The notes under the pieces were generated by a model that saw only the letters and a list, made by a program, of their open reading frames with translations, ran no database searches and had not been told where the DNA came from. A program made the translations under genes and the position numbers. A stretch of DNA of 64,000 nucleotides from Nakamurella alba (GTDB lineage: Bacteria > Actinomycetota > Actinomycetes > Mycobacteriales > Nakamurellaceae): the NCBI RefSeq assembly GCF_009707545.1, contig NZ_WLYK01000004.1, positions 1 to 64,000 of the forward strand, given 5' to 3'. Of this stretch, positions 1-64,000 are shown piece by piece (within the stretch, counting starts at the first letter, position 1; each line of letters begins with the position of its first letter).

Positions 1-82
1 ACCCCAGGAGCGCCACGCCGGGGCGGAGCTTGTGGACCGGATAGGCCCTCTCCACCACGGGGCGGGGTGCAACAGCGGTCAC
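1..82 (-). CDS. 5' end of an unidentified gene, cut by window edge
   Basis: On the minus strand a GTG at 82 follows GGAGGG by six bases, a strong ribosome binding site, and opens a frame that stays open to the window edge (27 codons, beginning MTAVAPRPVVERAYPV). It starts 34 bases after the TPP enzyme stop in the same direction, so it is probably the next gene of the same operon. Too little is present to name a family. Confidence 0.4.
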   Translation of the reverse strand, partial: MTAVAPRPVVERAYPVHKLRPGVALLG

Positions 83-116
83 GGCGGTCCCTCCAGCAGT
101 TTCGTCGCAGACGTCA

Positions 117-1907
117 TCACGACCTCGATCCCGGAAGGTACTGCTGGATCTTCTGTTTCACGCCCTGCTTGACGAAACCCCAGGTGTCCTCGTCCCCGTG
201 CGCGATCGCCGACAGCATCGCCTTGATCTGCGCCGGCGTGGCGTGCGGCGGGATGGGCGGCACATCGGGATCGCAGTGGATGTCCAGTACCGTCGGCGTG
301 CCGGCCGCCAATGCCCGTTCCCAGGCCGGGCCCACCTCGTCCGCGGTGCGCACGGTGATGCCGGTCAGGCCGACACTCGTGGCGAAGGCCGCGTAGTCCA
401 CGTCCGGCAACGTCTGCGACTCGGCGAACTTGGGCGATCCGCTCATCGCCCGCATCTCCCAGGTCACCTGGTTGAGGTCGTTGTTGTGCAGCACGGCCAC
501 GACCAACCGCTGGTCGTCCCACTGCTGCCGGTACTTCGCGATCGTGATCAGTTCGGCCATGCCGTTCATCTGCATCGCACCGTCGCCGGTGAGCGCGACC
601 CCCGGGCGTTCCGGGTGTGCCCACTTCGCCCCGATGACGTAGGGCACGGCGGGCCCCATGGTGGCGAGGGTGCCGGACAGCGATCCCCGCATGTCACCGG
701 AAAACTTCAGCTGCCGGGCGTACCAGTTCGCGGCGCTCCCGGAATCGGCGGCCACGATCGCGTTCTGCGGCAGCCGCAGTGACAGCTCGTGGAAGATGCG
801 CTGCGGGTTGACCGGATCGGCGTCGACCAGCGCCTGCCGTTCCATGGTCGTCCACCATTCCGCGACATCGGACTCGATGCCGTCCCGCCAGCTGCGGTCC
901 TTCTTCCGATGCAGCAGCGGGATCAGTTGCTGCAGAGTGGTTCTCGCATCACCGACCAGGTTGATCTCGTAGGGGTAGCGCAGGCCGATCCACTTGCCGG
1001 ACCGGTCGATCTGCACCGCCCGGGCCTGGTCCAGCGGCGGCAGGAACTGGGTGTAGGGGAAGTTGGAGCCGATGGTCAGCAGGGTGTCGCAGTCCCGCAT
1101 CATCCGGTAGCTCGGCAGGGTGCCGAGCAGGCCGATGGATCCGGTGACCCAGGGCAGGGTGTCGGCCAGCACGTCCTTGCCCAGCAGCGCCTTGGCCGCC
1201 CCGGCGCCGAGAAGATCTGCCACCTGGGCGATCTCGTCGGCACAGCCACGGGCGCCCTGACCGACGAGCAGGGCGACCTTCCTCCCCGCGTTGAGCAGGT
1301 CGGCCGTCGCCCGGACGCCTGCGGGGTCGGGGTGCGGGACGGCCGGCGCCAGCCCCAGGCTCGACGGCACGTGCTTGAACTCGTGCTCCGGTGCGGCGTA
1401 GGGCAGGTCGAACACGTCGGAGGGCACGATGACGCAGGTCGGCGCGGACGCGGTGAGCGCGATCCGGATCGCCCGGTCGATGGCGTTCGGCAGCTGCTCG
1501 GGGACGATCACAGTGGTGCTGTACTCGGAGCAGACGTCGGCGAACAGCGCCGGCAGATCGACCTCCTGCTGATACGCGCCGCCCAGGGAGGTGCGCGCGG
1601 CCTGGCCGACGATCGCCACCACCGGGACGTGGTCGAGTTTCGCGTCGTAAAGACCGTTCAGCAGGTGGATGGCCCCGGGTCCGCTGGTCGCGGCGCACAC
1701 CCCGACCCGCCCGCTGAACTTGGCGAAGCCGACGGCCTGGAACGCGGACATCTCCTCGTGCCGGGCCTGCACGAACTGCGGCCGGTTCTCCGCCCGCGAC
1801 CACGCCGCGAGCAGCCCGTTGATCCCGTCCCCGGGATAACCGAACACCTGCTCCACGCCCCAGGAGCGCAGCCGCTCCAGCAGGAAATCCCCCACCGTCG
1901 TCGCCAT
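117..1907 (-). CDS. Thiamine pyrophosphate-dependent enzyme, pyruvate oxidase/acetolactate synthase-like
   Basis: 596 residues in the usual three-domain order of the TPP family. The N-terminal PYR domain carries the activating glutamate in ARHEEMSAFQ (near residue 51). A central domain follows, then a C-terminal PP domain with the cofactor motif GDGAMQMNG ending in HNNDLNQ. Members decarboxylate pyruvate or related 2-oxo acids with TPP and usually FAD; the PoxB-like subgroup fits best but the substrate cannot be read from sequence. The start at MATTVGDF is preferred over an upstream ATG because GAGGGG lies seven bases before it. It lies 109 bases downstream of the antiporter gene on the same strand, so cotranscription is likely. 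Confidence 0.93.
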   Translation of the reverse strand: MATTVGDFLLERLRSWGVEQVFGYPGDGINGLLAAWSRAENRPQFVQARHEEMSAFQAVGFAKFSGRVGVCAATSGPGAIHLLNGLYDAKLDHVPVVAIVGQAARTSLGGAYQQEVDLPALFADVCSEYSTTVIVPEQLPNAIDRAIRIALTASAPTCVIVPSDVFDLPYAAPEHEFKHVPSSLGLAPAVPHPDPAGVRATADLLNAGRKVALLVGQGARGCADEIAQVADLLGAGAAKALLGKDVLADTLPWVTGSIGLLGTLPSYRMMRDCDTLLTIGSNFPYTQFLPPLDQARAVQIDRSGKWIGLRYPYEINLVGDARTTLQQLIPLLHRKKDRSWRDGIESDVAEWWTTMERQALVDADPVNPQRIFHELSLRLPQNAIVAADSGSAANWYARQLKFSGDMRGSLSGTLATMGPAVPYVIGAKWAHPERPGVALTGDGAMQMNGMAELITIAKYRQQWDDQRLVVAVLHNNDLNQVTWEMRAMSGSPKFAESQTLPDVDYAAFATSVGLTGITVRTADEVGPAWERALAAGTPTVLDIHCDPDVPPIPPHATPAQIKAMLSAIAHGDEDTWGFVKQGVKQKIQQYLPGSRS

Positions 1908-2016
1908 CGGTGGCCCCTCTCGTGCCCGTACTGCCGGCGCTGCTTGCCTTGTGCACCGGTGCCCACCCGATCGCCCGCCGAACCCGCCGAGATCCACTGC
2001 CGGCCCGACCGCAGGA

Positions 2017-3804
2017 TCAGCCCGTATCCCGCCGGAGGTTCTCGGCCGCGTGCTCCGCCTCGGTCGTCAGCGCGGACGCAGCGGGGGCGTCACCGGCCCA
2101 CGACGGTGTCGGGCGTGGTCCGACCGGCGCGGGGTCGTCCTCCGCTGCCGGACCGGGCTGATCGGACCGGTGGCCCTCGTCCGGGTCCTGCGGCCCGCCG
2201 CTGCCCGGGGAGTCCTCAGCATCGGGCAACTCCTCGAGGTGCCCGTCGACCGCTTGCGACCGGCGTTCCAGCAGGGCCTCCTCCAGATCGAGCTCGTGCT
2301 GCATCTCGGTCAGCACGTCCTCGGACAACCGACCGTCGTTGCGCAGCCCGACGATCACGGTGCGCTCGATCCCGAGCAGCGCCCGCCGCCAGTCCGACAC
2401 CGCGGACAGCTCGCGGCCGAAGGCCTTCGACTGCTCCGGGTCGTCCCAGTTGCGCCAGTCCCGTAGGGCCGCCCACTTGCGCATCAGCTCGGCCTGCGGC
2501 TCCGAGAACCGGCCCTGCTGCTGGAGTTCGTCCACCTGGCGGGTGATCTCGGCAGACGCGGCGGCCCGGGCCTCGGCCCGCTCCGCCAGGTCCTCGGACG
2601 TCCGGTCCTCGGCGATACCCAGCCGCCGGACGACCGCCGGCAAGGTCAGGCCCTGCAGCACCAGCGTGCCCACGATGGTGGCGACGGTGGCCACCTGGAT
2701 CAAAGACCGGAACGGCAGGTCGACCGGGAGTGCCTGGACCGCTGCCAGCGAGACCACGCCGCGCATCCCCGCCCAGGACAGCGCGGCGATCGACCGCGGG
2801 CCTGCCCGTGCGGTCCGTCCCGGTACCACCCGGGACACCAGGTGGATCAGCGAGATCAGCACCGGCCGGCTCAGGATGACGGTGACCGGGACGAGCGCCA
2901 CCACCCACCAGACGTGGTGCTGCTCGGTGTCCAACGACCGGACGATGCCGACCAGCTGCAGCCCGATCAGGGCGAACACCGCGCCCTCCAGGACGAACCG
3001 CACCGACGCCCAGGTCGCGCTCTCCGTCAGCCGGACCGCGGCGGCCACCTCCTGCGGCGACCGATGACCGAGCAGCAGACCGCAGACGACCACGGCCAGC
3101 ACACCGGACGCGTGCGCCAGCTCACCGGCCTCGTAGGCGGCGAACGGCGCCAGCAGACCCATCGCCGTGGTGGTCAGCGGCATCGTCATCCGCCGGCGCA
3201 GCTGCGAGAACACCCAGCCCAGGACCAGACCGATCAGCAGACCGCCGACGGCCGCCCAGGAGAACCGCCCGAACGCCGGCCACCACGCGATGCCGCTCAT
3301 GCCCACCGCGCCGATCGCCACTCGGAGCAGGGTCAGCGAGGTGGCGTCGTTGAACAGCGACTCGCCCTCGAGCACGGTGACCAGACCGCGTGGCAGGCCG
3401 ACCCGGCGGGCGACGGCAACCGCCGCCACCGCGTCCGGCGGTGCCACCGCCGCGCCCAGCGCCAGCGCCGCACCGAACGGCATCTCCGGCACCAGCAGCA
3501 CCGTCACCCCGGCGACGGCGAGCGCGGTGAGCAGCACCAGCACGACCGACAACTGCGCGATCGGCCGCAGCAGCCGGCGGATGGCCACCGCCGACGACTC
3601 GAAGGCGGCACCGAACAGCAACGGCGGCAACAGCACCGAGAGCACCAGCTCGGGCGAGACCTGGTAGTCCGGCACCCCGGGGACGAAGGACACGGCGACC
3701 CCGGCGACCACCAGCAGCACCGGGGCCGGGAACGAGATCCGGGCGGCCAGCGCGGTGACGGCGAGCACGCCCAGCACCAGGCCGATGACCGGCAGCAGTT
3801 CCAC
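2017..3804 (-). CDS. CPA1-family Na+/H+ antiporter
   Basis: 595 residues. The first ~400 form about twelve hydrophobic segments. Two signatures of cation:proton antiporter family 1 are visible: PPDAVAAVAV with the transport aspartate and EGESLFNDATSL. A hydrophilic, charged tail of about 180 residues follows, rich in Glu and Arg, as in bacterial NhaP/YjcE proteins. The protein should exchange Na+ or K+ for H+ across the cytoplasmic membrane. The GTG start at 3804 has GGGAG five bases upstream; an ATG nine codons earlier is possible. It heads an apparent operon with the TPP enzyme. Confidence 0.92.
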   Translation of the reverse strand: MELLPVIGLVLGVLAVTALAARISFPAPVLLVVAGVAVSFVPGVPDYQVSPELVLSVLLPPLLFGAAFESSAVAIRRLLRPIAQLSVVLVLLTALAVAGVTVLLVPEMPFGAALALGAAVAPPDAVAAVAVARRVGLPRGLVTVLEGESLFNDATSLTLLRVAIGAVGMSGIAWWPAFGRFSWAAVGGLLIGLVLGWVFSQLRRRMTMPLTTTAMGLLAPFAAYEAGELAHASGVLAVVVCGLLLGHRSPQEVAAAVRLTESATWASVRFVLEGAVFALIGLQLVGIVRSLDTEQHHVWWVVALVPVTVILSRPVLISLIHLVSRVVPGRTARAGPRSIAALSWAGMRGVVSLAAVQALPVDLPFRSLIQVATVATIVGTLVLQGLTLPAVVRRLGIAEDRTSEDLAERAEARAAASAEITRQVDELQQQGRFSEPQAELMRKWAALRDWRNWDDPEQSKAFGRELSAVSDWRRALLGIERTVIVGLRNDGRLSEDVLTEMQHELDLEEALLERRSQAVDGHLEELPDAEDSPGSGGPQDPDEGHRSDQPGPAAEDDPAPVGPRPTPSWAGDAPAASALTTEAEHAAENLRRDTG

Positions 3805-3902
3805 AGGTCTCCCGGTTCCCGGCGGCCGCAACCCGACGCATCCGGGCGCACGTGCGGCTGCTCACCGAGGACGTGCGCCCGAGGCTCCGCACGACGGGCC
3901 GA

Positions 3903-4316
3903 TCAGTGCCCGCGACCGCGCACCTTGCGGGCCAGGACCCACGCCGCCCCCAGCGTGATCGCGCCGACGACCACTCCTGCCGATCGGACGTCGCGTCCGC
4001 CACCGGACCACTGCACGAGCCGGACGGCCTTCGCCCACGAGAGGGATGCCAGTCGGCGGCGTTGCCCGAAGAAGCTGATGGTGGTGTCCGAGTCGATCAG
4101 ATCGCGCATCCCCGTTGCGACGCGCCCCGCGAAGAGCTCGCGCGGCAAGGACGAACGCACGGCACGCAGCAGCCGTACCGGCTGCCGCGTCCGCACCCGA
4201 AGTTCTGATCCCACGGTCGTCACGTGCGCATCGACCCCGTCGACGGTGACGTCGAGATCGATGTCGATGTGGAGCCGGGCGCCGTTCGGTGGCCCGACCA
4301 CCACGGTCCGGATCAT
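3903..4316 (-). CDS. Unrecognised protein with C-terminal membrane anchor
   Basis: 137 residues, family not recognised. A beta-rich N-terminal part (IDIDLDVTVDGVDAHV) is followed by basic and hydrophobic stretches. One likely membrane helix (SAGVVVGAITLGAAWVL) ends in a basic tail KVRGRGH. The ATG at 4316 overlaps the stop of the preceding gene in an ATGA, so the two are translationally coupled and probably work together. A longer in-frame reading exists upstream but would run through the coupled gene. Confidence 0.65.
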   Translation of the reverse strand: MIRTVVVGPPNGARLHIDIDLDVTVDGVDAHVTTVGSELRVRTRQPVRLLRAVRSSLPRELFAGRVATGMRDLIDSDTTISFFGQRRRLASLSWAKAVRLVQWSGGGRDVRSAGVVVGAITLGAAWVLARKVRGRGH

Positions 4317-4558
4317 GCCTTCGACGAGTCCTCGGCGGTGGTGATCCGCAGCGAGCCGTTCAGCTTCCAGGTGGCCCGCGGTGCGTCCGGTCCCGTCTCG
4401 CGCGGCACCTCGATGTTCATGTCGACGAATTCGTAGTTGATGGCCGCACCCTTGCCGGTCAGGTACGTCCACATCTCCTTGCCGAAATCGGCGAAACTGC
4501 TGGAACTGTGGGCCTTGACGTTCCGGCCGTCGGCGGTGGCGTCCGTGCTGCTGGTCAT
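4313..4558 (-). CDS. Unrecognised small protein coupled to downstream gene
   Basis: 81 residues, family not recognised. The N-terminus is Ser/Thr-rich, then FGKEMWTYLTGKGAAI and a beta-rich acidic stretch. The start is chosen because AGGGAG sits seven bases before ATG at 4558. Its TGA overlaps the ATG of the membrane-anchored partner, so the pair forms a two-gene unit. Confidence 0.68.
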   Translation of the reverse strand: MTSSTDATADGRNVKAHSSSSFADFGKEMWTYLTGKGAAINYEFVDMNIEVPRETGPDAPRATWKLNGSLRITTAEDSSKA

Positions 4559-4762
4559 CTCGTTCTCCCTCAGGGGTTCTCGTACGGATCGTGCTCTGGG
4601 TATTCCCCCGGTTCCTCGGTCCATGCGTTCCGACGCGGTGGCGCACTCGCCGCCGGACCGGAAGACATTGCGCTGCCGGAAATGTCGCGATTGATGGGCC
4701 CCACCCTCCCAGATGCGTCAGGAACGGGGTTCGATCGCGCGACGCCGGGGAATCGACGGCGC

Positions 4763-5227
4763 ATGATCTCCGTCGAACGGCACCTCGAGTGCGGGGCCAT
4801 GGATGTGTTCCGTGTCCTGGACGACGGCTGGCTGTACGCCTCGTGGGTGGTCGGCGCCTCCCGCATCCGGGAGGTGGAACCGGGATGGCCGGCGGCGGGA
4901 CATCGGATCCATCATTCGGTCGGGGTGTGGCCCGTGCTGATGAACGATGTCAGCGAGGTGCTCGACCACCGGCCGCCGACCCGGATGGAGTTGCAGGTCC
5001 GGGTGCGTCCCTGGTGGAACGGGGTGGTCACCATCGAGGTCCGTGACGAGCGGGACGGCTGCGTCATCAGGATGACCGAGGCGCCGGTGGCCGGGCCCGC
5101 CCGATGGCTCCCCCGATTCCTGCTCGCAGCCTTCCTCCGGCCGCGGAACAACGAGACACTCCGTAGGCTCGGGTATCTCGCCGAGGGTGGAGCAGGGCGA
5201 CGCCTCCCTGCGGACGGGACCACCTGA
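4763..5227 (+). CDS. SRPBCC (START-like) family protein
   Basis: 154 residues of the helix-grip type: MISVERHLECGAMDVFRVL at the N-terminus, GASRIREVEPGWP, a central run of alternating strands (RMELQVRVRPWWNGVVTIEV), and a C-terminal helix (RWLPRFLLAAFLRPRNNETL). Bacterial relatives bind hydrophobic ligands or act as cyclase/aromatase-like proteins. The ligand is unknown. The stop overlaps the start of the SDR gene (TGATG), so the two are coupled and may act on the same compound. The start codon has only a weak ribosome site. Confidence 0.85.
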   Translation: MISVERHLECGAMDVFRVLDDGWLYASWVVGASRIREVEPGWPAAGHRIHHSVGVWPVLMNDVSEVLDHRPPTRMELQVRVRPWWNGVVTIEVRDERDGCVIRMTEAPVAGPARWLPRFLLAAFLRPRNNETLRRLGYLAEGGAGRRLPADGTT

Positions 5228-6138
5228 TGGCACCCTCTGCGGTTCCGCGCGACGCGGTGGTCGTCGTCACCGGCGCATCCAGCGGACTGGGCCGGGCCAC
5301 GGCACTGGCCCTGGCCTCACCCGGACGCCGGCTGGTCCTCGCCGCCCGTTCGGAGGCGAGCCTGCACGACGTCGCGGCGGAGTGTGTCGGGCGTGGGGCG
5401 CAGGCCGAGGTCGTGGTCTGCGACGTGGGTCGCACGGACGACGTGGAGCACCTCTTCGATGTCGCGGTCGCCGGGTTCGGCCGCGTCGACGCCGTGGTGC
5501 ACGCACCGGCCGCGGTCGCCTACGGCCGCTTCGACGAGATCCCCGCGGAGATCTTCGATGCCGTGATCACCACCAACCTCCTCGGCACCGCATACGTCGC
5601 ACGCGTGGCACTGCGTCACTTCCGGGGCAGGGGCGAAGGAAAGCTGGTGCTGTTCGGCTCGCTGCTGGGCAAGATCGCGGTTCCCTACATGAGCCCGTAC
5701 GTGACCTCGAAGTGGGGCGTGCACGCACTGGTGCGGATGCTGCAGATCGAGGCCCGGGAAACGCCGGGGATCGGTATCAGCCTGATCTCACCAGGGAGCG
5801 TCAACACTCCCGCCTACAGTCAGGCCGCCAACGTGACCGGCCGCGAGGGCCGGCCACCTCCGCCCGTCGACCCACCCGAGAAGATCGTCCGGGCGGTGAT
5901 CGCCGCGCTCGGCCGGCCACGCCGGGAGGTCTCCGTCGGTCTCGCGAACCCGTTGGCAGTCATCGGGTTCCGCGTGATGCCGGCCGTCTACGACCGCATC
6001 GTCGCGCCGCTGATGAGGATCGGTGGCCTGTCCCGCCGGCCCGTCGGACGTCCGGAGGGAACGGTGCTGCACCCGCATCCCGAGGGCAATGCCGTGCACG
6101 GGTCGTGGAACTTCCTCGGCCGGCGCACGGAGCACTGA
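5227..6138 (+). CDS. Short-chain dehydrogenase/reductase
   Basis: 303 residues. Rossmann motif TGASSGLG is near residue 15, with an acidic residue in CDVG after beta-4 typical of classical SDRs. The expected NAG is replaced here by HAPAA. Active-site Ser lies in FGSLLGK and the catalytic pair YxxxK in YVTSK. It oxidises or reduces an alcohol/ketone with NAD(P)(H). The extra ~60 residues at the C-terminus are longer than minimal SDRs. It is translationally coupled to the SRPBCC gene upstream. Confidence 0.92.
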   Translation: MAPSAVPRDAVVVVTGASSGLGRATALALASPGRRLVLAARSEASLHDVAAECVGRGAQAEVVVCDVGRTDDVEHLFDVAVAGFGRVDAVVHAPAAVAYGRFDEIPAEIFDAVITTNLLGTAYVARVALRHFRGRGEGKLVLFGSLLGKIAVPYMSPYVTSKWGVHALVRMLQIEARETPGIGISLISPGSVNTPAYSQAANVTGREGRPPPPVDPPEKIVRAVIAALGRPRREVSVGLANPLAVIGFRVMPAVYDRIVAPLMRIGGLSRRPVGRPEGTVLHPHPEGNAVHGSWNFLGRRTEH

Positions 6139-6280
6139 TCCCCCCTCCCGCGAGAACGGCGTGAGCAGCGCTGATCGGCAACCGTTTTCGTGTCACCGGA
6201 TCGTGGGAAGTGGCAGGAGTAGGAGGGTCGTGGGCCGAACAGCCGGCCGATCGCGATCCATCATCGACAGGAGCAGGACC

Positions 6281-7471
6281 ATGCGCGCAGTGACCTGGCA
6301 CGGCAAGCGGGACGTCCGAGTGGACGACGTCCCGGATCCGGCCATCCAGGAGCCGACGGACGCCGTCGTGCGCATCACCTCGACCGCGATCTGCGGCTCC
6401 GATCTCCACCTCTACGAGGTGCTCGGCCCGTACATGACGAGCGGGGACGTGCTCGGCCACGAGCCGATGGGCATCGTCGAGGAGGTCGGCCCGGCGGTGA
6501 CCGGCCTGTCCCGCGGCGACCGGGTGGTGGTGCCGTTCAACATCTCCTGCGGGCACTGCACCATGTGCCGGCGAAACCTGCAGTCGCAGTGCGAGACCAC
6601 ACAGAACCGGGACCAGGGCAAAGGCGCGTCGCTGTTCGGCTACACCTCGCTGTACGGCGCGGTGCCCGGCGGCCAGGCCGAGTACCTGCGGGTGCCGCAG
6701 GCCCAGTACGGGCCCATCAAGGTCAGCGCGGACGGCCCCGACGAGCGTTACCTGTTCCTGTCCGACATCCTGCCCACTGCCTGGCAGGCCGTGCAGTACG
6801 CGAACCTGCCCAGCGACGGGGTGTTGTGCGTCTTCGGGCTGGGACCGGTAGGCCAGTTCGCCGCCCGGATCGGGCGGCACCTGGGTCATCGCGTCGTCGC
6901 GGTGGAACCTGTCGCCGAGCGGCGCACCATGGCCGAGCGGCACGGCATCGAGACCTTCGACCCGTCCGACGTCGACGACGTCCCGCAGGTCCTGCACGAC
7001 CTCACCGGCGGTGACGGTCCGGACGCGGTGATCGACGCGGTCGGCATGGAGGCACACGGCGGGACCGGTGCCGGCGTCGCGAAAGTCGCGCAGGCGGCCA
7101 CCGGGCTGCTGCCGGACAAGCTGGCGCACAAGCTGATCGAGAACATCGGTGTCGACCGGCTCACCGCGCTGCACCAGGCGATCCTCGCCGTCCGTCGCGG
7201 CGGCACGCTGTCGATCAGCGGGGTCTACGGCGGAACCGCCGACCCGCTGCCGATGATGGACATGTTCGACAAGCAGTTGCAGATCCGCATGGGCCAGTGC
7301 AACGTCCGTGCCTGGATCGACGACATCCTTCCGCTGGTCGAGGATCCGGCCGACCCGCTCGGTGTACTCGACCTGACGACGCACACCGTTCCGCTCGAGG
7401 ACGCACCCGAGGCCTACCGGACCTTCCAGGAGAAGGCCGACGGCTGCATCAAGGTCGTGCTGCGGCCCTGA
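6281..7471 (+). CDS. Zinc-dependent alcohol dehydrogenase (MDR superfamily)
   Basis: 396 residues. The N-terminal catalytic domain has the zinc ligands in AICGSDLHLYE and GHEPMG. The structural-zinc loop is complete with four cysteines (SCGHCTMCRRNLQSQC). The Rossmann fold follows with GLGPVGQ. Length and the long C-terminal half (GGTADPLPMMDMF) match glutathione-independent formaldehyde dehydrogenase-like proteins, but substrate is not certain. CAGGAGCAGGACC before ATG 6281 fixes the start. It lies 142 bases after the SDR gene. Confidence 0.94.
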   Translation: MRAVTWHGKRDVRVDDVPDPAIQEPTDAVVRITSTAICGSDLHLYEVLGPYMTSGDVLGHEPMGIVEEVGPAVTGLSRGDRVVVPFNISCGHCTMCRRNLQSQCETTQNRDQGKGASLFGYTSLYGAVPGGQAEYLRVPQAQYGPIKVSADGPDERYLFLSDILPTAWQAVQYANLPSDGVLCVFGLGPVGQFAARIGRHLGHRVVAVEPVAERRTMAERHGIETFDPSDVDDVPQVLHDLTGGDGPDAVIDAVGMEAHGGTGAGVAKVAQAATGLLPDKLAHKLIENIGVDRLTALHQAILAVRRGGTLSISGVYGGTADPLPMMDMFDKQLQIRMGQCNVRAWIDDILPLVEDPADPLGVLDLTTHTVPLEDAPEAYRTFQEKADGCIKVVLRP

Positions 7472-7481
7472 GCGAGAGCGC

Positions 7482-8627
7482 TCACCAGGGACTGCGCCGT
7501 GCGACCTCCCCCTGCCCCCGCTCGTAGTCCTCGTCCCGGTGGTGGGTCAGCACGCCGACCAGTTCGCCGTGCCGGCCGTAGCGGACGGTGAAACCGTCGC
7601 CGTCGTCGTCGATGTCGACCTCGTCGTAGCCGTCACCCCAGGCGGTGTACTTCAGCGTCCGCGATCCGATGGTCGACCAGAAGCCGGGCGGCTGCGCCCA
7701 TTCCGCGGTCAGTCCCGCGGCGGTGCGTCCGGCGACCTCCCCCATCGCGTCGGCGTCGCCCCAGTGCTCCACGGTCAACGACCGGCCCGCAGCGGTGTTC
7801 CTCGCGAACACCACGTCGCCGGCCGCCAGCACGGCCGGGTGGCTGGTGCGCATGTCGGCAGACACGCTGATCCGACCGTCGGACAAGGACAGGCCGGCCG
7901 CCGCGGCCAGCTCGGCCCGTGGGGTGACACCCGTGGCCAGCAACACCAGGTCGGCGGGCAACCTCTGACCTGCCGAGGTGAGGACGTGGTCGGGGGCGAT
8001 GGCGGAGACATCGTCCCCGACGCGCAGCCGGACGCCGTCCTGGTGCAACCACTCGGCGATGCGCCGGCTGACCCAGGCGCCCAGGCGTCGTTGCTGCGGG
8101 AGTACGTGACTCACCAGGGTGACCGCCACACCCCGGCCTGCCAGCGAGGCGGCTGCTTCGCATCCTACGAAACCGGACCCGACCACCACCGCGGTCGCGG
8201 CGCGCTCTGCGGCGTCGACCAGGTCGATCGCGTCGCGCCGGGAACGCAGGACGTGAGCGTGCCGGGCGCCGGGGATGTCCGGGCGCACCGGCGTGCTGCC
8301 GGTGGCCAGCACGCATGTGGCGAAGTCCATCGCACGGCCGTCGGCCAGCAGCACCGCGCGGCTGTCCGGTCGCAGTTCGGTGACCCGGCTCGAGAGCACC
8401 AGTTCGATGTCACGGTCCCGGTAGAACTGCGGGTCGTGCAGAACCGTGTCGACGACAGGGGTGTCGCCCCGCAGCACGTCCTTCGACAGCCGCGGACGTT
8501 CGTACGGCAGGTCCGGGTCCTCGGTGACCAGTCGGACCGGTCCGTCGCCCTGCGCATCCCGGTAGGCCCCTGCCGCGGCGACTGCGGCAGGGCCACTGCC
8601 GACGACCACCAGTCCTGCACCTGCCAT
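7482..8627 (-). CDS. FAD/NAD(P)-dependent ferredoxin reductase-like oxidoreductase
   Basis: 381 residues. The FAD-binding glycine motif is at the N-terminus (VVGSGPAAVAAAGAY), followed by the ERPRLSKD segment of ferredoxin/rubredoxin reductases. An NAD(P)-binding motif GSGFVGCEAA lies near residue 150, and the second FAD contact in AAGDV near residue 275. A C-terminal reductase domain ends the protein. It probably passes electrons from NAD(P)H to a small redox protein; no ferredoxin gene is adjacent. AGGGGAGAG before ATG 8627 decides the start. Convergent with the alcohol dehydrogenase, 10 bases away. Confidence 0.94.
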   Translation of the reverse strand: MAGAGLVVVGSGPAAVAAAGAYRDAQGDGPVRLVTEDPDLPYERPRLSKDVLRGDTPVVDTVLHDPQFYRDRDIELVLSSRVTELRPDSRAVLLADGRAMDFATCVLATGSTPVRPDIPGARHAHVLRSRRDAIDLVDAAERAATAVVVGSGFVGCEAAASLAGRGVAVTLVSHVLPQQRRLGAWVSRRIAEWLHQDGVRLRVGDDVSAIAPDHVLTSAGQRLPADLVLLATGVTPRAELAAAAGLSLSDGRISVSADMRTSHPAVLAAGDVVFARNTAAGRSLTVEHWGDADAMGEVAGRTAAGLTAEWAQPPGFWSTIGSRTLKYTAWGDGYDEVDIDDDGDGFTVRYGRHGELVGVLTHHRDEDYERGQGEVARRSPW

Positions 8628-8835
8628 GGGCTCTCCCCTGGTGAACTCCGCGGCGACGTGACGCTCGGGAGAACGGTTGTCAGGCCGACCGGCTGCCGGG
8701 CAGGAAGCTGACCGCCCATCGCGTCGTCTCCGGGCCTTGCCCATCCGGTCCCCCGGTCGGCGCCTCCGAAAACGCGACGGGTGTCGAGAAACCCCACCCG
8801 CCGTCACGGCGGGCGGGGACTCGCACTCCGCCGTG

Positions 8836-8867
8836 CTGACCACACCCGGGGAGGCCGTCAGTCCGAC
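8836..8867 (+). repeat. Hairpin motif shared with 40439-40472
   Basis: CTGAC and GTCAG arms enclose a loop with CACCCGGGGAG, and CCGAC follows. The same arrangement, with a slightly longer loop, stands at 40439-40472 just after the structured RNA candidate. Function unknown. Confidence 0.45.
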
Positions 8868-8897
8868 TCGCACATCCTACGTCGCGCCGCTGATGAG

Positions 8898-8973
8898 GCG
8901 GCCCCGCCGGCTGCTGGTGTGAACCGGCGGGACCTACGTCCATCCGCCCACCCCCGGGCGCAAGCGGGGCCGC
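8898..8973 (+). repeat. 77-bp inverted-repeat element, copy 1
   Basis: The ends are perfect 10-base inverted repeats (GCGGCCCCGC and GCGGGGCCGC). Inside, CCGCCGG and CCGGCGG form a second stem, followed by the conserved line GGGACCTACGTCCATCCGC. The same element is at 41694-41770 and, inverted, at 61179-61255, each upstream of an lsr2 gene; here no lsr2 gene is near. Confidence 0.7.
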
Positions 8974-9020
8974 ACCATTGTTCTGCCCGCACCACCCGGG
9001 GGCTCAAACCTGAGGCATCG

Positions 9021-9833
9021 TCAGACGCTCGCCGTCGCGACCGGTGGTGATGAAATGCCCATCACGCATCGTCGCCAGGTCGCGATCAGCACCACGGGGA
9101 CGAGCAGCAACGATGTCCGACCCATGAAGAGCGACACCGGGTCCGACTCCTCGAGCGCCGGGATCGCGTAGTAGCCGAACAGGACCAGCACCACCGTGAC
9201 GAGGACGGCGGCCCGGGCAACAGGATGTGCCTCGAACCCGAAGCGCACCACGGCTTTCGGGAGCACGGTGCGGAAGAGATCGACGATCGTCCACAGCACG
9301 AGCGCGCCGACCACGGCGTAGATCCACCACGGCGAGATGTCCCAGCCCTCGCGGAAATGCGTGACGTCGCCGTCGTCGGCGAAGGTGCGCAGCGGCACGT
9401 AGTCCCACAGGTTCGCCAGGCACAGGAACATGTACCAGAACAGGATGAACGAGACCCACGGGCGCGCTGCCATCCATCCCCTGGCGAACAGCCACCGCGT
9501 CACCAGGTACGGGACGGCGTTGCCGATCCCGGGCCCGGCGAAGGCGACCAGCGCGACCTGCCAGTACTTCCCGGCGGCGAGTGCCGCGTCGTAGTCGACG
9601 TTCTCGTCGATGTGCGCCAGTGCCACGATGTTCCACAGACCGGTCCCGCCCCAGTCGATGTCACCCGGGACCGGCTTGATGCCGACCAGCCATGCGGTGA
9701 TCGAGTGGCTGAACTCGTGCGGGAGGACCGCCACGTAGTGCGTCAGCACCAGGACCAACGGGATGGCGGCCACCATGGGCCACACCGAGCGGGCGGCGAA
9801 GCTGCTCGCATCGTGGCGAAGCGGGGTACTCAT
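9021..9833 (-). CDS. Multi-pass membrane protein with HExxH, M50-like metallopeptidase
   Basis: 270 residues with about six hydrophobic segments. The second half of the first segment contains HEFSH (VLPHEFSHSITAW), the zinc-binding HExxH of membrane-embedded metallopeptidases. A distal Asp/Asn ligand in NLWDYVPLR is a plausible third ligand. Such proteins cleave substrates within or near the membrane, or are inactive relatives. GAGGAG five bases before ATG 9833 supports this start over longer readings. No partner such as an anti-sigma factor is adjacent. Confidence 0.8.
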   Translation of the reverse strand: MSTPLRHDASSFAARSVWPMVAAIPLVLVLTHYVAVLPHEFSHSITAWLVGIKPVPGDIDWGGTGLWNIVALAHIDENVDYDAALAAGKYWQVALVAFAGPGIGNAVPYLVTRWLFARGWMAARPWVSFILFWYMFLCLANLWDYVPLRTFADDGDVTHFREGWDISPWWIYAVVGALVLWTIVDLFRTVLPKAVVRFGFEAHPVARAAVLVTVVLVLFGYYAIPALEESDPVSLFMGRTSLLLVPVVLIATWRRCVMGISSPPVATASV

Positions 9834-9988
9834 GGAACTCCTCGAGGCGTCGACGTCCGGTGGAACCGGTGTCCGCACTGTCGCGCCCGCTCCTCTCACC
9901 GCCCTCACACGCGTCCGGCCGGCTGTCGGACCACGGAACCGCGACGCGCCGCGCACCACCTGCCACGGGGACCTACTCCAGCGGCCCT

Positions 9989-10708
9989 TCAGCATCCATG
10001 GAGCGGCGCCTCACCTGTCACGATCGCCGCGGCCAGTTCCGTGACACCGATCCCGCCGGCGAACGCGCGCCCGCGCAGCAACAGCAGACCCTCCTCGGCA
10101 CCGCACCCGGTCGCACCCATCAGCATGCCGGTGGCGATGCTGATCTGCAGGCGGGATTCCAGAAAGGCGTTCGCCAGCCATTGCGGGGCATCCGCGACGT
10201 CGTCGGTGATCGAGAAGCACTCGAGCTGCTCGCTGACCCGGGCGGCGACCACCATCGCGGCCCCGAGGACATCGGGGCCTGCGAGCGGCCCCTCGGAGTA
10301 CACGTCGACGGTGCCGGATCCGGCCACGGCACCTGTCAGCGGGATCGACAGCACGGACCGGAAGGGCGTCCCGCCTGTCAGCTGCTCGTAAAACACCGGC
10401 CAGGTACGGCGGAACGACGGCCCCGACGCCAGGACCGGCAACCGGCGGCGGTGAGCATCCGGGCCCGGCCCCTCACCGAGGGTGAACTGGAGGTCCTGCG
10501 CCACAGCCGCCTCCGGGCCGGTGGCCGCCACGCAGACGTGGAAGACGCCGACGTACAGGCCGACCCCGACACCGGCGGTCACTCCGGGGAACTCGGCATC
10601 CAGGCCCAGCCGCGCCGCGGTCGCCAGCCGATGCGGTAACCGCGCCGGCGCCGGATCCATGCGCACCAGCCGGGCCAGCGCCGCGTCGAATGCTGCGGTG
10701 ATCGTCAC
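9989..10708 (-). CDS. GAF-ANTAR domain RNA-binding antiterminator
   Basis: 239 residues. The first ~165 resemble a GAF sensor domain (TLGEGPGPDAHRR and SVLSIPLTG). The last ~60 form an ANTAR domain (SRLQISIATGMLMGATGCG followed by EEGLLLLR), the RNA-binding module that prevents transcription termination. The GTG start at 10708 has AGGGGG upstream. The first of a set of three ANTAR proteins in the window; the ligand is unknown. Confidence 0.88.
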   Translation of the reverse strand: MTITAAFDAALARLVRMDPAPARLPHRLATAARLGLDAEFPGVTAGVGVGLYVGVFHVCVAATGPEAAVAQDLQFTLGEGPGPDAHRRRLPVLASGPSFRRTWPVFYEQLTGGTPFRSVLSIPLTGAVAGSGTVDVYSEGPLAGPDVLGAAMVVAARVSEQLECFSITDDVADAPQWLANAFLESRLQISIATGMLMGATGCGAEEGLLLLRGRAFAGGIGVTELAAAIVTGEAPLHGC

Positions 10709-10852
10709 GGGCGTCCCCCTGGTACCGCACCGTCCGGGACGGCCGGCACGACGAAGGGGTTGCCGGATCACCTGCGGCCGAAACAATCCGGCCGCGGATG
10801 TCGGTCGCGCCCTGCGGTCCCCGGGCACCGCACCGCGGGAGGTCGGCAGCTG

Positions 10853-11533
10853 TCAGGAGGGGCTGAGCGTGTTCTCCGCCAGGACCTGCCGGATCCCCGT
10901 GCTCGAGCTGCACAACAGCGCCGACGCCTGCTGGGCGCCGACCCCGTACGCCCGCATGAGGACGCCGACCGCGACGCCGATCTGCCGGCCGGCGGTGAGA
11001 GCGAGGTGCAGGCCAGCGGGCTCCGGCGGTGGGGTCCGGTGCACCAGGAGCACCAGTGCATGCGCGGCGAGCAGTGCGGCGCGTTCGAAGGCCGGTGCGT
11101 CGAGCCCACCCGGCGTCCCGGAGCAGAGTTCCAGCACCACCGCCGGCTCCTCGCTGACCCGGACGGCGAGCACGCCCCGGACGGGGGTCCCTTCCACGGC
11201 CCGCCGGGCGAAGGCGGGCCACGGTCCGCCGTCGGCGAGATCGCCCGCCGCAGCGAACCCGGCCGACCTGCCCACCGACAGGCACGGGCCCTGCCGCAGG
11301 CTGTACTGGAGATGATCGAGCTCACCGATCAGATGCGATGTCGCCCAGAGACTCTCGGGCCGGGCACCGGCGGGCCATGCGGTGATGCCTGCCCAGTCAC
11401 AACCAGGGACGGCGTCGACAGCCAGGTCGACGAGCCGTTGCAGCGGATGGTCCCCGTCCCGATCGGCACGTAACGACGAGTGCAGCGCGAGGAACTCCAA
11501 CGCCAGGTCCCCCGACACCTGGGCGGGGTTCAC
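10853..11533 (-). CDS. GAF-ANTAR domain protein
   Basis: 226 residues. The GAF portion has SLRQGPCLSVGRS, characteristic of actinobacterial GAF-ANTAR proteins. The ANTAR part begins at GRQIGVAVGVLMRAYGV. The GTG start at 11533 is chosen for GGAG six bases upstream; longer readings are Arg/Cys-rich and unlike protein. It is 144 bases upstream of the other GAF-ANTAR gene in the same direction, so the two may be cotranscribed. Confidence 0.87.
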   Translation of the reverse strand: MNPAQVSGDLALEFLALHSSLRADRDGDHPLQRLVDLAVDAVPGCDWAGITAWPAGARPESLWATSHLIGELDHLQYSLRQGPCLSVGRSAGFAAAGDLADGGPWPAFARRAVEGTPVRGVLAVRVSEEPAVVLELCSGTPGGLDAPAFERAALLAAHALVLLVHRTPPPEPAGLHLALTAGRQIGVAVGVLMRAYGVGAQQASALLCSSSTGIRQVLAENTLSPS

Positions 11534-11759
11534 GTCGTGCTCCGACAAGCCGGACCTGCGTCCGGGGTGCAGCTCAGGGTTCTCATGGCAGGACCTCACG
11601 CAGAGTCCGTTCGCGTCACCCTGTTCGACGCCGGAACCGACGGCCCACCAGCACCTCGGTCCGTTGCACGGTAACCCGCACGTGCGCGGGCGTCCAGACC
11701 GCAGACTGCGGACACGCATCACATCGTCGGGGGAAGGGTCTCGCCCGGACCATGAGCCG

Positions 11760-12797
11760 CTATTCGGGGAGCAGACGGATGACGGTCCCGCCCGGCGCTC
11801 CGGACTTCGCCTCGTACATGGCGGTGTCGGCGCGGTGCACCAGTGTCCCGACGGAGACGCCGCCCGAGGTGACGGCGGCTCCGATGCTCGCGGAGAGTGC
11901 GATGTCGACCCCGTCGATGTGCAGGGGTCGGGCGAGCAGCTCGTGGATCCTGCCGGCCAGCGCGTGTGCGCCCTCCAGGGCCGCGGCGGCCGACTCCTGG
12001 TTGTCCACCAGGATGAGGAACTCGTCCCCGGCCAGCCGGCTCACCCGGTCCATCTCCCGCACCGAGGACAGCAGCCGTCGTGCCGCTGTCACCAGGACCT
12101 CGTCGCCGGCCCGGTGGCCGAAGGTGTCGTTGATGGCCTTGAAGCCGTCCAGGTCGAGGAACAGCACGGTCACCAGGGTGCGGTTGCGGCGGGCCGCTGC
12201 CAGGGCGAACTCGATGAGCTCGTGGATGAGTCCGCGATTGGGCAGCCCGGTGAGCTGGTCGTGCATCGCCCGCAGGGCGAGATCCTCGTGCGCGGCCCGG
12301 AGCTCGGCGCGGTCGGCGTCCATGGCCAGGAACGACACCGCTACGTGCGCCAGCAGTTCGGCGGCGGCGATGTCGTCGTCGGTGATCGTGTGGTCGACGG
12401 CCCAGTAGAGGTCGAGGGTGCCCCAGGTCCGGCCACGACCGATCAGTGGCAGCGCGAGAACGGCGTGCACGCCCAGTTCCGCGGCGCGACACTCGAAACG
12501 CGGCCATGCCATCTCGTCGATCGATCCGGCCTTGACCAGCTGCCCGGAGTCCAGGGCGTCACGGCACGGGCCCTCCTGCAGTGCTTCCTGCAGCAGTTCC
12601 AGGTCCTTGATGTCGCCGCCGGTGGCATGCACATAGGTGGTGCGCCCCTCGGCCAGCCGCATGACGCCGACACCGTCCACGTCGAGGGCTTCCGCGGCCA
12701 CCTCGCACAGTCGGTGCAGCAGCTGCAGCGGTTCGAAGTCGGAGGTCGCAAGGGCGGCCAGTTCGGCGACGCCCCGACCGAGGCTGTCGAGGGGCAC
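11760..12797 (-). CDS. GAF-GGDEF diguanylate cyclase
   Basis: 345 residues. An N-terminal GAF domain (EGPCRDALDSGQ; VLALPLIGRG) is followed by a GGDEF domain from about residue 185. The signature loop reads AGDEF in SRLAGDEFLILV, a tolerated variant of GGDEF. DLDGFKAINDTFGH holds the metal-binding aspartate. It should make cyclic di-GMP from GTP. No RxxD product-inhibition site is obvious. GTG 12797 has GGAG upstream. A frameshifted relative lies at 54692-55749. Confidence 0.9.
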   Translation of the reverse strand: MPLDSLGRGVAELAALATSDFEPLQLLHRLCEVAAEALDVDGVGVMRLAEGRTTYVHATGGDIKDLELLQEALQEGPCRDALDSGQLVKAGSIDEMAWPRFECRAAELGVHAVLALPLIGRGRTWGTLDLYWAVDHTITDDDIAAAELLAHVAVSFLAMDADRAELRAAHEDLALRAMHDQLTGLPNRGLIHELIEFALAAARRNRTLVTVLFLDLDGFKAINDTFGHRAGDEVLVTAARRLLSSVREMDRVSRLAGDEFLILVDNQESAAAALEGAHALAGRIHELLARPLHIDGVDIALSASIGAAVTSGGVSVGTLVHRADTAMYEAKSGAPGGTVIRLLPE

Positions 12798-12964
12798 GGC
12801 GGTCGCTCCTGTCGGACACGAATGGTCCGCGGCCGCTGTTACCTCGGGATCGTGGCTCCACCGTACAGGTCGCGGCGATCCCGGCAAGCGGAACGATTCG
12901 GATGTGGATCACCCGTCCTCGCCACCTGGGTCTCGTCCTTAATCCGGCGCGACCCCACGCACGG

Positions 12965-13552
12965 TCACGTCCGTGCGGGAGATGACGTGACCGGCCGCAC
13001 GTCGGCCAGGAGCAGCACTGCCGCGGCACCGAGTGCCGCCACTGCCAGCGCCACCCCGATGACGCCGCTGACGGTGAGCCAGGCGGGAGCCTGCACCAGG
13101 TGGGCTACGGCTGCGCTGCCGAAACGCAACGCCGTGATCGTCATCACCGCTGTCCCCACAGGTTTCTCCCGGACAGCGGCCACGGCCGGGAGCAGCAGAA
13201 GCACTGCGCCGACGGCCAGCAGCAGGCCCAGGGCCGGGTTGGAGTCACCCGCGGGAATGATCAACGTCGCCATGCCGATGCATGTCCAGGATCCGGCGAG
13301 AAGCGCCATTGCTGTTCCGGCGACCGGGTCGCGGGACACGAATGCCAGGATCGAACTGAGCAACTGCAGCGGCGGGACGAACGCCAACAGGATCACCGCG
13401 ACGGTGTGCGACTGGGCCGGCGGGATCCATTGCAGCTGCAGCCCGCTCAGCATGACCGATCCCGCAGCCAGTGCCAGGAAGCCCAGCGGCAGCGACGGAC
13501 CGACCGGTGATGTCGCCGACGGGCCGGCGCGGCCGTCGTCTTCGCGACTCAC
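12965..13552 (-). CDS. GPR1/FUN34/YaaH-type membrane carrier
   Basis: 195 residues with six hydrophobic segments. The pattern PLGFLALAAGSVMLSGLQLQ followed by WIPPAQ is that of the acetate/succinate carrier family (SatP/YaaH), though the classical NPAPLGL is degenerate. The GTG at 13552 overlaps the TGA of the gene before it (GTGA). It is therefore coupled to the helical protein and lies downstream of the molybdenum enzyme, suggesting movement of a small organic acid linked to that enzyme. Confidence 0.75.
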   Translation of the reverse strand: MSREDDGRAGPSATSPVGPSLPLGFLALAAGSVMLSGLQLQWIPPAQSHTVAVILLAFVPPLQLLSSILAFVSRDPVAGTAMALLAGSWTCIGMATLIIPAGDSNPALGLLLAVGAVLLLLPAVAAVREKPVGTAVMTITALRFGSAAVAHLVQAPAWLTVSGVIGVALAVAALGAAAVLLLADVRPVTSSPART

Positions 13553-14019
13553 CCTGCCACGAGCAGCGCCTGCGCGGCTGCGGCCTTCATCCTGGTGTTG
13601 AACCAGGACAGTTGGCGGGACGTGTCGGAGTTGCTCCTGGTGGCGACAGCCAGCAGCTCCCTGTCCCGCAGCCCCTGGGCGCCCTGCATCAGTACCGTCC
13701 AGGTGGTCTGCACCAGGGTGCCGAGCACGTGCAGGTCCTGCAGGTCCCGGAGCAGTCCGATCTGTCCGCCGCGGGCCCGGGTGAGACCGGGGGCGTGCAG
13801 GCGATCGGGTTCGACGATGTCGTCCTCGTCGCGGGAAAGGTACCGATGGACGATCGGAGCGAGGGCTTGGGTGTGGGCCTCGCTCATTCCGGCCAGCAGG
13901 CGACACGTGTGATGGACGTCGGCCTGCTCGGCATGACCCAGCGCGACCACGCCCAGGGATGCGGCAAGAGTGTGTTCTGCCCGCAACGCCATGCCGAGAT
14001 AGGTGGTGAGATGAGGCAT
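13549..14019 (-). CDS. Unrecognised helical protein next to molybdenum enzyme
   Basis: 156 residues, mostly helical, rich in His (HLTTYLG, AEHTLA, HAEQADVHHTC, EAHTQALAPIVHRY). The spacing of His and Glu could suit a ferritin- or hemerythrin-like metal site, but no family is certain. It starts four bases after the stop of the molybdopterin oxidoreductase and overlaps the next gene by four bases, so the three form an operon. Confidence 0.72.
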   Translation of the reverse strand: MPHLTTYLGMALRAEHTLAASLGVVALGHAEQADVHHTCRLLAGMSEAHTQALAPIVHRYLSRDEDDIVEPDRLHAPGLTRARGGQIGLLRDLQDLHVLGTLVQTTWTVLMQGAQGLRDRELLAVATRSNSDTSRQLSWFNTRMKAAAAQALLVAG

Positions 14020-14023
14020 GTCA

Positions 14024-16438
14024 TCACGGTCCTGACTGCCCTGCGGTGGTCGCCTCGATCGCCGGCCGAACGGGGTCGGCCCGGCGCACCCGGCAGGCGG
14101 CGGTCTTGAACGCCGGTTGTTTTGAGACCGGGTCCCACACGGTCATGGTCAACTCGTTCGCCTGGCCCTGACGCCCTCCCGGCTCGTGCACGTCGGCGTC
14201 GGAGCTCCCGTAGTGGAACGGTGCGAAAACGGATCCCCTGGTGATCATCCCGATCCGCGCGGGGACCTGGATGCGGCCCCGCGGTGACTCGACCACCACG
14301 ACGTCACCCTCGGTGATGCCGAGATCGCGGGCGTCCTCGGCGTTCATCTCCACCCAGGCGCGGGGCGCGGCCGCGTCCAGCGGACGTGACCGGCGGGTCT
14401 TGGTCCGGGTGTGGAACTGATACACCGTCCGACCTGTGGTGAACAGCAGCGGGAACTGTTCCGACGGCTGCTCGTGCGCAGGCACGTACACACACCCCTT
14501 GATCATCGCCCGGCCGTCGGGCGCCAGCGCCCGGTACTCCTGTTCGGTGACAGCAGCGCCGGTGAGCAGATCGTGACCGAACGTCTCGCACACGTCGACG
14601 GCGGACGGGAACACCGCGTCGGAGTAGAGCCGTGCGGCGCCGTCAGGGTGGGTGTCGTTCACCGGCCAGGCGACACCGGAGGTGTCGCGGAGCTTGTCGT
14701 ACGTCAGGCCGGTGTAGTCAACGGGCCGCCCGGCACTGGCCGCCCGCCATGCGTCGAACGCTTCCTCCGCAGTGTGCCAGCCGATCAGCGGCGCGCCGCT
14801 CCTGGACCGGAAATCCATCGCCGCGGCATAGCTCAGAAAGATGTCCAGATCCGGTTTCGCCTGACCCGGCGGCTCCACCGCCTTCTCGGACAGGTGCACG
14901 ACCCGGCTGGCGTTGGTGAAGGTCCCGGTTTTCTCCCCCCACCCGGCAGCAGGCAGCACGACATCGGCCAGTTGCGCGGTCTCGGTCAGGAAGAGGTCCT
15001 GGACCACGAGGAAGCAGGTGTCCTTCTCCAGGATCGAACGGATCCTCGCCGACTCCGGCATCGACACCGCCGGGTTCGTCGCCGAGACCCACAACAGGTT
15101 GATCGTCCCGTCCGCGACGTAGCCGAAGATCTGCATCGCATGGGTCGGGTCCGCCCAGTGCGGGATCACCATCGGATCGACGTCCCACAGCTCCGCGAGT
15201 TCGCGGACGTGATCGGGGTTGTCCCAGTTGCGGAAGCCGGGCAGGTCGCCGTCGGCTCCGCATTCCCGGTTGTTCTGGGCAGTCGGTTGACCATTCATCT
15301 GCAGGACGCCGGCCCCGGGCCGGCCGATCATCCCGCGCAGCAGGTGCAGGTTGTTCACCGCCACGGAGGCCGCGGTAGCCTGGTGCGACTGGTAGAAGCC
15401 CTGCAGCACGGTGGAGAGCACCGCCGAGCGTTCGCCGAAGATCCGCGCCGCGCGGCGGACGGCATCCGGCTCCAGACCGCAGATCGCAGCGACTTTCTCG
15501 ACCGGGTAGTCATCCACCAGCTTGCGCAGGTCGTCGACACCGACGGTGTGCCGGTCCACCCAGTCGTGGTCCACCAGGTCGTTCTCGAACAGCTCCCGCA
15601 GCAGTCCGTTGAGCAACGCGAGGTTCGTACCCACCCGCACCGGCAGGTGCAGACCGCCGGTGCGCAGGGCTTCGACGGCGACCGGCGTCCGGCGCGGGTC
15701 GACGCACACCAGCACCGGTGGCTCGCTGCCGTGTGTCCGGTCGAGCACCCGGGACCACAGGACGGTCTGCGTCTCCGCCATGTTGTGACCCCACAGGAAA
15801 AGGGCGTCACAGTGCTCGATGTCGGAGTAGCAGCCGGGCTGGCCGTCGGTGCCGAACGACTCCTTGAACGCCGCCGCCGCGGTCGCCGTGCACAGCCTGG
15901 TGTTGCCGTCCATGTGCGGGGTGCCGAGTCCGGCCTTGCCGATCACTGCCAGCGTGTAGTACTCCTCCGCGAACAGCTGACCCGAGGTGTAGAACCCGTG
16001 GGACAAGGGCCCTTTCGTGCGCAGGAGACGTTGCGACTCGGCAACGATCCGGTCCATGGCCGTGGTCCAGTCGGTCGGTACCAGAATGCCGTCACGGCGG
16101 ATGAGAGGTGTGGTGAGCCGGTCCGCCGACGAGGCCCACGGCGTACTTCCGTAGAGCCCCTTGGGACCGAGTCGCCCCTTGTTCACCAAGTCGTCCGCCC
16201 GCCCGCGGATCCCCACCATCTGCCCGTCGACCACTGCGATGTCGCAGCCGCATCCGTTGCTGCACAACACACATGCCGACCGCACCCACTTCTGCACGTC
16301 TGCCGGACCGACACCTGCATCGAGGTGCACATCGACCCTTGAGGGCCATCGGTCGTCACGGCCATGAGGGGTACGCGGGCCCCAGACATCGACGACACGA
16401 TCATGGTCGTGGGGCGCCGAAGAATTCGAGACTGCCAT
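14024..16438 (-). CDS. Molybdopterin oxidoreductase (nitrate reductase/formate dehydrogenase-like)
   Basis: 804 residues. An N-terminal iron-sulphur segment has CVLCSNGC (CxxCxxxC). The position that usually supplies the fourth cysteine reads GRLGPKG instead of LCPKG. Molybdopterin-binding regions follow (SHGFYTSGQLFAEE; FLWGHNMAETQ; NPAVSMPE; DVVLPAAGWGEK). The C-terminal dinucleotide-binding domain has FPLLFTTGRTVYQFHTRTKT. Members reduce nitrate or oxidise formate; the activity here is not decided. ATG 16438 has AAGGTG upstream. It heads a three-gene operon. Confidence 0.9.
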   Translation of the reverse strand: MAVSNSSAPHDHDRVVDVWGPRTPHGRDDRWPSRVDVHLDAGVGPADVQKWVRSACVLCSNGCGCDIAVVDGQMVGIRGRADDLVNKGRLGPKGLYGSTPWASSADRLTTPLIRRDGILVPTDWTTAMDRIVAESQRLLRTKGPLSHGFYTSGQLFAEEYYTLAVIGKAGLGTPHMDGNTRLCTATAAAAFKESFGTDGQPGCYSDIEHCDALFLWGHNMAETQTVLWSRVLDRTHGSEPPVLVCVDPRRTPVAVEALRTGGLHLPVRVGTNLALLNGLLRELFENDLVDHDWVDRHTVGVDDLRKLVDDYPVEKVAAICGLEPDAVRRAARIFGERSAVLSTVLQGFYQSHQATAASVAVNNLHLLRGMIGRPGAGVLQMNGQPTAQNNRECGADGDLPGFRNWDNPDHVRELAELWDVDPMVIPHWADPTHAMQIFGYVADGTINLLWVSATNPAVSMPESARIRSILEKDTCFLVVQDLFLTETAQLADVVLPAAGWGEKTGTFTNASRVVHLSEKAVEPPGQAKPDLDIFLSYAAAMDFRSRSGAPLIGWHTAEEAFDAWRAASAGRPVDYTGLTYDKLRDTSGVAWPVNDTHPDGAARLYSDAVFPSAVDVCETFGHDLLTGAAVTEQEYRALAPDGRAMIKGCVYVPAHEQPSEQFPLLFTTGRTVYQFHTRTKTRRSRPLDAAAPRAWVEMNAEDARDLGITEGDVVVVESPRGRIQVPARIGMITRGSVFAPFHYGSSDADVHEPGGRQGQANELTMTVWDPVSKQPAFKTAACRVRRADPVRPAIEATTAGQSGP

Positions 16439-16641
16439 GCAGCACCTTCGACAGAGGGCGGCGACGTGGGATCTGTTTCCCGGTACGCGTCGTTTCCCAC
16501 ACGGCAGGAGCATCAAACTGCGGCCCGCAGCCGGTGCAGTCCTCCGTTGTCGGTCCCGTGCAGGGCATGTCGCACCCGGATCCGATTCGGCAGCGGCGAG
16601 CGGGGAACGGCTGGATGAAGTCCCGACATCCAGGAGGTCCC

Positions 16642-17922
16642 ATGCCCCGATCGTCGCCGGCCCGCGTCGCCCACGATCAGACCGTCCGGCTGCTGCGCAA
16701 CGGTTGCCCGTTCACCGCAACGGTGCGTGCCGGGTCAGGGGTGATCGCGGTGGACCAGCCGGTTGCCCTCCGGCTGGTGGGGCGGAGAGCCGTACTGATC
16801 GGCGGTCCTGCAGGGGTGCGGACCTTCTACGACGAGACGTTGATCCGCCGGCGGGGGGCGACACCGGCATTCCTGCAGAACACGCTCTTCGGGAGGAACG
16901 CCGTCCACGGGCTGGACGACGAGACGCACCGGTCGCGCAAACGCCTGTTCCTGGACCTGATCACCGACGACGCCGCGGCGGACATGCACCGACGGGCCCT
17001 GCAGGGATGGCGTGCGGAGCTCGCGGCGTGGCCGGACCGGGGCACGGTGTGGGATGCCGCTGTCCGCATCTTCGGGACGGCGGTGCAGGGCTGGGCCGGC
17101 GTCGGACCGGGTGGGATGTCGGAGATCCCCGACCTGCAAGCGACGCGCGACCGGCGCTCGCGGGATCTGGCGACGATCGTCGACGGATTCGGCTCCGTCG
17201 GTGTCGGTGCGCTGCGGGCGAGAGCGGCACGCCGCCGTGCCGACCGATGGGCCACGGCCGCCGTGCTGGCCGCACGCTCCCACCTCGGAGCGCAGCCACC
17301 CACACCGCTGACGCACATCGCCGGTTTCCGGGACACCGATGGTCATCTGCTGCCGGAAAGGACAGCAGGGGTCGAACTGCTGAACATCCTCCGGCCGACC
17401 GTCGCGGTCGCCTGGTTCGCCGTCTTCGGCGCACTGGCGTTGATCCGCCATCCCGATCTGCGGGACCGTCTGAGCGGCTCGGACGAGAGCAGTGACATGC
17501 TCCGGGCGGTGGCGAACGAGATACGCCGCACGACTCCTTTCGTCCCGCTGTTGGCGGGGAAGGCGCGCAAGGGTTTTCGCCTCGGCGACGTGCAGGTCCG
17601 CACAGGCACACGGGTGCTGCTCGACGTTCCGGGGACGAACATGGATCCGGGTCGGTGGTCGAGCCCGGAATCCTTCCGGCCGGAGCGCTTCCTGCAGGAT
17701 CCCGGTGCCGCCACCTCCGACCATTTCGTGCCTCAGGGAGGAGGTGACAGGTACACCGGCCATCGGTGCCCGGGCGAACCTTTCGCCGTCGAACTGGTGA
17801 CCGCCACGCTGCGCGCCCTGAGCGAGTCGTCCTGGACCGTGCCGCATCAGGACCTCACCGTCGATGCCCGTCGCATCCCCACTCGACCGGCCGGCGGGAT
17901 CCGCCTGCTCGTGCAGTCCTAG
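16642..17922 (+). CDS. Cytochrome P450, CYP152-type fatty acid peroxygenase
   Basis: 426 residues. The heme-binding loop reads FVPQGGGDRYTGHRCPGEPF. The GGG and GHRCPGE pattern is that of CYP152 enzymes such as P450-BSbeta and OleT, which use hydrogen peroxide to hydroxylate or decarboxylate fatty acids. RPTVAVAW in the I helix has the Arg-Pro of peroxygenases in place of the acid-alcohol pair of ordinary P450s, supporting this. CAGGAGGTCCC before ATG 16642 fixes the start. It is divergent from the molybdenum enzyme. Confidence 0.93.
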   Translation: MPRSSPARVAHDQTVRLLRNGCPFTATVRAGSGVIAVDQPVALRLVGRRAVLIGGPAGVRTFYDETLIRRRGATPAFLQNTLFGRNAVHGLDDETHRSRKRLFLDLITDDAAADMHRRALQGWRAELAAWPDRGTVWDAAVRIFGTAVQGWAGVGPGGMSEIPDLQATRDRRSRDLATIVDGFGSVGVGALRARAARRRADRWATAAVLAARSHLGAQPPTPLTHIAGFRDTDGHLLPERTAGVELLNILRPTVAVAWFAVFGALALIRHPDLRDRLSGSDESSDMLRAVANEIRRTTPFVPLLAGKARKGFRLGDVQVRTGTRVLLDVPGTNMDPGRWSSPESFRPERFLQDPGAATSDHFVPQGGGDRYTGHRCPGEPFAVELVTATLRALSESSWTVPHQDLTVDARRIPTRPAGGIRLLVQS

Positions 17923-17945
17923 GAGCGTTGTCCCGGCCGGGGTTG

Positions 17946-19877
17946 TCAGCCCGGCCCCTGCTCCTCCGTGGTCTCCATCATCAGCAGCGCCCCACCCGGA
18001 TGCGGGCCACCGGACAGCAACGGCGTGGCGGTGATCTGCAGCTCGATCGGCCGGCCACGCCGGTTGATGGCCGAGACCACGATCTGGGCGCTCTCCCTCG
18101 TCTCCGAGATGACCTCACGGATGATGGTCTTGAGCTGCTCGACCGGGAGCCCGCTGTCCAGGTTGAGGAAGTGGGTGCCGACGGTCTCCTGCTCGCGCAG
18201 TCCCCACAGGTCCTCGGCCTGCCGGTTCCACACCTGGACGATCATGTCCCGGTTGACCACCACCACACCCGCCCGCAGGCTGCCCAGGATGGCCTCCATG
18301 AAGTGGTTCAGCGAGGAGATCTCGTTGGTGCGGTCGCGGAGCTCCTCGTTCGTCACCTGGAGCTCGTCGTTCATCGACTGCAGCTCCTCGTTCATCGTCT
18401 CCAGCTCTTCGTTGGTCGACTGGAGTTCCTCGTTGGTGGTCTCCAGCTCCTCGACGGTCGACTGCAGTTCCTCGTTGGTGGTCTCCAGCTCCTCGTTCGT
18501 CGACTGGAGTTCCTCGTAGGCGGTCTCCAGCTGCCGGTTCGTCGATTCCAGCTCCCGCTGCAGTTGCCGGAACCGCGTGACGTCGGTGAACAGGACGGTG
18601 ACACCGAGCAGCCGGGACCTGCCGTCGATCATCGGCACGAGCTGGACATCGAGGGTCAGCGCCTCGTTGGGTGTGCGGTTCCACTCGAGGTCGTGCAGCC
18701 ATACCGGCATCCGGGTGTCCTGCACGGCGGCCAGCTGGGCACGCAGCTCCGTCGGCCGGTAGGACACCTCGAGCTCGTGGAACGGCCGGCCGACGTCCCG
18801 CTCCGACAACGAGAGCAGGGTGGCCGCGCGGTGGTTCACCATGGCCAGCTCGTTGTCGGTGTTCAGCACGATCTGCGCGACCGGGCTGGCCAGGAACGCC
18901 TCGTTCCGCAGGTGCTGCACGTCGGTGAACGGGGCGTCCCCGCTCGGGGCCGGGCCGGGATGTGGGTGCGAGATGTTCTCCACCGCTGACCGCACCGCCT
19001 TTCGGAAGAAGCGTCGCTTCAGATCGATCGGTTCGAAGGTTGCCGTGTGGTTGAGCAGCATCTCCGCCTTGCCCAGGAACAGCACTCCGTTGGGCTTGAG
19101 GGCGAATCCGAGACGCGACACGATGCGCGACTGGGTCTCGGCATTGAAGTACATCAGTGCGTTGCGGCACGCCAACAGGTCGATCCGGGAGATCGGAGCG
19201 TCCTGGACGAGATCGTTGCGGCCGAAGATGACCGAGCGGCGCAGATCCCGGTGGAAGATCCAGCGACCCCCACCGGCCGGTTCGAAGTACGTCTGGAGAT
19301 AGCCCTCGGGCAGGTCGGCGACCTCCTTGTCGGTGTAGACCGCCTGGCGCGCGACCGCGAGGGCCTCCTCGTCGACGTCGGTGGCGTAGATCTTGACCCG
19401 GCCGCGGAAGTTGTCCGTACCGAGCCGGGCCGCCAGCATCATGGCCAGGCTGTACGCCTCCTGGCCCGTCGCGCAGCCCGCGCTCCAGATCCGGATGGGT
19501 TCGTTGTCGCCGATCCCGGCCAACACCCCGGGCAGGATGTGGTCCGCCAGCAGGTCCCACGCCTCCCGGTCGCGGAAGAAGGAGGTGACGTTGATCAGGA
19601 TGGTGTTGAACAGGGTGGTGAACTCTTCCGGGTGCACCTGCAGGTGATCGTGGTACTCCTCCCAGGTCGACAGGCCCACCGATCGCATGTGGTGCTGCAC
19701 GCGGCGCTTCAGGCTGGCCCTCTTGTACCCGGTGAAGTCGAAGGCCCGGCTCTCCTTGAGGTACTGCAGCAGGCCTTCGAAGGCCGGATCCGACGGCTCC
19801 GACCTCGACTCCGGCACCCGGGGAACCACCGGATCGCGCGGGGACGCCCCGGACTTCTCGGTGGGTTCCTCCGCCAT
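17946..19877 (-). CDS. CheR methyltransferase-coiled coil-PAS protein
   Basis: 643 residues. A CheR domain (residues ~30-290) has the SAM motif RIWSAGCATGQEAYSLAMML and ITSFF-like NVTSFFRDREAW. A PAS-like region follows (~315-430), then a long coiled coil (~440-510) built of repeated units close to EELQSTNEELET. A second PAS domain (~525-620) ends the protein. Such proteins methylate glutamates in signalling partners. No receptor, CheA or CheW is nearby; the neighbours are CheB and an ANTAR regulator, so the output may be gene expression. Confidence 0.92.
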   Translation of the reverse strand: MAEEPTEKSGASPRDPVVPRVPESRSEPSDPAFEGLLQYLKESRAFDFTGYKRASLKRRVQHHMRSVGLSTWEEYHDHLQVHPEEFTTLFNTILINVTSFFRDREAWDLLADHILPGVLAGIGDNEPIRIWSAGCATGQEAYSLAMMLAARLGTDNFRGRVKIYATDVDEEALAVARQAVYTDKEVADLPEGYLQTYFEPAGGGRWIFHRDLRRSVIFGRNDLVQDAPISRIDLLACRNALMYFNAETQSRIVSRLGFALKPNGVLFLGKAEMLLNHTATFEPIDLKRRFFRKAVRSAVENISHPHPGPAPSGDAPFTDVQHLRNEAFLASPVAQIVLNTDNELAMVNHRAATLLSLSERDVGRPFHELEVSYRPTELRAQLAAVQDTRMPVWLHDLEWNRTPNEALTLDVQLVPMIDGRSRLLGVTVLFTDVTRFRQLQRELESTNRQLETAYEELQSTNEELETTNEELQSTVEELETTNEELQSTNEELETMNEELQSMNDELQVTNEELRDRTNEISSLNHFMEAILGSLRAGVVVVNRDMIVQVWNRQAEDLWGLREQETVGTHFLNLDSGLPVEQLKTIIREVISETRESAQIVVSAINRRGRPIELQITATPLLSGGPHPGGALLMMETTEEQGPG

Positions 19878-19998
19878 CGCCCGCCCGCCTTCCGGTGATC
19901 ACCCCGCCGGTGAGCACTCCCTGTGCCCGGGAGGCGATCCGGCACAGGATCTCACGCCCGCACGCCCGGTCCGGGAGGGGCACGCTTCCCGGATCCGG

Positions 19999-21042
19999 TC
20001 AGCCCGGCCCGCCCGGCCCGGGCAGCTCGTCGGAAGCGACCGGCACCCCACCCCCGGCACCCTCCAACGCCAACCGAGCGCGGAGCGCTTCGGCCAGTTC
20101 GGTGGCCTGGTCGGCCGTTCGCGCGGTGGCCGTGGCCGTGGGCTCGTCCTCGGCCAGATGACGTGCGAGATGACGTGCCAGCACCGCCTGCTCCTCGAGC
20201 GCCGCCACTGCGCTCCACAGCCGCGCCTCCGCCGTCTCCGACTGGGCCACCAACAGGTGTTGCGGGCTGTACTGGTGCCCGACATGGCAGCGGTAGAAGT
20301 TGATGGACGGCAATCGCACCTGTGCGAGCGAGCCATGGCACTCGGGACAGGTCAGCCGGGTCAGACCGCTCTCGTCAGGGGCGAGGAACCCCGGGTCGTC
20401 CGCCTCACCCATGTGCACGGGGACCTCCTCCTCCGACACCGCGACAGCACGGCTCCCGGATGACTTCAGCAACTCGTCGATCGCGCTCGCCAGCAGGTCC
20501 GCAGGCGCCGACCGTGCCGTCGGCACGGCGGCCAGGGCGGCTCGCGGCATGGACGAGAAACCTGCGGTCGTCGGGTCCTCCACCAGGATCGCACCGCCGG
20601 CCAGTGCCAGCATCGCGGCGCCGACGGCACCGTCGTCCAACATCCCGGACAGGATGACCCCCACTGCCGGCAGGCGCGAGTTCGCCGCGATGCTCCCGAA
20701 CATCGGATCGATCGCCGGCCGGACGTGGTTGACCCGGGGACCGGTGCTCAGCACGGTGGCGGACCCCGCCACCAGCAGGTGACGACCCGGCGGCGCGACG
20801 ATGATCTCGCCGTTCCGCAGCTCGTCGCCGTGTCCGGCGTACCGGCAGGGCAACGAGCCGGCGCGTTGGAGGATCTCCGGCAACCGGCTCGTCCCCTGGT
20901 CCCCGACGTGCACGGTGACCAGCACCGCAGCGGGCAGCTCTGCGGGCAGCCGCTCGACGAGCTTGATCAGCGCGCCGACGGAGCCCGCCGAACCGCCGAT
21001 GGCCACCAGGGCCCGGGCCGGCCCGGGGACGTCAGGAGACAT
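19999..21042 (-). CDS. CheB-type methylesterase with C-terminal zinc-ribbon and helical tail
   Basis: 347 residues, no receiver domain. The methylesterase domain shows the catalytic Ser in GGSAGS, His in VTVHVGDQG and Asp in GMLDDGAVG. After residue ~225 come LTCPECHGSL and YRCHVGHQY, a cysteine/histidine-rich patch seen in CheB fused to CheR-PAS partners, then a helical tail. The start overlaps the end of the upstream ANTAR gene by 11 bases; an alternative start lies five codons earlier. CheR follows on the same strand. Confidence 0.92.
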   Translation of the reverse strand: MSPDVPGPARALVAIGGSAGSVGALIKLVERLPAELPAAVLVTVHVGDQGTSRLPEILQRAGSLPCRYAGHGDELRNGEIIVAPPGRHLLVAGSATVLSTGPRVNHVRPAIDPMFGSIAANSRLPAVGVILSGMLDDGAVGAAMLALAGGAILVEDPTTAGFSSMPRAALAAVPTARSAPADLLASAIDELLKSSGSRAVAVSEEEVPVHMGEADDPGFLAPDESGLTRLTCPECHGSLAQVRLPSINFYRCHVGHQYSPQHLLVAQSETAEARLWSAVAALEEQAVLARHLARHLAEDEPTATATARTADQATELAEALRARLALEGAGGGVPVASDELPGPGGPG

Positions 21043-21925
21043 CACGCAGACCGCCATCGGCGATCACCCGCTGGGCGATCACCGAGATCTTGAGCTGCTG
21101 GTCCTGGGACAGGCGAAGGAGCAGGGCATAGGACTGGTCCGCCGAGATGCCGAATCTGGTCATCAACATGCCCTGCGAGATCCCGATCCGGTGCCGTGCC
21201 TCGATGGCCGTCCAGAGATTCTCCTTGTCCCGGATGACGGCCAGCGACACGGCGGCCTCGGCGGCGACCGCCCTGACTTCCGCAAGCTGCTGCCAGGACC
21301 ACACCGCGTCCCGGGCGAACGCGTACAGCGTCCCCACCGCGCCTTTGCTGGAATCCAGCGTCAGCGACAGCGTCCGGCGGAAGCCTTCGCTCTCCGCCCA
21401 CGAGGTGAGGCGCTCGTTCGCCCGGCCAGAGCCCTGGTCCTCCGCAGACAGGGCAGGTACGTCGCCGGAACCCTGCTGGACCTCGACCAATCGGCGGCCG
21501 ATCGGCGAGGTGGCGAACTCGACCACCAGGTCGCCGCCCGGCGCATGTCGCTGGATCACCACCTCGTCGGCGAAGCCGGAGTCGAGCAGGGCCGCGCCCA
21601 CCGCCGCGCAGACGGCCGCCCGGGCGGCCTCCAGGTCCGTGGTGGTGAGCGCCGCCCTCATCTCGCTCCGGGCCACGTCGACCGCGGTGGAGCCGCCGCT
21701 GCCTTCGCCGGCCACGAGCGCCGTCCGATCGTAGGGAGCGGTCACGGTCGAACCGAGCCGGCGCAGGCGCGACTGCTCCCGCAACTCGGCGCTCCGCATC
21801 CGGGACGCGCGCACCCGCTCGAGCACATGGGCCGCGGCGGCGTTCATGTCGGCGCTCACCTGTCTGACGATCTGCAGCTCGATGTCGTCCGGGTGTCGGG
21901 ACGGTCGTTCGGCAATGGATGGCAC
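21032..21925 (-). CDS. GAF-ANTAR regulator, first gene of CheB-CheR operon
   Basis: 297 residues. An N-terminal helical segment of about 60 residues precedes a GAF domain (~75-225; QQGSGDVPALSAEDQGSGRA). The ANTAR domain (~235-290) has ARHRIGISQGMLMTRFGIS then YALLLRLSQ. Overlap with cheB indicates a shared transcript, putting an RNA-level antiterminator under the same control as CheB and CheR. Confidence 0.88.
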   Translation of the reverse strand: MPSIAERPSRHPDDIELQIVRQVSADMNAAAAHVLERVRASRMRSAELREQSRLRRLGSTVTAPYDRTALVAGEGSGGSTAVDVARSEMRAALTTTDLEAARAAVCAAVGAALLDSGFADEVVIQRHAPGGDLVVEFATSPIGRRLVEVQQGSGDVPALSAEDQGSGRANERLTSWAESEGFRRTLSLTLDSSKGAVGTLYAFARDAVWSWQQLAEVRAVAAEAAVSLAVIRDKENLWTAIEARHRIGISQGMLMTRFGISADQSYALLLRLSQDQQLKISVIAQRVIADGGLRDVS

Positions 21926-22083
21926 CTGCCATTCCTTCCGTAGACAGGCGAGGTTGGTCGGTTCTCTACGACAACCGCCTGTCCAGGCTCAGTACCCGGT
22001 CGGGACCTGCTGAGACCACCACTTCCGAGCCGCGCCCATCCGCGTGGAGAAAGCAGCCGTTCGCGCGCGACGTCGACCGCGGA

Positions 22084-22671
22084 TCATCCGGATGCCGCGG
22101 TCGTCGGACGCGGATCGGTGAGGAACGCAGCGATCGCGCGCAGGTCGAGAACCGGCGCCGCACCGGCTGCGATCGCCGATTCCGGCATCGAGCGGGCGGC
22201 CGCGGAATCCGGGCTCTGCGCGACCACCACGGCCCCGGCACCGGTCATTGCCCGTACCCCGGCGGCACCGTCGGAGCCCATCCCGGAGAGCACCACGGCC
22301 AGCGCACGTGCCCCGTACGATGCGGCCGCCGACGCGAGCAGCATGTCGTGGGGGCGTGCGGTCAGCGGGAGTCGTTCGTCGCCCACGGTGCAGGTGCCGT
22401 CCGGCCGGAGTTCGAGGAGCCGCCGCGCCGGGGTGACCAGGATGCGACCGGGTTCCAGTCGATCGCCGTCGCGCGCCCAGGCGACGGAGTGGGCGGTCTT
22501 GTGGGTCAGGATCGGGACGAGCTGGCTGCCCGGCTCGCTCAGGTGCTGCTGGACGACGACGGCGAACGGCAGATCGGTGGGCAACTCGGACAGGATGGCG
22601 ATGAAAGCCTCCAGGCCGCCGGCCGAGGCCACCAGGACCACGACCTCGATCGGCCGGTGCGTCCTCGCCAT
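22084..22671 (-). CDS. Stand-alone CheB methylesterase domain
   Basis: 195 residues, only the catalytic domain. Ser lies in ASAGGLEAF, His in VQQHLSEPGSQ and Asp in GMGSDGAAG. It is the second CheB in 3 kb, with no receiver domain, so activity must be controlled by other means. It lies between the CheB-CheR-ANTAR operon and the sigma factor gene, all on the minus strand. Confidence 0.92.
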   Translation of the reverse strand: MARTHRPIEVVVLVASAGGLEAFIAILSELPTDLPFAVVVQQHLSEPGSQLVPILTHKTAHSVAWARDGDRLEPGRILVTPARRLLELRPDGTCTVGDERLPLTARPHDMLLASAAASYGARALAVVLSGMGSDGAAGVRAMTGAGAVVVAQSPDSAAARSMPESAIAAGAAPVLDLRAIAAFLTDPRPTTAASG

Positions 22672-22822
22672 GTCGTCGCCTCCGCACCGGACCGGACCTG
22701 TCCGACCCGACGAGGTGCGGGTGGTCCGGTAGCCCTGGGCCGAATTCTACGGCTGCCCGTGCCGTTGGAAGGCTGGGTTCGCCGCCGCACCGTGCCCCGG
22801 TCCACCCCGCTGCAACCGGTGA

Positions 22823-22853
22823 TGCCCCGCCCGAGCAGAGCAAGGGCGGGGCA
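22823..22853 (-). terminator. Hairpin downstream of sigma factor gene
   Basis: TGCCCCGCCC and GGGCGGGGCA form a perfect 10-base stem with an 11-base loop, 60 bases after the sigma factor stop on the minus strand. There is no T tract, as is common in high-GC genomes. Confidence 0.6.
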
Positions 22854-22913
22854 CCGGGCACGTCGCGCTGAGGGTACCCGGGGTGGCGTCAGATCGACGA
22901 AGTCGTGAGCGGT

Positions 22914-23801
22914 TCAGGCGGCAAGCATGGTGATGCCCGGGACGGTGCGCTGCAGGTCGTCCTCGAAGTGGGCGCGTGCACGCTCGATCACGCGGGCCAG
23001 AATGCGGGAAACCTGCATCTGGCTCACGCCGATCGCCCGTCCGATCTCCGCCTGCGACATCTCCATGACGAACCGCAGGTGCAACACGGTGCGGTCCCGT
23101 TCGCCGAGGCCCTCGACGAAACCCTGGAGAGCGAGACGGTTCTCGACACCGATGAAGCCGTCCTCGGTGCACCCGAGCAGCGCCGCGTAGGTCGACTCGC
23201 CGTCGCTGTCCGGAGCGAGCGGGACATCCAGGGACGCCGGGTAGCAGATGTTCGAGATTTTCTGCGCCTCCCGGACCTTGTCGACCGGGACGTCCAGCAG
23301 AGCGGCCAGTTCGTCGGGCGTGTGGCGGTGGTCGTCCCCGCCCTGCAGTCCGTTCATCTCCATCCGGAGCTCCTGGAGGGGCCTGGGTGGACGGATGGTC
23401 GCGGAGTGGTCGCGGAAGTAGCGGCGGATCTCCCCGGTCATGGTGGGGACGGCGTACTGCAGGAAGTCGTCACACCGCCCCGACTGCCATCGGTCAGCAG
23501 CCTTGAGCAGACCCAGCCAGGCCAGCTGTTCCAGATCGTCGGGGTCGACGCCGCGGTGCCGGAACCGGCGGGCCACCGCACGCACCACCGGGCGGTGCAC
23601 CTGCGCGATTGCTGAGATGAGCCGGCGGCGCTCGGAAGGATCGGCGGTGTCAGCCAGCTGCGTCACGAGCTGGTTGGCCCGCGCCTGCCGGGCGTGTTGA
23701 CCATCGGTCGAGTCGGTGGACACGACCGGGCCGGCGTTCCGGACGGAAGGCTTCAGGGAGGAAACGGGCATGCTGGGAACGGGCATGGTGGAAACGGGCA
23801 T
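22914..23801 (-). CDS. RNA polymerase sigma factor, SigB/SigF type
   Basis: 295 residues. Region 2 contains DDLEQLAWLGLLKAADRW, FLQYAVPTMTGEIRRYFRD and TIRPPRPLQELR, typical of general-stress sigma factors. Region 3 follows (HTPDELAALLDVPVDKV), and region 4 ends in the helix-turn-helix MSQAEIGRAIGVSQMQVSR. The N-terminus has a short MPVS/MPVP repeat. No anti-sigma factor is adjacent. Stress genes nearby (catalase, CsbD) are plausible targets, which is inference. Confidence 0.93.
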   Translation of the reverse strand: MPVSTMPVPSMPVSSLKPSVRNAGPVVSTDSTDGQHARQARANQLVTQLADTADPSERRRLISAIAQVHRPVVRAVARRFRHRGVDPDDLEQLAWLGLLKAADRWQSGRCDDFLQYAVPTMTGEIRRYFRDHSATIRPPRPLQELRMEMNGLQGGDDHRHTPDELAALLDVPVDKVREAQKISNICYPASLDVPLAPDSDGESTYAALLGCTEDGFIGVENRLALQGFVEGLGERDRTVLHLRFVMEMSQAEIGRAIGVSQMQVSRILARVIERARAHFEDDLQRTVPGITMLAA

Positions 23802-24665
23802 GGTGGGAACTCCTGGCCGAAAAGCGGCTGCGGCTGGCGTTTCAACCTGAAGGCGTTGTCCCCGGGATGATCGGGGTCAAACTGCCTCGCAGCAAAGAAG
23901 TTTCGGAGTGGGAAGTCATCGGTGCCGGCTCTGGCGCCGACGGATCATCGACGTGTGCGACGGTGACGGCGGGACGGCGTACCGAACGCGTCAGGCCGGG
24001 TGGGCCGCTCGTGTCAGCGGTGGCGAGCACGCACGGAGGTCAGAGGCCCGGGACCGACCGATGATGAAGGACGTACCGGCTCGTGCGGGCGGCGGAGAGG
24101 TCGCATCGAACGACGACGTGTCCGAACTGCCGGCTGCCGGAGCCTTGACGTACTGGTCCGCCGCGGCTGCGCGGCGTGGTGAGACGGAGCTGATGGACGC
24201 CTCGATCCATGGCACAGCGATCACCCCTTCCGGCCGGAGTGGCCCCGCCCCGACGGCGGACCACCGGCTGTGCGGAACAATTTCTAGCACTCCGCCTCTC
24301 GGAGTGCCAGTAGCCCGAGCGGGTGATCATTCCTGACTGACGTCATCGAAAGCTCCAGGTGTTGCACCTGTCTCGCCGGGAAAGCCATTGGGTTCAACAT
24401 CATCGACGGCGGAACGGAGGCGTGCGCAGGGTGGCTGTGGTGATCCCCGGCCCGGCTGGACGCGGCCGGCGCACCTGCTCGGAGGAGCTCGGAGCCGCAC
24501 CGAACGACAACCGCATCCAGCTCTCCGGTGGAGGTCACACTCGTCGAAGGATGACACTCGTCCGCCCTGACGTGCAGAATCGGAACGGTCGTAACACCAC
24601 GCGGCGGCTGTCGGACCGCCCCCGGCGACGGTCCGACCGGATCGGTCGCCGGCTGCGGAGGAGAC
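23802..24665. other. Long intergenic stretch upstream of sigma factor gene
   Basis: 864 bases with no well-supported gene. One weak reading (24061-24336) is listed separately. The sigma factor promoter should lie at 23802-23900 on the minus strand. I see no repeat or clear hairpin. Confidence 0.5.
24061..24336 (+). CDS. Possible small protein, weak support
   Basis: 91 codons from ATG 24061 with GC-rich third positions (about four in five). The peptide has a plausible helical stretch (ELPAAGALTYWSAAAARRGE). No ribosome binding site is visible and an opposing frame is also open, so this may not be a gene. Confidence 0.3.
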   Translation: MMKDVPARAGGGEVASNDDVSELPAAGALTYWSAAAARRGETELMDASIHGTAITPSGRSGPAPTADHRLCGTISSTPPLGVPVARAGDHS

Positions 24666-25025
24666 ATGGAGCCGTTCGTCGCCGCGGTCGCCGCGGATCA
24701 CGAGATCCCGGACTGGGCGCCGATCTCGGTGAGGGTCGGAGACCACGTCCAGGTGGGAGACCGCGATACGACATGGCCGGCGTTCGTGTTCGTGACCGTG
24801 GCGACGGGGAAAGGCTGGGTCCCCGAGCGCCTCCTCGACGATCAACGCCCTGTCGCCCGGGTCCTGCAGGACTACGACACGCGTGAACTGCCGGTGTCAG
24901 CGGGTGATCGGGTCGTGGTGACGATCGATGATGCCGAGTCGGGGTGGTGCTGGTGCACGAACGACGACGGACGCGCCGGCTGGGTGCCGCGCAGGGTGCT
25001 CGTGGTGGACACAGACGCACAGTGA
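24666..25025 (+). CDS. SH3-like domain protein
   Basis: 119 residues. Two SH3-like halves are visible: IPDWAPISVRVGDHVQVGD to GKGWVPERLLDD, and LPVSAGDRVVVTIDDAESG to GRAGWVPRRVLVVD. Each ends in the GW.P pattern that closes an SH3 fold. GGAGGAGAC before ATG 24666 is a good ribosome site. No signal peptide, so it is cytoplasmic; partner unknown. Confidence 0.85.
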   Translation: MEPFVAAVAADHEIPDWAPISVRVGDHVQVGDRDTTWPAFVFVTVATGKGWVPERLLDDQRPVARVLQDYDTRELPVSAGDRVVVTIDDAESGWCWCTNDDGRAGWVPRRVLVVDTDAQ

Positions 25026-25173
25026 CAGCGTGACTCGGACGGTCATGTCGGCCTCGCCGACGCAGTGAGGTGGATCCACGTGTACCCGGGAGGGTTTCGT
25101 GGCAGTCGACGGGTGGGAACGCCTAGGTGCCCACCACATCAGCACGATTCGACGACACCACATGGAGGAAGAC

Positions 25174-25668
25174 ATGACCGAGAAGCAGGACGACCGCGAC
25201 ACGGTGGTCGAGCTGGTCAAGCGGGCGCGTTCGGCGATGCTGACGACGATGACCCCGGACGGCGACCACGTCAGTCGCCCGATGGCCGTGCAGGAGGCCG
25301 AGTTCGACGGTGATCTGTGGTTCTTCGCCGACGAGAACTCCGACAAGATCAGGGACATCACGGCGCACCCGCGGGTCAACGTGGCCCTGGCCAACGACAG
25401 CAAGAACGAGTGGACCTCGATCGCCGGTACGGCCGAGATCGTCCACGACCGGGCCAAGGCCGAGCAGCTGTGGTCCAAGCCGCTCGAGACCTGGTTCCCC
25501 GACGGACTGGACACCCCCGGGCTGACCCTGATCAAGGTGCAGGGCGACACCGCCGAGTACTGGGACGCGCCCACCAGCCGGATCAAACTGTTGCTGGGCA
25601 TGGGCCGGGCGATCCGCCGCAACGACCCGGACGAGTTCCCGGTGGACAACCGCACCGTCGACCTCTGA
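25174..25668 (+). CDS. Pyridoxamine 5'-phosphate oxidase-fold general stress protein
   Basis: 164 residues with the split-barrel flavin-binding fold: SAMLTTMTPDGDHVSRPMAV, DLWFFADENSDKIRDI, RVNVALANDSKNEWTSIAG, and the tail EYWDAPTSRIKLLLGMGRA. This pattern matches general stress protein 26-like proteins, which bind FMN or related cofactors. GGAGGAAGAC before ATG 25174 decides between several in-frame ATGs. Confidence 0.9.
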   Translation: MTEKQDDRDTVVELVKRARSAMLTTMTPDGDHVSRPMAVQEAEFDGDLWFFADENSDKIRDITAHPRVNVALANDSKNEWTSIAGTAEIVHDRAKAEQLWSKPLETWFPDGLDTPGLTLIKVQGDTAEYWDAPTSRIKLLLGMGRAIRRNDPDEFPVDNRTVDL

Positions 25669-25903
25669 CCTCGCTCGGCCCCGACGGCCCCGCACCGTTC
25701 CTGCCGCCGACAGGGATGGTGGGTGATGCCCCTTCGCGCGATTCATCGCAGGCACGACCGTCGGGTTGGCGGATTGCCCGGAGGGGCACAGGCGGGATTG
25801 ACAAGGGCCGTCCGGTCCACCGGCGCGGACGGCGAACGGAACGCCGGCCACATCCGGCTCGGACGCCTTCGCAACGAGCCGTCGAACGAAGGAGCACAGG
25901 CTG

Positions 25904-26107
25904 ATGACCGAGGACGAGATCAGCAGTCGGAAGGCAGCTGCGGCCGCAGACGCAGGATCGAACCACGGTGTCGGAGTCAACGCCGACGAGCCCAGCGCGG
26001 CCGATCGACGCGACGACCAGGCGCCGGATCCCGTGACAGGTGACACCGAGCACCATGCCGCAGAGGCCGATGCAGCCTCGAACGAGGCCACCGAACTGCC
26101 GGGTTGA
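25904..26107 (+). CDS. Small acidic disordered protein
   Basis: 67 residues, Asp/Glu/Ala-rich and probably disordered (AADRRDDQAPDPVTGDTEHH). AAGGAG nine bases before ATG 25904 supports translation. No family recognised. Confidence 0.5.
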   Translation: MTEDEISSRKAAAAADAGSNHGVGVNADEPSAADRRDDQAPDPVTGDTEHHAAEADAASNEATELPG

Positions 26108-26184
26108 GCGGATCCCTCGGTACTGATGGTCCGGTTCCGCCGCGTCCTGCGGTGCCGAATTCCGATCAGATCAGGCTGCATCCC

Positions 26185-27096
26185 TCAAGTGACGGGATCT
26201 CGCAGGCGTCGGCCGGCCTGTGCCTCCGCGAAGGCGACCGCGCCCAGTTCTCCGGCATCGGGTCCGAGATGCTGCAGTGCTTCACGATGGATCCGGGCGA
26301 CGGCATCGCCCACGACGTGGGGTAGATCGTGCCGATCGGCCTCCCACAGCAGCGAGTCGAGCTCCTCGACCACCCGGTCCAGGCCGAAGGAGTGCAGGTA
26401 GTCGCCGGCCAGCACGCCGGGCCAGTCGCGCTCCAGAAATGTAGATGCGGCAGGCCCGTCCAGGACCAGGTCACGGAATCGGCCGGGAGGAATGCCTGCA
26501 GTGGTGGCGAGGAGCGCCGCCTCGGCAACCATCGCGGCCTGCCCGAACCAGAGCTGGTTGACCAGCAACTTCATCGTGCCGGCGGCATGGTGGCTGCCGA
26601 TGTGCACCATACGGTTCGAGAAGGCTGCCAGTACCGGGCGCCAACGTTCCAGCAGATCGGGATCGCCGCCCACGTACAGCTGCAGCGTGCCGTTCTCGGC
26701 GGCCGACGGTCCGCCGCCCATCGGGGCCTTCAGGAACGGGACACCTGACGTTGCAGCCGTCTGACCCAGCGTGTGCGCGAGGACCGGGGAGGTGCTGGTC
26801 AGATCGATCCAGGCACACCCGGGTGGCAGCAGATCGATCAGACCCGTGGATCCGACTGCCAACTCCTGGAGTTCCGGCGATCCCGGTAGTGCGGTCAGCA
26901 CCAGATCCGCATCGAGCACGGCATCGCCCGGCGACGAAGTCGTGCGGAACGAGAGGGCCGCGGACCGCTCGATCGGGTCGTACCCACGCACCGTCAGACC
27001 GGCATCGGCCAGGCGGGAAGCTATGCGGACGCCCATACGTCCCAGCCCGAAGACCGCCACGGTGGTGCCGCTGCCAGGGGGTTGTGGACTCGTCAT
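26185..27096 (-). CDS. NAD(P)-binding beta-hydroxyacid dehydrogenase/imine reductase-like protein
   Basis: 303 residues. The Rossmann motif is VFGLGRMGVRIASRL. The family signature near residue 120 (FLKAPMGGGPSAAENGTL) and the catalytic Lys region HAAGTMKLLVNQLW follow, as in 3-hydroxyisobutyrate dehydrogenases and glyoxylate/succinic semialdehyde reductases. The substrate is not determined. ATG 27096 or 27108 may be the start; neither has a strong ribosome site. Confidence 0.88.
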   Translation of the reverse strand: MTSPQPPGSGTTVAVFGLGRMGVRIASRLADAGLTVRGYDPIERSAALSFRTTSSPGDAVLDADLVLTALPGSPELQELAVGSTGLIDLLPPGCAWIDLTSTSPVLAHTLGQTAATSGVPFLKAPMGGGPSAAENGTLQLYVGGDPDLLERWRPVLAAFSNRMVHIGSHHAAGTMKLLVNQLWFGQAAMVAEAALLATTAGIPPGRFRDLVLDGPAASTFLERDWPGVLAGDYLHSFGLDRVVEELDSLLWEADRHDLPHVVGDAVARIHREALQHLGPDAGELGAVAFAEAQAGRRLRDPVT

Positions 27097-27271
27097 TCCC
27101 GGGATCATCGCACCGCGGTCGTCGTCGCTGGAGCTGCTGGCTTCATGGAGGCGGCCCGCCATCGGCGGGCACCGCGATGTCACGACCCGCCGGTCCGCGA
27201 CGTGGGAACCGCCCCTGACGGCGACCGACGCGAATTGCGTCCGCTACCCGCGCTGAGGGATACCCGAAGAA

Positions 27272-27466
27272 TCAGCGGTCGTGGCCGGGATCGGGTGTCT
27301 GCAGCCCGGTGGTGGACGTGTCGGGCACCGTGGAGGTCGGTCCCTCGGTGCCGGACCCGTTCCCGAAAATCAGGGCCAACACCAGGATGACGGCAGCGAG
27401 CAGGACGAACAGTGCCGGCAGGACGACGTTCTTGCGCTTCCAGATGGGCGTGGTGTTGGTGGTCAT
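27272..27466 (-). CDS. Small single-span membrane protein
   Basis: 64 residues: a short basic N-terminus (PIWKRKN), one membrane helix (VVLPALFVLLAAVILVLALI), and a Gly/Thr/Pro-rich tail. It follows the manganese catalase by 34 bases on the same strand and may be part of its transcript. Function unknown. Confidence 0.7.
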   Translation of the reverse strand: MTTNTTPIWKRKNVVLPALFVLLAAVILVLALIFGNGSGTEGPTSTVPDTSTTGLQTPDPGHDR

Positions 27467-27500
27467 GATTCTTCGAACCTTGAGGTCGCGGTCCGCATCG

Positions 27501-28442
27501 TCAGTTCCCCGGGCTGTCGGCGATGCGGATCTCCTGCTCGGCGGTGGCCTGGATCAGTGCCAGCAACTCGGGATCCAAGCCGGGCGAGAACTCTTCCTTT
27601 CGCTCGGGTGAGATCGACATCGGGAAGCCCTGCGGCATCACATCTGTGGTGAGTTCCGTGCCGTCGTTCGACGGGGACGCCCCGCGGTAGAGCTTGTCGG
27701 CCTCGGACAGGTTGTCCGCGCTGAAGGTGTACTGCACGCTCTGCAATCCGCGGTCGACGAGCTTCTTGACCTCCGGAAAGCGTTCGGCGTTGGTCTTCGG
27801 GATCGGCAGCACCTTGCCCCAGTCCACTCCCAGGCTCTCCAGCGCCTTGGCAAAAGCGTTCTCGTGGGCCTGGTCCCGCACGATGAGATAGGCGATCGTC
27901 GAGCGGGCGGTCTTGTTGTCGGTCATCTCGTAGATCCGGCACTTCTGCAGCCGCCCGGTCGACTCGAGCATCAGGTTGTACAGCAGGTCCAGCACCAGGT
28001 TGCCGCTGTTGTACACATAGGAACCGGACCACGGATTGCCGGCCGCGTCCACCGGCAGCGCCCCCTGCGCACCCACGAGGTAGTGGTGGATGTTGCTGTG
28101 GTCCAACGCGATCGACAGCGGCGTCGCACCCCGGGCGCCGGGCTTGTCCACCGGATCGTTCTTGCGGCCCTGGTAGGCCGGCGAGCCGTCCAGCAGCCGG
28201 GAGATCGTCGTTCCGATCAGCTCGACGTGACTGATCTCCTCGGTGCCGACCCCCTGCAGCAGATCCTTGTAGGGCTTGGACTTCACATCGCCGCGGAAGT
28301 TGATGCTCTGGAACAGGTACTGCATCATCGTCCGCATCTCGCCGAACTGCCCGCCCAACCCCTCCTGCAGGGCATTCGCGGCGGCGGGATCCGGTTCGTC
28401 GACGGCAATCTCGTTGATCAACAGCTCGGTGTGCAGATACAT
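27501..28442 (-). CDS. Manganese catalase (non-heme)
   Basis: 313 residues, the full family length. Di-manganese ligands are expected in HTELLINEIAVD, in LQGVGTEEISHVELIGT and in VRDQAHENAFAKALE, all present. The N-terminus MYLHTELL is typical. It breaks hydrogen peroxide to water and oxygen in the cytoplasm. It lies in a minus-strand group with a small membrane protein downstream and a small helical protein upstream, close to csbD, fitting a general stress regulon. Confidence 0.95.
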   Translation of the reverse strand: MYLHTELLINEIAVDEPDPAAANALQEGLGGQFGEMRTMMQYLFQSINFRGDVKSKPYKDLLQGVGTEEISHVELIGTTISRLLDGSPAYQGRKNDPVDKPGARGATPLSIALDHSNIHHYLVGAQGALPVDAAGNPWSGSYVYNSGNLVLDLLYNLMLESTGRLQKCRIYEMTDNKTARSTIAYLIVRDQAHENAFAKALESLGVDWGKVLPIPKTNAERFPEVKKLVDRGLQSVQYTFSADNLSEADKLYRGASPSNDGTELTTDVMPQGFPMSISPERKEEFSPGLDPELLALIQATAEQEIRIADSPGN

Positions 28443-28510
28443 CGGGTACTCGTTTCTTCTCGAGGGTGACGGGTCCCGCGGCAGCCGCACGGTCCGGGAC
28501 GCAGAGTCGG

Positions 28511-28735
28511 TCAGCCGGTGCCGTCGGCGACGGCCACGTTGTACCGGTCGGTGAATCGGCGCCGCAGTTCGGTGATGGATGCCAGAGTCGACTGCGCATC
28601 GCCGGGCGGAAGATCCTCCACCGAGGACGCGAGCTCGTTCAGCCGGGTCAACACGGTATCGAGCTCGCTCGCCGAGAGCTGTTGGTGTCGCTGTTCGATC
28701 GCGCGCAGCTCCGCGTTCATCTGCTCGGGGTTCAT
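28511..28735 (-). CDS. Small helical protein upstream of manganese catalase
   Basis: 74 residues, nearly all helical and charged (QMNAELRAIEQRHQQLSASE, then ITELRRRFTDRYN). GAGGTC precedes the ATG. It stands 68 bases upstream of the catalase gene in the same direction. No family recognised. Confidence 0.6.
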   Translation of the reverse strand: MNPEQMNAELRAIEQRHQQLSASELDTVLTRLNELASSVEDLPPGDAQSTLASITELRRRFTDRYNVAVADGTG

Positions 28736-28991
28736 CGGTCTGACCTCGACCCTCCGGCGTACCGCCGTTTGCGTCGTACCGGCCGGTCGGCTTCAGCAGG
28801 TACGAACCCGGTAGCCACCGTGGCACATCCCAAACAACCCCGCGCCTGACCCGGATCGGTCTCCGTCACCGAACAGCGCTCGGAAGGAATGTGCGCGAGG
28901 GCAAGGCCGGGGCATCGTTGTCGCCGGGCATCGATGTCGCCGTGCGTCGGCGTCGATCTGCCCTTCTGCAGTGGACCGCACCGACAGCAAC

Positions 28992-29024
28992 GAGCCCCGC
29001 CCACCGGTGTGGTGGGCGGGGCTC
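28992..29024 (-). terminator. Terminator hairpin after csbD
   Basis: GAGCCCCGCCCACC and GGTGGGCGGGGCTC make a perfect 14-base stem with a 5-base loop, 20 bases after the csbD stop on the minus strand. Confidence 0.75.
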
Positions 29025-29043
29025 CCGCGTCCAGGGTCGAGGC

Positions 29044-29229
29044 TCAGCGACCCATCGCGTCCTTCGCGGCGTCCTCGACCTTGTCTCCGGCCCGCTTCAC
29101 GTTCGCCGATGCCTGATCGGCCTGGCCTTCGGCCCGCAGATCGTCGTTGTTCGTGGCGCGGCCCGCTGCTTCCTTGACCTTGCCGCCGGCTTCCTCCGCC
29201 GCGTGCTTCACCTTGTCGCCCATGCTCAT
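29044..29229 (-). CDS. CsbD family stress protein, copy 1
   Basis: 61 residues, the standard CsbD length, with the GDKVKHAAEEAGGKVKEAAG and ADQASANVKRAGDKVEDAAK helices. CsbD proteins are abundant, disordered, general-stress proteins of unknown mechanism. GAAGGAGTATCGACC precedes ATG 29229. A close copy sits at 39853-40038, and the ~35 bases before both starts are almost the same (GACGGGGGTTCGATCCGAAG), so the control region was duplicated too. Confidence 0.92.
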   Translation of the reverse strand: MSMGDKVKHAAEEAGGKVKEAAGRATNNDDLRAEGQADQASANVKRAGDKVEDAAKDAMGR

Positions 29230-29374
29230 GGTCGATACTCCTTCGGATCGAACCCCCGTCTGTGGACGGAGAACCAATGCCCACGAACGCCCGTCGGCAA
29301 ACCGGCACGAGCCACCCACCACCGACGCCCGTCGTCACCGTTGGGCGGACGGTGACACGGGGTACCGCCACGAC

Positions 29375-29560
29375 ATGACAGATGAGCAGGATGAGAAGTC
29401 CGCTGCAGCCGCCTATTTTCACGAGTCGGAGCGTGTGCTGTTCGAGATCCTGAACCAGTCCGACCCCGACCCGGACGCGTGGGCAGCGGCCTGGGAAGCG
29501 TTCGAGTTGTCGACGGGTCGACTTGCCGCCGCCTGGGGACGTGGACCGTCGACCGACTGA
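29375..29560 (+). CDS. Possible small helical protein
   Basis: 61 codons from ATG 29375. The peptide is acidic and helical with aromatic residues (AAYFHESERVLFEILNQ; DAWAAAWEAFELSTG), which looks protein-like. The ribosome site is weak. It lies between csbD and the first HA gene. No family recognised. Confidence 0.42.
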   Translation: MTDEQDEKSAAAAYFHESERVLFEILNQSDPDPDAWAAAWEAFELSTGRLAAAWGRGPSTD

Positions 29561-29739
29561 CCCGCCCGGCGGCCGCCGGGGCACGGACGCTATGAGATCG
29601 CCGGCACCTCGGAGCTGCCTGTCGTTCGGCATCACACGGCTGGGGTACAGGAGGTGACCGGCGGCGCCGGACATCGCGTTTTTCAACCCCAGAACAGGTG
29701 CGGCGCTGCAACACCTTCGGAGCGAGAGTTGAGGATCGA

Positions 29740-30036
29740 ATGGATCATGTCGATCGCGAGTCCGGCGTCGACCCGCAGCGGTCGCGCCGAGGGTTTCAGC
29801 GGGATGACACCAGATGGATGCAGCAACTGACAGCCGTTGCAGCCCACGTCGAGCGGACCGGCCGCCTGCCCTCGGCGAGCAGGAACGCCGATCCCCAGGA
29901 GCGTCCACTAGGGGTCTGGTTGACCAATCAGCGTCGGGACCACCTCATCGGTTCGATGCCCGTCGACCGGGTCGCCAGGCTTGATGCCCTGGTCCCGACC
30001 TGGGCCGGGAAGAGCGGGCCGCGCCGGGACCGCTGA
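29740..30036 (+). CDS. Stand-alone helicase-associated (HA) domain protein 1
   Basis: 98 residues that are one HA domain (Pfam helicase-associated type). Key positions are W in DDTRWMQQLTAVAAHV, GRLPSAS, QERPLGVWLTNQRR and the closing RLDALVPTW. In known proteins this domain follows a DEAD/DEAH helicase core as tandem repeats; here no helicase is attached. GAGG five bases before ATG 29740 sets the start. It belongs to a family scattered through the window (41406, 49743, 52447, 52893, 56276, 58108). Confidence 0.8.
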   Translation: MDHVDRESGVDPQRSRRGFQRDDTRWMQQLTAVAAHVERTGRLPSASRNADPQERPLGVWLTNQRRDHLIGSMPVDRVARLDALVPTWAGKSGPRRDR

Positions 30037-30104
30037 CTCGTTGGGACGATCGGCGTGGAGCTTCCCGCGGTCCATCATGGGTCAGACCGGGGCGCTCGAC
30101 GTTG

Positions 30105-30490
30105 CAGGACCTACGGTGAGCCTGGCCCAGGAAGTTGCTGACTGCCTTCGCCACGGCGAGCGGCTTGCCACTGTTCCACGGTCCGTCATGGCCAAGACCT
30201 TCGTGCTGGGCGTGGCGGGCATCAGGCAGAACCTGGACCAGCCGTCGTGCCGACTCTTGCAGGAAGGCAGGGGTTCTCGAGCCTGACAGCACCAGGACCG
30301 GCTTGTCGACCGTTGCGAAGGTACCCATCTGCCCGTCGATGCCGAGAGATCCCTTCCGGGTAGAACGGCGGCTCGTACACCACCGCCCGTTCCCCAGGTC
30401 GAGGGTGCGTGCCGCTTCGAGAGTGATGACCGCACCCGAACTCAGCCCGAACACGTACGCCGCACCGGTCGACTTCATGACGGCCGGCCG
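30105..30490 (-). pseudogene. Decayed copy of the alpha/beta hydrolase at 34624
   Basis: Nucleotide identity to the middle and end of the 34624-35487 gene is very high (for example TGAGTTCGGGTGCGGTCATC-like stretches and GHDGPWNSG at protein level). The copy lacks the first third. It has an internal deletion of about 240 bases joining the PEGIS and GQM segments, which shifts frame, and a one-base loss near the end removes the normal stop. No product is expected. Confidence 0.8.
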
Positions 30491-30548
30491 GACAGACGGA
30501 ACGGGGACTTGACGGAGGGGTCGAATCGAGCTCCACGGTCGGGCGGGC

Positions 30549-31265
30549 CTAAGCAGGTTGTGTCCCATCAGCTTTTCCTGCAGGTGGGTCGAAGAGCGGG
30601 CCGATGAGGCGCCGGCCCTCGCCCACGTCGTGGAGGACGCCGCGCCGGAGTTGCTCCAGGGGTGCGTCTGATGTGGCGTAGCGCAGCAGTGCGCTCAGGT
30701 GCACCCGCCACAGACCGATCAGAGCGCCGGCCCGGATCTGGTTCGTGGGTGAGAGCGGGTCGGATCCGTTGCCTGCCGCGAGCGTGTCCGCGGCGAGTCG
30801 TGTCAGACGCTCCACCTGGTACGCCGCGGCTGTTTGCAGTGCAGGGCTCGACTCGACCAGCAGCACGAAAGCGCGCACCATGCGTACGGCATCGCTCTCG
30901 CTGCTGACCAGACCGGCCGGTCCGCTGCTGTCGAGCCGACCGACCTCGTCGCGGATGCAGTCCATCACCGCGTCCAACACGACGGCGGGTGTCCCGACCG
31001 TGTCGTTCAGAACCTCGGCAAGGGCCTCGCCGCGGTCGAACAGCAGCGACTCCTTGGTCGGGAAGTGGTTCCACACCGTCTTGGTCGAGACCCCGCATGC
31101 CTGCGCTACGTCGGCAACCCGAACGGCATCAAAACCCTGCTCAAGGAACATGGCAGTCGCCTTGTCCGACAGACGATGTCGCAGCTCGCGACGTCGACGG
31201 TCCAGTGTGCGACCCCGACGGCTCCCGTCCACCGCCAGGTTCGCCGCTGGTCCGCCGTCGTCCAC
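30549..31265 (-). CDS. TetR family repressor
   Basis: 238 residues. The N-terminal helix-turn-helix is FDAVRVADVAQACGVSTKTV followed by WNHFPTKESLL. The C-terminal ligand domain is helical (DAVRMVRAFVLLVESSPAL). Divergently transcribed from a DHA2 efflux pump with two operator palindromes between them, so it most likely represses the pump and itself until a toxic ligand binds. Confidence 0.92.
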   Translation of the reverse strand: MDDGGPAANLAVDGSRRGRTLDRRRRELRHRLSDKATAMFLEQGFDAVRVADVAQACGVSTKTVWNHFPTKESLLFDRGEALAEVLNDTVGTPAVVLDAVMDCIRDEVGRLDSSGPAGLVSSESDAVRMVRAFVLLVESSPALQTAAAYQVERLTRLAADTLAAGNGSDPLSPTNQIRAGALIGLWRVHLSALLRYATSDAPLEQLRRGVLHDVGEGRRLIGPLFDPPAGKADGTQPA

Positions 31266-31288
31266 CCCCGCACCCTAGCAGGCATGAT

Positions 31289-31319
31289 TTACACTCCGTG
31301 TAGTTTACACTCGGTGTAA
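31289..31319. promoter_or_regulatory. Tandem TetR operator
   Basis: Two 15-base palindromes, TTACACTCCGTGTAG (31289-31303) and TTACACTCGGTGTAA (31305-31319), lie 16 bases apart between the divergent repressor and pump genes. The second is perfect around its centre. Spacing suits two dimers on adjacent turns. Confidence 0.8.
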
Positions 31320-31368
31320 GTTGGGCATGGTGGGTGCACCTACGCTGCCCCGATCATCGGAGACGTTG

Positions 31369-32865
31369 ATGACCACACCTGCCGGCCGCCATCTGCCCTC
31401 GCGCGGTCATACGACCCCACCATCTGCAACCCACCAGCGGCGGTGGTGGATCCTTGCGGTCGTCAGCCTGGCGCAGTTGATGGACGTCCTGGACGGGACA
31501 ATCATCAACATCGCCCTGCCGTCTGCGCAGAATGATCTCGGCTTCGGCGAGGACCAGCGGGAATGGATGGTCACCGGGTACGCCCTGGCCTACGGCAGCC
31601 TGCTCCTGCTGGGTGGGCGATTGGCCGATCGGTTCGGTCGCCGCAAGCTGTTCATGATCGGGCTGGTCGGCTTCTCGGTCGCCTCCGGCGTCGGCGGAGC
31701 CGCAGGGAACTTCACGGTGCTGCTCGCTGCGCGCATCTCCCAGGGGGCGTGCGCTGCGATGCTTGCGCCGGCGGCGCTGTCCTTGCTCTCGGTCACCTTC
31801 GCGGACCAACCGTCCGAGCGTGGCCGCGCGTTCTCCGTCTTCGGAGCGGTGTCCGGGATGGGCGGCGCCATCGGCTTGGTGCTCGGCGGCGTCCTGACCG
31901 ACACCCTGTCGTGGCGCTGGTGTCTGTATGTCAACGTGGTGATCTCGGCGGTCGCCCTTGTCGGCGCACTCGTGCTGCTCCGCGGGCTCGACGAGTCCGG
32001 GGAACGCCAGCGGAACCTGGACCTGCTCGGCGCGGCTGCCGTGGTCGGCGGCCTGTTCGGACTCGTGCTCGGGCTGGGGAACTCCGCCGCGCACGGCTGG
32101 GATGACGCCGGCACCTGGCTGCCCCTCGCCGCCGGAGCGCTGCTCCTGACCCTGTTCTTCCTCCGCGAGCGCTCCACCGCCCGGCCACTGCTGCCGCTGT
32201 CGGTCATCCTGCACCGGGATCGTGGCGCCGCCTACCTGGGTATCGGCGTCGCCGGAGTCGGGTCGTTCGCCGTCTTCCTGTACCTGACCTTCTACCTCCA
32301 ACAGACTCTCGGCTGGTCGGCCTTGAAGTCCGGTGTTGCCTTCCTGCCCTTCGCGGCAGCGCTCGTCGTCGGCGCCGGCATCTCCGGATCACTGCTCCTG
32401 CCCCGGGTCGGCCCCCGCCCACTGGTACCGATCGGCTGCGTCCTGAGCGCCGTGTCACTGCTACTTCTCACCGGGCTCCCCGCCGATGGCTCCTACCTCG
32501 CCGACGTTCTGCCCACCGTTCTGCTGTCCGGGGCAGGGGTCGGCATCATCTTCGGCTGCGCACAGAACGTCGCCACCAGCGGCGTGGCCACCTCGGACTC
32601 CGGCGTCGCATCCGCCATGGTCAACACCGTGCAGCAGGTCGGCGGCTCCATAGGGCTCGCCGCCTTCACCTCCATCAACATCGCCGCGTCAGACCGGTAC
32701 ACCACCAACCACGCCGATCTCGCCCACGACCAGCTGCAGACCCTGTCCGCACTGGCCGGCTACCACACCGTCTTCTGGGTCGGCGCCGGGATCTTCACCA
32801 TCGGGGCCGTCCTGACCACCGCCCTGTTCAATCCCGGCCCGGTCCAGAACATCACGCATGCATGA
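31369..32865 (+). CDS. DHA2-family (EmrB/QacA) drug:proton antiporter
   Basis: 498 residues, 14 membrane segments. Motif C-like and A motifs are visible: LDGTIINIALPSAQNDL in helix 1, GRLADRFGRRKLFMIGL (motif A) between helices 2 and 3, and GAVSGMGGAIGLVLGGVLTD (motif C) in helix 5. It exports a drug or toxic metabolite in exchange for protons. GGAGACGTTG before ATG 31369 supports this start over one 16 codons earlier. Controlled by the adjacent TetR repressor. Confidence 0.95.
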   Translation: MTTPAGRHLPSRGHTTPPSATHQRRWWILAVVSLAQLMDVLDGTIINIALPSAQNDLGFGEDQREWMVTGYALAYGSLLLLGGRLADRFGRRKLFMIGLVGFSVASGVGGAAGNFTVLLAARISQGACAAMLAPAALSLLSVTFADQPSERGRAFSVFGAVSGMGGAIGLVLGGVLTDTLSWRWCLYVNVVISAVALVGALVLLRGLDESGERQRNLDLLGAAAVVGGLFGLVLGLGNSAAHGWDDAGTWLPLAAGALLLTLFFLRERSTARPLLPLSVILHRDRGAAYLGIGVAGVGSFAVFLYLTFYLQQTLGWSALKSGVAFLPFAAALVVGAGISGSLLLPRVGPRPLVPIGCVLSAVSLLLLTGLPADGSYLADVLPTVLLSGAGVGIIFGCAQNVATSGVATSDSGVASAMVNTVQQVGGSIGLAAFTSINIAASDRYTTNHADLAHDQLQTLSALAGYHTVFWVGAGIFTIGAVLTTALFNPGPVQNITHA

Positions 32866-32868
32866 CAT

Positions 32869-33399
32869 CCACCGGCACGTCGACGTATCCAACTTCCCCC
32901 GCGAGATCCAGCGGCAGATTCGAATGAACGACCCCGAAGCCTGCACCAAGAACCCGGCGCGACAACGACTACATCGCTGGGCACCTTCGCCGCCCGGCTC
33001 ATCGGTGCAACCCTCGGCCCGCTGCGGGCCGGCCTGGCCCTGTCGCTGTACCTGGTCGCCGGTGTCGCAGGGATGCCCTGGTTCGCGGAGGCGAAGTCGG
33101 GCCTGACATTCGCCTCCTTCCGCTACGTGTTCGGCTTCGTCCTGGCCGGTCTCGTCGTCGGCCGGCTCGCCCGGTCCGGCGGCGACCGCACCCCGCTCCG
33201 CACCGTCGGCACCAAGGCACTCGGTTCCGCCGTCATCTACGCCGTCAGCGTGCCCTGGCTCGCTGTGTATCTCGGCATCGGGTTCGGCAAGGCCCACGCC
33301 CTCGGCCTCGTCCCCTTCCTGGTCGGCGACGCGATGAAGGCCGCCGTCGCGGCGGTGCTGCTGCCGACCACCTGGCGGCTGGTGGGACGTCGCTCCTGA
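32869..33399 (+). pseudogene. bioY: Decapitated bioY (biotin ECF transporter S component)
   Basis: The C-terminal two thirds of BioY read cleanly: RLIGATLGPLRAGLALSLYL, FRYVFGFVLAGLVVGRLA, and VYLGIGFGKAHALGLVPFLV. Upstream of about 32980 the frame continues but has no start codon and no BioY similarity. An ATG overlapping the pump stop (32862) runs in another frame and stops after 21 codons. No BioM/BioN genes are present. A short product from ATG 33073 would lack the first helices. Confidence 0.72.
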
Positions 33400-33457
33400 C
33401 CGACGGGTCACGCGCCGACGGGAAGACCGGGTACGACCGGTCCACTCGTCGGCCAGC

Positions 33458-33964
33458 TCACCAGGTCGGCCGGAACGGAGGCAGGTTGCCGCCCGACGAC
33501 TGCGCCACGAGCTCCACCAGATGATTGCGCAGTTGCTCCATGACCGTTGGGGTCAGCTTCTCCGTGAGCGATCCCTCGAGATCCCTCAGGACGCGGCCGG
33601 CGGTCGAGAAATGTTCGAGCCCCTGCGGTGTCATGACCACCAGCTTGCGCCGCCCGCCCATCGGATGCGGCTCCCGCCGGACGTAGCCGAGCTGTTCGAG
33701 CTCGTCGACGAGCAGGGTGCCGGCCTGCTTGGTGACGCCGATCCGCGCGGCGATCTCGCTGCCGGTGCCGGCACCGACGTGGATCGCCTGGAAGATCAGA
33801 CCGTGGACGGGGCGGAGCTCGCCGTATCCGGCGTGGTCCAGGGCCTTCACGAAGTTGCGCAGCTCGAGCTGAAACGCCATGCCCAGCAGGAAGAGCAGAT
33901 CCCAGTCATGGACCCGCGCCCGCACGGTATCCCGATCATTCGATGACGACTGCTCGTTCCCCAC
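33458..33964 (-). CDS. MarR family regulator
   Basis: 168 residues. The winged helix has GSEIAARIGVTKQAGTLLVD followed by the wing RREPHPMGGRRKLVVMT. The GTG start at 33964 is preceded by GGGAAAAG. It is 48 bases downstream of the cupin gene on the same strand, so it is probably cotranscribed and controls the palindrome at 34434-34470. Confidence 0.9.
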   Translation of the reverse strand: MGNEQSSSNDRDTVRARVHDWDLLFLLGMAFQLELRNFVKALDHAGYGELRPVHGLIFQAIHVGAGTGSEIAARIGVTKQAGTLLVDELEQLGYVRREPHPMGGRRKLVVMTPQGLEHFSTAGRVLRDLEGSLTEKLTPTVMEQLRNHLVELVAQSSGGNLPPFRPTW

Positions 33965-34012
33965 AGCGCTTTTCCCATCGACCTGCCGCCCGGAGGCCGA
34001 TTGCCGGCGTCC

Positions 34013-34384
34013 TCATCGGGCCCACGGTACCGGCATCCGACCGCCGTCCGGCAGCTGCACCGCACCGTCGGCCGGCATGACCACCACGGCCGCCCCGCCC
34101 GCCTCGCCGGCGGAGAACTGTCGCTCCTCCCCGGCCTCCACCACCAGCGCCTCGCCCGCACCGACCTCCTGACGGTTCTCGCCGACCGCGAAGGTGAACG
34201 ATCCGGACACCGGTAGGTACACCTGGGCCCGGTCGATCACGTGCACGGGAGACGATGCACCGGCCGGCATGTCGACCCGCCAGGTGCTCACCTCTACCTC
34301 GGCGACGGCCGGGGTGACGAGTGAGGTCATCACCGCACTCGGGGTGGTTGTCGTGCGGTCCGGGGACGGCAGCACCAGTTTCAT
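34013..34384 (-). CDS. Cupin domain protein
   Basis: 123 residues, a single beta barrel: WRVDMPAGASSPVHVIDRAQ then VSGSFTFAVGENRQEVGAGE and a second strand set. The usual metal-binding HxH is reduced (one His, VHVID), so metal binding is doubtful. GAGGAGACCGAG before ATG 34384 is strong. First gene of a cupin-MarR operon behind a long palindrome. Confidence 0.85.
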   Translation of the reverse strand: MKLVLPSPDRTTTTPSAVMTSLVTPAVAEVEVSTWRVDMPAGASSPVHVIDRAQVYLPVSGSFTFAVGENRQEVGAGEALVVEAGEERQFSAGEAGGAAVVVMPADGAVQLPDGGRMPVPWAR

Positions 34385-34433
34385 CTCGGTCTCCTCATCG
34401 GTGAGCGGTTCGGTGACGACAGGGAACCACCAT

Positions 34434-34470
34434 CCGGTGAGTGAGTCAAGTAGGTTGACTCACTCACCGG
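34434..34470. promoter_or_regulatory. Perfect palindrome upstream of cupin-MarR operon
   Basis: CCGGTGAGTGAGTCAA and TTGACTCACTCACCGG are perfect 16-base arms around a 5-base centre (GTAGG). The inner AGTCAAGTAGGTTGACT has the size and shape of a MarR operator, 50 bases upstream of the cupin start. A terminator for the upstream hydrolase is the alternative, but no T tract follows. Confidence 0.72.
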
Positions 34471-34623
34471 ATTCGCGGCATCCACCCGTCCGATCCAGAT
34501 GGGGTCTGAATCTGCATGCCACCTGACCTTGTTTCGTTCAGTCGGATTCGCTGAGCACGACGTCCGTCGGGGTGAGGACAAGTGCGTCGGGTCGTGACTA
34601 CGGGGGTCTCGCCGTTGCGGGAC

Positions 34624-35487
34624 CTACGGCACGCTGGGCACGAGGAAGTTGCCGACCGCGTTCGCCACCGCGAGTGGGTCGCCACTGTTCCAAGGCCCGT
34701 CGTGACCAAGGCCTTTGAGCCGGACAAGGCGGGCGTCGGCTAGAATCTCGACCAGCTGTCGTGCCGACTGTTGCAGGAAGGCAGGGCTTCTCGAGCCTGA
34801 CAGCACCAGGACCGGCTTGTCGATCGTTGCGAAACTCTCCATCTGCCCGTCGACGCCGGCCACCACCGCGAAGTCGTACCGGACGCCGGGCAGGAGGTTG
34901 CGCAGGAGTGCGCGGTCTCCCGGACGGCGTGCGTCGACCTCGAGGACGAACCTGGCCAGCAGCCTGGCAAGGGCTCGTGGAGCACGGCGGATCACCGCCG
35001 GGGCAGTCCGTGCCGTCAACAGCGATCCGACGAGTGCCGATGACAGGCTGCCGTTCTCGATCTCCGAGTTGAGCGCCGCGATGCCCTCGCGGGAGATCCC
35101 TTCCGGGTAGAACGGCGGCTCGTACACCACCGCCCGACGCACCAGGTCGAGGGTGCGTGCCGCTTCGAGAGTGATGACCGCACCCGAACTGAGCCCGAAC
35201 AGGTACGCCGCACCGGTCGCCCGCATGACGGCGGCCACGTCCTCCACGTCACGGTCGATCGTGTGCCGGCCGTCGAACGTGCGCGGGCTGAGCCCACGGC
35301 CGCGTCGCTCGGCCGTGATCACCGTGAACCTGGTCGACAGCGCCGCCGCGAAGTCGCGATACGACCTCACGTCTCCCATCGCCCCCTGCACGAGCACGAG
35401 GCCAGGACCGGTTCCCTCCTTCAGATAGCCGATCCTCGTCCCGTCTCCGGACTCGACGAACTCCGCCTCGGGCACGTCAGGGTCCAC
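34624..35487 (-). CDS. Alpha/beta hydrolase
   Basis: 287 residues. Oxyanion region PGLVLVQGAMGDVRSY, RRGRGLS, nucleophile elbow FGLSSGAVITLEAA (GLSSG, Ser nucleophile), acid in LSGSRSP region and His in LGHDGPWNSGDP. Substrate unknown. The GTG start at 35487 has GAGAG upstream. Divergent from a MarR regulator with a TAGTTC palindrome between them. A decayed duplicate lies at 30105-30490. Confidence 0.9.
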   Translation of the reverse strand: MDPDVPEAEFVESGDGTRIGYLKEGTGPGLVLVQGAMGDVRSYRDFAAALSTRFTVITAERRGRGLSPRTFDGRHTIDRDVEDVAAVMRATGAAYLFGLSSGAVITLEAARTLDLVRRAVVYEPPFYPEGISREGIAALNSEIENGSLSSALVGSLLTARTAPAVIRRAPRALARLLARFVLEVDARRPGDRALLRNLLPGVRYDFAVVAGVDGQMESFATIDKPVLVLSGSRSPAFLQQSARQLVEILADARLVRLKGLGHDGPWNSGDPLAVANAVGNFLVPSVP

Positions 35488-35513
35488 AGCTCTCGGTTAC
35501 TTCCAGCGATTGA

Positions 35514-35532
35514 TAGTTCGACACTGGAACTA
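35514..35532. promoter_or_regulatory. Palindrome between hydrolase and MarR genes
   Basis: TAGTTC and GAACTA are inverted repeats separated by seven bases in the divergent promoter region. Likely operator for the MarR protein starting at 35566. Confidence 0.65.
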
Positions 35533-35565
35533 CCTTACCGGCATACTGCACCGGTGAGTGCGGGC

Positions 35566-36024
35566 ATGAGTCAGCAACAACTGCGCGACGCCGTCCTCGA
35601 CGGACTCCGGAGGTTCGCAGCGACCGACGCGGAACTCGGGCGGGAGTTCGCCCGGAGCCACCGCATGCACCCCTCGGACGCCGCCGCGATCGTCGAGATC
35701 CTGGCGGCGGAGGGCCGCGGTCAGGTCCTCACGCCGGCCCGCCTGGCCGAGCGGATCGGACTCACCCCCGCGGCGACCTCCAGCCTGCTCAAGCGCCTGG
35801 AGGCCGCCGGACACATCACCCGGACCCACGACCACGCCGACCGACGGGTCGTCGGACTCCGCTCGACCCCGGCGATCCACCAGGACGCCGAGGCGTTCTT
35901 CGCACCCGTGGCACGGGCACTCGACAACGTCCTACGGAAGTACTCGGCAGAACAACTCCGGGACGTCCACAACGTGGTCACTGCCCTCAGGGCAGCGACC
36001 GCCGGCACTCCGCTCATCCAGTGA
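35566..36024 (+). CDS. MarR family regulator
   Basis: 152 residues. The winged helix is LTPARLAERIGLTPAATSSL with wing RTHDHADRRVVGLRST. GTG at 35554, four codons earlier, is an alternative start. Divergent from the alpha/beta hydrolase, which it probably controls. It is the last intact gene before the tRNA-Lys fragment. Confidence 0.9.
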   Translation: MSQQQLRDAVLDGLRRFAATDAELGREFARSHRMHPSDAAAIVEILAAEGRGQVLTPARLAERIGLTPAATSSLLKRLEAAGHITRTHDHADRRVVGLRSTPAIHQDAEAFFAPVARALDNVLRKYSAEQLRDVHNVVTALRAATAGTPLIQ

Positions 36025-36226
36025 CATCACCGGTTGCAGGATCCTCACCATCGATGCGGTCCGGTAGGTTCTGAGCTGTTCGCAGTTCGACAGGAAGGTG
36101 GTGCGCTCGTGGTGTTCGTCGGCACGGCCACACTTTTCCCACATGATTGCGGTACCGCCGGGACTCGTCGGAGCCAACCCGAGACCGACTGACGTCGGTA
36201 TCACCGCAGGTCAGAGACCTGCTCCA

Positions 36227-36271
36227 GGGCCTCTAGCTCAACTGGCAGAGCAGCGGACTTTTAATCCGCGG
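36227..36271 (+). pseudogene. Truncated tRNA-Lys (anticodon TTT), 5' half only
   Basis: GGGCCTC (acceptor strand), the D arm GCTCAACTGGCAGAGC and the anticodon arm GCGGACTTTTAATCCGC are intact. The sequence then breaks: no T arm and no GAGGCCC acceptor partner follow. This marks a recombination or insertion edge; the region beyond is full of mobile-element remnants. Confidence 0.8.
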
Positions 36272-36446
36272 AATATGAGCGCGACCATCATTGACCTGCA
36301 CCTTTGCGACGGTTGGCTCTCGTTCGCCACATTAAACCCACAGAAATCGCCGGATCGCTCTCTGGAGACTCTCCAGCAATCCGACGGGCTCGAGCATCAG
36401 TCTCCTGCAGCCTCCCTGCCCCGGGTGTCAAGCAGGGCGCCACCAT

Positions 36447-36490
36447 GCCACCGACTCGACCTCGCGATGCAGGCATGGAGGAGTCGGCGG
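36447..36490 (+). pseudogene. 3' tail of an HA-domain gene
   Basis: CGACTCGACCTCGCGATGC and the next ~20 bases match the last codons of the HA gene at 41406-41654 (RLDLAMPAWRGRR there, RLDLAMQAWRSRR here). The match ends exactly where the IS3 transposase similarity ends. Confidence 0.6.
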
Positions 36491-37611
36491 CGCTGTGTCG
36501 ACGTCGACGGTTGTAGACGTCCTCGATCCAGTGGGTCACTGCCCGGGTCGCTGCCGCCCGGGTGGTAAACCGGTGCCGCCGGTAGAACTCGGTATTCAGG
36601 GTGGACCAGAACGACTCCCGCTGGGCGTTGTCCCAGCACACCCCGGTCCGCCCGACCGATTGCCGCACCCCGAGCCCGCCGGCCACGACAGCCAGCTGCG
36701 CCGAGGTGTACTGGCAGCCCCGGTCGGCGTGGAAGATCACCCCGGAACAATCAGGGTCCCGGAAAGTGACCGTACGGCGCAAAGCGGTTTCCACCATATC
36801 AGTGTGCAACGAATCAGAAAACGCGTAGCCGATGACCCGGCGGGAATGCCCGTCCCGCACCACGCACAAATACAACCAGCCCTCGTCGGTGTCCAGATAG
36901 GTGATGTCCGAGGTCCCCACCATGTTCAACCCGCCCTGGTCGAACCGCCGTTCGGCCAGATCCGGGATCGCGTGCACATGCACCCTGCGCGGTGGTGACC
37001 GGCTGCCACGGGCGTGGACTGATCCCTCGGATCCCGTTCTCCTGCATCAGCTTCGACACCGTCTTCCGCGACACCTGCACACCCGCGTCCCGCAGGTCCG
37101 CCAGGATCCAAGGCGCCCCCGACACCTCATCAGGGGCCCGGTGGGATACCACGACCTGCGCCAGCAACTCCGCCCGCCGCCGCGCCCGCACCCCCAACTC
37201 GGTCGTCTTCCGCGCCACCCACTTGTAATAGCCCTGCCGCGACACCCCCAACAACGCGGCCATCCGCGACAACGAGAACCTGGCCTTCTCCGCATCCATC
37301 AATTCGAACGCCTCGGCGGGTTCGAGTTCTCGGCAGCGAAGAAAACCGCCGCATTTTTTCAGAAATTCCCGATCAAGACGCAATTCCGCGACCTCACGGC
37401 GCAGCCGCCCCAGCTCCGCCCGCTCGTCCACATCCACAGCCGGCGGCGGATCATCCATCCGCGCCCGCTCCACCGCCACCCACCAGCCCAGCAGCTACTC
37501 ACCCACGCTCAGCTCCCGGGCGACCTCCGCGATCGTCCGGCCGGTATCGATCACCAACCTTGCCGCCTGCGACCGGCACGCCGGCGTGTAGCTCTCCCGT
37601 TTCGCCCCCAC
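36490..37611 (-). pseudogene. IS3-family transposase with nonsense codon and frameshift
   Basis: Read from GTG 37611 (GGGAGG upstream). The OrfA helix-turn-helix has an in-frame TAG (SVGE*LLGWW). The leucine-rich part (LRREVAELRLDREFLKK) and HTH_21 region (SRKTVSKLMQENGIRG) follow. A two-base loss after PVTTAQ shifts the frame; the truncated copy at 60289 keeps those bases. The DDE core continues (SDITYLDTDEG, FHADRGCQYTS, NAQRESFWSTLNTE) and ends abruptly at NRRRRHSA. All three catalytic acids survive but no full protein can be made. Confidence 0.88.
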
Positions 37612-37678
37612 CACAACATCCTCCCTGCCCGGACCAGGCCCGGACCATCAGGATGTCAACCGAACGGGGTCAGCCCCA
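36490..37678 (-). mobile_element. IS3-family element, truncated and inactive
   Basis: The left terminal repeat begins near 37678 (TGGGGCTGACCCCG, IS3-like). The other end is missing: transposase similarity stops at 36490, fused to an HA-gene tail. It contains the broken transposase described separately. Confidence 0.75.
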
Positions 37679-37700
37679 GAACGGCAGGAGTACGGCGACG

Positions 37701-37808
37701 TCACTGGCCGCGTTCGCGGGGCGCAGGCGCGGCGCCCATCAAGTTGGCCACGGTGGCCAGGCAGGCCCCCGCGCGTGTCGCGGTGGTGCGGGTCTCCGGT
37801 TGGTTCAT
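37701..37808 (-). CDS. Possible short peptide or truncated gene start
   Basis: 35 codons from ATG 37808 behind a very good ribosome site (GGAGGAGTCATC). The peptide (MNQPETRTTATRAGACL...) ends shortly before the IS3 edge at 37678, so it may be the start of a gene cut by the element. Confidence 0.3.
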   Translation of the reverse strand: MNQPETRTTATRAGACLATVANLMGAAPAPRERGQ

Positions 37809-38004
37809 GATGACTCCTCCGGATGTGTGGCTGGACGTTGTCGGACCGTGCTGTTCGGTGCCGCCTTAGTGGCGGGCTGCATCGAAACTCGGCGGCGCTG
37901 AGCGGGTGGGGTTCTGGCGAGCAGGGGCGCGGTGGTGGAACGTCACTCTATCGATCTGGGGACCCGGCGCAAACAACTCAATAAGACTGCTATCGTTACA
38001 CTTT

Positions 38005-38322
38005 GTGGAGACATCCGACCTAATTTGCCGCCGCTGTGACCGCACCCTTGAAGGTCCTCGGCAACGCCGCTACTGCTCCAACGCGTGCCGGCAGGCGGAC
38101 TATCGCCGACGCGCCGCATCGGACCGCTTCCACCCCGGACCCGCATTCATCACCGTGCCGGAGATGGCCGACGATCTCGGCGTCAGTAGGCAGACCGCCT
38201 ACCGCTGGTGCTCAACCGGTCGCATCCCGGGAGCGAGGTCGGTAGGACCTGGTCGCGGACTGCTCTGCATTCAACGCGATCTATACGACGAGTGGAAACA
38301 GCAGGGCCGTCCAAGTGAATGA
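38005..38322 (+). CDS. Zinc-finger plus excisionase-like helix-turn-helix protein
   Basis: 105 residues. N-terminal CRRCDRTLEGPRQRRYCSNA gives a four-cysteine zinc site (CxxC...CxxxC). A MerR/excisionase-type HTH follows: ITVPEMADDLGVSRQTAYRW then GRIPGARSVG. No ribosome site is present, but TATCGT lies eight bases before GTG 38005, so a leaderless transcript is likely. Such proteins control DNA excision or plasmid genes. A similar zinc site is found in the protein at 61712. Confidence 0.7.
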   Translation: METSDLICRRCDRTLEGPRQRRYCSNACRQADYRRRAASDRFHPGPAFITVPEMADDLGVSRQTAYRWCSTGRIPGARSVGPGRGLLCIQRDLYDEWKQQGRPSE

Positions 38323-39076
38323 GCTCTTTTCGCACGACTCGGCGCGGGAGTTGACTTTCGGGCGCATGATCTCGAGGCTCTGCGGTGCCGTACTTTCTAG
38401 CTAACGGGACAGTAATGCGACAATTTTATCGAGCCGGCATTCGGGGTGGGCGGCGCTCAAACCCTCAACCGCTTCCAGTCTGTGAACTGTATTGCGCCAA
38501 TCGTCCGTTCCCAGCGGCGAGGTCGTGGCCTCTCGTTATTTTCGGCGATTCACCGTCTGGCAGGGTTCGTCTTAGGCTCCGGGGATGAACTGCAGGGGCT
38601 GAAGCGTTGAGCGGGCACGACGGGGTGAGCTAGTGCTGCACCGGGCGCAGTTGTTCAAAGGCTTCCGGCGATCGACGGTCGGCAGAGAGATCTAATCGAT
38701 GCGCATCTTATTGCAAATGTGGGGCCCGGGTTCGATTCCCAGCACGACAACAATCTACCCACCTGGGGCGCCAGTGGAGGTGCTCAAGACTAAGCGCAAC
38801 GTGGCAGCGTTGCTCGGATGGCTAGAATTCGGTTCAAGGGTGTGCTTGACACTATGGCGGAGTGAGCGCACTCGCACGTCGTTTTGGCTCGACCTCCGAG
38901 AGTGGTTCCAGGCGGGCTCATCCCCGACAAGCCACGTAACCACGCGAAGGTTGAGGGGGTTGAGTCCGGCAGAGTGGTGTACGGCCCGGTGAGCGCGTCG
39001 TTGCGGATGTAGGCGACGGTCACCGGCGGATCCTTCGAGTGAACCTCTCACAGCACTCTCGAACGGAGTCACACCG
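38323..39076. other. No clear gene; degraded intergenic DNA
   Basis: About 750 bases with no convincing coding frame and lower GC in parts. At 38725-38755 a T-arm-like GGGTTCGATTCCC is followed by CACGACA, reminiscent of the 3' end of a tRNA, but no complete tRNA can be folded. Confidence 0.5.
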
Positions 39077-39519
39077 ATGACCGTCCCTTCCAGCATCGAC
39101 CCTGCCCGGGTGGTGGAGGAACTGCTGGTGCAGTCCTCCCCGGACCTGTTGCGGGAGTTGTTGCAGCAGTTCATCAACACGTTGCTCTCGGCGCAGGCCG
39201 ACGCGGTGTGCGGCGCCGAGTACGGCGCCCGGAGCCCGGAGCGGGTCAACCAATGCAATGGCCACCGGCACCGGGACTTCGACACCCGGACCGGCACGTT
39301 GGACGTTGCGGTGCCCAAGATGCGGCAGGGCAGCTTCTTCCCGGACTTGCTGCTCGAGCGCCGCAATCGCGCGGAGACGGCGCTGACCAGCGTGGTGGCG
39401 ACCTGCTACCTCCTTGGGGTCTCGACGAGGCGGATGGACAAGCTGGTCCAGTCGCTTGGGATCACCGGACTGTCGAAGTCCCAGGTCGGCGACATGGCCC
39501 AGCCTCTGGACGGGCAGGT
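39077..39519 (+). pseudogene. IS256-family transposase, N-terminal fragment
   Basis: ATG 39077 onward reads as the first ~147 residues of an IS256 (mutator) transposase: RELLQQFINTLLSAQADAVC, CNGHRHRDFDTRTGTLDVAV, LLERRNRAETALTSVVATCY, LGITGLSKSQVGDMA. Similarity ends at CGGGCAGGT (39511-39519). The DDE core is absent here. The matching C-terminal half starts at the same 9 bases at 48434. Confidence 0.85.
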
Positions 39520-39666
39520 GTGGGCGGGTACCTTTCGTGGGTTTTCGCCTGCCACTCCCCCGTGTAACATCGCTGCTCTGATCTCCGGAGACGGGCTGCG
39601 CATACTCTGTCGAGCTTTCGCTAGCTGTCAGCGTTTCCGGAGGGGGAAGCGGTGAGTAATACCGTT

Positions 39667-39727
39667 CGGCCCCGCCGGCTGTAGCCGGTCAACCGGCGGG
39701 ACCTGACGGAGCCGCACACCCCGGGTG
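39667..39727 (+). repeat. Degenerate relative of the 77-bp inverted-repeat element
   Basis: CGGCCCCGCCGGCTG and AACCGGCGGGACCT match the first half of the element at 8898, 41694 and 61179. The second half has diverged and the outer stem is lost. Confidence 0.45.
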
Positions 39728-39852
39728 CAGCAACTCCGCTGCATCGATCGGTGCCCATGGGGGCGGGGACCCGAAACTCGTTTGCGGCAGCTTGAGGATG
39801 GGCACCGCTTCTACGTCCGTAGACGGGGGTTCGATCCGAAGGAGCATCGACC

Positions 39853-40038
39853 ATGAGCATGGGCGACAAGATCAAGCACGCGGCCGAGGAGGTCGGCGGC
39901 AAGGTCAAGGAGACCGCCGGCCGGGCGACGAACAACGAGGACCTGCAGGCCGAGGGTCAGGCCGACCAAGCCTCGGCCAACGTCAAGCAGGCCGGCGACA
40001 AGGTCGAGGACGCAGCCAAGGATGCTCTCGGCCGCTGA
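39853..40038 (+). CDS. CsbD family stress protein, copy 2
   Basis: 61 residues, close to the copy at 29044 (differences such as DKIKHAAEEVGG for DKVKHAAEEAGG). Ribosome site GAAGGAGCATCGACC before ATG 39853. The preceding GACGGGGGTTCGATCC is shared with copy 1, so promoter-proximal sequence moved with the gene. It lies inside the segment that separates the two halves of an IS256 transposase. Confidence 0.92.
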   Translation: MSMGDKIKHAAEEVGGKVKETAGRATNNEDLQAEGQADQASANVKQAGDKVEDAAKDALGR

Positions 40039-40055
40039 ATTCGTCGAGTCTCGCG

Positions 40056-40088
40056 AAGCCCCGTTCACCAATCTGGCGGACGGGGCTT
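40056..40088 (+). terminator. Terminator after csbD copy 2
   Basis: AAGCCCCGT and ACGGGGCTT pair in a 9-base stem, followed by TTCG, 18 bases after the csbD stop. Unlike the gene, this hairpin differs in sequence from that of copy 1. Confidence 0.7.
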
Positions 40089-40114
40089 TCGTGTCGGGCA
40101 GGGTAATTCGATCA

Positions 40115-40422
40115 AGGCGGCGCCGCCGGCCGGGGGGGTGAGCCGGCGGCGCCTTCGGCTCAACCCTGTCAGGGGGGTGACATCGGGGAGCCGCACGAGC
40201 AGTGTGCCCCTGGATTCTCTGCTAACACGCGACCCAAATGTGAGGGGGGCCACGCCCGGCAGTCGGGCCGGACGTGGCCGCACCCCTCGTGGGTCAGCCA
40301 ACCAGCGAGGGACAGTCGTGGCCAGCCGGGAGCGGACCCTACGGGACCGGAGGCAAGGGAAGCCAATCGTGCTCTACACATGGGGGTGAGCCCCGCCCGG
40401 GCAGGCTTCACGGGCGGAGCTC
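40115..40422 (+). ncRNA. Candidate structured RNA, copy A
   Basis: About 300 bases shared with 57766-58070 (other strand). Hairpins in order: GGCGCCGCCGGC/GCCGGCGGCGCC (40119-40153); GGCTC...GAGCC with inner TGTCA/TGACA (40157-40192); GGCCACG...CGTGGCC (40248-40279); CCCTCG...CGAGGG (40284-40311); terminal GAGC...GCTC (40388-40422). Between copies the first and last stems change sequence but stay paired, while inner blocks such as CAGCCAACCAGCGAGGGACA are conserved. No frame is conserved between copies. Function unknown. Confidence 0.68.
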
Positions 40423-40942
40423 AGATGTTGATGTCGGGCTGACTGCACCCGGGGAGAAGCGGTCAGTCCGACGGTTGACATTCTATTCTCGGGCACCGAC
40501 GGTCCCCCTTGAGCAGGGGCTTTCGGCAACCGGCCGACCATCCGAAGCTGTCAGCCGTCCAGGTGTACTTTCGCGCATATGTAGATCGGGCCGGGGTTGC
40601 CGGCAGTCAGGTTCGATGGCGGGATGCGGTGCGCGAGCTGGACCCATTCACGATTCTTCGGCAGGCCGCAACGACCGCAGGTCTGCCACCTGTCGGGGTC
40701 ATATGCGGGCACATGCTCCAAGGTGTCCCCCCGGGTCTCAGGTCACGCATCCGGAGTCGCGAGCTCAACCTTTCCACCTCCTTCCACCGCAATGTGTAGT
40801 CCCCTCGTCACTCTCAGTGGACAGAACAGTGGCCTACCGTAGGTCAAAATCGCCCGTTGGAGTGCGTGTCGCAACGTCAACTCCGTCTACATGACCGGCA
40901 GAGGCGTTGGCTCCGCACTGAGTCGAGTAGGAGGGCTCTCCG
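40423..40942. other. No clear gene between RNA candidate and zinc-ribbon gene
   Basis: 520 bases. They hold the CTGAC/GTCAG hairpin motif at 40439-40472. I see no supported gene. In the second locus (57256-57765) the spacing between the same two parts is 510 bases, but the intervening sequences are not alike. Confidence 0.5.
40439..40472 (+). repeat. Hairpin motif shared with 8836-8867
   Basis: CTGAC...GGTCAG with CACCCGGGGAG in the loop and TCCGAC after it, as at 8836-8867. Confidence 0.45.
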
Positions 40943-41235
40943 ATGAGGACCCGTCACTTCGCTCTGCATGTGGTGTCCATCCCCGATGCGGACGACGGTC
41001 TGTCGTGCGAGTTCCGCACCCTGCTCAAGGGGGCCCTATTCCTCGAGGGCTCGGGTCATATCAACGGGGAGTGCGGTGCTTGCGGGCACACCTTGATGCG
41101 GGGTATCACCGGTCTCCCCGGAATCGTGTTCGTGTGCCCCGGTACTCGAGCGGCAATGCGGTTCCTCCCCCGGGCGCGGAGACCACTCAAGCGGAGAGCT
41201 TGGCCCAACGGGCGCTGCAGTCCGCGCTCTGGTAA
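40943..41235 (+). pseudogene. Small zinc-ribbon protein, frameshifted copy
   Basis: From ATG 40943 (AGGAGGG seven bases upstream) the frame matches the intact gene at 56986: IPDADDG, FRTLLKGALFLEGSGHINGE, CGACGHTLMRG, GIVFVCP. After the second cysteine pair begins, one base change in frame at about 41141 sends the rest (SSGNAVPPPGAETTQAESLA) into another frame that stops at 41235. The second CxxC is thereby disrupted. Confidence 0.68.
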
Positions 41236-41405
41236 CTGTGCAGGCCGGGCACGGGGACCCGGTGGGTCAAGGCCGTAACAAGCGAGCGACAAGGCGGGAA
41301 CGTCAGGGTGAGGAGCATCGTCGCTTCAACCCGACAGGAGACCCGGCCGTCATGGCTATGCCCTACGCACGCTCCCCGCGGTGACCCCCTCCGTGCGGCC
41401 CGGGT

Positions 41406-41654
41406 TCAGATCTTCCGCCTACCCCTCCATGCCGGCATCGCGAGATCGAGTCGCTGAATGCGGTCGGGCGACAACGCCCCGCAGGAGTGCTCGCGCCGCT
41501 GATACCCCAACCACTGGGACAGAGAATTCTCGGCCGGATCGATGGACGGGCCGTGCCTTGGCATCCGACCAAACGTCCCTACGAACGCGACAAGACCCTC
41601 CAAGCGAGCGTCCCAGGCCGCATCGTCACGCTGGAAACCCCTTGTCACGGTCAC
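41406..41654 (-). CDS. Stand-alone HA domain protein 2
   Basis: 82 residues, one HA domain: GFQRDDAAWDARLEGLVAFV, GRMPRH, ENSLSQWLGYQRREH, and the end RLDLAMPAWRG. The first residues GFQRDD match protein 1 at 29740. GTG 41654 has no ribosome site but TATCCG lies near -10, so it may be leaderless. Its start and the lsr2 gene at 41868 are divergent, with the 77-bp element between. Confidence 0.78.
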   Translation of the reverse strand: MTVTRGFQRDDAAWDARLEGLVAFVGTFGRMPRHGPSIDPAENSLSQWLGYQRREHSCGALSPDRIQRLDLAMPAWRGRRKI

Positions 41655-41693
41655 GATGTCGGATATCCGATCGGTCGTCGTTGCCGATTGGGA

Positions 41694-41770
41694 GCGGCCC
41701 CGCCGGCTGCGTGTCTGAACCGGCGGGACCTACGTCCATCCGCTCATCCCCGGGTGGCAAGCGGGGCCGC
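41694..41770 (+). repeat. 77-bp inverted-repeat element, copy 2
   Basis: GCGGCCCCGC and GCGGGGCCGC at the ends; CCGCCGG/CCGGCGG inside; conserved GGGACCTACGTCCATCCGC. It lies 86 bases before the lsr2 promoter. The sequence just after it (ATCCCTGCCC then GACTGCGT) is also shared with the copy near the lsr2 gene at 60729. Confidence 0.75.
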
Positions 41771-41855
41771 ACCGGATCCCTGCCCTGCAGACTGCGTTAC
41801 GAAACGGGTCGCGCGCCGATCCTTGACCTTGCAATGCCGAGGTGTCTCCGTGCCC

Positions 41856-41868
41856 TAGGGTTCCTGCG
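41856..41868 (+). promoter_or_regulatory. Leaderless promoter of lsr2
   Basis: TAGGGT ends six bases before GTG 41868, the position for a -10 box of a leaderless mRNA. There is no ribosome site. The same CCCTAGGGTTC precedes the lsr2 gene at 60729, and TAGAAT is at the same place before the broken copy at 49420. Confidence 0.65.
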
Positions 41869-42215
41869 TGGCTTCCATCACCTCCGTGACCATGACCGAC
41901 GACCTTGACGGCAGCAAGGCCGCCGAGACCGTCGCCTTCGCGCTCGACGGGGCGGACTACGAGATCGACCTGTCCAAGCGCAACGCCGCCGCCCTACGAA
42001 AGGCTCTCGCCGCCTTCATCGAGGCTGGCCGGCGTCAGCCGCGGACCGTGAAGTCTCGCCGCCCGGCCGACAAGCCCGGAGCAGCCGAGCGGGCAGCGCA
42101 CCGCGCACACCTCTCCAAGGTGCGCACCTGGGCGGCGGCAAACGAGATGGAAATCAGCGACCGCGGCCGACTCCCGGAGGCCGTGCTCGAGGCCTACGAC
42201 GCTGCTCAAGGCTGA
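41868..42215 (+). CDS. lsr2: Lsr2-type nucleoid-associated protein
   Basis: 115 residues. An N-terminal dimerisation half (TMTDDLDGSKAAETVAFALD, DYEIDLSKRNAAALRKALA) and a C-terminal DNA-binding half (LSKVRTWAAANEMEISDRG, LPEAVLEAY) match Lsr2. The AT-hook-like RGR core is here DRGRLPE. Lsr2 binds AT-rich, often foreign DNA and silences it. A second intact and a third broken copy lie in the window. Confidence 0.92.
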   Translation: MASITSVTMTDDLDGSKAAETVAFALDGADYEIDLSKRNAAALRKALAAFIEAGRRQPRTVKSRRPADKPGAAERAAHRAHLSKVRTWAAANEMEISDRGRLPEAVLEAYDAAQG

Positions 42216-42231
42216 GAACGGACGCCGATCG

Positions 42232-42722
42232 CTAGGCGCCAACCTCGACCAGATTGCCATCCTCGGTTCTCAGCCAGCTCACTCCTGTTGAATCCCGAAA
42301 GCTAATCCGGGCCGCTACTCCAGCTCTCTCGCTGGCAAGGTCGAGCACCACACTGTTGAGGTACCTAAAGAACAAGTCTGACTCATCTCCCGAGTTCAGA
42401 GGGAACGATTGGAGTCCTAAAAGTGCGATGACAGACCAGGTGTAGTGCATTGGCGAAATGTCTGGCTCTGACCCTTGGTACTCCACTCGAAGGTTGTAGA
42501 CAGGCTTTCCGACCTATTGGAGGCGCAAACGTACCACTGTGAGGGTTTCCCATCTATGAAGAACCACCCGGCCACAAGCGATGCTTGGTGTCGTCGCCTG
42601 TCCATCTCGGCTCGCCCATCCCGTCGACGTTCTCGCTGCAAGGCCCTCCAGGTGAAAACCGCGGCAGCAAGGGCGCTAACAAAGGCGCACCACGTGGGGA
42701 CATTTCCCCGGTCCAGGACCAC
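42232..42722 (-). pseudogene. Membrane-anchored protein split by a frameshift
   Basis: The first frame from 42722 gives an N-terminal membrane helix (TWCAFVSALAAAVFTW), a charged stretch and a beta domain (SLVAGWFFIDGKPSQWYVCA). At about 42506 the sense continues in another frame (VYNLRVEYQGSEPDISP, then LNSGDESDLFFRYLN) to 42232. The DNA is clearly lower in GC than its surroundings, a sign of foreign origin. Family not recognised. Confidence 0.6.
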
Positions 42723-42733
42723 TTTAGGGCTGC

Positions 42734-43442
42734 TCAGGCCTTGATCGCTCCGCTGGTCGATCCAAAGAACGACGCGGAGTCGCCGAAAAACGATCGGTAG
42801 TACTGGTTGGCGGCGCGGTGAGGGTGCCGGTGGCGGAGGCTCCGGCCTTGACGTAAGCGGCCACCTTCAACGGGCCGGATGGGGTGGGGGCGGTCTGGAT
42901 GCCGATCACGCGGTTGCCGTATGGGATCAGTCCGCTGGCGCTGGGGTCGTAGCGCTTCGCGGCCGCGGTGACGTTGGTGCGCGCACCGGTGGCGCGAGAA
43001 GCGGCGACGCCGGCCGATCCGGCGAACTTGATGGTGGTGTTGGTGTCTTGATGGTGGAGTTGGTGTACTGCCAGCGCAGTGTCCGGTCGTGGGCGTACCC
43101 GTTGCCGTCGGCAGTCGAGTAGACCCCTGGGCGGATCTCCCAGTCGTAGATGTCGGCGTACTCGGTGCGGACGCCGTCCCAGAAGAGGAAGTCGATGGTG
43201 CCGGCAGGCACGTACAGGTCGGCGGCGGCGTACTCGAAGTAGCCCTCGCAGCCGCTCAGCGTGACGGGTACCAGCTTGTTCGGCCGGTCCACCGCAATCC
43301 GCGCCGGGAGGTTGGCGCGGACCGTGCAGACCGGGTCGGCAGCTGCGGTGGTCGAGTGGCGGCCGCGTGGGTGGTCCCTACGGGGCTCAGGCCTAGCGAG
43401 GCAAACGATGCCAATCGTGGCGGTCTTGATGCGCTGGAGCAT
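42734..43442 (-). pseudogene. Secreted protein gene with several frameshifts
   Basis: Three frames together give a sensible secreted protein. Signal peptide MLQRIKTATIGIVCLA continues as LGLSPVGTTHAAA in another frame. The mature part has GYFEYAAADLYVPAGTIDFL, then IGIQTAPTPSGPLKVAAYVK. The C-terminus NQYYRSFFGDSASFFGSTSG is in the third frame. No single frame covers it, so it is decayed. Family not recognised. Confidence 0.65.
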
Positions 43443-43592
43443 GGATGTCGCCTTTAGACAGTGGAGGGCGCTGCGATTTGCCCCCGTTCGCGACGACGTT
43501 ATCGAAGGGGCTGTCGCACTGGGAAGGATGGACCAGGGCCCGGTTGGGGGTTGTCTGGTCGTAGAGGTTCGGGGTGCTCTACGGTCGTTGGA

Positions 43593-44060
43593 ATGATGGC
43601 TCAGGACTCGTGCACCGTGGTGTACGGCGACCGCCGCGTGTCGGAGATCCCGCGTGACGATGCTGCTGGTGTCAGCGGTCGACCGCCACGAGATCCGCGA
43701 AGCGATCCGCCACGCGTACCCGACCTTGACCTGCCCGCATCCAGACTTCGCGCTGACCATGATTCAGTGAGGCCGCGCGACACGGTCGTCGTGATGGCGA
43801 GTCTGGCGCAGATGCTGGCTAACCGCGGGACGGGCGATCAGGATGCGCGGAGGCGGTTGCAGCAGTACGCGCGGAGGTTGCAGGCGACTCCGGATGACTG
43901 TCTGGGGGCTGTGCGGTACCTCACCGATACGACGCTGCCGGAGGAGGACTCACCGTCGGATCGGGTGCGGGCGAGGGCTGGTCTGCCCAGTCGGGCGGAG
44001 GAGCTGACGGCTGTGCTGACGGCCAGGGAGTGGCTGGAACGGTTGGCGGAGGTCCTGTGA
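43593..44060 (+). CDS. Unrecognised protein
   Basis: 155 residues from ATG 43593; a start at ATG 43794 (88 residues) is also possible and its part looks more protein-like (ASLAQMLANRGTGDQDARRR, RAEELTAVLTAREWLERLAE). It ends 52 bases before an excisionase-like gene, so it may belong to a mobile element. No family recognised. Confidence 0.5.
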   Translation: MMAQDSCTVVYGDRRVSEIPRDDAAGVSGRPPRDPRSDPPRVPDLDLPASRLRADHDSVRPRDTVVVMASLAQMLANRGTGDQDARRRLQQYARRLQATPDDCLGAVRYLTDTTLPEEDSPSDRVRARAGLPSRAEELTAVLTAREWLERLAEVL

Positions 44061-44111
44061 TCGACGATGGAGCCCCTGAGTCCCCGGTGCCCTGCTGCAG
44101 ACACTCCGGTG

Positions 44112-44293
44112 ATGGATTGGCCGGCACTGCTGAACCGGACGCAGGCCGCCGCCTACCTCGGGGGTATTTCACTCACGTCGCTGCGGGCCCTGCAGACCGG
44201 AAGGCGATCCCAAAGGTTTACGTGTTGTCAATGCCGCGGTATCGGCGGGCCGACCTTGACGCCTACGTGAGACATCTACGGACCAAGTTCTGA
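44112..44293 (+). pseudogene. Excisionase-like helix-turn-helix gene, frameshifted
   Basis: WPALLNRTQAAAYLGGISLT then SLRALQTG in the first frame; a shift near 44195 leads to KAIPKVYVLSMPRYRRADLD and AYVRHL in another. Together they form the short AlpA/Xis-type HTH found beside integrases. No integrase gene is next to it. Confidence 0.65.
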
Positions 44294-44302
44294 TCGCTGC
44301 TG

Positions 44303-44524
44303 TCAATCGCGGTGGGTGTTCCGTCGGCATCGGCGGCGATCCAGCCACAGCAGAGCGATGTTGGCGAGGCACGCGGCCCAGATCCCGGCGATGCCGGCGC
44401 TGAGCGCTGACCTCCATGGATCGTCGAAGCTGGTGGTAAGCATGCTGACCACGAATGCCGCTGCACCGATGCCAAGCCCGATGATTGCCAGAAGCCGGTT
44501 GGCGGAAGGGATCCCGGGCGTCAT
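44303..44524 (-). CDS. Small two-span membrane protein
   Basis: 73 residues with two hydrophobic segments (LLAIIGLGIGAAAFVVSML; AGIAGIWAACLANIALLWL) and a basic tail. ATG 44524 overlaps the stop of the gene before it (ATGA). Last of a chain of three coupled small genes that follows a tape-measure remnant. Function unknown. Confidence 0.65.
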   Translation of the reverse strand: MTPGIPSANRLLAIIGLGIGAAAFVVSMLTTSFDDPWRSALSAGIAGIWAACLANIALLWLDRRRCRRNTHRD

Positions 44525-44787
44525 CTACGGCCCCGGGGACGGCGGCGCCGCTGGCGGCGCTCCCACCATTGGCCGGCCAGGGTTGCGGTCGCGACGAGGG
44601 CGCCGAAGAACAGCGCGGTCCAGATGACCCCGGGGTGGAAGGTGTCCAGCCCACGGGCGATCAGCCGCCAGAGGATCACGGCCAGGGTGGCGGTCACGCC
44701 GAGGATGAGTGGCCGTAGCCAGGGAGCCGGTGGCGTTCGCATCGGCTCATATTTGATCAGATCGGACGCAGCCTGGGGAGGCATCAT
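44521..44787 (-). CDS. Small two-span membrane protein
   Basis: 88 residues with two hydrophobic segments (WLRPLILGVTATLAVILWRL; GVIWTALFFGALVATATLAG) and a strongly basic C-terminus. Its ATG overlaps the upstream 34-codon gene and its TGA overlaps the downstream gene, each by four bases. It may be a phage holin-type protein by position, which is inference. Confidence 0.65.
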   Translation of the reverse strand: MMPPQAASDLIKYEPMRTPPAPWLRPLILGVTATLAVILWRLIARGLDTFHPGVIWTALFFGALVATATLAGQWWERRQRRRRPRGRR

Positions 44788-44888
44788 AGGCCGTCCATCG
44801 ACGCGAGCATCGCCAAAGCCCGGTTCTCACTGATCGCCTCGGGCTCCGCGATCGGGTTGATCAGCGTCGGCGAGTACCTCAGGTTCAC
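44784..44888 (-). CDS. 34-residue peptide in coupled phage-type gene chain
   Basis: GTG 44888 overlaps the stop of the tape-measure remnant (GTGA) and the TGA overlaps the next ATG (ATGA). The peptide (NLRYSPTLINPIAEPEAI...) is unrecognised. Overlaps on both sides are the evidence that it is translated. Confidence 0.5.
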   Translation of the reverse strand: MNLRYSPTLINPIAEPEAISENRALAMLASMDGL

Positions 44889-45655
44889 GTTTTCCCGGCG
44901 ACCGTACTCATCCCGGCTCTGTTGCCGCCGACGGCGCCGCCGTCGGCGAACTTCCGCAACTGCCCGGTGCGAGCCAGATACGGCAGCTGCTCCCACGTTC
45001 CGTGCCCGCCGGCACCCGACACTTCCCTCGACGACCACACATGCTCGCCGTTCGATACACGCGCCCAGATGCTGTCGTCCGTCGGACCACCCGCGCCACG
45101 GATTGCGCCACCGGTGGCGAAGCCGCCGGCGTATTGGGCCCAGGAGTCGGTGAGGGCCTGCGCGGGGACCTTCTGCGGGATGGTGAACCGGGAGGAGGTG
45201 TTGATCCACTCCTGCAGGTCGGCGTAGGCCTGGGTGGTGTCCAGGTCGATCTTGACCAGGACGGAGTTGCCGTCGGCGACGACCTGCGTGCGGTAGCCGA
45301 CCTATTCGAAGATCGCGTCGATCTGATCCTGGGAGGTGGCGTCCTTGATCTTGGCCCTGAGCCCCTCGACGGTGGCTTGGCCCAGGCCGGCCCCGGCCTC
45401 GGTCAGGACGGAGTTCGCGGCCACGATGGCTGAGACCATGCCCTGCACCCCGGACTCGCTGGAGTAGACCAGGGCGGCGGACCATCGATCGAGCTCGGCC
45501 TGAGGCGCCTTGGTCGCTTGGTGGACTCCCTGGGCCAGCGCCGGGCCGGCATCGATCAGCTGCTGTTGCTTCTCGGGCGAGGCGAGATCCGTCCGGTCAG
45601 GGCGACGATGTCGTCCTTCCACTGCGTGAGTTCCGCGGCCTATCCAACGAGGGCA
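44885..45655 (-). pseudogene. Phage tail tape-measure protein, C-terminal remnant
   Basis: The end reads GFATGGAIRGAGGPTDDSIW, RVSNGEHVWSSREV and LRKFADGGAVGGNRAG, the Gly-rich repeats typical of tape-measure C-termini. An in-frame TAG at 45301-45303 (AIFE*VGYRTQVV) and a shift near 45600 (DDIVALTGR to RTDLASPEK) break it. The N-terminal bulk is missing. It is the clearest prophage trace in the window. Confidence 0.68.
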
Positions 45656-45766
45656 CTATCGGCATCGTCGCGTAACCGATGACCGCCACCCGATCTCACC
45701 TCCTACAACCGCAAATCGTCTGCCTTACAATAATTCTGATCGGTAAGAGGAATGAATGCATCGACC

Positions 45767-46084
45767 CTACAGCCACACTCGCTCAGCTCGAGCGCCGTTC
45801 AATTCCAGCGACAGGCCGGTGCGTTCCAAGGCCCGCTCGGCATGATCCATCACCGCCCCAATCCCGGCCTCCAGCGACAACGCAGACGTCGTCGCCAGGA
45901 ACAGCACGCCGTGCCGGCCATCCCGCGCCTCGAATTGACCGACCCGGCCACCCGGCCGAAGTAACTGGAAGCGGCGGAACAACGACTCGACAATCTCGTC
46001 CGCGAGCTCTGCACCGATCGCGGACAGCCGGTACTCGACCTCGACCGCCCAGAACTGGACCGGCCGGACAGCAGACATGCTCAT
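45767..46084 (-). CDS. Unrecognised protein in small phage-type operon
   Basis: 105 residues (FWAVEVEYRLSAIGAELADE, GQFEARDGRHGVLFLATTSA). The alternating pattern suggests an alpha/beta fold. ATG 46084 overlaps the stop of the membrane gene upstream (ATGA). Family not recognised. Confidence 0.62.
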   Translation of the reverse strand: MSMSAVRPVQFWAVEVEYRLSAIGAELADEIVESLFRRFQLLRPGGRVGQFEARDGRHGVLFLATTSALSLEAGIGAVMDHAERALERTGLSLELNGARAERVWL

Positions 46085-46335
46085 GAGACGGTACGGCGCT
46101 CCCTTGGGAAACGACGGCGGTACTCGCGAAAGCGCAGAACCGCGATCACCACGAAGATCAACCAGAACAGGGCAGCGACAAAGATCGTCACCATCGTCGG
46201 ATGGACCACCGCACGAACGGTCGCCGCCCCCGAGGTCACCACACCGATCAACGCCACCCACGCCAACTCAGCCCGCGCGTCCTGCCGGGAATGAGGTGGC
46301 CGGCGCCAGCCGATGAGACGCATACCCCGGGACAC
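46081..46335 (-). CDS. Small two-span membrane protein
   Basis: 84 residues: basic N-terminus, two hydrophobic segments (WVALIGVVTSGAATVRAV; VTIFVAALFWLIFVVIAVL) and a basic tail. Coupled by a 4-base overlap to the next gene. Resembles in layout the pair at 44303-44787. Confidence 0.65.
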   Translation of the reverse strand: MSRGMRLIGWRRPPHSRQDARAELAWVALIGVVTSGAATVRAVVHPTMVTIFVAALFWLIFVVIAVLRFREYRRRFPRERRTVS

Positions 46336-46550
46336 TAGACGAGCAGACCGCCACCGGCAGCAAAGAGGTGCGGTCCTGCGATGCCGCCAGTGGCAGTGGG
46401 AGCACGTCAGCCGGCTTGAGCCGCTTACGCGGGTCCCAGCTTTCCCAGCCAGCGGACGACTGCGCGTACAACCTGATCGTAGTCGGTCGGACCGCTTGTT
46501 GTGGAAATCGGGAGTTCGGGGGGATGAGCCCTATGCCTACCGACAGCTTC

Positions 46551-46575
46551 CCGGGGGCGGGGAGGCCCCCCCGGG
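46551..46575 (-). terminator. GC-rich hairpin after small membrane gene
   Basis: CCGGGGGC and GCCCCC(CC)GG pair around GGGGAG, 43 bases downstream of the stop at 46618 on the minus strand. No T tract. Confidence 0.4.
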
Positions 46576-46617
46576 GGTGTTGCGAGCTGGTTGGGATGTG
46601 CTGTAGTGCAGCACTAT

Positions 46618-46848
46618 TCACCGTCGCGCACGATACTGCCTCAGCAGGTTGAGCCATGCGAGGACGAACACCAGGAAGCACAGGCTGTACACCCAGGCGT
46701 TGGGTGGCCAGTGTCCGGTGCGGATCCGGGTGATGGTGGCCCAGGTGCTGATCCCCAGGGGGAGCAGGCCGACGATGGCGAGGACGACGAGCAGGTATCT
46801 CGTGAAGCGTTGGTAGCGGGTGGGCGGTTGTCGGTGGTTGGCCGGCAT
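46618..46848 (-). CDS. Small two-span membrane protein
   Basis: 76 residues with hydrophobic segments YLLVVLAIVGLLPLGISTW and AWVYSLCFLVFVLAWLNLL, a basic N-terminus and a basic end. Fourth small two-span protein in 2.6 kb. Function unknown. Confidence 0.65.
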   Translation of the reverse strand: MPANHRQPPTRYQRFTRYLLVVLAIVGLLPLGISTWATITRIRTGHWPPNAWVYSLCFLVFVLAWLNLLRQYRARR

Positions 46849-47067
46849 GTTTCGTTCATATCGTTCACCGCGATGATCTCCTGCATCAGGATGCCCGGAT
46901 CACCCGATGGTGCGGGGTCTGCACGTCGGTGGTGGAACAGCGGAGGGGGCCCGTGACCGTCACCGAGTGGAGGCAATACCGACCCCCTCGTCCGGGGCGT
47001 GCCCCGGGTCAGCTGCTGCTGTTGTGCTCGGCTTCGAGCTGATCGTGATGGGCCTGGGTGGCGCTCC

Positions 47068-47793
47068 TCAGCGTTTGCATGTGGGGTCGTTGTGCCGGGC
47101 GTCCTCGACCCAGGCCTGGGTAGTGTCGTGCAGGTCGCGGCGTGCGGTGTCCGCCGCGTCGAAACCCTGACCGGCGAGGCGGGCGGCGATGGTTCGGTGG
47201 GCACGGGGGTCGACGTCGAGGTGTTCGTGGGCGACGGTGGCGTGTGCGGCGCCGGCGATCAGTCCGCCGGTGTCGGGGACCCGGGTGTTCTTGAGCTCAG
47301 CGGCGGGGTGTTCGGCCTCGAGCCGGTTGTGGCGAGTGTTGATGGGCTCCCAAATCGCGGTAAGCAGTTGCAGGTTGGATGACTGTTCGGCCCGGGAGGT
47401 GGCGTCTGGGGTTGTCCCCGCGCCGTAGAGGCGGACCAAGTTTTGCATGACGGCGACGCGTTCGGCGTCGGCGTCGGACACCTGCGCGGGATCTCGGTGC
47501 AGGCGGTCGAGCCAGGCGAGGTCCGCGGTCCGCAGGGTGCCGCGCTGCTCGTCGGCCCGGGCGTGCCGTCCGGGATGCCGGTAGAGCTCGCGGGGCGGGA
47601 TCATCCGGTCGGGGGTGACGGCGCGGATGAGTGCCTGCTGCCCCGGGTCGGTCGTGCGCTCGGACATCAGGGTCAGCGTGGCGATGTCGGCGCTGGTGCG
47701 GGGCACCATCGAGCAGATCTCGCGGATCTGGTCGACGGTCAGGCGCCGCGGGGCCTGCGGGTCTGCGGTGGGTGGGAGTGTCGATCTGGTCAT
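47068..47793 (-). CDS. Unrecognised helical protein
   Basis: 241 residues, helical, rich in Arg, Asp and His (RRLTVDQIREICSMVPRTSA; LQLLTAIWEPINTRHNRLEA; HLDVDPRAHRTIAARLAGQG). No domain recognised. Start at ATG 47793 is not certain. It follows two gene fragments on the same strand and may belong to the same mobile element. Confidence 0.55.
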   Translation of the reverse strand: MTRSTLPPTADPQAPRRLTVDQIREICSMVPRTSADIATLTLMSERTTDPGQQALIRAVTPDRMIPPRELYRHPGRHARADEQRGTLRTADLAWLDRLHRDPAQVSDADAERVAVMQNLVRLYGAGTTPDATSRAEQSSNLQLLTAIWEPINTRHNRLEAEHPAAELKNTRVPDTGGLIAGAAHATVAHEHLDVDPRAHRTIAARLAGQGFDAADTARRDLHDTTQAWVEDARHNDPTCKR

Positions 47794-47809
47794 CGTGTGG
47801 CTACTTCGG

Positions 47810-48334
47810 TCAGTCGACTGCCACGGTGGCGGTCGCGCGGTGCTGCTCGGCCTCGGCGTCGGCGAGGACGCTTTGGGCCCCGGCAACGAGGTTGTCGCGG
47901 GTGGTGTTGATGCGCCCGACGATCTCGGTGGCGATCTCGGTGGCGCGGCCGGTGATCCCGGTGGAGTGCTCGTCAGGAGGCTCTACGGCCAGGCTTTCGG
48001 ACAGCGCGGCGACGAGGTGGCGCAGGGTGGCGGGGGGTTGGTGACAGACTCAGCGCCGTTTCGGCTTCGGCTGGATGCCTCGGCTCGGCGGCGGTGGGAT
48101 CTTGCCGTTTCGGCCCATCACCATGGTCCGCCGGAAGGGGATCCCGTCGGCCGCCGTCTTGGCGAAGTAGTCCTCAGCCTGCTGGCTGACGTCGAGGGCG
48201 TCCTTGAGCCAGGTGCGGCCCTTGTCGCCGACCCCGGCCGCGTCCATCACCTTGAGCAGGCCGGAGACGACGAAACTGGCTCGCGGCGAGCAGCGCGGCG
48301 AAGGTGACCTTCCCGAACTGGGAAACCGGTGCAT
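47810..48334 (-). pseudogene. Two consecutive gene fragments of unknown origin
   Basis: Downstream frame (to 47810) has no start codon and reads TLRHLVAALSESLAVE then RATEIATEIVGRINTTRDNL. The upstream part (48050-48334) ends in GIQPKPKRR and contains LLKVMDAAGVGDKGRTWLKD; its start is lost in a frameshift next to the IS256 fragment. Both look like pieces of a plasmid or phage gene cluster. Confidence 0.45.
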
Positions 48335-48433
48335 CCGGGCACTTCGGCGGACGATGGGCTGCCGGACGTCGCCTGATCTGCTCAGGTCACAACAGATATC
48401 GATCTACCCCGGGTACCGCAGAAGCCCCCAACC

Positions 48434-48925
48434 GGGCAGGTCGAGGCGTTCTGGACCCGCCCGTAGGCGATGCCGGTGCGTTTACCTTCGTCGCCGCGGA
48501 CGCGCTGGTGCCGGGGTCCGCGAGGACGGGCGGGTGGTTAAGGTGCACCTGGCCGTGGGTCAAGACACTGCTCCGCTCGATCTACGACCAGCCCGACCCC
48601 GCCTCGGTGCACGCCCAGTTCGACCGGGTCGTGGACCGCGCTGACCGGCAAGCTCCCGCGGTCGCCGATCACCTAGACCGGGCACGCACAGATGTGTTGG
48701 CGTTCAACAACTTTCCCTCGAGACTTGGCGGCAGATCTGGTCGAACAACCCCAATGAACGCCTCAACAAGGAGATCCGCCGCCGCACCGACGTCGTCGGG
48801 ATCTTCCCCGACCGGCCCGCGATCATCCGCATCGTCGGCGCCGTCCTGGCCGAACAACACGGGCGTCTGACTCGAAGGACGCCGCTACGTCGGCCTCGAC
48901 ATCCTGACCCGCTCACGCCGCACAA
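48434..48925 (+). pseudogene. IS256-family transposase, C-terminal fragment
   Basis: Starts at CGGGCAGGT, the same nine bases where the N-terminal fragment at 39077 ends, and continues with VEAFWTRP. Then follow FTFVAADALV, REDGRVVKVHLAVG, SVHAQFDRVV, and [20 protein letters not shown] with [24 protein letters not shown], frameshifts and an internal loss break it. The glutamate region NERLNKE survives. Confidence 0.82.
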
Positions 48926-49419
48926 GCACCATCGTCAAGGGAGAGGAGGCTATTACCACGCCCGCACTCACAGCCTGAACCCCTGAACATCAAGGATCCG
49001 AGTTACACTACTCCCGCGGTCTTGACCGTCGAGGGTCCTCATCCACGCCATGGGGCCGGTCCTTGGCGGCCGGGAACTGTGTGGAGCCAGCCCGGCAGCA
49101 TACTGTCAATCAATTCACGACGGCGGTTGGACGTCAGGTGGCCGCTGACATCTCGGCGTTGGCGAGCCAGCCAGATGCCTGGCTTTCGCTCTTCAAGTGG
49201 AGCGTTCAGCGAGCTGCGAGGGAAGTGGCCATGGCTGGCGCAAATGCCAGCGTCTCGTGCAGCTTGGTGAGCCAGCCCTGCTCGTGTGTGTACTCCATCT
49301 GTCCCCTGTCCGTCCGCGGCGTCTCATGTAGTAGCAGACGCCTTCGTGCAACGGATCACCGGGCTCGTCAGTCGTGGTGCGGGCCCGACGGTTCCAGCGG
49401 TTTAGAATTCCGGCGTAGC
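48926..49419. other. No clear gene
   Basis: About 490 bases after the IS256 fragment. No convincing coding frame and no repeat recognised. The last ~30 bases are the degenerate lsr2 promoter (TTTAGAATTCC). Confidence 0.45.
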
Positions 49420-49728
49420 TTCCCATTACCTCCGTGACCATGACTGACGACCTGGACGGCAGCAAGGCGGCTGAGATCGTCGACCTCTCGAAGCGCAATG
49501 CAGTTGCCCTGCGGAAGGCGATGTTCTCGTAGGTCGCCGTGGGCCGTAGGTTGCCGCGGACCTTAGGGTCCGCCTCGTCGTACCCCGCAAGTCTCCACAC
49601 GAGCAGGCGGAGCGCCGCGCGTACCTGTCAAGGTACGCACTTGGGCGTCAGCGAACGGTGTGGGTATCAGCGACCGGGGGCCTTCCGCGGTCTGTGCTTG
49701 ATATCCATGAGGCCGCGAAGGCCTAAGA
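49420..49728 (+). pseudogene. lsr2: Third lsr2 copy, broken
   Basis: ITSVTMTDDLDGSKAAEIV is followed directly by DLSKRNAVALRKA, losing about ten residues, then TAG. Later parts (GRRLPRTL; VRTWASANGVGISDRG) are recognisable in shifted frames. The start codon is GTA instead of GTG, but TAGAAT still lies at the leaderless -10 position. Confidence 0.8.
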
Positions 49729-49742
49729 ACCGCAGCCCCAGG

Positions 49743-50015
49743 TCAACCATTTGATCTGGGCGCTCGGTGTTGAAAGCTGTCGTACCAGATGGGCACGGCC
49801 GCATCGAGCCTCGCGACGCGGTTCCCTTTGAGAAGGCCGATGGAGTGGGCCCGGCGCTGGTTGTTGACCCAATAGCCCAGTGATCGCTCCTGCGAGCCAA
49901 CACCCTTGGCCATTGACGGCAAGTGCCCTGTTCGAGCAACGTGCTCGGCAACGGCCTCCAAGCGCCGACTCCATCGCGGGTCGTCGCCGCCGAGCGCCTG
50001 TTCTCCCTTGACCAA
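49743..50015 (-). CDS. Stand-alone HA domain protein 3
   Basis: 90 residues, one HA domain: DDPRWSRRLEAVAEHVARTG, HLPSMAKG, QERSLGYWVNNQRRAHSIG and RLDAAVPIWYD. Closest in pattern to protein 1 at 29740. The start is uncertain (TTG at 50015); no clear ribosome site. It is convergent with the broken lsr2 copy, 15 bases away. Confidence 0.68.
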   Translation of the reverse strand: MVKGEQALGGDDPRWSRRLEAVAEHVARTGHLPSMAKGVGSQERSLGYWVNNQRRAHSIGLLKGNRVARLDAAVPIWYDSFQHRAPRSNG

Positions 50016-50850
50016 CGTTTCACCGTCCGACGGCGCGCGGACGGCATGCCTGCGACGCGTCGACCCTTTGGGGGAGCTTCCCGCTGGCGAGGCCTATCTC
50101 GGCGTCGGGCACAGGCATCTTGCGGAGGCCAAGGGTCTCGGATTTGAACTCGATGCGATCGGAAACGTTCGCGCGGAACAGGGAGTAGATCACGGTCTGA
50201 CAATAGTCGCGGTCTCACGCGTCCAGACTGCGCCAGCGTCGTTGGGTTGACTGGCGACGATGGTGATCGCCGGGATCTTGCACCTGGTCTGCTGGCGGAC
50301 CTTCGTGCTCTGGTATGTCGTCGGGGCCCCCTCGCAGCTCCCGTGGTCCTCGGTTGGCGCACTGTAGTCGCCGCCCGACCCCGCGACCTGCGATTTCGCG
50401 ACTCCTACTGGTCGTGGACGACACAAGCAGGCAGCAGTCCTCGGACACCAGACTGCATCCGGGTTGGTGGATGCCGGCGTGCGGCTTTGCCGAGTCGGGG
50501 TTGCCCGCGGTGTCGGCACAGGGATCACATCACCGGCGTGAAAGTAGGGATCGGAACGGTGATCGACGCGGCTGTGGCGCTGCGGGCCCTTGCCGGGCTC
50601 CTGCTCCGTTGCGTTTGGGCGCAAGCCGGCCCTCGGGCATGACTGCTTGGGGTTCTCCGGTGCACGCGCAAGACCCCTCCGACTTGATTCCGCTGAGGAG
50701 AACTTCACGAGCATCTCTCCGAACGGCGGTGGCCCCGCCGGGGGGGGCCACCGCCGGCGAGGCCACAAGTTGATCGTCCAGGGAGGAGAACGGAGCTTCT
50801 GATTGATGGTCGATAGGCCACCTCCGAGTGCGCTCGAACTGCTCTTGTGG
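50016..50850. other. No well-supported gene
   Basis: About 835 bases. Several frames are open but none has a good start and family match. A short hydrophobic peptide of 35 codons could start at ATG 50260. A strong hairpin at 50725-50755 is listed separately. Confidence 0.4.
50725..50755 (-). terminator. Hairpin downstream of hsp20 gene
   Basis: GGCGGTGGCCCC and GGGGCCACCGCC form a perfect 12-base stem with a 7-base loop, 95 bases after the Hsp20 stop on the minus strand. No T tract. Confidence 0.5.
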
Positions 50851-51327
50851 TCAGTTGGCGAGTTCCCTCCCCGACGGTGAATCGCTAGCGGCGGGGGTTG
50901 TCTCGCTGTGTACTTCGCCCAGGGCGTCGATGTGGATGCGGCGCGGCTTGGCCCGGTCGGCGATGGGCATGATGAGGGACAGCACCCCGTCCCGGTAGCC
51001 CGCGGAAATCTTCTCCGCATCGATGCCGTCGCCGAGGAAAAGCTTTCGAAGGTAGGAGCCGGTGAAACGTTCCCTGGCCACCCACTGCTCCTGTTCCGCT
51101 GCTGCGGGGGTGCGTTGCCCCTGGATGGTGAGGATGCCGTTATCGACATCGATACGCACGCTGCCCGGGTCCAGCCCGGGCAGGTCGGCGTTGAGGACGT
51201 AGTGGTCGCCCTGGCGGTAGACGTCCATCGGCATGAACCGCGGTTCGCCTGGTTCCCCGGCCAGTCTCGAGGTCACCCTGTCGACCCCGGTGGACGCGTC
51301 GAAGACGCTTGGATCGAATCCCAGCAC
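50851..51327 (-). CDS. Hsp20/alpha-crystallin small heat shock protein
   Basis: 158 residues. The alpha-crystallin domain spans ~45-140: MPMDVYRQGDHYVLNADLPG then GSVRIDVDNGILTIQGQRTP, RFTGSYLRKLFLGDGID, and ISAGYRDGVLSLIMPIADRA. The C-terminal anchor is KPRRIHID (IxI-like). It holds unfolding proteins under stress. GGAAGGGGTG before GTG 51327 decides the start. It is intact among decayed neighbours. Confidence 0.93.
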   Translation of the reverse strand: MLGFDPSVFDASTGVDRVTSRLAGEPGEPRFMPMDVYRQGDHYVLNADLPGLDPGSVRIDVDNGILTIQGQRTPAAAEQEQWVARERFTGSYLRKLFLGDGIDAEKISAGYRDGVLSLIMPIADRAKPRRIHIDALGEVHSETTPAASDSPSGRELAN

Positions 51328-51489
51328 AGCAATCACCCCTTCCGAGAACGGGTGGCCCTGCCCCAGCGGCGGAACCACCAGCTGTGCATCACTGTTGTAA
51401 CCTGCTCCACCGTGGACTGCCAATAATCCGAACGAGTGACGTCGGGCCGTTGAGAACCGCTGCTGGGAAGGAGGTCTCGACCCCAAGAC

Positions 51490-51925
51490 GTTGTTGGCGA
51501 GCTGCCGGGCTTACACCCGGTGGGCGGCTCGGGCGGTCCTCTGAGCACACGTCGTGGAGCAGGCGTGGTGGGTATAGCCGCCCGGGCGCCTCGGGCGACC
51601 AGCGCCCGGCAGCCAGCGCAGGGCCAGGCGGCGGTGGGCTCCTCGCAGCGGTACAGCCCTGTGACCGTGATGGATGGACCCCTGGCTGACCGGATCACGC
51701 GTGGCCGCCGTTGAGTTGCCAATGCTCGGCGAACGCGGTGAACTCCGACCAGGAGCAATCTTTGCTGCCGTCGCTGCGATGGCCGCAAACCCTGTAGACC
51801 AATTCACCGGCCCGGGGAGTGCAGCCACAAGCCGGCCGCTGCCAGCACTTGCCATTCGTGAAGGAAAAGTCAAGACTATGGCGCAGCACGAGGACGTCGC
51901 GGATGGAGAACCGGGCGTACTGCAC
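51490..51925 (-). pseudogene. Cysteine-rich protein, broken relative of 61712 gene
   Basis: The first frame reads PACGCTPRAGELVYRVCGH as in the intact gene (VCGCMPRPGEPVYRV there). It stops at the end of AEHWQLNGGHA. A second frame continues with GLYRCEEPTAAWPCAGCRAL and VARGARAA, matching CAGCGVLVVRGARAG. The C-terminal zinc finger is not readable. Confidence 0.62.
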
Positions 51926-51939
51926 CCAAGGTGTAGTGC

Positions 51940-52462
51940 CTAGGCGGGCGGCGAACGAGTGTCATGGAGGCTGCTAACCAGACTGTCAGCGAATTCACCA
52001 CGTGGTATTACGAGCCGCTTTGGCGATGCTGTCGGCATCGGCGTTCTCGTTGCGGCCCGCAGCTCCTCGTCGTGGATTGCACCGCACCGCTCGAGGGCGA
52101 GCAGCTCGCCAAGGATGTGCGGACGCTGAGATACGATTACTTCGATGGTGGTGTTCGAGATGTAGATCTGCATCCCGTCGAGAGCATCGCTAGGCGAGTT
52201 CGCGCTCGGGACGATCTCCTGGGCCGCGCGAAGGTCACCTTCTGTCAGATCTCGACAGCACCAACGTCAGGGGGTAGGTGCGGTTACCGTCGGCATGCGC
52301 ACGACGAATCTGGTCGGCGGTCGGAGTTACGACCTCCGCCGCACGGAGTCGTTCGGCGGCGCTTGTGAACCCCTTTGCGGAGACACAGGGCTTCCCCTTG
52401 GTCGCGTCGTGAACGGCCCGGGCGGCAGTGCCCAATTGAACGCCAACTACAGCGGACGCCAT
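51940..52462 (-). pseudogene. Unrecognised gene with one frameshift
   Basis: ATG 52462 lies inside the end of the HA gene 52447-52710. The first frame (SAAERLRAAEVVTPTADQIR, HADGNRTYPLTLVLS) stops at 52235. The sense continues in the next frame as GDLRAAQEIVPSANSPSDAL and QIYISNTTIEVIVSQRPHIL to 51940. A programmed shift is possible but simple decay is more likely. Family not recognised. Confidence 0.5.
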
Positions 52463-52710
52463 CCGGGCAGGAGTCGGTCGAGTTGACGCTTGCGGTGGTC
52501 GAGGAGTGCTCGTGTTCTGAGGTCCCGGCGTTGGGTGCCGAGCCATTGTCCCAGTTGACGTTCCTCGAACGGGGCGGGTGGTGCGCTGCGGGGCCAGCGA
52601 TCCTGTTTTGCTCGGAACGACGCAACGGCTTCCAGCCGTTGTTGCCAGTGTGCTTCTTGGACTTGGAAGCCCCAGGAGCCGCGGCCGGGTGGGCGTCGGT
52701 CATCGTCCAC
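52447..52710 (-). CDS. Stand-alone HA domain protein 4
   Basis: 87 residues, one HA domain: GFQVQEAHWQQRLEAVASFR, DRWPRSAPPAP, EERQLGQWLGTQRRDL and QLDRLLPGWRPL. GTG 52710 is preceded by GGAGATCGCC, a clear ribosome site. It follows the four-domain HA gene on the same strand, 182 bases away. Confidence 0.8.
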   Translation of the reverse strand: MDDDRRPPGRGSWGFQVQEAHWQQRLEAVASFRAKQDRWPRSAPPAPFEERQLGQWLGTQRRDLRTRALLDHRKRQLDRLLPGWRPL

Positions 52711-52892
52711 GGCGATCTCCGCAGGCAGGAGCGGCGAGGTCCAGCCCGCCTGGGGTGCACTCGCACGGTTTGATCACGATGTGTTGATACACCCTGTGGG
52801 TGGCGGTCGCTATAGGTACCGCGCAATGTGGAGGGCGTCGCTTCCTGCCTGCATCCGGCGGATGGGCGCGTCGGAGTGGCCGGATACCGCGG

Positions 52893-54071
52893 TCATGAGG
52901 AGGGACTGTTCATCGGTCGGCTGGTGTCAGAGCGCCCGGCCGGCAGAGGATGTCGTGCATGAGTGCCTTTCCAGCCCGGTAGCCTGTGATCCAGGAGTCG
53001 TCGTCGATCCTCACTCAGGCGACCGGAGCGGTTTTCGATGCGTTGGTGACTGAGCCAGTTTCCCAGTGATCGTTCGTCTTCCGGGACTGACATCAACCTG
53101 TTGGCGCGGGGTGGCCGGCCGGTTGCAGCCAGGTGGGCAATGACGGCGGCTAATCTTTCCAGCCATCTGTCATTGTCGATCTGGAATCCGGACGCGGACG
53201 CGGGCGATGCTCCGTGATCGGCGGTGGTCCAGGACGGTGGCGGGGGTACCTCGAAGTTGGGGATGACCGACCAGAACCTGTCCGCTGGTTGCAGCCAGTC
53301 GCTGATGGATTCGTTGAGCTGCGCGATCCGATTCGCGCGGAGCACGCCGATCCGGAAGTTCTTTCGTTGAGTCACCAGCCAGGTGGCAAGTCGCCGCTCA
53401 TCACGACCCGGGGCGTTGGTTCGCGGTGGCCGGTCCTGCCCTTCGATGAATGACTGCACGTTCGCAAGCATCTGGACCCAGCGCGCTTCCCGCCCCAGTA
53501 CTTGCCTTGGACGTCCTACAGGATTCCCGTTGGGGTCCGCCTTCGCGGGCAGAAGGACCTGGCTGCACCAATCTGGCCAAAGCCGGTCCAGTTGCGCTCG
53601 CCGATGCCGCGCCAGGGTGCCGTCAGCCAGGTAGCGGCGCTGGTTGCCCAGCCAGTAGCTAAGGCTGCGCTCGTGCAGAGGGGTGGTGGGTGTGCGGCGT
53701 GGTGGTCGGTCGTGTTGGTCGATGAACGCCCGTAGCTCGGCGAGTCGTGCTGACCAGAACTGCTCGTTGGGCACACCCCCGATGCTGTGGTCGACAGGGA
53801 CAGGCCCCGCAGATGCACCCTTCAGCGGCGGCCCGGTCCTGCCGCGGCGCCAACCGGGCAGTTGTTCGTCGAGTTGCTGTTGCCGGTGCCGATCGATCGG
53901 CGGGTTGGTGCGCCGCTGGTTGCCCAGCCACTGTCCGAGCCGCCGTTCTGCGGGTGTGGTCTGCGGGGACTGGTGCGGCCAGCGATGCTCGGCCGCGACG
54001 AACGTCACCAGCAACCGCAGCTGCACCTGCCAGCGCTGATCATCCGCAACGAAGCCCCGCGAACCTGTCAT
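52893..54071 (-). CDS. Protein made of four tandem HA domains
   Basis: 392 residues with four HA domains and no helicase core. Domain 1 (~8-75): DDQRWQVQLRLL, RRLGQWLGNQRR, LDEQLPGWRR. Domain 2 (~105-170): EQFWSARLAELRAFIDQ, ERSLSYWLGNQRR, LDRLWPDW. Domain 3 (~195-265): EARWVQMLANVQSFIEG, ERRLATWLVTQRK, ISDWLQ. Domain 4 (~295-365): NDRWLERLAAVIAHLAATG, ERSLGNWLSHQR, LDHRLPGWKG. Linkers are Pro/Ala-rich. The frame is fully open, so it is probably functional. The start overlaps the end of a GAF fragment. Confidence 0.85.
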   Translation of the reverse strand: MTGSRGFVADDQRWQVQLRLLVTFVAAEHRWPHQSPQTTPAERRLGQWLGNQRRTNPPIDRHRQQQLDEQLPGWRRGRTGPPLKGASAGPVPVDHSIGGVPNEQFWSARLAELRAFIDQHDRPPRRTPTTPLHERSLSYWLGNQRRYLADGTLARHRRAQLDRLWPDWCSQVLLPAKADPNGNPVGRPRQVLGREARWVQMLANVQSFIEGQDRPPRTNAPGRDERRLATWLVTQRKNFRIGVLRANRIAQLNESISDWLQPADRFWSVIPNFEVPPPPSWTTADHGASPASASGFQIDNDRWLERLAAVIAHLAATGRPPRANRLMSVPEDERSLGNWLSHQRIENRSGRLSEDRRRLLDHRLPGWKGTHARHPLPAGRSDTSRPMNSPSS

Positions 54072-54565
54072 CCTGCTAAGCCTGCCACCTTCGAGTCCCG
54101 GCTGTAGGACCTTGACCCACTTCCGTGGACACCTGTGCTGAGGCGATGATCGTCTCGGAGCAACACAAAGGTGCCGTAGAGGTGCCCTCCTGCCCTGAGC
54201 GGTGCGGCCAGGTGGGCGCCGATACCCATCCGGCGGGTCGTCTCCAGAGCCGACGTGATTGGGTTCGTCTTGGCGTCGGGGATGACCGCTGGGAGGTCAC
54301 CCGAGACGACACGCACGCGATAAGGGCCAGCCAGGGCGGGGGAGAAGCCGGGCGTGACGAGTTGGCCTTTGAGCTCGCCGCTGACTGTCTCGACGACTTG
54401 TCGGCCCTGATCGAACCGGGAGATCCAGGCCAGATCCATGCCAAAGCGTTTCCGCACCAGGTGCAGCAGCTGGCCCGCCATCTGGTCGTCGGTGATCTCG
54501 GGTGCCGGCTCCGCCCACGGATCCAGGGTGTCCATCGATACCTGCCCCGACTTGCGTGCGGGCAT
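54068..54565 (-). CDS. Truncated GAF-domain protein
   Basis: 165 residues. The GAF portion reads LLHLVRKRFGMDLAWISRFD, LKGQLVTPGFSPALAG and RRMGIGAHLAAPLRAGGHLY. After DDHRLSTGV the sequence no longer fits and ends in a Ser/Arg-rich tail, so downstream domains (usually EAL) are lost. Its TGA overlaps the ATG of the four-HA gene. A pseudogene is quite possible. Confidence 0.5.
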   Translation of the reverse strand: MPARKSGQVSMDTLDPWAEPAPEITDDQMAGQLLHLVRKRFGMDLAWISRFDQGRQVVETVSGELKGQLVTPGFSPALAGPYRVRVVSGDLPAVIPDAKTNPITSALETTRRMGIGAHLAAPLRAGGHLYGTFVLLRDDHRLSTGVHGSGSRSYSRDSKVAGLAG

Positions 54566-54691
54566 CAGCCCACACTCGGCGCCCTTCCTTCGACAGCTGC
54601 ATCGGCGCAACCGTTGCAGCATTTGGGTGATTGTTGCTTACGAGTAATTGCGCCGCTACTGCCTGTGAGAAGTTCCTCGGAGCCGGCGCAG

Positions 54692-55749
54692 TCATGCGGC
54701 GTCGTGGATGAAGGTCCGCCCCAACCCCTGTCTCTTGGCCTGGTACATAGCCAGGTCGGCGTGGTGGATGAGGTCCGCTACTGGATCGTCGCCGTTGGTG
54801 CGGGCGATTCCAATGCTGGCCGAGACGTGACGGTGGTGATCTCCGATGGCGAGGGCCACCTGCAACGCGTCATGGATGCGCGTCGGCCTGGCCTCCAGGA
54901 GGTCAATCCCACGGGCTGGGATCGATTCGCTCGCAGAGCACGATGAACTCGTCACCGGCCACGCGGCGAAGAATATCGGGACCGCGAACGGCGTCGCGCA
55001 GTCGCCCTGCCACCTGTTCGAGAACGGCATCTCCGGTCTGGTGGCCGAAGGTGTCGAGGATGGGCTTGAAACTGTCGAGATCAACGAACATCACAGCGGC
55101 TTGATGCGGCTGGCCGCGAGCGCCCTCCAGTGCCCGGTCGATCAGCTGATGGAGCAGCCGACGGTTCGGCAACCCGGTGAGTGGGTTGTGCAGCGCATGT
55201 TCTGCGATCTGCCGGTGAGCCTCGCGGGCCTCGGCCCGGTCCGATGCGATGCCATCACCACGTTGGAGACCACCACATCGGCTAACAACTGTGCCGCTTC
55301 AGAATCCGATTCGGTCAACTCATGCTTGCGGCGCCAGTAGAGATCCAGGCACCCCCAGCTGCGTCCGCTGCTGCGCAGTGGCACTGCAAGCACTGCCCCG
55401 ATGCTTTCGCGGGCAGCAATTCGTTCGAACTCCGGCCACGCCATGTCCGATCGGGACCCGGCGAAGACCGGTCGGCCCGAGTCCATGGCGTCTTGGCACG
55501 GCCCCTGCTGCAACCTCTGCTGCACCCGTTCCAGGGGCGCAGCCTGCGCAGGTACCGCGTCGACGAACATGCTGCGCCCATCGACAAGACGAATGACACC
55601 CACCGCATCCACCGACAGGACCTCCGCCGCCAACCGGCACAACCGACGCAACAGATCATCAAGCTCGAACTCTCCGACGCAAACGCGGCCAAGCGCCCCA
55701 CCGCCCACGCAAGCCCGTCCAACACCACGACGCCGCCACCCTTCGCCAT
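54692..55749 (-). pseudogene. Broken GAF-GGDEF diguanylate cyclase
   Basis: Pieces in different frames rebuild a relative of the intact enzyme at 11760. They are VVVLDGLAWAVGRLAAFA, then a GAF domain (QQRLQQGPCQDAMDSGRPVF, MAWPEFERIAARESIGAVLA), then LTGLPNRRLLHQLID in a third frame with FVDLDSFKPILDTFGHQTG and RVAGDEFIVLCE. The end ISASIG-like SASIGIARTNG is in another frame. At least three frameshifts. Confidence 0.82.
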
Positions 55750-56005
55750 CACCCCAGTTGGCAAGCAGCCGTCATGACTGGCCTTTGCGTGCGTCGTTGA
55801 AACACACACGCGTCGGTCTCGATCCCCCATACGGCGGGCGCGGTCACGTCGGGGGTGTAGATGGTCGTCGTCATCTTCTAAGACCCGCCAGTCGCAGTTC
55901 TGGATCAGGACCGACCGGCCCCGCGGAGGGCGACACTCGACCCCGCTATGGCGAGGCCCACAATGGTGGACGGATCCTCAGGTGGGGTAGCTATCCTCGC
56001 CCCCC
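55750..56005. other. Short stretch without a clear gene
   Basis: No convincing frame upstream of the possible gene at 56006. TATCCT near 55990 could be a -10 box. Confidence 0.4.
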
Positions 56006-56233
56006 GTGAGTCTGGACCTGTTCGAGTTTGAGTCTGCGGGCTACCGTGAGTGCCCCACCTGTTCGGTTCGAGTGCTGCTCGAATCGTGTGGGTCGGCGTG
56101 CGCCTACACGAGGCTGCGGGTCGCACAGTCCGCAGGCAGAAGTGGGGCATGGTGGTTCCCGGCTGGCTCTCGTGTCGTGGATAATGAGGGCGCTTTGCGT
56201 ACGCCCCCTACCCGCGGTGGCGATCGTATCTAA
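56006..56233 (+). CDS. Possible small zinc-ribbon protein
   Basis: 75 codons from GTG 56006. The first part (LDLFEFESAGYRECPTCSVR, then two more cysteines) looks like a zinc ribbon. The rest is less protein-like. No ribosome site, but TATCCT lies eight bases upstream of the GTG as in leaderless genes here. Confidence 0.35.
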   Translation: MSLDLFEFESAGYRECPTCSVRVLLESCGSACAYTRLRVAQSAGRSGAWWFPAGSRVVDNEGALRTPPTRGGDRI

Positions 56234-56275
56234 GGCGGCCTCAGCAACAGGAACCGTCGACCCGCAGCATCTGGG

Positions 56276-56578
56276 ATGACCGCCATCACTGACCCATCAC
56301 TCGTCACCGAGCCCGTCGGACGAAGTAACGGCTTCCAGCTCGATCAGGCCCGATGGCTGCGGCAGCTCGCCGCCACGAAGGAGTTCCGCGAGGAGTCCGG
56401 CCGGCTTCCTCGCCGTTCAACCGACGAACACGAACGTCGCCTGGCCTTGTGGCTCGCCACACAGCGCCGCGAATTCGCGGCGACGGCGCTGTCCGAGATC
56501 CGGGTCGCCCATTTAGACTCTGAACTGCCTGGATGGAACTCCGCCCACCTGTCTCGTCGGCGGGAAGCCAGCCGATGA
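56276..56578 (+). CDS. Stand-alone HA domain protein 5
   Basis: 100 residues, one HA domain after a 20-residue lead: GFQLDQARWLRQLAATKEFR, GRLPRRSTDEHERRLALWLA, TQRREFAATALSE and HLDSELPGWN. The TGA overlaps the ATG of the next gene (ATGA), so the pair is cotranslated. This is the only HA gene with a coupled partner. Confidence 0.8.
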   Translation: MTAITDPSLVTEPVGRSNGFQLDQARWLRQLAATKEFREESGRLPRRSTDEHERRLALWLATQRREFAATALSEIRVAHLDSELPGWNSAHLSRRREASR

Positions 56579-56838
56579 CCGAGGAAGAGGATCGGCGCGA
56601 GATCGCAGCCAGAGGGCGCGCCCGAGCAGCTGGATTGGACCTCCACCGGTCATCCGACCACGAGATCACCGTCGAACACGGCGGCTACATGCTCGCAGAT
56701 CGGTCCCGAGTCATCCTCGGTGCCACACCCCACCCGTTCAGCGCCGGCATCGACGAGATCGAGGACTACCTCGCCGAGCATCTTCCACGAGGGCGAGATC
56801 TGACGCGGCAGTCACCCACGGCTCCCCCGGGCTATTGA
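56575..56838 (+). CDS. Small protein coupled to HA protein 5
   Basis: 87 residues: a charged helical start (EEEDRREIAARGRARAAGLD) and a short alpha/beta part (HEITVEHGGYMLADRSRVIL; IDEIEDYLAEHLPR). Family not recognised. Overlap with the HA gene suggests a shared role. Confidence 0.6.
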   Translation: MTEEEDRREIAARGRARAAGLDLHRSSDHEITVEHGGYMLADRSRVILGATPHPFSAGIDEIEDYLAEHLPRGRDLTRQSPTAPPGY

Positions 56839-56985
56839 CCGGCTGCCGAATCTGAGCGACAGCGCCATGAGAGAGCGAATGTGGCAACGACGCTTTGTCC
56901 GGCCGGTTTCGGGGACAGTGGAGTCGCTCGGACAAAGCGACCTCGCCGGTTCAACCCGACTGCTGAACCACCACCATCTGCCTCT

Positions 56986-57255
56986 TCAGGACGCGGCGTC
57001 GAGTTCCTCTGCGCGAACCGCTGAAGTGATGTTGCCGCAGTGACAGCTCGGGCAGATGAAGACCACCCCGGAAACGCCGGCGATGCTGCGCATCCCGCGC
57101 ATCAGAGTCGTGCCGCAACGGCCACAGTCAGCGTCGAGGTGGCCCCGACCTTCGAGGTAGAGGTTGCCCAGCAGTGGCGTGCGGAAGACGCAGAATCGTT
57201 CGTCGTCCGCACCGGGAATCGCAGCGACGGTGAGTCGAACGTGTCTTCTCCTCAT
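56986..57255 (-). CDS. Small zinc-ribbon protein, intact copy
   Basis: 89 residues. IPGADDERFCVFRTPLLGNL, YLEGRGHLDADCGRCGTTLM and VFICPSCHCGN provide two CxxC pairs for one zinc. Family not recognised beyond the zinc ribbon. A frameshifted relative is at 40943. Both lie about 510-520 bases downstream of a copy of the structured RNA candidate on the same strand. Confidence 0.72.
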   Translation of the reverse strand: MRRRHVRLTVAAIPGADDERFCVFRTPLLGNLYLEGRGHLDADCGRCGTTLMRGMRSIAGVSGVVFICPSCHCGNITSAVRAEELDAAS

Positions 57256-57765
57256 CCTCAGCACCCCTTCCGTGCGACGAGAACACTCCGAGCTTCTCTT
57301 CATCTCACCAGGTAAAAATGTTGTTTCGCGACGCCGAAAATGGTGAATCCTTGTCCTCCGACTCTATTCGGGGTGGTGACGGTCTGTAACTGCCCGTGGC
57401 CACGAAAGCGGGACATACCTGGCGAAACAGTTGTTATCGCCGGCCCGGATACGTGACCTGGTCCGCTACAGGTAGCGTCGTCGCTCGTGCCCGAAGGCGA
57501 CCCCCAGCCCACGAACCCTCCTCGCACTGTGGTCTGCCGAAGGACCACGAGTGGCTACAGCTCGTGCAACGGATCACCCCCGGACCCGTGACCGCACGTG
57601 TTGTCGGCCCCGTCTACGTTTACGCGAAGGGGCACGTCAACGGGTAACCGCAGCACTGAAGACGGGGGAAACACTGTCCTGTGTCCTGTCACGTCGAGCG
57701 CACCTCGCGGCACCGGGCATCACCAACTTGCGGCTCGCTGTACATCCCCCGTGAGTCGAGCCGTA
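57256..57765. other. No clear gene between zinc-ribbon gene and RNA candidate
   Basis: 510 bases. Open frames on both strands lack starts and family matches. It should contain the promoter of the zinc-ribbon gene on the minus strand. Confidence 0.45.
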
Positions 57766-58070
57766 GGCCTCGCCGTGGCAGGGGGCTGCCCGGCGAGGCC
57801 ATCCCAGCTGTAGAGCACGATTCGTTGTGCACTTCTTGCTGCCCGTACCGTCTCGCTCGGCTGGCCACGACTGTCCCTCGCTGGTTGGCTGACCCACGAG
57901 GGGTGCGCCACGTCCGGCCCGACTGCCGGGCGTGGCCCCACTCACATTTCGGTCGCGTGTTATGCACAGTATTGGCGGGCAAACTGCTCGTGCGGCTCCC
58001 CGGTGTCACCCCCCTGACAGGGTCGAGCCGACGGCCCCGCCGTGGCCACCCCCTGGGCCGGCGGGGTCGC
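57766..58070 (-). ncRNA. Candidate structured RNA, copy B
   Basis: Minus-strand counterpart of 40115-40422. The first stem is CCCCGCCG/CGGCGGGG (58035-58066) where copy A has GGCGCCGCCGGC/GCCGGCGGCGCC. The last is GGCCTCGCCG/CGGCGAGGCC (57766-57800) where copy A has GAGC-CCGCCCG/CGGGCGG-GCTC. The second hairpin (GGCTC, TGTCA/TGACA, GAGCC) and the blocks with AACACGCGACC, CACGCCCGGCAGTCGGGCCG, and CAGCCAACCAGCGAGGGACA are conserved. Changed stems that still pair argue for selection on RNA structure. Confidence 0.68.
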
Positions 58071-58107
58071 CCTCACTCCCGCATTGGTTGACAAGCAGAC
58101 TGTTGCG

Positions 58108-58356
58108 ATGGAGCACGGATTCCGCCCCGACGACGAGACGTGGACCGCCCACCTCGAACACCTCGCGCATCACCTACGGGTACGCGGCTTGCTCCCATCC
58201 ACCGCCGTCGGCACGGACGTCGTCGAGCGTCGTCTGGCCTATTGGCTAATCACACAACGACGTGAAGAACGGATGCGGACCCTGCTCCCGCACCGGCGGG
58301 AGCAACTCGACCAAGCCGTGCCCGGCTGGCGCACACACCGCCCGATGTGGGCGTGA
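58108..58356 (+). CDS. Stand-alone HA domain protein 6
   Basis: 82 residues, one HA domain: GFRPDDETWTAHLEHLAHHL, RGLLPST, VERRLAYWLITQRREERM and LDQAVPGWRTH. It begins 38 bases from the 5' end of RNA candidate copy B, divergently. No clear ribosome site before ATG 58108. Confidence 0.76.
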   Translation: MEHGFRPDDETWTAHLEHLAHHLRVRGLLPSTAVGTDVVERRLAYWLITQRREERMRTLLPHRREQLDQAVPGWRTHRPMWA

Positions 58357-58360
58357 CCCG

Positions 58361-58828
58361 ATGGGGTTCTCACCCTGGGGCCGACTCCTGTCGGCAGCCG
58401 TACTGGCCCCCAACCTCATCCTCCTCTGGGCACCTCCCCGTGACGGCCTGCCGGCAGCACAGGTTCCGAGACCCCTGACCCTGGCCGAGCGAGCCGGGCA
58501 AGGGCTGTGCATGAGTGTCCCGGCCATCACCCGCATCAGGGCACATGCGGTGGGGATGGTCCCTCCCGATCATCCTCGGCCTCGCCATCTACTACCTCCT
58601 ATGGGGGCGCTACCTTACCTCCGGTCGCAGACTTGCAGCCGCGCTCTACACCCCCGCAATGAAATCCCAATCCCCATGGCGATCCTGCCCGTCATCGTCT
58701 TCGCCGCCGGCGCCGCGTGGCTCGGCAGCTACTGGACCCTCGCAGCCACCATCATTCTAGGCATCAGCCACATCCTCGCCTCATTCATCATCGCCAAAGC
58801 CAAGGGGACTGTCAGGTCATCGGTGTAA
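58361..58828 (+). pseudogene. Four-span membrane protein gene with frameshifts
   Basis: Starts five bases after HA protein 6 (MGFSPWGRLLSAAVLAPNLI). The middle is in another frame (WSLPIILGLAIYYLLWGRYL) and the end is back in the first (ILPVIVFAAGAAWLGSYWTL, IILGISHILASFIIAKAK). Two compensating shifts leave the ends in frame. Family not recognised. Confidence 0.55.
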
Positions 58829-58859
58829 GTGATCCAGACACGCCGGGTGCGCCTGGCGG

Positions 58860-60189
58860 GAAGGATCGGACATGTCGGACACGCTTGATGGCATGACATC
58901 GACGTCAGCGGGCTGCATGGACCAGCAGCAGTTCGCGCAGGCCCTGGTGGCGCAGGCCTGGAATGCCTGGAGTTGATTCGGCCCGGGAGGTCTGTTGACC
59001 GGGTTGACCGAGCAGGTGCCCGGGACCCGCCCTGAAGGCGGAGATGACCGATCACCGGGGCGACGAGCGGCACGAGCCGGCCGGCCGCAACGGTGAGAAC
59101 TCACGGAACGGCACCCGGTCCAAGACCCTGTCCACTGCAGATCGGTCCGGTGCAGGTCGAGGTGCCCCGGGACCGGGACGGCTCATTCGAGCCGGCGATC
59201 GTGCGCAAGCGGCAGCGCCGGCTGACCGGGGTCGATCAGATCGTGTTGTCGCTAACGGCTCGGGGGTCTGACCACGGGTGAGATCGCCGCGCACTTCGCC
59301 GAGATCTACGGCGCCCAGGTGTCGAAGGAGACGATCTCCAAGATCACCGACAAGGTCCTGGAGGACATGTCGGAGTGGCGAGATCGCCCACTGGACCGGG
59401 TGTATCCGGTCGTGTTCATCGTCCCCCCGCAAGCGGGAGGTGCCCCATCGATCATGGTCAAGGTCCGCGACGGTCAGGTCACCAACCGGCCGGTCTACGC
59501 CGCGATCGGGGTGTCCTGCACCGGGGAGCGGGACATCCTCGGCTTGTGGGTGGGCGTTGGTGGCGGTGAGGGTGCGAAGTTCTGGCTGCAGGTGCTGACC
59601 GAGCTGCTCGGGCCGCGGCGTGGAGGACGTGTGCATCCTGGTCTGCGACGGCCTGAAGGGGCTGCCGCAGTCGGTGGAGGCGGTATGGCCACGGACGATC
59701 GTGCAGACGTGCGTGATCCATGCTGCCGGGCAGTTTTCGCTATGTCCCGCGGCAGCATTGGGACGCTCTGGCCAGGGACCTGAAGCCGATCTACACCGCA
59801 CCGACCGAGCCCGCCGCCAAGGCCAGGTTCGAGGAATTCGATCAGCAGTGGGGCGCCCGATACCCGGCGGTGATCAAGCTCTGGAAGTCGGCCTGGCCGG
59901 AGAAAGCGGGCGTTCCTGGACTACGACGTGGAGATCCGCCGGATCATCTCCCGCCACCAACTCTATCGAGTCGCGAGGCGCCCGTCACCGGCGGGCGGTG
60001 CGCGCCCGTGGGCACTTCCCGAACCAGCAGGCAGCGCGGGGGTGCCTCTACCTGGTCACCAGATCACTGGACCCGACCGGCAAGGGAAGAGCACGATGGG
60101 TGATCCGGTGGAAACCGGCGTTGAACGCCTTCGCGATCACCTTCGCGATCACCTTCGAGGGCCGGATCCAGCCGGCCTCCACCAACTGA
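58860..60189 (+). pseudogene. IS256-family transposase, near full length but broken
   Basis: Recognisable from GPGGLLTGLTEQVPGTRPEG through VQVEVPRDRDGSFEPAIVRK, VSKETISKITDKVLEDMSEW, VTNRPVYAAIGVSCTGERDI, ILVCDGLKGLPQSVEAVWPR, RYVPRQHWDALARDLKPIY and RARGHFPNQQAARGCLYLVT to the end of the coding region. Frameshifts occur near 59260, 59620, 59720 and 59920. In the core, VVFIDA is replaced by VVFIVPPQAGGAPS, so the first catalytic Asp is lost. Inactive. Confidence 0.85.
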
Positions 60190-60288
60190 GAACACATGAT
60201 CACTTACACCGAAGATCTGACACTCCCAACCGACCTGCACGACGCCCTCGAGGCCATCCGCCGAGCCGGGAGTGCGCACTAAATCGAG

Positions 60289-60720
60289 CGAAGTCGGGTC
60301 GCGCATGGGCATGTTGTTGGGGGTATCGCGGCAGGGCTACTACAAGTAGATGGCGAGCAAGACGACCGAGCCGGGGGTGAGGGCCAGGCGGCGGGCGGAG
60401 TTGCTCGCGCAGCTCGTGGTATCCCGCCGGGCCTCTGATGAGGTGTCGGGGGCGCCGCGGATCCTGGCGGACCTGCGTGACGCGGGTGTGCAGGTGTCGC
60501 GAAAGACGGTGTCGAAGCTGATGCCGCACAACGGAATCCGTGGAATCAGTCCACGCCCGTGGCAGCCGGTCACCACCGCGCAGGACGTGCATGTGCACAC
60601 GATCCTGGACCGGGTGGGCCGCCGGTTCGACCAGAGCGGGTTGAACATGGTGTGGACCTGGTTGTATTTGTGTGCGGTACGGGACGGGCATTCCCGCCGG
60701 GTTATCGGCTACGCCGCGGG
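60289..60720 (+). pseudogene. IS3-family transposase fragment, second copy
   Basis: Close to the copy at 36490: LLGVSRQGYYK then TAG, RRAELLAQLVVSRRASDEVS, VQVSRKTVSKLMPHNGIRGI, PWQPVTTAQDVHVHTILDRV, SGLNMVWTWLYLCAVRD. About 13 residues with the first catalytic Asp (SDITYLDTDE) are missing. It ends at IGYA, next to the lsr2 gene. It keeps the two bases lost in the other copy. Confidence 0.85.
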
Positions 60721-60728
60721 TATGGGCC

Positions 60729-61082
60729 TCACGAGTCTGCCGCCTCGTAGGCATCGAACACAGCCTGCGGAATCCGGCCGCGGTCGCTGACACCCATCTC
60801 GTTTGCGGCTGCCCAGGTGCGGACCTTGGACAGGTAGGCACGGTGTTCGGCACGCTCGCGAGCTGTTTGGTCGGCCACGGCACGGATGGGCCGGGACTTC
60901 ACGGTCCGCGGCAGCCTACGGCCGGCGGCGAGGTAGGAAGCGAGCGCCTTCCGCAGCGCGGCTGCGTTGCGCTTCGAGAGATCGATCTCGTAGACCGCGC
61001 CGTCGAGGGCGAACTCGACGGTCTCGGCCGCCTTGCTGCCGTCGAGGTCGTCGGTCATGGTCACGGACATGATGGAAGCCAC
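60729..61082 (-). CDS. lsr2: Lsr2-type nucleoid-associated protein, second intact copy
   Basis: 117 residues, close to the copy at 41868 (IMSVTMTDDLDGSKAAETVE; VYEIDLSKRNAAALRKALAS; LSKVRTWAAANEMGVSDRGR). The linker between the halves differs most. GTG 61082 has no ribosome site but TAGGGT six bases before it, giving a leaderless start. The 77-bp element lies ~97 bases upstream, as at the other copy. It should bind AT-rich DNA and silence foreign genes. Confidence 0.92.
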   Translation of the reverse strand: MASIMSVTMTDDLDGSKAAETVEFALDGAVYEIDLSKRNAAALRKALASYLAAGRRLPRTVKSRPIRAVADQTARERAEHRAYLSKVRTWAAANEMGVSDRGRIPQAVFDAYEAADS

Positions 61083-61088
61083 GCGCGA

Positions 61089-61094
61089 ACCCTA
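61089..61094 (-). promoter_or_regulatory. Leaderless -10 box of second lsr2
   Basis: TAGGGT within CCCTAGGGTTC, placed as before the lsr2 gene at 41868. Confidence 0.6.
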
Positions 61095-61178
61095 GGGCAC
61101 GAAGCCCCGTACAGCGTCGCCCTCACGACTTGTGCGCCTACCAGTTTCTTGACGCAGTCCTCGGGGCAGGGATCACGT

Positions 61179-61255
61179 GCGGCCCCGCTTGCCACCCGGG
61201 GATGAGCGGATGGACGTAGGTCCCGCCGGTTCAGACACGCAGCCAGCGGGGCCGC
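61179..61255 (-). repeat. 77-bp inverted-repeat element, copy 3
   Basis: Reverse-oriented copy of 41694-41770 with the same 10-base end repeats and inner line. It points toward the lsr2 gene, as at 41694. Confidence 0.75.
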
Positions 61256-61359
61256 ACCCCTTTTCACCTGGTCAGCGCACTGTCGGTGCTCGCCACTAAA
61301 ATGTAGATCGTCGGTCTGGCTGCTATCTCCCCGGGTGTGGCCAGCCCGACATCAGCTTC

Positions 61360-61396
61360 CGCCCCCGTCCTTGCTTCGGCAGGGCGGGGGCGTTTT
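61360..61396 (+). terminator. Intrinsic terminator without an upstream gene
   Basis: CGCCCCCG and CGGGGGCG form an 8-base stem, with CC/GG pairs possible inside, and TTTT follows directly. It is the most classical terminator in the window, yet no plus-strand gene precedes it for over 600 bases. Confidence 0.7.
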
Positions 61397-61468
61397 CGGC
61401 ACGTCACGTGCCGGGTTCACCGAGCGACCGACTCGCCCAAGCCGCATCATCATCCTGCGGCTTACTGT

Positions 61469-61532
61469 CATCCCCGTGAGTGGAGCCGTAGGCCCCACCG
61501 GGTCCGGCCTGCACCCGGACCCTTGTGGGGCC
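61469..61532 (-). ncRNA. Partial third copy of structured RNA tail
   Basis: The plus-strand sequence CATCCCCGTGAGTGGAGCCG and TAGGCC matches 57743-57769 almost exactly. The hairpin that follows has a different stem (GGCCCCAC/GTGGGGCC, with inner GGGTCCGG/CCGGACCC) where copy B has GGCCTCGCCG/CGGCGAGGCC. The rest of the RNA is absent. Confidence 0.5.
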
Positions 61533-61711
61533 GCCCGCCCAGGCAAGTGCCCCGCAAGCGATCGAGTGCGGTTGGTGCGCGACCTATCAACCGGTACCGC
61601 GGGTCATCCAGGCAACCACCAACGTCGCCAAGGCCGACAACCCCAGTGCCGCCAGAATCATCTACATCACGGATGAAATGCTCTCATCCTATGCGTCCAC
61701 GCGTGGCCCGC

Positions 61712-62209
61712 TTACAGGACTCGGGCGCTGCGCTCCCGGTACGCCGCTTGCCGACACGCGTCAGAGCAGTACTGGCGATTGGCGCGTCCCATCATTGAGG
61801 TACTACACCGGAGACAGGTGTGACTAACCGGGCCACGCTGCGGTCGCACCACTCCGGATGCGGCGAGACGGCATCGACGAGAGCAGGTGTGGTGTCGGCA
61901 CCCCGCCCGAGCGCCCCGAACGACCAGCACTCCGCAGCCTGCGCATGGCGCAGGGTCCGTGGCGTGGCGGCCGCCGTACAACCCGGCCACCCAAGCTCGC
62001 TCTCCGTCGGTACCGGTCAAGGCGAACCCGCCCGGGGTGTAATGATCGATGCAGACCAGGAAATCCTGAGTCGCCTGGCCGAGGTGGCCGCCCCATCGGT
62101 ACTCGCCCCTCACCCGGTAGACAGGCTCCCCCGGGCGGGGCATGCAACCACAGACAGGCCCCGTCCTCAACTGCATGAAACGCAACGGTACAGGCCGCGC
62201 CGACACCAC
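61712..62209 (-). CDS. Cysteine-rich putative zinc-binding protein
   Basis: 165 residues from GTG 62209; a TTG start at 62275 would add 22. It has VCGCMPRPGEPVYRV near the N-terminus, CAGCGVLVVRGARAG in the middle and a C-terminal zinc site CLRCSTSMMGRANRQYCSDA (CxxC...CxxxC) with a basic end. The last part resembles the zinc site of the gene at 38005. A broken relative is at 51490. Probably nucleic-acid binding; family not recognised. Confidence 0.7.
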   Translation of the reverse strand: MVSARPVPLRFMQLRTGPVCGCMPRPGEPVYRVRGEYRWGGHLGQATQDFLVCIDHYTPGGFALTGTDGERAWVAGLYGGRHATDPAPCAGCGVLVVRGARAGCRHHTCSRRCRLAASGVVRPQRGPVSHTCLRCSTSMMGRANRQYCSDACRQAAYRERSARVL

Positions 62210-62243
62210 AGCGCCGCCGGTCCACCAATGCCGTCGCTGCCCC

Positions 62244-62639
62244 TCAGGTACCGGCGAGTTGACCAACCGGTCCAATCTCTACGGATAGAACTGGGCAACG
62301 CCACCACGCTCGACCTTCCTCTCCGTCCCCGGCCGTTACGAGCGGATGGGTGTCCGGATGGAGGGGGCAGGGGGGCCACAACCGCCCGATCACGTCGAGT
62401 ACAGCGTCCTGCGTCTGGTCGGCGATTGCCCGAACCTGGACCGCCCGGGGTTCGTCGCGGTTGACCTGGATCGAGCGCAGGGGTGTGCCCGGATCTGCGC
62501 CGTAAGTCATCTGAATGAGAAGCGTGGACGCGTGCCACTCGTACTCGGCGACCGCCTCTACCTGGAGATTGTGCAGAACCGCTCCCGCATCGCGCATGAC
62601 GGGCTGTAACGACTCGGGAACCTCTGATGCATCAACCAT
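62244..62639 (-). CDS. Unrecognised protein with CPLHPDTHPL motif
   Basis: 131 residues. PRAVQVRAIADQTQDAVLDV, then WPPCPLHPDTHPLV and AWWRCP: a Cys/His pattern seen in actinobacterial hypothetical proteins, perhaps one zinc. GAGGG seven bases before ATG 62639 fixes the start. The next gene follows on the same strand with a 34-base gap or a small overlap. Confidence 0.75.
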   Translation of the reverse strand: MVDASEVPESLQPVMRDAGAVLHNLQVEAVAEYEWHASTLLIQMTYGADPGTPLRSIQVNRDEPRAVQVRAIADQTQDAVLDVIGRLWPPCPLHPDTHPLVTAGDGEEGRAWWRCPVLSVEIGPVGQLAGT

Positions 62640-62934
62640 CGGACCACCCTCGCACGTGTGCGGTGGATGAGACCCGGCAACCCAATCGTCCGTTCAGGTA
62701 AGCCCTTCGATAGCTCTTGTCCAAGCTGCCAGACTTGGCGGTCGGGATCGGGGATGGTGCAAACATCCCCGGCCTCCTGCCTTCACCTCCGGGAGCGTTT
62801 CGCTCACCAAAGAGTTGGTCGACGTGCGAGCCAGTACCAAGGCCTTCCTCGGCGCCGGCGTAGTCTGCGCGCTAATCCTTATCGAGGTCTTCACGATTGA
62901 GGGTGTAGTATCGGCCTGCCCCCGCCTCGAGTGC

Positions 62935-64000
62935 TCAGCCGGCTGCCCGGGATCCCCACAGCGTGCTCCGGCTGCTGACGCCCCACCCGATCACGAGCAG
63001 GACTGCGAACACGGCGGCGAGGACGGCGACGTCGACCGGGCCCGTCGAAACGATCAGAGCGCCGATCCCGGCCAGAACTGTGACGCCGACCGCGGTGCCG
63101 ACGTCCTCGCCTAGTCCGAGCACGACCCCGCCGTGCGCTCGGTTCGTGCCGTTCTCGGCGCGGAATCCCTTGAACGTCAGCGCCATCACCTTGGGATACA
63201 CGACGCCCATCGCAGCCCCGATCAGGACGGTCACGATCCCCAGCCCGACCGCGTGGCCCAGGCCGGCGTGCAGCATAGCCCCGACCGCGACCAACGCCGC
63301 CGCGACCGGAAACACTATCGCGGCAAGCCGATAAGCTTCGCGCTCAGATACATGCGCACCCCACCCCGTGACACTGATCAAGCCCCACGTGAGCGGGCCA
63401 AGCGACACCAGCACCGTCCCGACGACGCCGCTCGCGTCGATGTACTCGGTCGACAGCAATGGCACGAACGCGTTGATCCCGAAGTAGCCCCCGCACACCA
63501 GAGCCAGCACCCAACTGCCCGCCTGCGCACGACGCTCCGCAGGCACCGTCAGTACTAGCGCGCGGCGGAAAGGTGCCATTAGCACCACGATCAGCAGAAC
63601 CACCCCCGCCGCGACACCCCACACGGTTGCCGACGCGACGCACACCTGCGCGGCCGCCAGGCCCGCCGCGATCGCGACGAACGCCCACGGCCCCCGAACC
63701 TTCGGAGCAACCGCAGGACGTTGCCACCCGACGGCGCGTAGCGATCCAGCCATCAAACCTCGGGCGATTAGCACGAGTACCGCCGGCCAGACCATAGTGG
63801 CTCGCCACCCCCACGCCACCAGCAGCACCCCGTTGATCGCCGGGCCAACCAGAGCCGGTGCGATCCACATGATCGCGTATAGCCCGAAAACTCGCTCCCG
63901 CTTGCTTCGCGTCCGGATACACCTCGGAGATCACGCCCATCCCCAGGCCGCCCATCAGCCCCGCCGCGACACCGCGCAACGCCAGCCCGACAACGAGCGC
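62935..64000 (-). pseudogene. MFS transporter, frameshifted and cut by window edge
   Basis: From 63870 down, one frame gives nine or so membrane segments (PALVGPAINGVLLVAWGWR; GGYFGINAFVPLLSTEYI; LGIVTVLIGAAMGVVYPKVM). Upstream the sense is in another frame (GVAAGLMGGLGMGVISEVYP). A four-base duplication at about 63905 (AAGCAAGC for AAGC) explains the shift: without it the text reads AKRERVFGLYAIMW, a proper MFS helix. Sequence beyond 64000 is not visible. Confidence 0.8.

Follow-up and report, generated by a model that had tools for sequence, protein, structure and literature searches.

A helicase-free protein of four HA domains within an expanded HA gene family of Nakamurella alba

The four-HA gene and its surroundings upstream

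The window, that is, the whole stretch of DNA analysed here, comprises the first 64,000 nucleotides of contig NZ_WLYK01000004.1 (C4) in the assembly GCF_009707545.1 of Nakamurella alba. On its minus strand, a gene for a protein of 392 aa runs from an ATG at 54071 to a stop at 52893 and is open over all of its 1,179 bases; frame 1 of the plus strand is interrupted by stops over the same interval. Pfam matched four stretches of the protein to PF03457 (HA, helicase associated domain) with an E-value of 3.5e-28 and 98.1 bits for the whole protein, and the polypeptide contains no helicase core. An earlier note, made from the letters and their open reading frames, had described a fully open gene of 392 residues with four HA domains and no helicase; our analysis bears out both points and adds the strand. 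In the whole-genome scan the domains scored 28-36 bits each (curated cut-off, 28.4 bits), and domain 1 by itself reached 27.9 bits, so that it stands above the cut-off only together with its neighbouring domains. All four domains are intact on the minus strand: domain 1 (residues 11-75, 53847-54041), domain 2 (residues 103-168, 53568-53765), domain 3 (residues 195-260, 53292-53489) and domain 4 (residues 300-368, 52968-53174). Together they account for 68% of the residues. Between them, the linkers of 27, 26 and 39 aa hold 17% proline and 10% alanine, so their earlier description as Pro/Ala-rich holds for proline and not really for alanine. Only 10 residues precede domain 1, and Pfam found no helix-turn-helix (HTH) match in the protein. 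Searches with PADLOC, NCBIfam and PHROGs gave no match for it.

The protein has a pI of 11.5 and a net charge of +21, with about 10 arginines per 61 residues in its HA domains. The high arginine content is partly an effect of the G+C-rich composition, which weakens the argument from charge, and, among the single HA domains, several are neutral or slightly acidic. For the fold, a sequence-profile comparison matched 2KTA, the solved HA domain of a putative helicase, with an E-value of 5e-9. The HA domain modelled on ten window domains gave a confident three-helix bundle, and the model of domain 4 is likewise a three-helix bundle (pLDDT 88); the full-length model, with a pLDDT of 37, was too poor for use. 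A Foldseek search with the HA domain fold returned no significant structural match and therefore no DNA-bound template.

Since HA domains usually stand behind a helicase core, the gene might be a cut-off tail, left behind when an HA-bearing helicase lost its core. The earlier note had named a frameshifted core just upstream as the finding that would speak for such a tail; we looked for one and it is absent. The upstream ORF (54068-54622, minus strand) encodes a GAF domain and no helicase; its stop and the start codon of the four-HA gene overlap in ATGA. With the cores of 16 HA helicases from other genomes as queries, tblastn gave chance-level matches only on the contigs that carry HA genes. 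ResIII was found at 11 places in the whole genome, none of them on C4, C14, C16, C21, C22, C8 or C18, and the place on C5 lies about 214 kb away from the HA gene of that contig. From these Pfam, tblastn and ResIII searches we rejected a helicase remnant upstream. DEAD/DEAH-type helicases with C-terminal HA repeats do carry PF03457 in tandem, as the window protein does, but they have the helicase core, their HA domains form a group in the tree separate from those of the window type (SH-aLRT 94), and these domains stand about 10 aa apart, as against linkers of 26-39 aa here. Taken together, we consider descent from a truncated helicase very improbable.

HA and zinc-ribbon-like genes across the genome

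A scan of the genome (6.05 Mb in 29 contigs) with PF03457 gave 34 HA matches, which cluster on C4 (28-66 kb), C14, C16, C21 and C22 and occur singly on C5, C8 and C18. None of 16 congeners has any HA domain. The majority of the HA genes are single-domain; a GF(Q/R)xDD leader stands ahead of the domain, which closes with LPGW. Many of these genes surround the four-HA gene, as the earlier note had said. One lies just downstream of it (52447-52710, minus strand), and others are found at 29740-30036 (plus), 41406-41648 (minus), 49743-50015 (minus), 56276-56578 (plus) and 58108-58356 (plus); a decayed HA remnant occupies 49102-49269 (minus). The contigs rich in HA genes are a mosaic of segmental duplications with about 65-95% DNA identity, interspersed with transposase pieces, and the about 30 HA genes expanded in this genome via such duplication. 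The mosaic extends over 28000-64000 of the window, C14, the start of C16, C21 and C22; the transposase pieces are of the IS256 type (Mutator family), and the assembly breaks here into short contigs.

A second family accompanies the HA genes. A small CxxC...CPxC protein, which we call zinc-ribbon-like because of this motif, is encoded 12 times in the genome and was found neither in 40 relatives nor in a sample of 316 other genomes of the class. Two copies lie in the window, at 40943-41236 (plus) and 56986-57255 (minus), convergent with the single-domain HA genes at 41406 and 56276, respectively, and the others on C5, C14, C21, C22, C1 and C9. Five of the 12 stand tail-to-tail with an HA gene at a distance of 95-468 bases; one of these is on C5, away from the contigs rich in HA genes. 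Because segmental duplication made some of the pairs copies of one another, the five pairings do not count as separate events. What is most unusual about the locus is the expansion of HA genes peculiar to this genome, together with the recurrent tail-to-tail arrangement of HA genes and orphan zinc-ribbon genes. One could go further and suppose that the two families (12 copies and 34 HA domains) form a co-expanded, genome-specific two-component set with an undescribed DNA-organising or element-silencing function, in which the four-HA protein would be the fused, multivalent member; we regard this as a long shot.

Origin of the repeats and selection on the copies

C22 carries, at 8053-9206, a paralogue of the four-HA gene that reaches past domain 3 into the beginning of domain 4. 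This copy has a frameshift in domain 1 and an in-frame stop, and its end is lost within domain 4. The gene already had four domains before the C4/C22 duplication, and the frameshift in the C22 sister copy implies that the genome can do without the array, at least where two are present. The two copies are alike in DNA from about 35 bases ahead of the ATG, and different genes precede them. A scan allowing up to 12 mismatches found no other occurrence of the 38 bases that lead up to the ATG, and on this ground we rejected a shared 5' cassette motif; the C22 counterpart of this stretch has a one-base gap and is visible by alignment only.

The four domains are no more alike to each other than to the other domains of the family: mean identity is 38% among the four, 38% between them and the single-domain genes, and 39% among the single-domain genes. 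We ran the domain phylogeny that had been proposed as a check on the origin of the array, using 61 columns. Domain 2 (72% identical to its C22 counterpart) pairs with that counterpart with strong support (99/92), and domain 3, whose nearest relative is again its C22 counterpart (52%), does so in the wider tree (SH-aLRT 95) and not in the own-genome tree. Domains 1 and 4 are placed nearest to single-domain genes, without strong support, and domain 4 keeps ahead of it the GFQxD leader typical of those genes. As the four repeats are not each other's closest relatives and do not group, we rejected a recent tandem duplication inside the gene. In AU tests, a tree holding the four window domains together was rejected (p 0.0075), a result that partly reflects the C22 pairing, and a tree holding them together with their C22 counterparts was not (p 0.095). 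The idea that the gene was built from the surrounding single-domain genes is therefore plausible, with the placement of domains 1 and 4 and the equal identities in its favour, but an older tandem origin would still fit.

Between the C4 and C22 copies, differences at codon positions 1, 2 and 3 number 20, 21 and 54 (domains 1-2, 124 codons), and pN/pS lies within 0.42-0.64 (95% interval by bootstrap, 299 codons). Among the 18 closest pairs of domains Ka/Ks is 0.12-0.39 where Ks can be estimated, Ks being saturated in three; the single-domain gene at 49743-50015 has about 0.12 against its C22 paralogue and that at 58108-58356 about 0.18 against its C21 paralogue. The third-position bias and the low Ka/Ks imply selection at the protein level on both the arrays and the single genes and, as judged from these codon comparisons, establish purifying selection on the duplicated copies until at least recently. 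These values count against the reading of the four-HA gene as a relic without present function, a product of segmental duplication in a decaying, IS-rich region that is intact by chance. The duplicated surroundings with their transposase pieces, the broken C22 copy, the HA remnants nearby and the absence of the family from the congeners would all suit a relic; the 1,179 open bases with four intact domains do not, and overall we find this explanation rather doubtful.

Relatives elsewhere and the proposed role

Helicase-free proteins of Micrococcales stand close to this HA subtype. In Micrococcaceae, on chromosomes and plasmids, such proteins occur with an HTH and two HA domains, with four HA domains or with eight, and are annotated as 'helicase associated domain-containing protein'. 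WP_139187296.1 (298 aa, from plasmid pACHL01 of Pseudarthrobacter chlorophenolicus) and WP_191082315.1 resemble the window protein in consisting of four HA domains only, of the same subtype and without a helicase core, but proteins of this type share only 25-29% identity with it and have short linkers. Their genes also differ from the window gene in lying in a conserved block of DNA-metabolism genes and in being followed by a second HA ORF. On two Pseudarthrobacter plasmids the block holds a DNA helicase, a DNA methyltransferase and a DEAD/DEAH helicase; there, the four-HA gene overlaps the second ORF, which has two HA domains and is annotated only as hypothetical (L113, 6725-8094; L114, 7028-8277). 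The HTH-HA-HA proteins of Micrococcaceae (about 146-300 aa) are helicase-free and of the same HA subtype, but have an N-terminal HTH-like segment and two HA domains where the window protein has no such segment and four; the HTH assignment is weak, as the best Pfam match has an E-value of 3e-4, under the curated cut-off. The eight-HA chain (L116, genome G922) is an 845-residue frame in which no helicase domain was found. With a single-domain neighbour as the query, seven plasmid records had matches annotated as HA proteins, and the four that we opened are 146-208 aa long. Scans of the contigs of named genomes yielded no orthologue of the four-HA gene, phage records gave no match, and a viral contig gave a single weak one (L143). 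Our literature searches turned up no publication on bacterial HA proteins, those without a helicase included. With two or more HA domains and no core, the window protein fits the helicase-free multi-HA proteins of actinobacteria. It is an unusual member of this known, unstudied kind rather than a novel type of system, because such proteins, of which the earlier note was unaware, are already recorded in other soil actinobacteria.

The HTH segments and DNA-metabolism neighbours of the relatives, together with the basic charge, make multivalent nucleic-acid binding the most likely role; the earlier note had likewise supposed that the array would offer a multivalent binding surface. We propose that the strongly basic protein, in which flexible, proline-rich linkers connect four HA domains of three helices each, would bind nucleic acid (probably DNA), with each domain contributing a weak contact and all four jointly a firm one, and that it may serve as an accessory or architectural protein without enzymatic activity. 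A multivalent, arginine-rich, helicase-free nucleic-acid-binding protein is our best reading, and we hold it to be evenly balanced between right and wrong. The HA domains might instead be protein-protein adaptors, so that the array would recruit HA proteins of one domain, a helicase from another part of the genome or the zinc-ribbon partner and have no nucleic-acid binding of its own. The genome does encode helicases elsewhere, HA genes do lie tail-to-tail with the zinc-ribbon family at five places, and the nucleic-acid-binding role of the HA domain rests on annotation lore and not on data. The strongly basic array and the HTH segments that accompany HA domains in related proteins, weak as those matches are, argue against adaptors, and we think this alternative unlikely. 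Although helicases gave the HA domains their name, what these domains bind seems never to have been tested. For nucleic-acid binding by the array, the about 25 one-domain proteins and the natural four-domain one offer a ready series in which one and four domains can be compared apart from any helicase, in a gene family that is absent from all sampled congeners and radiated within one genome.

An Rfam search of the region gave no match. At least three full Lsr2-like genes, as well as related fragments, lie in the HA-rich duplicated regions, at 41868-42215 (plus, PF11774) and 60729-61082 (minus, PF11774) in the window and at about 12186-12515 of C22. Near a manganese catalase gene (27501-28490) lies a CsbD-like stress gene (29044-29229, minus, PF05532), and a second copy, recognised by its likeness to the first, is found at 39853-40038 (plus).
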